From IMG/VR virus record IMGVR_UViG_3300049846_000643, positions 1-25,978 of that record: a stretch of DNA of 25,978 bases; one strand, written 5' to 3'. This document shows positions 1-25,978 of this stretch, piece by piece (position 1 is the stretch's first letter; every line of letters starts with the position of its first letter). The position numbers and the translations under genes are program-made. The notes below the pieces were generated by a model. That model had not been told where the DNA came from and did no database searches. It was given only the letters and a program-made list of their open reading frames with translations. This DNA is from a virus.

Positions 1-47
1 ATTTACTCTGGGCCGGGCGGCGGCGGAGCGCCCGGCCCAGAGTAAAT
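1..47. repeat. Perfect 18-bp inverted repeat across the tape measure stop codon
   Basis: Arms 1-18 and 30-47 are exact reverse complements (ATTTACTCTGGGCCGGGC on the plus strand), with an 11-nt loop at 19-29. In the minus-strand transcript it encodes the last 14 residues and includes the stop codon. It could be a GC-rich intrinsic terminator, an RNA-processing or 3'-end stabilising hairpin, or a recoding or protein-binding structure. Flanking sequence beyond base 1 is not visible, so a U-tract or a longer stem cannot be judged. Confidence 0.85.
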
Positions 48-2438
48 GTTGTAGACCCCACCGCGAGGTGGGATCGCCCCCGACCCGATAGCGCGAGGAC
101 CACCACCGGCAAACCCGCCGTACGGATCGCCGTAGAAGCCGTACCCGCCGACATACCCACCTGGTGGAATCGGCGGAGGCGGAGGGGTAACCCCGCCAGC
201 GCCTACCGCGTAGGAGTAAGGGTTGTAGTTGACGGGTGGCCGCAACGGCTCCAGTTGGTTCCGGACGGAGAACGACTGCCGGGGCTGGAACGGAGAAGGG
301 AGGCCAGCGCCCAACGCCAAGCGAGCGAACTCAGGAGTGACCCCAGCCGCAGCAGTTAGCCCTCGGGCTCTGGCCTGAGCGATGACAGCCGCTGCGGCGG
401 CGCGTTCAGCCGCAGCCAGGTCAGTGGCGGCAGAGGCTTCACCTACCGCCGCTTCGATCTTCGCGTTGACAGCGGTCAACGCTTCCCCGATCCGGGCGTC
501 CAACTTCTCCGAACCAGTGCCAGGGTATGTTTGGAGGTACCGGTCGCGGGCTGCCTGGATAGCGGACTGCTCCGGAGGGAGCACCTGGCCAGCGTTGCGG
601 AGTGAAGAAATCCCGAGGATGCCCTGCACTTCGGGGATGACACCGCTGGCTTTCGCGAAGTCCCCGATCAGTTGACCGCGTACTGCACTGGCGGCGGCGG
701 CGATCTGCGCGGCCTGCGCCCGCGCCACCGCGATGGCTCGCCTGATCTCTTCGAACAGGGTGAGAGTGCTTTCCGGCAACGGGGTGGACTGCGAGTACAC
801 CCCGGTCGAGACGGGGGGGGTCAGTACCAGATCGGTGCGGGGTGCCGCGCCCGCCGCTCGCTGCGCTGCTCGTAGCCGCTCCCGGTCGAGGATCGCGAGC
901 CGCTCGTACGCGGGACCCAGCGCGGCAACATTCGCCAACGCCCGTTGCTGTATCGCCTCCAACTGGTCGATGCGTGGCTGGAAAGACCCAGGCCCCTCGG
1001 CTGCGTTGACAATCTTTTGCAGCGGCTCTATCCGCGCACCGTACGAAGACCCAACAATTTGCTGCCCCGGGTTGTAATCCCGATAGTTCACTAACTCGGG
1101 GACTCTTACAGTACTTGTAACACGCTGTTGGCGAAGCCATGCTTGATCCGGGGAAATCCCCAGAGCCGACAATATTTCTTCTGGAAGTTTCGCGGCAGAA
1201 GCAGACGGAAGGGACCCGGAAAGAAGAAGTTGGCTGTAGGCCCGCTGCGACAACCTTTCCTGGACTGACCCGCCGTCATAAATTCCGCTGCGCGACGAAA
1301 CGAACTGGTCGAGCAGTCCTTCGTTGATTCCCTTAGCCCAGCGTTGAGCCTCAGCGCGGCTGGTCCCTGAGCCTGCGGACCCGATTGCTTCCTGCTCTTC
1401 ACGGAGAAGAGCGGCGATCTTCCTTTGCGCTTCGACGGCGGCACGAAGACTCTCCGTCGAACTCGCCGGATACTGCGACAACGCCCCAAGCGGGGAAGCG
1501 ACTCCCCTCTGGTTGACTGCGAATACTGACGGGTCACGGGGCGGCCCATCAAGATAGTGGCGGGCGAAGATGTCCTTCAGGAGACGTAGTTCGCTGAGAG
1601 GGTTCCAGTACTGAGGAAGTTGAGGCCCGAACGGTCTTTGGAGAAGTGCGCGCTGCGGACTCGCAGCAGCCGCCCCCAGGGAACCGACCGGAATGCCGCT
1701 GCCCCTGGCGTACACGGCCCTCTCCAGCCGCGCCAACGCCTGCGTTTCCCGGTTGATCGCTGCTGTGTTAGCGGTCGTCGCCGAAGTGTTAGCCCGCAAA
1801 TCCCCCACAGGCAACGCTTCGGGGGTTTCTCCGCTAACGCTCGTTGCTGCCTGCGCCAACAAACTGACCCGGAGTCTGTTCAGTTCCGCGATCAGGGTTT
1901 GGTTGCCGACCCGGATCGCTTCCTTCTGGCCCTGCACGATCTGGGTACCCAGCGACGACGTGATCTGGTAAACGCCGGAAGTTCCTTGCTGCCCTGTCTT
2001 CTCAACTTGGACTGGGACAGGCCCGCCCGTAATCGCTGTCACATTGCCGGTGATCCGGCTGGACACCCCCAGCCCGGAAGCGGTACGAACGATGGCGCTC
2101 TGGCGGGACTGGATGGACGCCAGCAGCGAGTCGATTTGCCCTAGTTGCTGCGCTGCCCTGTCCAGCGCCGGGGGGTCGAAGCCGAGGTTCCCGATGGCTT
2201 GCAGCCTGGTGGGGTTGATGGAGTTGATGACTGCGTTGAGTTCCCGCAGCCCGGCGAGGGCGGTGATGGTGCGGTTTTCCACCCCGGCGATGGCGGCGTT
2301 GATACGGGCGGCGCTGGCTTCGGTGATTGCGCCGATCTGGCGAAGGGCTGCTTCTTGTTCCTGCGCGAACTGGCGGAACCCGGACGGGTCGCTGATGGCG
2401 CGCAAGTAAACATTGACGTTGGTATTCTCATCAGCCAT
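3..2438 (-). CDS. Tail tape measure protein (811 aa)
   Basis: This is the probable tape measure protein, which sets tail length and occupies the tail lumen. The call rests on its place directly after the G/GT chaperone pair, its length, and its helical, Ala/Gln/Arg-rich composition with coiled-coil-like stretches over roughly the first 700 residues. The start is an ATG preceded by GGGAGG at about 5 nt, and it overlaps the end of the GT frame. The last ~100 residues change character to Pro/Gly/Tyr-rich low complexity and end in GAPPPPGPE. I see no long hydrophobic segment or lysozyme-like domain, both of which many actinophage tape measures carry, so the C-terminal functions may lie in a downstream gene outside the window. 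The stop codon (TAA, 3-5) lies inside a perfect 18-bp inverted repeat. Position and composition support the call; sequence homology was not tested. Confidence 0.75.
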   Translation of the reverse strand: MADENTNVNVYLRAISDPSGFRQFAQEQEAALRQIGAITEASAARINAAIAGVENRTITALAGLRELNAVINSINPTRLQAIGNLGFDPPALDRAAQQLGQIDSLLASIQSRQSAIVRTASGLGVSSRITGNVTAITGGPVPVQVEKTGQQGTSGVYQITSSLGTQIVQGQKEAIRVGNQTLIAELNRLRVSLLAQAATSVSGETPEALPVGDLRANTSATTANTAAINRETQALARLERAVYARGSGIPVGSLGAAAASPQRALLQRPFGPQLPQYWNPLSELRLLKDIFARHYLDGPPRDPSVFAVNQRGVASPLGALSQYPASSTESLRAAVEAQRKIAALLREEQEAIGSAGSGTSRAEAQRWAKGINEGLLDQFVSSRSGIYDGGSVQERLSQRAYSQLLLSGSLPSASAAKLPEEILSALGISPDQAWLRQQRVTSTVRVPELVNYRDYNPGQQIVGSSYGARIEPLQKIVNAAEGPGSFQPRIDQLEAIQQRALANVAALGPAYERLAILDRERLRAAQRAAGAAPRTDLVLTPPVSTGVYSQSTPLPESTLTLFEEIRRAIAVARAQAAQIAAAASAVRGQLIGDFAKASGVIPEVQGILGISSLRNAGQVLPPEQSAIQAARDRYLQTYPGTGSEKLDARIGEALTAVNAKIEAAVGEASAATDLAAAERAAAAAVIAQARARGLTAAAGVTPEFARLALGAGLPSPFQPRQSFSVRNQLEPLRPPVNYNPYSYAVGAGGVTPPPPPIPPGGYVGGYGFYGDPYGGFAGGGPRAIGSGAIPPRGGVYNIYSGPGAPPPPGPE

Positions 2439-3533
2439 TTGAGCCTCCCATCACTTCAGATAAGTACTCGTTACGCATCATCGGCCCGTCCCCCTCATAC
2501 TCACCGATCGGTTGCATATCAGGGTTCTTCCGCCTTTCTTTCACCGCCTCAAACCATTCCTTCAACCTTTCGTTGTGATGCCAGATGTTGTCCGGCGGTC
2601 TTTCGTCGTCGGGTAGTTCTATGAACCCCAGCACGATCAACGCTGAGGTAATCGCTTGGCTTAGATCGCCGGGGCACCGGGTCGCGTCACCTTCGGGATA
2701 GAGGGCGTTGACTCCTCCTCCTGCTTTTGCTGTTCCGATGATGCGGAGGAACTCATCGGAACGTCCGAGTTTCCCGCTGTCCGGCGATCTACCGTGATCT
2801 CCGAAAGGACAGCAAGGCCACGCTCCAGCACCTCTTCCGGCAGCGCCCTAACCTGCGAACGTTCCGTGAGGAGGCGGGTGTGCTTGCATCGGGAGTGGTT
2901 CCACTTGCCGTCGTTTTCCACCGATGCCTGACAGTCCCGAAGCGAGTAGAACAACTGGGTGACCCGCTGTTCGGCGAAGAACTCAGCCAACCCAACCTTC
3001 GTTTTCCAGTTCTTGATGAACAGGTCAGAAAGTTCGGTGAGGTCCAACACTTGGCACTCCGCCTGCCGCTCCGCTTGCCGCTTACCGGCAGCGTCGCTGA
3101 TAGCGGCTAGGTACTCAGTGTTCAACTTGGTTGCTTGTTCGAACCGAGGATCGTCTTCTGGAATGTCATCGACGAGGAACGCCATCCTCATCGCGTTCAA
3201 CTTCTCTTTCCACTCATCGTCGGATTCGACATCATCGACCGCGAGAAGATAATCCTCATCGAAGTTTTGTGCCGCGATGATCTGGACCAGTTCTGTGCGA
3301 GAAAGTTCAGCAAGTTCACTTCTCGCTTCCAGAACTTCGGCGTTGTCATCAGACAAGCCCAACATTCTCAACGACCTTGCGGCGGAACCGTCACGCCGCG
3401 CCTCCTCCTCCTCGAAGGAGTTCAACTTGTTCACCCACACCAAAATGGGTGACCCGTCAGCGTCCACACCAAAATCCATTTCCTTACCTTCAAGAAACAG
3501 ATCAGTGATACGCGAAAGCCTGTCGAGGTTCAT
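2431..3533 (-). CDS. Tail assembly chaperone GT fusion made by -1 frameshift (about 367 aa)
   Basis: Predicted frameshift product of the tail chaperone locus, analogous to lambda gpG-T. Ribosomes read the G frame from the ATG at 3533 through residue 255, slip -1 on GGGAAAC (minus strand 2775-2769), and continue in the -1 frame to a TGA at 2433-2431. The T part is about 112 residues starting LGRSDEFLRIIG and ending VMGGSNG. The -1 frame is open over the whole stretch, and the heptamer is in the correct phase (G GGA AAC). The separately openable TTG frame at 2640 is only the tail of this extension and has no convincing ribosome site. GT normally bridges the tape measure protein and tail tube subunits during assembly. 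Frame arithmetic was done by hand; expression of the fusion is inferred from the family. Confidence 0.85.
2661..3533 (-). CDS. Tail assembly chaperone G (290 aa)
   Basis: Unshifted product of the tail chaperone locus. It is acidic and helical, with conserved-looking sequence up to about residue 235 and a low-complexity Ser/Glu/Gln tail after the slippery site, ending RPGAPAI. The start ATG has AAGGAG a few nt upstream. It sits between the major tail protein and the tape measure gene, the near-invariant siphovirus position for the gpG equivalent. G is usually made in large excess over GT and coats the tape measure protein before tail tube polymerisation. The last 35 residues are specific to this unshifted form. 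Confidence 0.85.
   Translation of the reverse strand: MNLDRLSRITDLFLEGKEMDFGVDADGSPILVWVNKLNSFEEEEARRDGSAARSLRMLGLSDDNAEVLEARSELAELSRTELVQIIAAQNFDEDYLLAVDDVESDDEWKEKLNAMRMAFLVDDIPEDDPRFEQATKLNTEYLAAISDAAGKRQAERQAECQVLDLTELSDLFIKNWKTKVGLAEFFAEQRVTQLFYSLRDCQASVENDGKWNHSRCKHTRLLTERSQVRALPEEVLERGLAVLSEITVDRRTAGNSDVPMSSSASSEQQKQEEESTPSIPKVTRPGAPAI
2769..2775 (-). promoter_or_regulatory. Programmed -1 ribosomal frameshift site GGGAAAC
   Basis: On the minus strand the sequence reads G GGA AAC in the G frame, a canonical X XXY YYZ heptamer where P- and A-site tRNAs can re-pair with GGG and AAA after slipping. It lies 35 codons before the G stop. The -1 frame continues to the tape measure start. I did not identify a clear downstream pseudoknot. 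Confidence 0.82.
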
Positions 3534-3558
3534 CTTTCTCCTTAGCCTTGTCCTGTCA

Positions 3559-3624
3559 CACCGACCTTCGGTGCGACACGACCCCCCAACCCGGCTGAGA
3601 AGCCCAGCCAGGTCAGGGGGTCGT
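3559..3624. terminator. Hairpin cluster after the major tail protein gene
   Basis: The 119-bp gap between the major tail protein stop (3653) and the G start (3533) holds two structures. One is a short hairpin at 3559-3573 (CACCGA/TCGGTG, 3-nt loop). The other is a nested stem at 3578-3624, with outer arms ACGACCCCC/GGGGGTCGT (9 bp) and inner arms GGCTG/CAGCC. No U-tract follows on the minus strand, which is common for GC-rich actinobacterial terminators. A partial terminator or processing site that sets major-tail-protein levels above the chaperones is a reasonable reading. Confidence 0.5.
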
Positions 3625-3652
3625 CCAGTTCCTTGGGATCGTGCTGGTAACG

Positions 3653-4855
3653 CTAGTTGTCGTAGACGATCAGAGTCCCGGCGTCGGACTCAAAGTTCAT
3701 CGTGACCGTCAACTTGTTCTGCACCCGACCCGAGTAGCCGGGGACAGTGAACCGCGCATCCGGGACGTGAAGACGCTTCAGCGGGTCGCCGGTCTCCGGG
3801 TCCTTGATCAGGACGTTCAACTCCAGCGGAGTGGACGACTGTGCGCCCAACACCGCGTACTGGTCGGTCTCCCCTGCGGCCTGACGAATCTTCGTGAGAA
3901 GTTCCGCTGGGTCCTTCGGCTTGATGTCGATGGAACCGTTGACCTCGGGAACATCGAAGTCCTGAGAGACGGCGTAGTAGTTACCGAACTCCTCGTCCTT
4001 TTCCAGGTTGACTCGCCAGTCCACGTTCACCGACTGCACCGAACCCCACAGGTCGCCGCTGGTGTAGCCGCCGACGTAGATTTCGATGTCCTTGCCCCGT
4101 ACAGCAGCAGGCTTGACGGTGGCGTCCTCGTGGACAGCCTGCAAGTAGGACTTCGCCTGCGGGCTGGAGTACACGATGCGGATGTCGCTGGTCGTCGGGA
4201 CTGCTTCGAGGATGGTGATGGTGGAGATCGCCGCGCCGTTGGTGACCGTGCCGTACGCCTCGGTGTAGTCAGTGCCCTTGGTGAGGCGCTTCCCCTCCAC
4301 CGTGACAGACAGGACACGTCGGGTGGAGCCGTCGCCGGTGTACTCGTAGGCGGCGTATGCCGTGGCCACGTTCTGGTTGGCTGCGTTGGTTCCTGCGACG
4401 GTCTGGACGTACGTCGCACCGGGGTTGTAGAAGATCGAGTCGCCCCTCAGGGAGACCGACTGCTGCGCGTTGTCCCGGAGACCGAACCTGTATGACACCG
4501 ATTCCATGTACAGGAACGGCAACGCTACCGAGGAGATGACCTGGTAGGGCGAAGCCGCAGCGATTCCTGGCTTGAACTGCGACGCGATGTCGATGGGAAC
4601 GCACGTTGCCAGGTCAATGCCGGTGGCGGGGTTTCCCCCGGTCAGCATCTCTTCGATCTCGGTGGACACGTCATACGAGTCCATCGTGAATGTCAGGTCC
4701 GGCACATCCCGGATGGTTGCCACGGACTGGTAGTTGCCCAGTTCGTAAATCTTCTCAGTTGGGATGTTGAGGTTCCCAGGCCCTGCGGTCTGGATGCGGT
4801 CGATGACGACCGTCTCGTTCCCAACGTGAACGATGTTACCTGCCTTGATCGCCAT
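3653..4855 (-). CDS. Major tail (tube) protein with an inserted beta domain (400 aa)
   Basis: Probable tail tube subunit. It is beta-rich throughout, precedes the chaperone frameshift locus, and has a strong ribosome site (GGGAGG about 9 nt before ATG). The N-terminal part (about 1-140) and C-terminal part (about 240-400, including DVPEVNGSIDIKPKDPAELL and the ending NFESDAGTLIVYDN) read like a split tube domain. Residues about 165-231 (YEYTGDGSTRRVLSVTVEG to IRIVYSS) look like an independent Ig-like beta-sandwich inserted into the tube fold, which would explain a length above the usual 200-300 residues. Such insertions in other phages project from the tail surface and can bind carbohydrate. 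Position is strong evidence; the domain split is inference from sequence texture. Confidence 0.8.
   Translation of the reverse strand: MAIKAGNIVHVGNETVVIDRIQTAGPGNLNIPTEKIYELGNYQSVATIRDVPDLTFTMDSYDVSTEIEEMLTGGNPATGIDLATCVPIDIASQFKPGIAAASPYQVISSVALPFLYMESVSYRFGLRDNAQQSVSLRGDSIFYNPGATYVQTVAGTNAANQNVATAYAAYEYTGDGSTRRVLSVTVEGKRLTKGTDYTEAYGTVTNGAAISTITILEAVPTTSDIRIVYSSPQAKSYLQAVHEDATVKPAAVRGKDIEIYVGGYTSGDLWGSVQSVNVDWRVNLEKDEEFGNYYAVSQDFDVPEVNGSIDIKPKDPAELLTKIRQAAGETDQYAVLGAQSSTPLELNVLIKDPETGDPLKRLHVPDARFTVPGYSGRVQNKLTVTMNFESDAGTLIVYDN
4597..4610. repeat. Motif GAACGNNCGTTGCC, coding copy in major tail gene
   Basis: GAACGCACGTTGCC, identical to the intergenic copy at 19989-20002. It encodes Ala-Thr-Cys-Val on the minus strand. 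Confidence 0.6.
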
Positions 4856-4906
4856 CGTTACGTACCTCCCTTTCTAAGTTATGTTTCGGCCCAGACGGGC
4901 AGAAAC

Positions 4907-5551
4907 TCAATAGTTGACCTTCCCCACATTCGGGAACTGGTACCGCTTGGGGAGAGGCCCGTACTTGCTGACCAGCCCCCCGTCCACCAGAAGTTGCCGC
5001 CAGATGGTTTTGAGACGGTTCTCTGCGTTCATCTTTTCCCAGGCACGCCGGTAGGCGTACAAAGGTTCGATGGGTCTACGGGTGTCGTTGGCTTCGGCAT
5101 CTTGGGCTGGGATGGGGTATTGGGTGCCGAACGCGCCGCCCCTGGGAGCCCACAGCCGCTTGCCGTTCTTGGCTCGGGCAACTTCGATCATTGTTTCGGT
5201 GTAGTCGGGGGCTGCGACGGCGGAGCCTTCTTCGATGATGCGGTAGTACTTAGCCTGGGATCGGGCGAGGTGGGTGTGGATGCCCACAGAGAAGCCGTTG
5301 TTTCCGAAGTCGATGTTGCCGCGCTGGCGGGTGACCTTGGCGAGGGTGCCCTTTTTGCCTCGCCTTGGGTTCTTTTCCCTAACGCTACGCTCAGCCTCAA
5401 TAATATTTGCAGTCTCATTCTGCAACTCTGTCGCCAACGTTCGGTAGAGCGGCTTCAACTTATTGTATGCAGCGTTGATCTGTCCTGCGTTACCAGGCTG
5501 GCCGCGCACGCCACCAGGGTTATCAAATGAGAAGTAAACGGTGACTCCCAT
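4907..5551 (-). CDS. Probable tail completion / HK97 gp10-like head-tail joining protein (214 aa)
   Basis: The protein has an N-terminal helical part (about 25-55, YNKLKPLYRTLATELQNE), a basic linker (NPRRGKKGTLAKVTRQRG), and a mixed beta region with FSVGIHTHLARSQAKYYRIIEEG. That pattern recalls gp10-like proteins, where a helix is followed by a strand pair and a YxxxxExG-type turn. The C-terminus ends in a Tyr/Lys-rich segment. The gene lies between the small gene at 5553 and the major tail protein, where tail-completion proteins are normally found. The ATG follows the upstream stop by 1 nt, with AGGGTGAAG upstream. The assignment is positional plus weak pattern matching; a minor tail protein is the alternative. 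Confidence 0.5.
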   Translation of the reverse strand: MGVTVYFSFDNPGGVRGQPGNAGQINAAYNKLKPLYRTLATELQNETANIIEAERSVREKNPRRGKKGTLAKVTRQRGNIDFGNNGFSVGIHTHLARSQAKYYRIIEEGSAVAAPDYTETMIEVARAKNGKRLWAPRGGAFGTQYPIPAQDAEANDTRRPIEPLYAYRRAWEKMNAENRLKTIWRQLLVDGGLVSKYGPLPKRYQFPNVGKVNY

Positions 5552-5552
5552 G

Positions 5553-5813
5553 TCACTTCACCCTCATATGAATATCCCGCAAGAGTTCCAACGCTTCACC
5601 GTTCACGACAGAACCGTCATTTACACTTGCCTTCAGAATATCCAAACAGGTGTCATGATATGCGCCAACCGATGAAAGCACCTTCTCCCGGAACACCCGT
5701 TGCTCAACTGGCGTCAACCGCTCAAACAACGTCTTCTCCGCATGAGTCATGATCGAACCCACCAGACGCTTCCGCTGCTCGATCAGCAAGTTCTTCACAA
5801 AATCTGAAGACAT
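5553..5813 (-). CDS. Small helical protein of unknown function in the connector region (86 aa)
   Basis: I do not recognise this family. The product is a small, mostly helical, charged protein (MSSDFVKNLLIEQRKRLVGS, ending LRDIHMRVK). I chose the ATG at 5813 because it overlaps the upstream TGA (TGATG) and has GAGGAG 8 nt before it. In-frame GTG codons at 5819 and 5816 would add two residues but sit too close to that ribosome site. Translational coupling to the tail-terminator gene suggests a virion-assembly role, possibly a chaperone or minor connector component. Confidence 0.7.
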   Translation of the reverse strand: MSSDFVKNLLIEQRKRLVGSIMTHAEKTLFERLTPVEQRVFREKVLSSVGAYHDTCLDILKASVNDGSVVNGEALELLRDIHMRVK

Positions 5814-6328
5814 CACCACACCTCCTCAGGGAACTCCACAAAGGCGGTACAGCGAACGGTCTGCCAGTAGATCGGCAACCGGTAAATCTGCTCCCGCTCC
5901 ACATCGGTGAACTCGAACCGCCACCCCGCCACATCAGTCGGCGGGTCCTGGGTGTGGTCCTGGACCGCCAAGATGCGCTTGGAGTTGGTCAGCCTCCCAC
6001 GAAGAGCGTCACGAACGTCCGTTGCCAGAGCCAAAGCGTGAGCGGACTTGTCCTGGAAGATGTCCACGAAGAACGGCAGTTCCTGGGAGTGCAGCGGGCC
6101 GCCCAGTTCCTCCTCCGACGCATCAAACTCGTCACCGAGGGTGATCGCCACCAAACCGCTGGTGACCTTCGTCAACTCCGACTCCGGGGGCAAGTACGTC
6201 TGGATACGCACCTGCGTCGCCCCGAAAGGGGGCGTACTGGAAGTCCAGTCCAAAGCGTCCAACTGGTCAGTGAGGTAGTCCACGATGGTGGCGTGGATGT
6301 GACGGGGGGCGTACTGCAACCAAGCCAT
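5813..6328 (-). CDS. Probable tail terminator protein (171 aa)
   Basis: The protein is alpha/beta: an N-terminal helix (RHIHATIVDYLTDQLDALDW), several strands (VRIQTYLPPE, LVAITLGDE, LPFFVDIF), a second helix (AHALALATDVRDALRG), then paired strands ending in YWQTVRCTAFVEFPEEVW. This matches the layout of gpU/gp17-type tail terminators, which cap the tail tube and present it to the head stopper. Length and position (after the stopper, before tail completion and the major tail protein) also fit. Start ATG with a GAGGG-type ribosome site. No similarity search was possible. Confidence 0.6.
   Translation of the reverse strand: MAWLQYAPRHIHATIVDYLTDQLDALDWTSSTPPFGATQVRIQTYLPPESELTKVTSGLVAITLGDEFDASEEELGGPLHSQELPFFVDIFQDKSAHALALATDVRDALRGRLTNSKRILAVQDHTQDPPTDVAGWRFEFTDVEREQIYRLPIYWQTVRCTAFVEFPEEVW
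6013..6026. repeat. Motif GAACGNNCGTTGCC, coding copy in tail terminator gene
   Basis: GAACGTCCGTTGCC; encodes Ala-Thr-Asp-Val on the minus strand. Confidence 0.6.
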
Positions 6329-6329
6329 C

Positions 6330-6776
6330 TCAGCCCTCGTCTTCGCTGCGACAGTGAACGATGTACACGTCGATGGTTCCCAAAGCCACCGGAGGCTCCG
6401 TGCGCTGGTAGAAGTACTTCTGGCCCTCGATCACGCAGTAGTGGAACCCCTTGATCTTGTCGAAGTCGGTGTCCAGGAACGTCAGTTTGATCTTCGACGG
6501 GTTGACCACCGCGAACGTCTCGATCTTGCCGTCCCCATCCACATACTCCACAGCGCAAGGAACCCGCTTCTTGACCAGCGCAGATGTGGTCAGGCTCGCC
6601 GTGGGGCTGAACGGAACCCCCTCATCATCCAAAGGGTCAGTCGAGGTCACCGTCTGCGGCATGAAGAAGGTCGGCTGGTCACCGGTCGTCGTGGGCAGAC
6701 CGAAGTTCATCGCCGTCAGAAGGCCAGCCCGAACCGCCGCAGCGTTGAAACTGGAAGGGGTGCCTGAAGCGGCCAT
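6330..6776 (-). CDS. Probable head-tail stopper / connector protein (148 aa)
   Basis: Residues about 60-148 are beta-rich, with strand pairs such as LVKKRVPCAVEYVDGDG, KIKLTFLDTDFDKIKGFHYCVIEG and YFYQRTEPPVALGTIDVYIVHCRS. This recalls the small beta-barrel stopper proteins (SPP1 gp16 / HK97 gp7 type), which close the portal channel after packaging. The N-terminus (about 1-55) is Pro/Thr-rich and likely flexible. It lies directly between the adaptor and tail-terminator genes, each a few nt away. The function is mainly inferred from position and fold texture. Confidence 0.5.
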   Translation of the reverse strand: MAASGTPSSFNAAAVRAGLLTAMNFGLPTTTGDQPTFFMPQTVTSTDPLDDEGVPFSPTASLTTSALVKKRVPCAVEYVDGDGKIETFAVVNPSKIKLTFLDTDFDKIKGFHYCVIEGQKYFYQRTEPPVALGTIDVYIVHCRSEDEG

Positions 6777-6779
6777 GGG

Positions 6780-7271
6780 TTACCCCCCGAGTTCCGCTGG
6801 GTAGAACCCGTCCTGAAGCGCCCAGTTGACCGCTGAGCGGGTGAAGTAGGAGTCGAGAACGACCGTTCCGCCGGTCCTCTTCGCCTGGGCCACCAGGTCG
6901 TCGCGGCGACCCATCAGGTACTTCAGTTCCTCCCGCAGAAGAGTGGAAGACCGCTCAATTTCGTACGACACAGGTCCGGCGTTGTACTTCTCGGACAGGT
7001 TCAGCGCACGCATCTGGGCGCGGATGATCCGCATCCCCGTGTACAGAACGATGAGGGCACCCCCACCGGCTGACAGATCAGGGTCAGTCAGGTACGTGTC
7101 CAGGTCGAGGGTGTAGTCGGAGAAGTACCCATCGAGTTGGGCTTCGGAGAAGCCGTCAGCCAGCGAGTCGAGAAGGTCCTGGTCACCGGTGTTCGGGAAC
7201 ACCGAGTCGTAGGTGCCAGGAACCGCAAGTTCACGCTTCAGGGGCTCAACAAGTTCCGCCAGATCGCTCAC
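6780..7271 (-). CDS. Head-to-tail adaptor (connector) protein (163 aa)
   Basis: The product is all-helical with a central run LIVLYTGMRIIRAQMRALNLSEKYNAGPVSYEIERS, followed by LLREELKYLMGRRDDLVAQA. This is the usual character of the first connector ring beneath the portal (SPP1 gp15 / HK97 gp6-like): helices, then a Tyr/Glu-containing loop that touches the portal. I chose the GTG at 7271 (MSDLAELVEPLKREL) because AGGAGG lies 4 nt upstream; an in-frame TTG eight codons earlier lacks such a site. It begins the connector block, separated from the portal and capsid genes by the 10-kb accessory block, which is unusual. Confidence 0.65.
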   Translation of the reverse strand: MSDLAELVEPLKRELAVPGTYDSVFPNTGDQDLLDSLADGFSEAQLDGYFSDYTLDLDTYLTDPDLSAGGGALIVLYTGMRIIRAQMRALNLSEKYNAGPVSYEIERSSTLLREELKYLMGRRDDLVAQAKRTGGTVVLDSYFTRSAVNWALQDGFYPAELGG

Positions 7272-7347
7272 TGCGCCTCCTGCCGTGACGCACAACTGGC
7301 GTCAATGCTTCAAAGTTCTCCTTGCCTATTCATCGTCCTCTGAGGGG

Positions 7348-7692
7348 CTAGTTCTGAGAGTCGCCGTCCAACACGACCAGTTCGAAGTCGCCACCGTTGA
7401 CGGCCATGGCCATCTCACGGCAGTCCTCCTTGTTGACATACCCCTCACCGGAATCGGACACGATGTCACCCTGACCGGCGTCCCGATGCCACCGCCACTC
7501 CCCAGCATCGTCCTTGTACATCAACACTGTGTGCATCGCAGCCTCCTTGGCTTGCAGTTTGGTGATGACCTGCCCGAGCAGCAGGTTGTCGGCGTGAGAC
7601 GCCTCCAGAGCGGCCCTGAGGCGTTCGTTCTCCTCCGCGAGCCAGGTGATCCAGCCTGCGGCTTGGGCGGCGTCTTCGGTGTAGGAGGTCAT
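7348..7692 (-). CDS. Coiled coil plus YegP/DUF1508-like domain protein (114 aa)
   Basis: Residues about 17-52 form a leucine-zipper-like helix (LAEENERLRAALEASHADNL). Residues about 56-100 read VLMYKDDAGEWRWHR, then GDIVSDSGEGYVNKEDCREM. The K-D-x-x-G-E-W-R-W start, the SGEGY turn and the following helix match the YegP/DUF1508 fold, a small beta-beta-beta-alpha module usually found as tandem copies in bacterial proteins. I chose the ATG at 7692, just after the stop of the giant fibre gene. It lies between the fibre and the head-tail adaptor, so a virion or fibre-oligomerisation role is plausible. Domain recognition is from memory of the family pattern. Confidence 0.65.
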   Translation of the reverse strand: MTSYTEDAAQAAGWITWLAEENERLRAALEASHADNLLLGQVITKLQAKEAAMHTVLMYKDDAGEWRWHRDAGQGDIVSDSGEGYVNKEDCREMAMAVNGGDFELVVLDGDSQN

Positions 7693-7702
7693 AATTTGGA
7701 CA

Positions 7703-10700
7703 CTACCTAATCGGGACACCCCAGCCCCGGAACGGGGTGCGGCGAGTTGTGACAATCGGAACGCCCACATCAGCAAACGCTTCGATCAGGGCCGCAGCGA
7801 TAAGGGCGGAACCGGCCAGAGAAGCCGCGCCGATGGTGGCAACCCCTCCGACCGTAGTGGGGGTGGCTGCGGCCCCGGCGAACAAGTTCGGCAGGGGGAC
7901 GGCGACGGTAACGGTGACAGCGGATGGAGAGGCCAGAGTTCCCGCCGCCGGGGTGGGGCCTGGAACGGCGGCGGTGGCGGTGACCAGGGCTACCGAGAGG
8001 GTGGACCCGGCGATGATCGTGACATCGCCGATAACGACGTGGGGGGAGCCGACGCCGAGATCGGGGAGCGTAGTGCCCGCCGAGATGGTGGGTGGCGTGA
8101 TGGTGGCCCCGGCCTGCTCAGTGGGGCTAGGAACGGTCGTTACCGCAGACACCACGGACGGTGTAACGGTGGCGCCGCTCGACGCGGTGACTGTTGGGGC
8201 ACCTACTGTGGCGATGGCGCTGACCCGTGCGGGGGTGGCGGCAGAACTGGCGCTGAGGGTTGGGGAGCCAACGGTCGCGGCGGCGGAGACTGAGGAAACC
8301 CCGGCGACAAGGGTGATTCCCGGTGTCGCCACGGAGGCGGTCGCCGAAACAGCAGACGCCGCGATGGTAGAGCCGGTGCTGAGAGTGGGAGCGCCGACTG
8401 TGGCTGCGACGGAGACGACGCTTGGGTTGGCGGTGTTCGCGGACCCAGCAGTGACGGTGGCTGATCCGACCGTGGCAACGCCCGTTACCAGAGATGGGGT
8501 GGCGGTGGAACTGGCGCTCAGCACCGCTGTTCCAACAGTGGCAGTTCCAGCGACGACCGATGTTGCGACAGCGGCGCCAGACGTGAAGACCGCCGTCCCG
8601 ACCGTGGCCACACCCGCGATTACCGAAGGTGTGACGGTGCTGGACGCCCGAACGACAGGGGAACCGACTGTGGCGGTACCGGCGACGTTGGATACTCCAG
8701 CGACGAGGGTGATCCCCGGTGTGCCAACGGTCGCGGTTCCTGCGATGACAGTGGGGGTGGCTACAGCACCGGCTTGGACAACAACCGAGCCGACCGTCCC
8801 GGTCGTGTTGATGGTGGCTGGGCCGAGCGGGACAACGACCGTTCCCACCGTCGCAACTGCGGACACCCTCGACGGAGTGACAGTGGAACTGGTGCTGAGA
8901 GTGGCCGTTCCGACTGTGGCGACACCGGAGACAACGCTGGGCGCGACGTTGACGTTGCCTTGGGTGGAGATCGACGGGGAACCTACCGTGCCGACGCCGT
9001 TGACTGTGGCGGCCTGCGCTGGTTGGACGTTGGCGGTGCCAACGGTGGCTGTCCCGTTGACGATGCTGGGGGTGGCGGTGGCCGCCGACGTGAAGGTGAT
9101 AGAGCCGACTGTGGCGGTTCCTGCGACGACGGTCGGTGTGACGGTGCTGGATGTTTGAACGACGGGGGAGCCGACCGTGGCGACACCGGCGACAACGCTG
9201 ACCCCGGCGACGAGGGTGATCCCTGGCGTACCGACCGTAGCGACACCCGCAACAACAGATGCGCTGACCGTTTGGGATGCTTGAACGACCGGAGCACCGA
9301 CCGTGGCGACACCTGCAACAACGGCGGGAGTGACGTTGACCCTGCCGCTGACGACAGGAGCACCGACAGTTGCGACACCGTTGACGATGGATGCTGAAAC
9401 GGTCTGGGACGCCTGGACGGTGGGGGCGCCGACAGTGCCGACCCCTACGACGGTGGTGAGCCCTGCGACGGGCGAGACACGTGCGGTACCGACAGTTGCG
9501 ACACCGGACACCACGGAAGCGGCAACGGTCTGGGACGTCTGGACAACTGGGGAACCAACAGTTCCGACACCAGCAACGGCAGAAGGTGTGACGTTGACCG
9601 TACCGGAGACGACTGGCGCACCCACTGTTGCGACACCAGAGACAACAGCAACGCCAGCCACCAAGGTGATACCTGGAGTACCGACTGTGGCAACACCCGC
9701 GACGACTGCGGCGGCGACCGTCTGCGATGTTTGCAGTGTGGGCGCACCAACAGACGCAACACCCGCAACGACGGCAGGCGTGATGGTGACCCTGCCGCTG
9801 ACCACTGGGGTGCCGACAGTTGCGACCCCGGAGACAATGGATGCGGTGACTGTTTGCGATACCTGAACTGTCACCGATCCGACCGTTGCGACACCGGAAA
9901 CGGTGGCAAGGTTGGCGACTGGCGCTACCTGAGCGGTCCCGACAGAAGCAACAGCAGAAACAACAGAAGCCGCGACTGTCTGCGATACCTGAACAACTGG
10001 AACGCCGACCGATGCGACACCGGAAACCACCGTGGGGATAACGTTGGCTGCTCCTGAGACAACCGGCGCGCTAACTGTTACGACCCCCGCGACGGTGGTG
10101 ATGTTCGCCGCTGGCTGGACACGTGCGACGCCGACCGTGGCGACACCCGCAACGGTCGTTAGGTTCGCAACTGGGGTGACCAGAGCAACACCGACAGTGG
10201 CGACACCTGCAACAACCGACGCGGCAACAGTCTGAGATGCCTGAACGACCGGAGACCCGACCGTCGCCACACCAAGAACAGCATCGGCCTGCTCGATCGC
10301 GGGGATGTTTGGGGCAGGCAGGGTGGCCGTGCCTGCAACGGTGGCAGGACTGATCGTCACCGATGTCAGCAGGGTCGGCGACCCGACAGTGCCGACACCG
10401 GAAACGGTCGTTAGATTCGCAACCGGAGCGACACGACCGGTCCCCACTGTTCCAACGCCCGCAACGACGGATGCCGCGATAGTTACCGAAGTGAGAAGAG
10501 TGGGCGTGCCGACCGTTCCGACACCTGCAACAGTGGTCGCTTCTTCCGTGGCCGGAATGTTCGGCGCCGGAACGGTGGCCACAGCAGACACGATGCTGGC
10601 CGTGATGTCCGCGTTCCCACCGCTGGTCGTGACAGTTGGTGTCCCCACCGTGCCGACGCCTGCAACAGTGTCCGGGAATCTAGGAACCGCCACCTGACCC

Positions 10701-13006
10701 ACCGATGCGGCACCAGCAATGGTGGACCCGGTGATCGTCGCGTCGCCCCACAACAACTTCGACAGAGTGATGCGGTCAGTCGAGTTGGCGTAGTCGCGGC
10801 CCGTGAACGAAATGGAGACGGCGTTTCCAGTGTCAGTGAACGACAGGATGCCGTACTGCCGATACGTGGTTCCCGCGTCGTCGGCAGTGGGGTAGGTGGA
10901 CTGGGACCATGTGCCGCCACCCTTGACAGTTCCAGTATTCGACATCGGCGCTGCGACGACGACAGGGAACCCGCCCGGAGCGTTGGCACCGGAATCCGCT
11001 GCGACCATGTGCGAGTCGCCGCACATGAACATGACGCCCTTGATGTTGTTCGACGTGATGTGGTTGACAATCTCAGTGCGTTCAGTGGTGTACGCGCCCC
11101 ACGTGTCCAGGCTGGTGGATGAGGCGTGCCATACGATCGACGACACGATGACGATAGCCTTCTCCGTCGCCGCATCGAGGGTGTCGAACAGCCACGTCTT
11201 CTGGGTGGACCCGAGAACAGTCTTCGACGAGTTGTCCGTGTTCCCGGTTGGTGACCGCTTCGAACGGCAGTCCAGGACGATGAACCGGACCCGACCGATC
11301 ACGAACGTGTGGTTCGCCGTATCCGACGCTGGCAGCGTGTAGTAAGGCACCCGCTCCCGGTACAGATTGTGGACGGCGGGGAGAGTAACGGTGTTCAGAT
11401 CGACAGAGTTACCGCCAGCGTCGTGGTCATCGAAGATGTAGTCCATCGGCATGTCGCGGAGAGCCTGCCGAACGGCTTGCTTCTTGGTGGCGACACGCCA
11501 CGAGTCCCGCACCAGCGTGTCAGAGTTGGATGCGACATCTTCGTAGTGGATGTCGCCCGTGTGCATGAAGAAGCGAGCCCCGTGTGACGCCGCACCGTAC
11601 CAGGCATCGGTCGTGGACAGCGACGTTGAGCACCCACCGAAGGTGACGGTGAAGTTGGTCTGCGTTCCGGGGGTGGGGAAGGTCTTCAGCGAGCCCTTGC
11701 TGTTGGCGTCGTGATACTTCTGCCCCGTGGAGTCTTCGAGGAAGAAGTAGTAAGTCGTGTCGGCGGTCAAACCAGACAAGTTGAACCGCGTGATTCCGTT
11801 GGCTGCGATGGTCTGGTAGGCGGTGTAGGTGGGTGAGGTGAGGTTGGAGTTGGTGGTGTAGCCAACCCTTGCGGATGTGATCGACAGGGTGTTGAACGTG
11901 ATCGCTGCGGTGGTGTCGGTGACTGCTCCTTGCCAACGGTCCAGAACTGTTCCGGCAGTGACAGAGTTCTGTATCCAGTCGGTGGGGGAGATGGCAACGT
12001 CGTCGAGCCACAGCAGTTGTGTGACGTTGGCGGTGTTCCCGAAGCGGGCTTGGTTGCCGTTGGTGCCGTAGTTGGTTCCGGTGGATGTCACTGTCTGGGT
12101 TGGGACCAGAGAGTTCGGGGTGTTGTACAGGCGCAGTTCGGAACTGCCTGCGGTGGTGGAGTGGACCACTTTCAGTTCGATGCGACACCACGACCCGAGG
12201 GGGATGCTGGATGTGGTGACTTGATCGTTGCCGACGCCGTTGATGACACGGACGGTGCCCGTGGTGGTGATCGCGATGGCGGCTGATGTGGCTGCGGTGG
12301 AGTCGTCGAGTTGGAAGATGCGGCGCACTGCGGATGGGTTGGCGTCCATCCGAAGGTAGAACCGCACATACGTTGTGGAGAATGGAGCGGAGCCGAGGTC
12401 GAAGTCCTTCCACCAGAAGTAGGCGTTACTGGTGGTGTTGATTTTGATGGACCGGGTGCCGTTCGCGAACGTGGATGTGTCGTAGGTGATGGTGTTACCC
12501 ACAACGTCGGTGACTTGGGAGAACTGGTCCCCCGCGTACGACGACAGCAGCGAAGTGAGTGTGGTGCCGTTGGAGCCGTTCTCAAAGGTGTTGCGGAGAA
12601 GGTGCGCGGTGGGTAGTGGGTTGAGCGCAGGCGATCCGACCGAGGCGACAGCCGCGACCCGCGTGGGCGTGACCGTCGCGTTGGGGTCCGTGATGACCAC
12701 GGTAGGGGCCGGGACCGAGGAAACAGCAAAAACCGTATCTGGGGTTTCCGGGATAATCGCGTCGCCGAAAGTGACTACAGCCAGAACGGTGTCTTCGGCA
12801 TTGATCGCATCGCGACCAATCGGGTACGTTCCGGTGTTCCCATCAAGGTAGCGGGATCGAGCAATCTTCCGCAGCGACCGGCGCTCCTCGGACCCGACCA
12901 GTTGCGTGTTACCCGTCAAGTTGAAGACAGACGCGGCACCAGCCGACGAGAGCGTGGAAGACTTCCGCTGAAGGTTGCGGATCAGGTTGGTGTTGACCGT
13001 AGTCAT
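7703..13006 (-). CDS. Giant repeat fibre with lectin-like and PhoD-type phosphatase domains (1767 aa)
   Basis: Virion fibre candidate. The N-terminus (1-65, MTTVNTNLIRNLQRK) is probably the attachment segment. Residues 73-130 hold three degenerate repeat units (TVFAVSSVPAP, RVAAVASVGSP). Residues about 135-345 look like a concanavalin A/LamG-type beta-sandwich (YVRFYLRMD, GSWCRIELKVVH, LLWLDDVAIS). Residues about 355-447 resemble an FN3-like domain. Residues about 450-752 match PhoD-type metallophosphoesterases, with GDIHY (484-488), DDHDAGGN (526-533), LDCRS (579-582 region) and CGDSHM (662-667) as expected metal-site motifs. Residues about 762-1740 are some 46 tandem units of 20 or 22 residues, consensus V-[AS]-G-V-A-T-V-G-x-P. 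It starts at ATG 13006, coupled to a small beta protein upstream. The enzyme role on virions is inference; repeat and motif content is directly visible. Confidence 0.85.
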   Translation of the reverse strand: MTTVNTNLIRNLQRKSSTLSSAGAASVFNLTGNTQLVGSEERRSLRKIARSRYLDGNTGTYPIGRDAINAEDTVLAVVTFGDAIIPETPDTVFAVSSVPAPTVVITDPNATVTPTRVAAVASVGSPALNPLPTAHLLRNTFENGSNGTTLTSLLSSYAGDQFSQVTDVVGNTITYDTSTFANGTRSIKINTTSNAYFWWKDFDLGSAPFSTTYVRFYLRMDANPSAVRRIFQLDDSTAATSAAIAITTTGTVRVINGVGNDQVTTSSIPLGSWCRIELKVVHSTTAGSSELRLYNTPNSLVPTQTVTSTGTNYGTNGNQARFGNTANVTQLLWLDDVAISPTDWIQNSVTAGTVLDRWQGAVTDTTAAITFNTLSITSARVGYTTNSNLTSPTYTAYQTIAANGITRFNLSGLTADTTYYFFLEDSTGQKYHDANSKGSLKTFPTPGTQTNFTVTFGGCSTSLSTTDAWYGAASHGARFFMHTGDIHYEDVASNSDTLVRDSWRVATKKQAVRQALRDMPMDYIFDDHDAGGNSVDLNTVTLPAVHNLYRERVPYYTLPASDTANHTFVIGRVRFIVLDCRSKRSPTGNTDNSSKTVLGSTQKTWLFDTLDAATEKAIVIVSSIVWHASSTSLDTWGAYTTERTEIVNHITSNNIKGVMFMCGDSHMVAADSGANAPGGFPVVVAAPMSNTGTVKGGGTWSQSTYPTADDAGTTYRQYGILSFTDTGNAVSISFTGRDYANSTDRITLSKLLWGDATITGSTIAGAASVGQVAVPRFPDTVAGVGTVGTPTVTTSGGNADITASIVSAVATVPAPNIPATEEATTVAGVGTVGTPTLLTSVTIAASVVAGVGTVGTGRVAPVANLTTVSGVGTVGSPTLLTSVTISPATVAGTATLPAPNIPAIEQADAVLGVATVGSPVVQASQTVAASVVAGVATVGVALVTPVANLTTVAGVATVGVARVQPAANITTVAGVVTVSAPVVSGAANVIPTVVSGVASVGVPVVQVSQTVAASVVSAVASVGTAQVAPVANLATVSGVATVGSVTVQVSQTVTASIVSGVATVGTPVVSGRVTITPAVVAGVASVGAPTLQTSQTVAAAVVAGVATVGTPGITLVAGVAVVSGVATVGAPVVSGTVNVTPSAVAGVGTVGSPVVQTSQTVAASVVSGVATVGTARVSPVAGLTTVVGVGTVGAPTVQASQTVSASIVNGVATVGAPVVSGRVNVTPAVVAGVATVGAPVVQASQTVSASVVAGVATVGTPGITLVAGVSVVAGVATVGSPVVQTSSTVTPTVVAGTATVGSITFTSAATATPSIVNGTATVGTANVQPAQAATVNGVGTVGSPSISTQGNVNVAPSVVSGVATVGTATLSTSSTVTPSRVSAVATVGTVVVPLGPATINTTGTVGSVVVQAGAVATPTVIAGTATVGTPGITLVAGVSNVAGTATVGSPVVRASSTVTPSVIAGVATVGTAVFTSGAAVATSVVAGTATVGTAVLSASSTATPSLVTGVATVGSATVTAGSANTANPSVVSVAATVGAPTLSTGSTIAASAVSATASVATPGITLVAGVSSVSAAATVGSPTLSASSAATPARVSAIATVGAPTVTASSGATVTPSVVSAVTTVPSPTEQAGATITPPTISAGTTLPDLGVGSPHVVIGDVTIIAGSTLSVALVTATAAVPGPTPAAGTLASPSAVTVTVAVPLPNLFAGAAATPTTVGGVATIGAASLAGSALIAAALIEAFADVGVPIVTTRRTPFRGWGVPIR
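7780..10717 (-). repeat. Array of about 46 protein-level repeats, GVATVGxP type
   Basis: Unit lengths alternate between about 22 residues (variants with VVQASQTVAASVV or VVSGRVNVTPAVV) and 20 residues (variants with GITLVAGV or ARVAPVANLTTV). Nucleotide identity between units is only moderate, while the core GV[AG]TVG and the alternating hydrophobic pattern persist. This suggests old amplification kept by selection. Units near the C-terminus are more degenerate. The pattern favours a beta-structured, probably trimeric or solenoid-like shaft. Confidence 0.85.
12617..12790 (-). repeat. Three degenerate copies of the fibre repeat upstream of the enzyme cassette
   Basis: Residues 73-130 of the giant fibre read TVLAVVTFGDAIIP, TVFAVSSVPAP and RVAAVASVGSP in succession, matching the unit found after residue 762. 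The lectin-like and phosphatase domains (about 131-760) therefore interrupt the repeat array rather than precede it. Confidence 0.65.
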
Positions 13007-13018
13007 CGGTCACACCAC

Positions 13019-13294
13019 CTACGGGTAAATGATGTCGAGGCGAACGTCGGTTGGGTGGTCAGTCACGAACCGGAGAACATCCCCTTCCACCGGGTTCGCT
13101 GGGGTGATCTGTTGACCGGCGTTCTTCCACCAGGAGTGAGGCACGTTGATGTGTACCCGATCCACCAGTTCTTCGTTGAAGTAGACCTGAAAGTCGGCGA
13201 CCAGCCCACCCACCGGCGACGCGGACGCGAACTCGATGTAGCACGGCGCGGTGAACGTGTGTTCCCATTCGTCTTCGACGCGGATGACCGACAT
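13019..13294 (-). CDS. Small beta-rich protein next to the fibre gene (91 aa)
   Basis: Unknown family. The product is short and beta-rich (EWEHTFTAPCYIEFASASPVGG, ADFQVYFNEELVDRVHINV, VRLDIIYP), with an aromatic segment PHSWWKNAGQQ. I chose the ATG at 13294, which overlaps the upstream TGA as TGATG; a GTG one codon earlier is possible. It is encoded 12 bp before the giant fibre start, so it could be a fibre cap, attachment or folding protein. That is a positional guess only. Confidence 0.65.
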   Translation of the reverse strand: MSVIRVEDEWEHTFTAPCYIEFASASPVGGLVADFQVYFNEELVDRVHINVPHSWWKNAGQQITPANPVEGDVLRFVTDHPTDVRLDIIYP

Positions 13295-13734
13295 CACTCA
13301 TCCCACGTCAAGTAGGCGTCGGACACCTGGCCGGTGCCGGTGGCGATGATCCCGACACCGTTACTGGTGCCCTTCGGAACGTAGATTCCTGCGTTCTCAC
13401 CGTAGAACGACAAGATGGTGCCAGCACCGATGGCGGCACCGATCGGCATGGCTGCGATGTACCCACCCAGGGTGGGAGCGACAGAGTGGGGAGCGAAACC
13501 GGTAGTGAGGATCGTGGCCGTGGAGTCGGGGCCGTGAACAACCTCAGTCAAACCAGCGCCCTGAGTGCCGGTTGTGGTGAGACGAACCAGGAAGTAGCGG
13601 GCCGCCGTGGTGGTGGTGTTGAAAATGCCCGCCTCGCGGAGGATGAACCCCTGGTTCGCCGAAGCGTAGATCGAAATGCACGGCAAGGTCGCCGACCCTG
13701 CCGCGCCACCGATCTGTGTGACGGACGCCCTCAT
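13294..13734 (-). CDS. Beta-rich virion protein of unknown function (146 aa)
   Basis: I do not recognise it. It is Gly/Thr/Ala-rich and strand-forming (CISIYASANQGFILREAGIFNT, RYFLVRLTTTGTQGAG, GAGTILSFYGENAGIYVPKG), a composition typical of small capsid- or fibre-associated domains. The ATG at 13734 has GGGAGA upstream. It lies between the alginate-lyase-like gene and the fibre genes and is translationally coupled to the next gene. Likely a structural component of the same appendage, but this is inference from neighbours. Confidence 0.65.
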   Translation of the reverse strand: MRASVTQIGGAAGSATLPCISIYASANQGFILREAGIFNTTTTAARYFLVRLTTTGTQGAGLTEVVHGPDSTATILTTGFAPHSVAPTLGGYIAAMPIGAAIGAGTILSFYGENAGIYVPKGTSNGVGIIATGTGQVSDAYLTWDE

Positions 13735-13759
13735 CTACTGTCTCCCGATTCTGTGCGCA

Positions 13760-14719
13760 TCACTTGATCCAATCCGTGAACCCGAACTGGCGGCCCAACC
13801 CTGCTGCGTTGACCGGGCCTAGCGTGATCCCGTAGGCGTTGTTGATCTCCCACGGGATGTACTGGTTGACCGAGTACAGCGGCGGGTATCCCTTGACCGA
13901 GGCCAGGAACTCACCGGCCCGGCGCAGCGCCGAGTCGCCCCACTGGTAAGCGTTCGGATGCCCAGCGCGTGACAGGACACGGCATGACAGTGACCAGCCG
14001 CCGATGAACTCCCACGAGTAGGTGCGGCCCGTGTCGTCCACAGTCGGGTAGGTGCCCGCCGACCGGCTGATGTCCTCGACGCACGCGCCCGACTTGCCGG
14101 GGAAGCCTGCCGGGTTGACCGGTGTCCAGTTGGTGGCGTCGGTTGCCCACGTCGGGTCGAAGTCTGCCGTCTTGCGGAAGCCCGCGTAGGCGGTGCGGTC
14201 GGAGTAGCCCTTCACGATGGTGGCGCAAACACCAAGATCGGTGGTGTCCGCGAGGTAAGCCGACGCTGCGATGCGGGAGGCCATCGCCCACCCGCCCCAG
14301 TTGTTGGCCGAATCTTCGGAGGTGAACTTGATCGTGTACCAACGGGAGTGCCCGCCGATATTGAACCAGCGGATCGTGTCAACCCACTGAACAAACTTGG
14401 GGTCGCGGTATCCGATCAGGTCGGCGGCGAGAACGAAACCAGCAACCTGCCGTGCAACAGACAGGACCCGGGCGTTCGCCAACGAGGCGGTCGGCAGCCC
14501 AGCCAGAACAGTGCGGGTCTTGTCCGCGTGGGCGGTGGAACCAGTTCTGGCTGCGACGAGTGCAGCCGCCAACGTCTTACCGGCGGTTGTGGAGTTTTGA
14601 TCCGCAAGAGCGACCGTTCCCATGGACCCGTCTGCGACAGACTTGACTTTGGTCCAGGGCGCGCCCGAGGTGGGGAACGCGAGGAGGCGCGTCTTGTCAA
14701 CGACAAGGTAATCACTCAT
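13760..14719 (-). CDS. Alginate-lyase-like polysaccharide depolymerase candidate (319 aa)
   Basis: Residues about 60-280 have the helical, Trp/Tyr-rich look of the alginate lyase superfamily (alpha/alpha toroid). Visible hallmarks are NNWGGWAMASRIAASAYL (about 139-156), a later VEDISRSAGTYP segment, and TYSWEFIGGWSLSCRVLSRAGH (about 233-254). In PL5 enzymes the first motif is NNH with a catalytic His; here the His is replaced by Trp, as in NNWG-type members I recall from actinobacteria. Substrate and activity are therefore uncertain. I chose the ATG at 14719 (MSDYLVVDKTRLL), with AGGAG 7 nt upstream; an earlier in-frame ATG falls inside an inverted repeat and lacks a ribosome site. The neighbouring fibre makes a virion-bound capsule- or glycan-degrading enzyme likely. 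Confidence 0.65.
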   Translation of the reverse strand: MSDYLVVDKTRLLAFPTSGAPWTKVKSVADGSMGTVALADQNSTTAGKTLAAALVAARTGSTAHADKTRTVLAGLPTASLANARVLSVARQVAGFVLAADLIGYRDPKFVQWVDTIRWFNIGGHSRWYTIKFTSEDSANNWGGWAMASRIAASAYLADTTDLGVCATIVKGYSDRTAYAGFRKTADFDPTWATDATNWTPVNPAGFPGKSGACVEDISRSAGTYPTVDDTGRTYSWEFIGGWSLSCRVLSRAGHPNAYQWGDSALRRAGEFLASVKGYPPLYSVNQYIPWEINNAYGITLGPVNAAGLGRQFGFTDWIK

Positions 14720-14740
14720 GTGTGCTCCTGGCGTGGTGGA

Positions 14741-14789
14741 GTGGTACGGCATCCCCGAACTTGGGCGGCGAGAGGATGCCGTACCACTG
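14741..14789. terminator. 15-bp perfect inverted repeat between two virion genes
   Basis: Arms 14741-14755 (AGTGGTACGGCATCC) and 14775-14789 are exact reverse complements around a 19-nt loop. It lies 3 bp past the stop of the upstream gene and 21 bp before the lyase-like start, so the transcript hairpin could terminate, attenuate or protect the RNA. No U-run follows on either strand. Confidence 0.6.
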
Positions 14790-14792
14790 GCC

Positions 14793-15296
14793 TTACGGTG
14801 TCAGGTCGATCGCGAACACACCGGTGGACGCCCACTGGATACCGAAGGTGCCGTTTGACGTGGAGTAGTCCGCGCCGAAGTTCACGACACACCAGATCGG
14901 GTCGGCGGTCGCGGCGGTGACCGCATCCATGTACAGGACCGCAGCGCGGGCGTTGGTCAGAGTGGTCGATGCCACCGACACATCGTTCATGTCGTATGAC
15001 GTGGACCCTGCGGTCAGGGTGCCCGCGTCCAGGGTCGGGGACAGCGAGGTTGAACCGGACGCGGCGGTGGAGAAGTCCCTACCGCCAGCGGACCAGCCAG
15101 TGCCCGAAACTTCGTTCGCGCTGATGCCAGCCCAGCCGTGCGTCGAGTCGTAGGCGACAGCGGTGAAGCCGGTCGAGTTGATCAGGGCGATCTTGTTGTT
15201 GCCGGATGAGGCGCCCGCAAGGGACACCTGGCCGGTGTACGCCAGTTTGAGCAGGTTGCTCCACGTAGTGGTGGGCAGGCCGCTGTTGGTTGCCAT
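14793..15296 (-). CDS. Small Ser/Thr/Gly-rich virion protein (167 aa)
   Basis: Function not recognised. The N-terminal 25 residues contain a helix (TTWSNLLKLAYTGQVSL). The remainder is beta-rich and Ser/Thr/Gly-rich (NKIALINSTGFTAVAYDS, STSYDMNDVSVASTTLTNA, ARAAVLYMDAVTAATADP), ending in TGVFAIDLTP. The style is that of capsid decoration or fibre proteins in actinophages. Start ATG with GGGGAG upstream. It is followed by a strong inverted repeat, so it may end a transcription sub-unit. Confidence 0.65.
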   Translation of the reverse strand: MATNSGLPTTTWSNLLKLAYTGQVSLAGASSGNNKIALINSTGFTAVAYDSTHGWAGISANEVSGTGWSAGGRDFSTAASGSTSLSPTLDAGTLTAGSTSYDMNDVSVASTTLTNARAAVLYMDAVTAATADPIWCVVNFGADYSTSNGTFGIQWASTGVFAIDLTP

Positions 15297-15307
15297 CTGT
15301 ACTCCCC

Positions 15308-15493
15308 TTACTCCGTTGAAATGGCCATGGGGCGGCCAGTGCGTGCTGTTGACCGTGCCCTGGTGAACGCTTCCTCCGCGCTTGCCAACGCAGCCTCGTT
15401 CTCCGGGGTCTTGTCCCCGGCAAAAGCCTCCTGAGCGGCTTCCATCTCGGACTGCAACTGGGCCAGAACGCCCTCAACCTGCGGCTCGCTCAT
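15308..15493 (-). CDS. Short coiled-coil protein (61 aa)
   Basis: It is an acidic, Ala/Glu-rich helix predicted over residues about 5-48 (VEGVLAQLQSEMEAAQEAFA, ENEAALASAEEAFTRARS), then a short tail GRPMAISTE. The start ATG directly follows the upstream stop, with GGAGGAG upstream, supporting real translation. The function is unknown. Its place among virion genes and its coiled-coil nature suggest an oligomerisation or linker component. Confidence 0.6.
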   Translation of the reverse strand: MSEPQVEGVLAQLQSEMEAAQEAFAGDKTPENEAALASAEEAFTRARSTARTGRPMAISTE

Positions 15494-15766
15494 CTACTCT
15501 CCTCCAAGTCCTACGTGCAGATCAGGGCGGATCAACACGTCAACGCGGTCATTCTTTGCGTGTTCGGTGGTGAGGTTCCCACGGGTGGTTGCCTCATCCT
15601 TGGTCACCTTCACGCGATGTCCATCTTGCGGATCACGGTATTCACGCCACGACCGCTGACGAGCGGCACCGGTCCCGAACTGCAACGTGCGAACCTTGTG
15701 CTTGAAGCACAAATCGTCGCCGTCACACTTTTGGCCTGGTGAACATTCGTCAACCATCAGAGACAT
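15494..15766 (-). CDS. Cys-rich small protein, possible metal binding (90 aa)
   Basis: The N-terminus holds Cys8, Cys14, Cys20 and His23 in CSPGQKCDGDDLCFKHK, a spacing that could bind zinc. The rest is basic and polar (TLQFGTGAARQRSWREYRDP, EHAKNDRVDVLIRPDLHVGL). Similar CDGDDxCFxHK patterns occur in uncharacterised actinophage proteins as I remember them. ATG 15766 has AGGAGG 4 nt upstream. The function is unknown; the position argues for a structural or assembly role. Confidence 0.65.
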   Translation of the reverse strand: MSLMVDECSPGQKCDGDDLCFKHKVRTLQFGTGAARQRSWREYRDPQDGHRVKVTKDEATTRGNLTTEHAKNDRVDVLIRPDLHVGLGGE

Positions 15767-15792
15767 GACACCTCCTAACCCCTTATCGGCAT

Positions 15793-16248
15793 CTACGACC
15801 GCAAAACTCTGACCATCACGAGGAGGTCTTCTCCGGGGTTTGTGGTGCCTACCTGAACCACGTCCACGGAGAGCCTGTCACCGGCCACGAAGGAGTCTGT
15901 GTCGAACGCGGTGATGACCGCAGACTCGTCCTGACCTGCGGAAATGGTGAGACGGTCGGCTGGGTTGGACCAGACCGAGATGCCGTTGATGAGAACGTCC
16001 ACCACAATGTCCTGTCCAACAGGTGAGACAGAAGTGACAGCCTGGACGCTCAGCATTTGAGCGGAAGTGTCAAACGGGATGTACGTCGTGCCGACCGCAG
16101 GCTCAATCTGGTCCTGCATCGTGAACTGATAAGTCTCATGCGCTGGCCCCGGAACACCCTGGAACCCCGACTGGCTGATCAGAACCGTGTTGTCATCAGA
16201 CTCAACAACGACCGTTACTGCATCGCTGGTGACCGAAACATCAGGCAC
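15793..16248 (-). CDS. Beta-rich appendage protein with a short collagen-like stub (151 aa)
   Basis: Beta-strand-rich throughout (VTVVVESDDNTVLISQSGFQ, QAVTSVSPVGQDIVVDVLIN, EDLLVMVRVLRS) with GVPGP at about residues 31-35, a single collagen-like Gly-X-Pro stub often found near trimerising fibre domains. The chosen GTG at 16248 has AGGAGG 6 nt upstream and overlaps the previous gene by 8 nt. Probable fibre or adaptor subunit; the exact role is unknown. Confidence 0.65.
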   Translation of the reverse strand: MPDVSVTSDAVTVVVESDDNTVLISQSGFQGVPGPAHETYQFTMQDQIEPAVGTTYIPFDTSAQMLSVQAVTSVSPVGQDIVVDVLINGISVWSNPADRLTISAGQDESAVITAFDTDSFVAGDRLSVDVVQVGTTNPGEDLLVMVRVLRS

Positions 16249-16627
16249 GAGTCACCTCCTTGGACACCTTGACCTTGCCCTGGAGATACCTGGTGACCTC
16301 ACCGCCCGAGGACTCCACCTCCAAGTCATACACCCCAGCAGTCCATGCGAGGGCTGCCGTCACCTCATCAGTGATGGTGACAGTGAACTTCCCCTGCCCC
16401 GCGTCAGTGATGACAATCTGCCCACCACCAGTAGTGAGAGCCAACAACGGGTTGAGATCAGCGATCCGCTTCCGAATGTGCATCCTGATCGAGCAACCCG
16501 TCAGATTCACCGGCGTTCCACCATCAGCGACCAAACCGCCCGAAGACAACTGGACGGGCATGGAAAACGTCGCACCCTGCTCAATGGTGATGTTCAGAGT
16601 GCCTGCCTTGCCCAGCAGATCAGCCAC
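16241..16627 (-). CDS. Ig-like beta-sandwich virion protein, fibre adaptor candidate (128 aa)
   Basis: It reads as one beta-sandwich: LNITIEQGATFSMPVQLSS, NLTGCSIRMHIRKR, GQIVITDAGQGKFTVTITDEV, AGVYDLEVESSGGEVTRYLQ and KVKVSKEVTR. The final strand pair ending G-x-V-x-V-S-x-E-V-T-R is a pattern I associate with small tail or fibre adaptor proteins in many phages. It is coupled to the following GTG-start gene. A structural role is likely; which part of the virion it joins is not evident. Confidence 0.65.
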   Translation of the reverse strand: MADLLGKAGTLNITIEQGATFSMPVQLSSGGLVADGGTPVNLTGCSIRMHIRKRIADLNPLLALTTGGGQIVITDAGQGKFTVTITDEVTAALAWTAGVYDLEVESSGGEVTRYLQGKVKVSKEVTRA

Positions 16628-16680
16628 GCCGGACTCCTTCCGTCCTTACTGTCATCGGCGCAGAAGAGGCCCGAATGTGA

Positions 16681-17199
16681 CTACCGGGTAGGTGAAGCGA
16701 CCTCGCCGATCCCCTGAAGTTCCCGGTACATCGGGGTGTCACCGCCGATAGGCCACTTAGTGGCCAACGTGGACTTCAGGGCCTGAATCTGCGAGTTCGT
16801 CGCGTCCAAGTCCTCACACGCCTCCAACAGCCTGCGCACGTTGTACTCATTCAACTGGTCGATCCGCGTGTTGAACTCCGGGCCGGTCGTGTTGAACAGT
16901 TCAACAACGTCCTCAGGGGTGAGGTGGTTCGGGTTCTCATCGTCGTCAGGGCCGATGGGTGGGGTGATCCGGATCAGCATCCCGTTGTTGAACGGGTCCG
17001 CCCGGTCATCGAGGACCTTCTCCTGGTTGCGGAGCCGGTCATACTCGCTGATCCGCAACTTCTGGCCGGGGCGACCACCCGCCTTGACCTTCCGCATGTT
17101 GCCGTCCATGCCGGTGACGTGGACATGCACCCACCCGGTGCCCGTGGTTTCCCAGACCTCTTCGGGGGTCTCAACCTGCTTGATGCTGCGCTCAGTCAC
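16681..17199 (-). CDS. Uncharacterised protein downstream of the capsid region (172 aa)
   Basis: Family not recognised. I chose GTG 17199 because it overlaps the upstream TGA (GTGA), a standard coupled start. Features include VHVHVTGMDGNMRKVKAGGR (beta, basic), a DRLRNQEKVLDDRADPFNNG segment, an acidic Pro-rich linker (ITPPIGPDDDENPNHL), and a C-terminal helical part (NEYNVRRLLEACEDLDATNS, IQALKSTLATKWP). It may be a capsid-associated or connector-proximal protein. Function unknown. Confidence 0.65.
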   Translation of the reverse strand: MTERSIKQVETPEEVWETTGTGWVHVHVTGMDGNMRKVKAGGRPGQKLRISEYDRLRNQEKVLDDRADPFNNGMLIRITPPIGPDDDENPNHLTPEDVVELFNTTGPEFNTRIDQLNEYNVRRLLEACEDLDATNSQIQALKSTLATKWPIGGDTPMYRELQGIGEVASPTR

Positions 17200-17705
17200 T
17201 TCTTCTTCGCCTCTCGGTAGACCCACTTGCGGATCGGCTTGGGCCGGTACGGGTAACGGTCCCTCACCCCGGCATCCAGCGCGTTGTACCCCTGCTTGTA
17301 CTGAGGCACCTGGAAGGTCTTGGACGTGTAGGACATCCCATGAGTGTCGAGGTCCATGACGTGGTAGTGGTTCACCATGTCATCCGCCTCACCCCGCATG
17401 AGAGCGCCCTGCCTGCCGACCTCCCGCAACTTCCGGAGGACGTACTTGGCCTTCTCCTTCTCCGCCCTGGTCTTGAACCCGACATCGCCGTAGAACCCGG
17501 CGTACTGAAGGTCCACCACACCCGCCCCAGTGTGGGAAGTCCCAGAGTAGGAAGTCTGCGGCCTCCAGGAGCCCTGCGGAACAGTGAACCTGAAGTCCCA
17601 GCGGGGATGCTCGTCCCTGATGTGGTTCTCCGTCGCGATCAACGCTTGCCGCTGGCGACGGGTCATGTACGCGCCGCGCCAGATCACCCGGTCGTATTGG
17701 TCCAT
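17196..17705 (-). CDS. M15 / DD-peptidase-like protein next to the capsid gene (169 aa)
   Basis: The core matches the Hedgehog/DD-peptidase (M15) zinc-binding layout: SYSGTSHTGAGVVDL gives His58 and Asp65 with the typical H-x6-D spacing, and NHYHVMDLD gives His113/His115 as the third ligand. The M15 Glu or Asp expected three residues before the last His is Asn112 here, so activity may be altered or another acid may serve. I chose ATG 17705; a GTG at 17741 is in frame, but a 20-bp palindrome and a -10-like TACTAT lie in between. Neither start has a clear ribosome site. It is the first gene after the capsid terminator. It could cleave peptidoglycan cross-links at entry or be a structural relative. 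Confidence 0.6.
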   Translation of the reverse strand: MDQYDRVIWRGAYMTRRQRQALIATENHIRDEHPRWDFRFTVPQGSWRPQTSYSGTSHTGAGVVDLQYAGFYGDVGFKTRAEKEKAKYVLRKLREVGRQGALMRGEADDMVNHYHVMDLDTHGMSYTSKTFQVPQYKQGYNALDAGVRDRYPYRPKPIRKWVYREAKKK

Positions 17706-17712
17706 GTGCTCA

Positions 17713-17740
17713 ATAGTACAAGAACGCCCGTTCTTGTCCA
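17713..17740 (-). promoter_or_regulatory. Promoter-like sequence with embedded palindrome before the M15-like gene
   Basis: On the minus strand TGGACA (17740-17735) is followed by a 16-nt spacer and TACTAT (17718-17713, fits TANNNT). The 20-bp palindrome ACAAGAACG-GG-CGTTCTTGT (17737-17718) fills the spacer, a classic operator position. It contains GAAC-N4-GTTC, resembling Gram-positive LexA boxes. The predicted transcription start falls at or near ATG 17705, so the message could be leaderless. Confidence 0.4.
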
Positions 17741-17751
17741 CGACACGCGCA

Positions 17752-17790
17752 CGAGAAAGCCCCCCAAGTTTCCCTGGGGGGCTTCTCTCG
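17752..17790 (-). terminator. Strong terminator-like hairpin after the major capsid gene
   Basis: Arms 17752-17766 and 17775-17790 pair over about 14 bp with one bulged base (AAGCCCCCCA with TGGGGGGCTT plus outer GAGA/TCTC), loop about 8 nt. It lies 17 bp past the capsid stop, where many phages separate capsid expression from later genes. On the minus strand the right arm runs into CTTTCTC, a weak U-rich end. Confidence 0.75.
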
Positions 17791-17806
17791 CGGGGTCAGT
17801 TACACC

Positions 17807-18793
17807 TTACGGCGTGACCGAGGAGTCCACGATGCGACGCGCCTGCTCTGGGTGGTGGATGAGGCCACCGATGTCCCGCCGACCACGGTAGTGGCGGTAG
17901 TCCACGGTGTTCTCTTCCCAACTCTTGGTCTGCATCCCGCCGTAGAAGGCGAACTGTCCGACGTTGCCGCCGAAGACCCAGAGTTCGTTGGCCGGGATGT
18001 ACGAAGCGCCGTTCTCGTCGGTGTAGTTGAACACCCGAACGACGTTCGCACCACGGTAGGTGCCGACCATGCCACGCGCACGCAGTTCCTCAGCGGCAGC
18101 CTCGGTGAAGTTACCCGAACCGGTACCGATGATGTCGGACACTGCGTCCACCATGGCGGCGCGACCGATCACCGTGATCGGAGCGCGGCCTGCACCCGAA
18201 GGCTTCACCGAGTCACCCACGTCACGGATCGCGTCGTTGAGTTCACCGGAGGTGAGGCCGGTGGAAGCAACGTAGTACGGAGACGTGTTCGGGATGGCCG
18301 CCTGGAGCAGGTTGAACATGCGGCGGTTGATCTCCGCGTCGAGGCGCTGCTCAGCAAGGCTGACCAGTGACTCGATGGTCTCCGCGAAGTTCGCACGCAA
18401 CTTGTCGTCGTGCTCGCTGACGTGGAAGCCAATCGTGTCCCGAGGCAGCGTCCACCGCTCGGTCTTCAACTGGCTTTCCTCGATGTAGCCACCGCGTGAG
18501 GTGTAGAACACCTTCAGACCGCGACGCTCGGTGAGTTCAACGGTGTCGAACTCCTCAACGTTGGCCACCTGGAAGTACGAACCGAACAGGTTCTCGAACT
18601 GGAACCCGTAGTCCAGCCGGGAGGCGACAACGGCGGCAACCTCGCGGTGCCAACGCTCGTCGTCCCAGTTGTTTCGGGCTTCCTCGTTCAGCGAAGCCTT
18701 CAGCCGGTCGTACTCTTCGATGTGCTCGCGGCTCGGACGCCCGAAGGGGTCCATGGAGGCCCGAGCCCGGATGAGGTCGTTTACCTTGGTCAT
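17807..18793 (-). CDS. Major capsid protein, HK97 fold (328 aa)
   Basis: Main shell subunit. The order portal, protease, scaffold, decoration, then this gene is the standard capsid cassette. The N-terminal ~65 residues are helical and charged (IEEYDRLKASLNEEARNNWD). An E-loop-like stretch follows (RRGLKVFYTSRGGYIEES), then the spine-helix region (AETIESLVSLAEQRLDAEIN), the A-domain region (RAPITVIGRAAMVDAVSDII) and a C-terminal NELWVFGG...GQFAFYGGMQ segment. Start ATG with AAAGGGGG upstream. The strong hairpin after the stop fits a highly expressed gene. Fold assignment is by context and length, without a structure search. Confidence 0.85.
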   Translation of the reverse strand: MTKVNDLIRARASMDPFGRPSREHIEEYDRLKASLNEEARNNWDDERWHREVAAVVASRLDYGFQFENLFGSYFQVANVEEFDTVELTERRGLKVFYTSRGGYIEESQLKTERWTLPRDTIGFHVSEHDDKLRANFAETIESLVSLAEQRLDAEINRRMFNLLQAAIPNTSPYYVASTGLTSGELNDAIRDVGDSVKPSGAGRAPITVIGRAAMVDAVSDIIGTGSGNFTEAAAEELRARGMVGTYRGANVVRVFNYTDENGASYIPANELWVFGGNVGQFAFYGGMQTKSWEENTVDYRHYRGRRDIGGLIHHPEQARRIVDSSVTP

Positions 18794-18804
18794 GTCGCCC
18801 CCTT

Positions 18805-19335
18805 TCAGAAGGTCAGAACCGCTTCGACGTAGCCACCGGCCACGTCAACTGATGTGACAACGAACCAGTGCGGGATGGTGGTGCCGTCAGACTCCACCCA
18901 CTTGCTCCCGTCCCAGCCCAGACGGTCACCCACCGCAACTCCGGTAAGGGTGGCCATGGTCACCGTCGAGGTCGTCCGGCCATCGGCGCGGGTCGTCCCG
19001 GTGGTGTTCTTGTACCAGACCTTCACGCCAGCGCCGCTGGAGATGACGGACAACTTGTCCGCGAGGGCGGTGCCGTTGTCGTAGGAGTCGTACCCCATCG
19101 TGTCGTAGGTGCCACGGATGTGGTTCTCCTCCTGGACAAGGATGCCGCTCTTTCCAGGTACTGGTGTGGCGTTGGCTGCCGACTGCTTCAGGTAACCCGG
19201 TGACGCCGGGTCGATCTCAACAGCGGTACCCAACTTCAGGCTGGACGCGACCGGGGTCTTGAACCGACCCTCGGACAGTCGCAGACTCTCATCGCTCCGG
19301 CGGAAGCCGAAGTTCAGGCCGTAGTCACTGGCCAT
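18805..19335 (-). CDS. Probable head decoration protein (176 aa)
   Basis: The region LKLGTAVEIDPASPGYLKQS (about 34-53), followed by GKSGILVQEENHIRG, resembles the GxAVxIDPxxPGYxK pattern of proteins encoded just before the capsid gene in many actinophages. The second half is beta-rich (ATLTGVAVGDRLGWDGSKWV, GGYVEAVLTF). The start has GGAGGG upstream. Decoration proteins bind and stabilise the expanded HK97-type shell. The call is contextual plus this motif. Confidence 0.6.
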   Translation of the reverse strand: MASDYGLNFGFRRSDESLRLSEGRFKTPVASSLKLGTAVEIDPASPGYLKQSAANATPVPGKSGILVQEENHIRGTYDTMGYDSYDNGTALADKLSVISSGAGVKVWYKNTTGTTRADGRTTSTVTMATLTGVAVGDRLGWDGSKWVESDGTTIPHWFVVTSVDVAGGYVEAVLTF

Positions 19336-19339
19336 GTTG

Positions 19340-19888
19340 TCAGCCCTCCTTCGGAGCGACGTAGGAACGCATCAGGAAGTTGCGAGCGCCTGGAGCGGAC
19401 TCAGCGTCCTTAGGTGACACGCGGTCACCCTCCATGGCGGTCTCGCGGGGTGGGGCACCCTCGGAAGTCTTGGGTGCGTCCTTGGCGGTCTCGCGAAGAT
19501 CGGCCACATACCCGTCGAACGCCTCGTCGTCCATCGCGACGATGCGGTTCACCCTTGACTCGTCCGAGAAGAACTCGTCGGTCAGGTGACTCGCGGCCTC
19601 ACGAACCTTGGAGAGTCGCTCGTCCTTGCGGGCGAGAGCGGCCTTCTCAGCCTCCACCTGCGCGAGGTAGTCCTCGTGCTTGGCTTCGGCCTCCTTGGCC
19701 TTCAACTCTGCCGCCTCACGGGCGGCGATCTCGACATCGAGTTTGTTGGCCAGTTCGGCCTTCTCACTCTCCAGCGTCGTGATCTTGTCCTTCAGTTCGG
19801 CGGACTCACGAGCAACACGGTCTGCGACGATGGCGTATGCCTCGTCTTCGGAGAACACCCGATCCTTCACTGGGGTGGTCTCTCCCAT
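19340..19888 (-). CDS. Capsid scaffolding protein (182 aa)
   Basis: Acidic and almost entirely helical. A long coiled coil runs over about residues 28-100 (ESAELKDKITTLESEKAELA, EAAELKAKEAEAKHEDYLAQ). A disordered Pro/Ser/Glu region follows, then a basic C-terminal end (RNFLMRSYVAPKEG) of the kind that contacts the capsid subunit. The position between the protease and decoration/capsid genes is diagnostic. ATG 19888 has GAGGAGGA with good spacing. Scaffold directs procapsid assembly and is removed by the protease encoded upstream. Confidence 0.85.
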   Translation of the reverse strand: MGETTPVKDRVFSEDEAYAIVADRVARESAELKDKITTLESEKAELANKLDVEIAAREAAELKAKEAEAKHEDYLAQVEAEKAALARKDERLSKVREAASHLTDEFFSDESRVNRIVAMDDEAFDGYVADLRETAKDAPKTSEGAPPRETAMEGDRVSPKDAESAPGARNFLMRSYVAPKEG

Positions 19889-20018
19889 GTCTCGTCCTCC
19901 TCTTTCCTGTAAGGGGCCGAGACATGCTCGACCTTCCTAGTGTCGGTATCGGCAGAATCCTGCACAAATAGAGCCAACCAGGACATTAGAACGCACGTTG
20001 CCGCGTTTTTCTGGGAGG
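19889..20018 (-). promoter_or_regulatory. 130-bp gap between protease and scaffold, possible promoter and motif copy
   Basis: The gap holds one copy of the dispersed palindromic motif (19989-20002). On the minus strand the motif runs directly into TCTAAT, a close match to a -10 box, but no matching -35 hexamer is visible. The ribosome site for the scaffold gene lies at its downstream end. No coding potential seen. Confidence 0.35.
19989..20002. repeat. Motif GAACGNNCGTTGCC, intergenic copy
   Basis: The sequence GAACGCACGTTGCC contains the palindrome AACGCACGTT. It is identical over 14 nt to the copy at 4597-4610. It lies in the non-coding gap between the protease and scaffold genes, so codon use cannot explain it. 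Confidence 0.7.
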
Positions 20019-20945
20019 TTAGACCGTGCCGTTGGCGTAGGCGATGACCATTGCGACCATCTGCTCTGCGTCAGCCCGGTCGAGGGTGTCGCTGAGGTGG
20101 TTGTGTTCGGCGACCTCAGCGGCTTGCCGCATGACAGTTGCGTCGGCCTTGCCCCATCCGGGTCGGACTGGGGGGATGATCACCGCTCCGCCGAGGAATG
20201 TCGGCTGGTTGAACCGTCTGATGGACGACTTCTCCCGGATGTGCTGGCAGACCTTGGCGGGTTCCCGCATGACGCTCTTGTAGGGGAAGGTGTCGCCGCA
20301 GCCGGGGCGTCCGGGGCCGTCGATGCAGGTCACGGTCTCGGCGACGCACTCCATCGAGTACCAGAGAGTGTTCGACAAGGAAGCCTTTTCGATAACTTCC
20401 GTCTCTCTTGGGTAGATGAACTTCCAGATCGCTGACATAGCCTGGATGTGATTGCCGACAGTATCGGCGGCTTCGCGGTACACCATCTTGGAGTCCACCA
20501 GGGTGCCGATGATGTGCTTCTCGTCGTGGAGCCAGTTCAGCGGCCCGTTCGCGACCGTCGCCTGCGCCAACTCCAAGTCCTCGGTAGACCAGAAAGCGTT
20601 GTTCCGGTTCGGCGCGTCAGCCTCCACGAACCGCCCATGCAGGTAGGTGAAGTTCGGGTTCGCCGAAGACGCCTTCTCCCACGCGGCCTGGTCTTCCACG
20701 CCGAGGGTGGAGGCGGGGGCGGTGAGGATCAAAGAACCCTTATCGCCATTGACGACAAACGACGGCTCTCTGACCTGCGGGTTTTCGTCGGAAGGAGAGT
20801 TATTGACCCCAAACGACGATTTACCGGCCCCTACCCCCGATCCGAGAACGTCCGTTGTCGTGTCAGCATCACCCTCAACACTAACTTGACCGTTCGGCCA
20901 CTTCGGCTTGAACTGCTCCTTCAACTCACCAACACGCATCATCAT
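20019..20945 (-). CDS. Prohead protease / capsid maturation protease (308 aa)
   Basis: The candidate catalytic His is in GPLNWLHDEKHIIGTLVDSK (His140) and the candidate Ser in LSNTLWYSMECVAETVTC (Ser197). This matches the His-then-Ser arrangement of herpesvirus-type phage proteases, in which NHD...IG and S-x-G/E-F-like segments line the active site. A Cys-rich patch (CIDGPGRPGC) and a C-terminal helical tail with TLDRADAEQMVAMVIAYANG follow. The first ~75 residues are low-complexity and Gly/Ser/Asp-rich. ATG 20945 overlaps the portal TGA (TGATG), with several ATGs in a row. The position between portal and scaffold supports the call. It would cleave scaffold and possibly the capsid N-terminus. 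Confidence 0.75.
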   Translation of the reverse strand: MMMRVGELKEQFKPKWPNGQVSVEGDADTTTDVLGSGVGAGKSSFGVNNSPSDENPQVREPSFVVNGDKGSLILTAPASTLGVEDQAAWEKASSANPNFTYLHGRFVEADAPNRNNAFWSTEDLELAQATVANGPLNWLHDEKHIIGTLVDSKMVYREAADTVGNHIQAMSAIWKFIYPRETEVIEKASLSNTLWYSMECVAETVTCIDGPGRPGCGDTFPYKSVMREPAKVCQHIREKSSIRRFNQPTFLGGAVIIPPVRPGWGKADATVMRQAAEVAEHNHLSDTLDRADAEQMVAMVIAYANGTV

Positions 20946-22672
20946 CACTCACTCTTCTTCGTCGAAGGTGCGTTCGTAGTAGTTCTCGGCTTCACCTGGC
21001 CCTGAACAGACTGCGGCGGCTGCCCACCACCGAACGGACGGCCACCCTGAGCACCATCCATCTGCGGGCTGGAGAAGGGCACCTGCGAACCGAAGATCGC
21101 ATCCATGCCAGACTCCTCCTCATTGAGGCGACGCTGAGCCTCAACCTCCTGATCGAAGCCGAAGAACTCCAGGATCGACTCGCGGGACAGTTCCCGCTGA
21201 GTACGCAGCGACATGACCGCCTGAACCACCTGAGCATCGGAGTCGAGTTGCACGTTACGTGGCACGAAAGCGATGTTGGGTTCGTCTTCGAACTTGCCCT
21301 TGTTCCGGGGGTGCTCGACGACGGCGTGGGCGATGCGCTTCTCCAACTCGCGCTTGATCATCAGGCGGCGAGACTCCAGAAGCCGCGCCACCCCACGCGC
21401 CACCGTCAACGTGGACTCGTTCCGCTGCCCCGAACCGGTGACCGTCAACGACCCGAGCGCCCGGTTCAAGATGCGCCGGTCGATGGTGTCGTACTTCCCT
21501 GACTCCAACACCGAGTCCTGGGCTGGGGTGATGATCTCCACGGTGAGGCGGTGGTCGGAGATGATGACCGGCAGTTTCGCCAGCACCTGGAAGTTATCGC
21601 GGAGGTTCGCCATCTCCTCCGGGAGCGCCGGGTCATCCTTCTCGCCCTTCTTGATGAGCAGGATGTAGTTCGCCGCACCGACCAGCATCACCCGGTCGGC
21701 CTCCATCAACTGGGTCTTCAGGTCCAGCAGGGAGAAAGTCCCCTTCAGCCGGACATCGGGGAAACGCCGGTAGTCGGGGGTAGTCACCGTGTGGCGGAAC
21801 ACATTGTCCGGGTTCAGTTCGATGAGGCGGCGCGGGTCGATGCCCATCTTCGACAGGCCCTCAGCCTCATCCCTGGACGGGATGTACGGGCCGATGAAGA
21901 ACCGCTCCATGATCGGGTCGAAGCGGGTGCCATCCATGACCCGTTCGAAGGCATCAATCTCCCCCTTGGTGGCCTGCCACGCGAGACGGTCCTGCCCGAA
22001 CATGCCCGACCCAATAGGGACCACCCGCATCGGGTCCATGAACGTGATGCCCTGAGGACACCAGATGTCGTACTTCTTCTTCCGCTTCGGGCCACGCTTC
22101 GGCTTCAGCGGGCGGTTCGTCTCCGGGTCGCGGGGCTCCTCGAAAGTGTCCTGGGTACCCAGCGCCGGGTCGCCAGGAATCTTGACCAGCGGCTCTTCCT
22201 TCGGCGGGGCGTACCCCCGCACCGTGTACTCCTTCTGCCCCCACCAGATACCCATGACGACCTGGGAGTACGTGAACTCCTCCCGCCACCACGTCCGAAC
22301 CACCTTGTCGAGGTCCAGGTCGCGGCTGATCTGGTTGAACACGTCCGCGTCATCCGGTTCGTCGGACTCCCACTGCATCCCCTGGAACGCCAAACCTTCA
22401 GTGACATCAGCCACCCCACCCACCACGTCGTCGTTCTCCACGGCGCGGCGGGCAATCTCCATCTGCCCATACGGGTTGTCCGGGGCGACATAGGAGGACC
22501 GGTCGAACATCGACAACTTCTGGCGGGCGGCCCGCTGGTTGGCGACCCAGTTCGACAGTTCCCTGCCGATCTTCTCCACCGACCCCTGGATCATCTGGTC
22601 TGGGAGGCCAGAAGCGTTCACCCACCCAACGTCGGACTCTTCGCCCTTGTGGACAGTGACGTGCTCAGTCAT
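20945..22672 (-). CDS. Portal protein (575 aa)
   Basis: Dodecameric portal through which DNA is packaged and released. Evidence is the position after the terminase and before the protease and scaffold genes, a length typical of the family, and internal segments that fit portal folds: an N-terminal region (NWVANQRAARQKLSMFDRSS), a wing region with TWWREEFTYSQVVMGIWWG, stem and crown helices, and a Gln/Gly/Pro-rich C-terminus (GGRPFGGGQPPQSVQGQVKP). The basic segment PLKPKRGPKRKKKYDIW (about 190-206) is notable and may face DNA. The start ATG overlaps the upstream gene (ATGA). Confidence 0.85.
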   Translation of the reverse strand: MTEHVTVHKGEESDVGWVNASGLPDQMIQGSVEKIGRELSNWVANQRAARQKLSMFDRSSYVAPDNPYGQMEIARRAVENDDVVGGVADVTEGLAFQGMQWESDEPDDADVFNQISRDLDLDKVVRTWWREEFTYSQVVMGIWWGQKEYTVRGYAPPKEEPLVKIPGDPALGTQDTFEEPRDPETNRPLKPKRGPKRKKKYDIWCPQGITFMDPMRVVPIGSGMFGQDRLAWQATKGEIDAFERVMDGTRFDPIMERFFIGPYIPSRDEAEGLSKMGIDPRRLIELNPDNVFRHTVTTPDYRRFPDVRLKGTFSLLDLKTQLMEADRVMLVGAANYILLIKKGEKDDPALPEEMANLRDNFQVLAKLPVIISDHRLTVEIITPAQDSVLESGKYDTIDRRILNRALGSLTVTGSGQRNESTLTVARGVARLLESRRLMIKRELEKRIAHAVVEHPRNKGKFEDEPNIAFVPRNVQLDSDAQVVQAVMSLRTQRELSRESILEFFGFDQEVEAQRRLNEEESGMDAIFGSQVPFSSPQMDGAQGGRPFGGGQPPQSVQGQVKPRTTTNAPSTKKSE

Positions 22673-23121
22673 CGCATGATCTCCAGGTCTTGGCGGTGAA
22701 TCTCAACGAGGCGGGAAGCGATCTTGAACTGGGACTCGATCTCCTTCAGGAACCGGTCCACCTGCTGGGTGCGGATGCGGGTGTACTGACGGTCAGCGGA
22801 CTCGACCCGGTGGAGGAGAACAGCCAGTTCCGTGAGGCGTGCCCCGTAGGCGGAGCACTCGCGCATCACCTGGTCAGGGTGCTTGATGTGGAACTGGCGC
22901 ATGGCGGCGGCGATCCCGTCGAGTTCGTTCTGAATCTCGTCGCGGGTCCCGAGATGGCCGGGTGTCGAAAGTGGCGCCATCACGTTGCCTACGAGAACGG
23001 GCGTTGCCACGGTCGTTTCGCACTCGTGGTCGTTCCCGGAGTACAGGTCGCCGCACTTCGAGCACTCCCGGACAGCCTCCGGGGTGAAATCGACCTCGAA
23101 GTGCATCTCTGACGTGGGCAT
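22669..23121 (-). CDS. Zinc-ribbon-like small protein before portal (150 aa)
   Basis: The N-terminal part holds Cys20-x2-Cys23 and His32-x-Cys34 in CSKCGDLYSGNDHEC, a plausible zinc-binding knuckle. The C-terminal part is helical (RDEIQNELDGIAAAMRQFHI, ADRQYTRIRTQQVDRFLKEI, ESQFKIASRLVEIHRQDLEI). I chose ATG 23121 because GGAGGA lies 6 nt upstream; an earlier in-frame ATG (23154) would fall inside a stem-loop. It is coupled to the portal by an ATGA overlap, suggesting a role in portal assembly or packaging. Family not recognised. Confidence 0.7.
   Translation of the reverse strand: MPTSEMHFEVDFTPEAVRECSKCGDLYSGNDHECETTVATPVLVGNVMAPLSTPGHLGTRDEIQNELDGIAAAMRQFHIKHPDQVMRECSAYGARLTELAVLLHRVESADRQYTRIRTQQVDRFLKEIESQFKIASRLVEIHRQDLEIMR
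22995..23008. repeat. Motif GAACGNNCGTTGCC, coding copy
   Basis: GAACGGGCGTTGCC inside the Cys-rich gene; on the coding strand it reads as Ala-Thr(ACG)-Pro-Val(GTT), the frame shared by most coding copies. Confidence 0.6.
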
Positions 23122-23134
23122 GGTGAGTCCTCCG

Positions 23135-23169
23135 TTGAGTTCATCGGCAAACAACCCCGATCAACTCAA
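23135..23169 (-). promoter_or_regulatory. Stem-loop abutting the ribosome site of the pre-portal gene
   Basis: Arms TTGAGTT-C-ATCGG (23135-23147) and CCGAT-C-AACTCAA (23157-23169) pair over 12 bp with one C/C mismatch around a 9-nt loop. The ribosome site CGGAGGA starts immediately at its 3' foot on the minus strand. It could act as a translational control hairpin, an RNase-protective 5' end, or a terminator for transcripts from the terminase side. Confidence 0.6.
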
Positions 23170-23255
23170 TCCAACCCGATTTTGCCTTCCGGCTGTTCGC
23201 GCCACGCATGTAGAGGCATGAACGTTTTCGAGGAGTTCGAGTCAGAGGCATCCCC

Positions 23256-23293
23256 AAACGGTGTCCGTTTACAAAGGGTAGTAGCCATGTCAA
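23256..23293 (-). promoter_or_regulatory. Promoter-like sequence with palindrome downstream of terminase
   Basis: On the minus strand a perfect TTGACA (23293-23288) is followed by 16 nt and TAAACG (23271-23266), a weak -10. The palindrome AAACGG-ACA-CCGTTT (23270-23256) overlaps the -10 and start region, where a repressor or activator could act. The 200-bp gap (23122-23321) shows no coding potential. If real, this promoter would drive the head genes separately from the terminase. Confidence 0.4.
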
Positions 23294-23305
23294 GCGATAC
23301 CGCGA

Positions 23306-23319
23306 GAACGTGCGTTGCC
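23306..23319. repeat. Motif GAACGNNCGTTGCC, intergenic copy after terminase
   Basis: GAACGTGCGTTGCC lies 2 bp past the terminase stop, in non-coding sequence just upstream of the TTGACA box. Confidence 0.7.
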
Positions 23320-23321
23320 AC

Positions 23322-24971
23322 CTAGCCGACGAACAAGTCCAAGGCAGGCGCAGTTCTTCTTGGCCGCTTCATCGCGTCCTCGATCATCTGGAGGTTCCGA
23401 CCGGCGATCATCATCTTCGCCGCATCCAACGTGTGGAACGACCCACCGGAGTACCGCTTCTTCACACCCGCCGCGCTGCCCTCATCGCGGACGTACTCGA
23501 TCTCCTGCCCCTGGAACTCGGTGAGGATTTCCTGGTCGTGGGGGAGTTCGATGCGCGGCGGGCGAGAATCCACCAGTTTGCGGAGTTCGTCGGTGGCGAA
23601 GTCCACCACGTTCTTCTCGATCACCGCATCCTCAGGACGTTCCCGACGTTCCAACGGGCGGTCGTCGAACTCGACGGCGACCTTGCTGGAGAAGTTGTAG
23701 CCCTTGATGCGTTTGACGATGTGGTCCGGCGTGTAGCGGGCAGTTTCACCGCCGAGCATCTGCCACAGTGGGAGCCCGTTACCGGTTTTGTCCATCGCGA
23801 AGGATCGGAGGCGTTCGCCATAGAAATCGAAGACGGTGCGGACGACATCGGCCTGGTCCTCAGCGGAGATACGCATGAGGTGGATGCGCGCAAGCAGACG
23901 CAGCAGCGACTCTTGGCCCTTCTGTTCAGTCTCCCCGAAGATGAGAATCTCTGACGGGTCGCGGGTGTACCCAACGTCCATCCCACCCCAGAACGATGTG
24001 TAGTTCTTGTCGAGGTGGGAGCCGGGGAACTGCAAGAACGGCACCACGGAGCCGGTGTTGGCGAGGAGTTCGTCGTTGATCTTCGTCTTGGAGTAGATGT
24101 CCTCGTTGTACGTCGTCGCCCACGGTGACTCGTTGATGCGGACGCACCCCATCAGGCGGGCGAGGACGAACACTGGATTCGAGGCGTCGCCGTGTTCTCC
24201 GTAGATGTTGCGGCGGTAGTCCACATTGTCGGTGGTGCCGCCGTACACGGCGATCTTCGCTTTGCGTTCCTTCTCCGACCATGAGCCACGGTGCATCGCC
24301 ATGTACCGGTGGACGTAGAACGGGATGTCCGGGTCCAGGCCCATGGTGTACCGGTAGTAGCGGTCGCGGATGCCTCGGGACACACCGTGGCATCGCCACT
24401 GCGCGCCGGGTGTGCCGGACTTCATCGTCTCAACGAGTTCGACCCATCCGGCGTCAGGGAAGTCCTGCATCTCGTCGGCTTCCAGGACGAGAGGGTGCAT
24501 ACCTTTGACGCCGCGTCCGTCGCGGTTGGGGAGACGGGAGATGATGCGGGCATTGTTGATGAACCGCACCTGGAACTGGGGTTGGTGATTGATGCCGTTG
24601 CCGCGCTGGGATGGCAGCAGTTCTCTGGTGAGCCTGTTGGAGTAGATCATGTTCTCGATCTTGTCCGTCAACGGGCGCAGATGGTTCAACTCCGGTGCGG
24701 TGATCAGCATCTCTTGGCCGGGGTAGTTGAACGGGAACGCGAACGCCCGCATCTGGATGCCCATGGACTTGCCAAGGGAACGTCCGGCTTGGTCGATCTG
24801 ATAGGTGGACTCGTTGTGGTACCAGGTCCACTGGAAGTCCCACACGCGGAAGCACCGGTCGGGTTGCTCTTCGTCGATCCAGAGGAACTCGGCAAGTTCG
24901 ATACCCGAGGGATCGTCGAAGATGGCGGCGAGGTACTTCTCCTCATCAGTAAGTTCTGGGATGGCTGCCAT
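23322..24971 (-). CDS. Terminase large subunit (549 aa)
   Basis: Packaging motor ATPase and nuclease. Walker A is GRSLGKS (residues 63-69). Walker B is LVLEADE (161-167), where Asp166-Glu167 would bind Mg and polarise water. The C-terminal nuclease has Asp332 in WGGMDVGYTRDP, Asp394 in FAMDKTGNG and Asp516 in FHTLDAAKM, the usual three-acid RNase H-like set. The length is normal for the family. ATG 24971 lies inside the end of the HTH gene (26-nt overlap) with only a weak GGAA upstream, so translation is probably coupled. Confidence 0.92.
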   Translation of the reverse strand: MAAIPELTDEEKYLAAIFDDPSGIELAEFLWIDEEQPDRCFRVWDFQWTWYHNESTYQIDQAGRSLGKSMGIQMRAFAFPFNYPGQEMLITAPELNHLRPLTDKIENMIYSNRLTRELLPSQRGNGINHQPQFQVRFINNARIISRLPNRDGRGVKGMHPLVLEADEMQDFPDAGWVELVETMKSGTPGAQWRCHGVSRGIRDRYYRYTMGLDPDIPFYVHRYMAMHRGSWSEKERKAKIAVYGGTTDNVDYRRNIYGEHGDASNPVFVLARLMGCVRINESPWATTYNEDIYSKTKINDELLANTGSVVPFLQFPGSHLDKNYTSFWGGMDVGYTRDPSEILIFGETEQKGQESLLRLLARIHLMRISAEDQADVVRTVFDFYGERLRSFAMDKTGNGLPLWQMLGGETARYTPDHIVKRIKGYNFSSKVAVEFDDRPLERRERPEDAVIEKNVVDFATDELRKLVDSRPPRIELPHDQEILTEFQGQEIEYVRDEGSAAGVKKRYSGGSFHTLDAAKMMIAGRNLQMIEDAMKRPRRTAPALDLFVG

Positions 24972-25389
24972 ATTTGTGTTCCATAGCCCTCGCTACCGCC
25001 TCTGCTCTTGTGTGAACTTTCATCACCTTAAAGATACGGGCAAGATGTGATTTGACCGTCGCTGGAGACAGATGCAGCAATTTCCCGATCTCTTCGTTTG
25101 TGTACCCCTCGCCGACGAGAGTAATGACTTTTTGCTGCTGGGGTGACAGTCCGTCGATGGAAAGAGCAGCCTGAGACATCTTCTCGTATGGGACTTCTAC
25201 AGGCACCTCACGGAGCAGGATTGCCACCTGGGGCACCTTATCCAACTCTTCCAACGCCCGTTCGCAAGCCTCCAACGGGTCCATCTTGTCGGGGAACATG
25301 ATCGCCATGCGCAGCACCGTCTTGGCAGCCTCGATCCGTAAACGGGCGTCTGCGTGTGCGGCTGCTAGTGCCTGCTCCGGCGGGATCAT
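24946..25389 (-). CDS. LuxR/GerE-type HTH protein, small-terminase candidate (147 aa)
   Basis: Residues 81-137 are a clear LuxR-family helix-turn-helix: LSPQQQKVITLVGEGYTNEE, IGKLLHLSPATVKSHLARIF and KVMKVHTRAEAVARAME. The N-terminal ~75 residues are helical (LAAAHADARLRIEAAKTVLR, EACERALEELDKV) and lack a receiver or autoinducer-binding domain. It is coupled to the preceding gene by ATGA and overlaps the large terminase start, the slot where the small terminase normally sits. It could be the DNA-recognition subunit of the packaging motor, or a late-gene regulator. The HTH is certain from sequence; the role is inferred. Confidence 0.85.
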   Translation of the reverse strand: MIPPEQALAAAHADARLRIEAAKTVLRMAIMFPDKMDPLEACERALEELDKVPQVAILLREVPVEVPYEKMSQAALSIDGLSPQQQKVITLVGEGYTNEEIGKLLHLSPATVKSHLARIFKVMKVHTRAEAVARAMEHKYGSHPRTY

Positions 25390-25943
25390 GAGCGTTGAAT
25401 GTCCGTGAGGCGTTTGACGATCCCGATGGTGAAGTTCGGTTTGGCGGCGAAGACCTCTTCGAACATTTTGAAAATGTACAGGGTGCGGTACTCAGTGAAG
25501 TAGAACGCTGACACTCTTCCAGCCTTGGCGATCATCTCCAGTGTTTGCATGGAAGAGTTGATGTCGTTCGGGTTGATGATCTTCCGTTCGCCGCGCATCA
25601 ACCTGATCAGCGACCAGTAGTGCATCGGTATTTTCGCGGAGAACCCCCGGATCGACTGGTCGCCGATCAGTTCGGTGACCGCCTCGGAGAATGGTGCTGT
25701 GGAGTATGTGGGGGTGAGCATGTCCCACAACTCGTCGAGGCTTCCGTTGGTGAACTTTGGTCGCCTACCGGCTTTCTTCACGGTGGCTTCGTGTGCCTTG
25801 GTGATGACGAAGATGTCACCAAGGATGGCGTGCATCACGTCAGGTTGCTCATCGAAGTACGCAACCCAGTCCGCTTCGGTCAACTTCGTGGTGGAGGGAT
25901 ACTGCTCCTTGGCGCGTTCCCAGTCAGCCACGTTGCCACTCAC
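25386..25943 (-). CDS. XRE-like helix-turn-helix protein upstream of terminase (185 aa)
   Basis: Residues about 88-150 (VTELIGDQSIRGFSAKIPMH, SLIRLMRGE, MQTLEMIAKAGRVSAFYFTE) fit the Cro/XRE-like pattern seen in a recurrent actinophage family where an S-[IV]-R-x-F-[AS]-x-K helix is followed by a recognition helix and an I-A-x-A-G-x-x-x-x-Y-F segment. The N-terminal half holds DWVAYFDEQPDVMHAIL and a basic KKAGRRPK patch. The GTG at 25943 is the likely start, bracketed by an inverted repeat. Possibly a second small-terminase or cos/pac-binding factor, or a transcription regulator. Confidence 0.65.
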   Translation of the reverse strand: MSGNVADWERAKEQYPSTTKLTEADWVAYFDEQPDVMHAILGDIFVITKAHEATVKKAGRRPKFTNGSLDELWDMLTPTYSTAPFSEAVTELIGDQSIRGFSAKIPMHYWSLIRLMRGERKIINPNDINSSMQTLEMIAKAGRVSAFYFTEYRTLYIFKMFEEVFAAKPNFTIGIVKRLTDIQRS

Positions 25944-25967
25944 AACGTGCCTACCCAGAACTTCTGG
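25929..25967. promoter_or_regulatory. Two inverted repeats at the start of the first gene
   Basis: CACGTTG (25929-25935) and CAACGTG (25943-25949) flank the GTG start with a 7-nt gap, and CCAGAA-C-TTCTGG (25955-25967) lies just upstream. They could be binding sites for one of the two HTH proteins encoded here, or part of a packaging site, but the upstream context is cut off. Confidence 0.4.
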
Positions 25968-25978
25968 TCGTTGGCGCG

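Follow-up and report, generated by a model that had tools for sequence, protein, structure and literature searches.

A PhoD-type phosphoesterase cassette near one end of a long repeat protein encoded among structural genes of an uncultured tailed phage

What is a phosphoesterase doing inside a long, repetitive, fibre-like protein of a tailed phage, and has such an arrangement been seen before? We address this question in a 25,978-base fragment that makes up the entire IMG/VR virus record IMGVR_UViG_3300049846_000643 (hereafter, "the window"). An initial annotation, made from the letters alone, had described here an open reading frame of 1767 residues with about 49 repeat units on both sides of a block at about residues 131-760, in which it recognized a lectin-like sandwich, an FN3-like domain and a PhoD-type metallophosphoesterase. 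The frame is present at 7703-13006 and lies on the minus strand, so that the gene reads from an ATG at 13006 to 7703; we refer to its product as P0001. Because the small gene upstream stops about a dozen bases short of this ATG, the fibre gene appears tightly packed in an operon of structural genes. The features discussed below are collected in Table 1.

Table 1. Features of P0001 and of the surrounding genes in the window
Feature	Coordinates	Strand	Basis or remark
Block missing between two neighbouring GX15bay genes; contains fibre and companion genes (9.4 kb)	7296-16680	-	Comparison with GX15bay
Repeat fibre with PhoD cassette, complete gene (P0001, 1767 aa)	7703-13006	-	ORF call and translation
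Residues 1760-1767, C-terminal RGWGVPIR, ending of WG-x-P/H-L/I type	7706-7729	-	Comparison of phage PhoD C-termini
Residues 757-1735, C-terminal array of 20-24-residue V/A/T/G/S/P repeats	7802-10738	-	Repeat scan, autocorrelation
Residues 448-754, PhoD catalytic domain (C459, D485, Y488, D526, D527, N533, D664, H666)	10745-11665	-	HMM, alignment, model
Residues 348-444, Ig/FN3-like N-terminal domain of PhoD fold	11675-11965	-	2yeq aligned over model 218-623
Residues 133-351, jelly-roll domain, fold like PL20 glucuronan lyase, Cip1 and X122	11954-12610	-	Z 18.7-18.9 to 8q29, 2zzj, 3zyp
Residues 86-130, two repeat units ahead of cassette	12617-12751	-	Position-specific scan
Residues 1-73, non-repetitive N-terminal leader	12788-13006	-	Best 17-residue Kyte-Doolittle mean 0.6 in first 60
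Small gene, about 91 aa; 3' end about a dozen bases from fibre start codon	13019-13294	-
gp13760, 330 aa	13760-14752	-	Homologous domains near or in PhoD ORFs of L021 and L037
gp15793, phrog_27064 family	15793-16248	-	Homologues immediately upstream of PhoD genes in L039, L040 and L041
gp16241, phrog_1084 family	16241-16627	-	Weaker matches to L-shaped tail fibre assembly families and BppU_N

The identity of the enzyme is supported by both profile and fold. P0001 scores 59.4 bits with the PhoD profile (PF09423), for which the gathering cut-off is 27 (E 4.5e-16), and all four motifs listed initially (GDIHY, DDHDAGGN, LDCRS and CGDSHM) are found in it. A model of residues 131-760, built with 33 phage sequences, reaches a pLDDT of 86 and a pTM of 0.80. 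Its C-terminal two thirds (model residues 218-623) superpose on Bacillus subtilis PhoD (2yeq) with a Z of 35.5 and an rmsd of 2.6 over 386 residues, and its N-terminal third is a jelly roll that resembles X122, PL20 glucuronan lyase and Cip1 (Z 18.7-18.9, rmsd 2.4-3.0 over 182-194 residues). Profile search and structure prediction thus returned the phosphoesterase and the lectin-like sandwich much as first described. The FN3-like domain was recognized correctly as to its Ig/FN3-like fold; as 2yeq aligns over model residues 218-623, however, it makes up the N-terminal domain of PhoD itself.

We compared the residues mutated in B. subtilis PhoD (PMC4223295) with those of P0001 in a 33-sequence alignment. 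The iron and calcium ligands C180, D207, D265, D266 and D436 correspond to C459, D485, D526, D527 and D664, and the tyrosine of GDxxY and the histidine of GDxH would be Y488 and H666 as judged from the alignment. The GDxxY and GDxH residues are invariant (33/33 sequences) and the other tested ligands are kept in the window, with one exception: the pair N271/N272 is represented by G532-N533-S534, in which N533 is kept and its partner is G532 or S534 depending on the register. A serine at the latter position occurs in the window alone of the 33 rows, 25 of which have N or D there. The metal ligands, whose loss the initial annotation would have counted against the enzyme, are accordingly in place save for one member of this pair. 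The nearest bacterial relatives read DDHDYGGN[DN], with a glycine at the first Asn position too, so this replacement is better seen as a trait of the subfamily. The equivalents of D265 and D266 vary within the phage family. P0001 thus shares with B. subtilis PhoD both the Ig/FN3-like and catalytic folds and the C, GDxxY, DDH and GDxH metal-site residues, and differs from it in one of the paired Asn residues and in the additional N-terminal jelly roll, the whole lying within a repeat protein whose gene is found among the structural genes of a phage.

Outside the cassette, scanning P0001 with position-specific scores for the repeat core recovers 44 units, each 20-24 residues long, and 42 of these score above the 95% maximum of shuffled proteins. 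Two precede the cassette (at residues 86 and 111) and the others run from 757 to 1713, with a spacing that is mostly 20 or 22 residues; a typical unit is TVAASVVAGVATVGTPVVQTSQ. With the unscored units, including degenerate ones at about 1633-1735, the total is roughly 48, so that the figure of about 49 on both sides of the block was a fair count. Across the C-terminal 1007 residues, the autocorrelation at lag 22 exceeds that of shuffled sequences by 21.9 SD, and the part from residue 761 onward is devoid of Lys and Cys and has just 24 charged residues among its 1007. We detect no tandem repeat at the DNA level over the array, which implies that the units are old or are constrained at the protein level. 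A model of the array from its self-alignment is all beta, but at a pLDDT of 54 its confidence is too low for us to claim a fold. A tblastn search of the array against phages gave no match, although low-complexity masking may hide matches, and two DNA-pattern scans of viral contigs showed no second array of the window's own repeat among the matches listed.

How widespread is the cassette? By tblastn we find relatives in 63 phage records, mainly from Streptomyces and Microbacterium phages with a few from cyanobacterial and Thermobifida phages, and IMG/VR scans gave about 50 relatives. The eight phage homologues, when aligned together, diverged too far to yield search patterns, so subsets were used instead; a scan of viral contigs with residues 131-760 of the single protein gave no match. 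Of two scans of bacterial genomes, an alignment-based one found no relative and the other recovered only relatives that match the PhoD part. Across the scans of phage and bacterial genomes, full-length jelly-roll-PhoD matches come from phage sequences only. In a tree of 63 rows, the window and the IMG/VR contig L010 form a sister pair (support 100/100) nested in a well supported, all-phage set of 26, and the phage label requires 4 changes.

The jelly-roll-PhoD combination is already known in phages as PHROG 25497. P0001 residues 137-750 align to positions 3-619 of its 635-position profile (E 2e-68), a likeness shared with Microbacterium phage Alleb and with IMG/VR prophage relatives; these proteins, of about 640-660 aa, do not have the repeat stalk of the window, and Alleb has a separate collagen-like gene nearby. 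Thermobifida phage P1312 encodes another phage PhoD protein with additional domains of carbohydrate-binding type (ORF22, ALA06393.1), for which teichoic-acid hydrolysis was proposed in 2015 (PMC4569894); it differs in its length (1096 aa), in having no such repeat array and in its position after the tape measure and a tail protein gene. In function, a parallel is offered by the tail-associated GDPD (GlpQ-like) enzymes of Gram-positive phages, among them those of enterococcal tail modules, for which cleavage of wall teichoic acid phosphodiesters from the virion is likewise proposed; they belong to an unrelated catalytic family (PF03009), and no repeat stalk is reported for them (PMC10194240). 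Given PHROG 25497 and the P1312 proposal, the initial claim that no such phage protein had been described was too strong. What we did not find described in the literature searched is the mounting of a PhoD cassette near one end of a long repeat stalk.

The closest relative indicates how this mounting may vary. The 1845-aa protein of IMG/VR contigs L009/L010 has a cassette 51-54% identical to that of the window (54% for the PhoD part of L010), and in L010, as in the window, a short repeat-like stretch precedes the cassette, a long array follows it and the gene occupies the same capsid-adaptor position. The L010 repeats, in contrast, are of a TTDTG..GTDS type with a period of 20, and the array is broken by an extra domain. 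We tested whether the two arrays are homologous: their similarity is no better than that of shuffled sequences (bit score 151; null mean 147, maximum 163), and very fast divergence could account for this. A conserved PhoD beside dissimilar repeats points to an enzyme that is kept while its stalk changes, by either replacement or very fast divergence. In L015, L016, L019 and L024, C-terminal arrays of 18-20 residues that differ from the window's lie behind PhoD. The non-repeat domain that splits the L010 array (about residues 850-1040; SSASNNSGTGASSATNVTLPSGINTGD...) has similar-looking counterparts ahead of PhoD in Streptomyces Samistivirus and L041.

The genomic setting was examined against the nearest genome, Caudovirales GX15bay (39% for the terminase, 42% for the capsid and 45% for the tail tube). 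In that genome, the homologues of gp16681 and gp6780 are immediate neighbours; the window has the 9.4-kb block of Table 1 between these two genes. The fibre gene sits in the structural operon between the capsid and head-tail adaptor genes, and the window ends in a tape-measure-like gene; the fibre gene thus lies outside the tail-tip module that follows the tape measure. Between the fibre and adaptor genes, 7348-7692 (minus strand) is a probable small coiled-coil gene (MTSYTEDAAQAAGWITWLAEENERLRAALEA...), and at 17196-17741 (minus strand) we note HTGAGVVDL...H-type motifs that are reminiscent of a D,D-peptidase-like fold, with no PHROG or Pfam match. Two annotations of GX15bay (MK557849, L172) look wrong: the "epimerase" at 16832-18049 is homologous, at 44.6% identity, to the tail-tube-like gene of the window, and a portal homologue is contained in the "PhoH" at 5353-8175.

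The companion genes within the block recur with PhoD elsewhere. A domain of the gp13760 type is fused C-terminally to PhoD in L037 (ORF 7923-11051) and its homologue lies just upstream of PhoD in L021 (2674-4701), which suggests a functional link between the two; an assignment of gp13760 as a polysaccharide lyase from its NNWG motif was dropped, as no HMM or PDB match supports it. In L021, the capsid-adaptor block also holds a 1007-aa protein with a GH5 cellulase domain (10454-13477, E 9e-33). The C-terminus provides another small lead: the WG-x-P/H-L/I ending of P0001 is common to phage PhoD proteins that are otherwise different (L003, L026, L029, L034, L039-L041, L051, L227, L228, L231), and its recurrence may bear on how these proteins are attached or folded.

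Taken together, we consider it reasonably probable that P0001 is a virion-surface fibre of an uncultured tailed phage with an active hydrolase for host-surface phosphate esters, its presence in the virion being suggested by gene context, including the collagen-like or head-fibre-like genes that adjoin PhoD in Alleb and L021. On this reading, the roughly 1000 residues of beta-rich repeats would form a long stalk that holds the cassette at a distance; the carbohydrate-binding-like jelly roll, near the N-terminal end, would engage a host-surface polysaccharide; and the PhoD-family domain, of the Fe/Ca type, would hydrolyse phosphodiesters or phosphomonoesters of the host envelope as the phage adsorbs. 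By analogy, teichoic acid is one candidate substrate. To our knowledge, the hosts of cyanobacterial phages have no teichoic acids; because such phages encode relatives, teichoic acid is unlikely to be the substrate of the whole family.

Two readings would deny this protein either its activity or its place on the virion. P0001 could be an adhesin that uses an inactive PhoD fold for binding only, which we regard as unlikely: N271A or N272A abolished the activity of B. subtilis PhoD (PMC4223295), one Asn of this calcium-binding pair is lost here and the D265 and D266 equivalents are variable, but the glycine shared with bacterial relatives weakens the first Asn as a sign of inactivity, and every other tested residue is kept, the serine at the next position being peculiar to the window. 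It could also be a non-virion phosphatase, produced during infection inside the cell to scavenge phosphate or modify the envelope, its repeats being incidental. PhoD proteins are classically phosphate-starvation enzymes (PMC4223295), the PhoD copies of Samistivirus lie outside the structural genes, and the P1312 relative, proposed as secreted, was not detected in purified virions, where 24 of the 93 proteins were found and several tail proteins were missed too (PMC4569894). However, we find no signal-peptide-like hydrophobic stretch in the first 60 residues of P0001 (Kyte-Doolittle, 17-residue windows), and the gene belongs to a structural operon with fibre-like companions and encodes a 1000-residue repeat array, so that we think this reading improbable.

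If P0001 is a virion fibre, to which part of the particle does it belong? It may project from the capsid or neck and tether the virion to surface polymers on which PhoD acts, a serious possibility that we rate somewhat below an even chance. In the window, the gene lies between the major capsid gene and a head-tail adaptor gene, and PhoD takes the corresponding place, between capsid and adaptor, stopper or connector genes, in L010, L021 and Alleb; the gene after PhoD in L021 matches the head fiber family phrog_5711 (E 2.2e-23); and a "capsid fiber protein" is annotated beside PhoD in two cyanophages. The PhoD ORF of L042 (7782-10229) extends, in the same frame, over a C-terminal domain that matches phrog_13779 and resembles a head-tail stopper; such a fusion, if real, would point to attachment at the neck, but it may be an artefact of sequencing or of gene boundaries. 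P0001 itself matches no known head fibre family. Moreover, relatives are found among tail genes, downstream of tape measure, Dit-like and minor tail genes in L039, L040 and L051 and after the tape measure and one tail gene in P1312; in GX15bay, the gene resembling gp15793 is located at the genome end, near an annotated tail fiber, and gp16241 of the window weakly matches tail-fibre assembly families. P0001 could instead be a fibre of the tail tip, its gene having moved from elsewhere to a place between capsid and connector genes, a reading that is plausible without being the expected one. A phrog_27064 gene is paired with PhoD in the tail-tip module of L039 and L040, near Dit and minor tail proteins; gp15793, of the same family, accompanies the window's fibre; and the entire block is inserted relative to GX15bay. 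However, several phages with only a distant relationship to one another have PhoD in the capsid-connector interval, and such recurrence favours a settled location over a single displacement.

More generally, we tentatively propose, as a possibility that falls clearly short of an expectation, that jelly-roll-PhoD proteins make up a class of phage surface enzymes. In this class, the cassette would be the conserved working part and would sit close to one end of a long stalk; the 18-22-residue repeats of the stalk would be freely replaced from one relative to the next, so that it serves as an interchangeable spacer. The window and L010 are a clear example, in that the enzyme is conserved and the stalks that carry it share no detectable sequence similarity, and this bears on the exchange of parts among phage fibres. 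If P0001 is active, a PhoD-type enzyme would join the known virion-borne surface hydrolases, and it would become possible to ask whether phages strip phosphate-containing polymers from the host envelope during adsorption.
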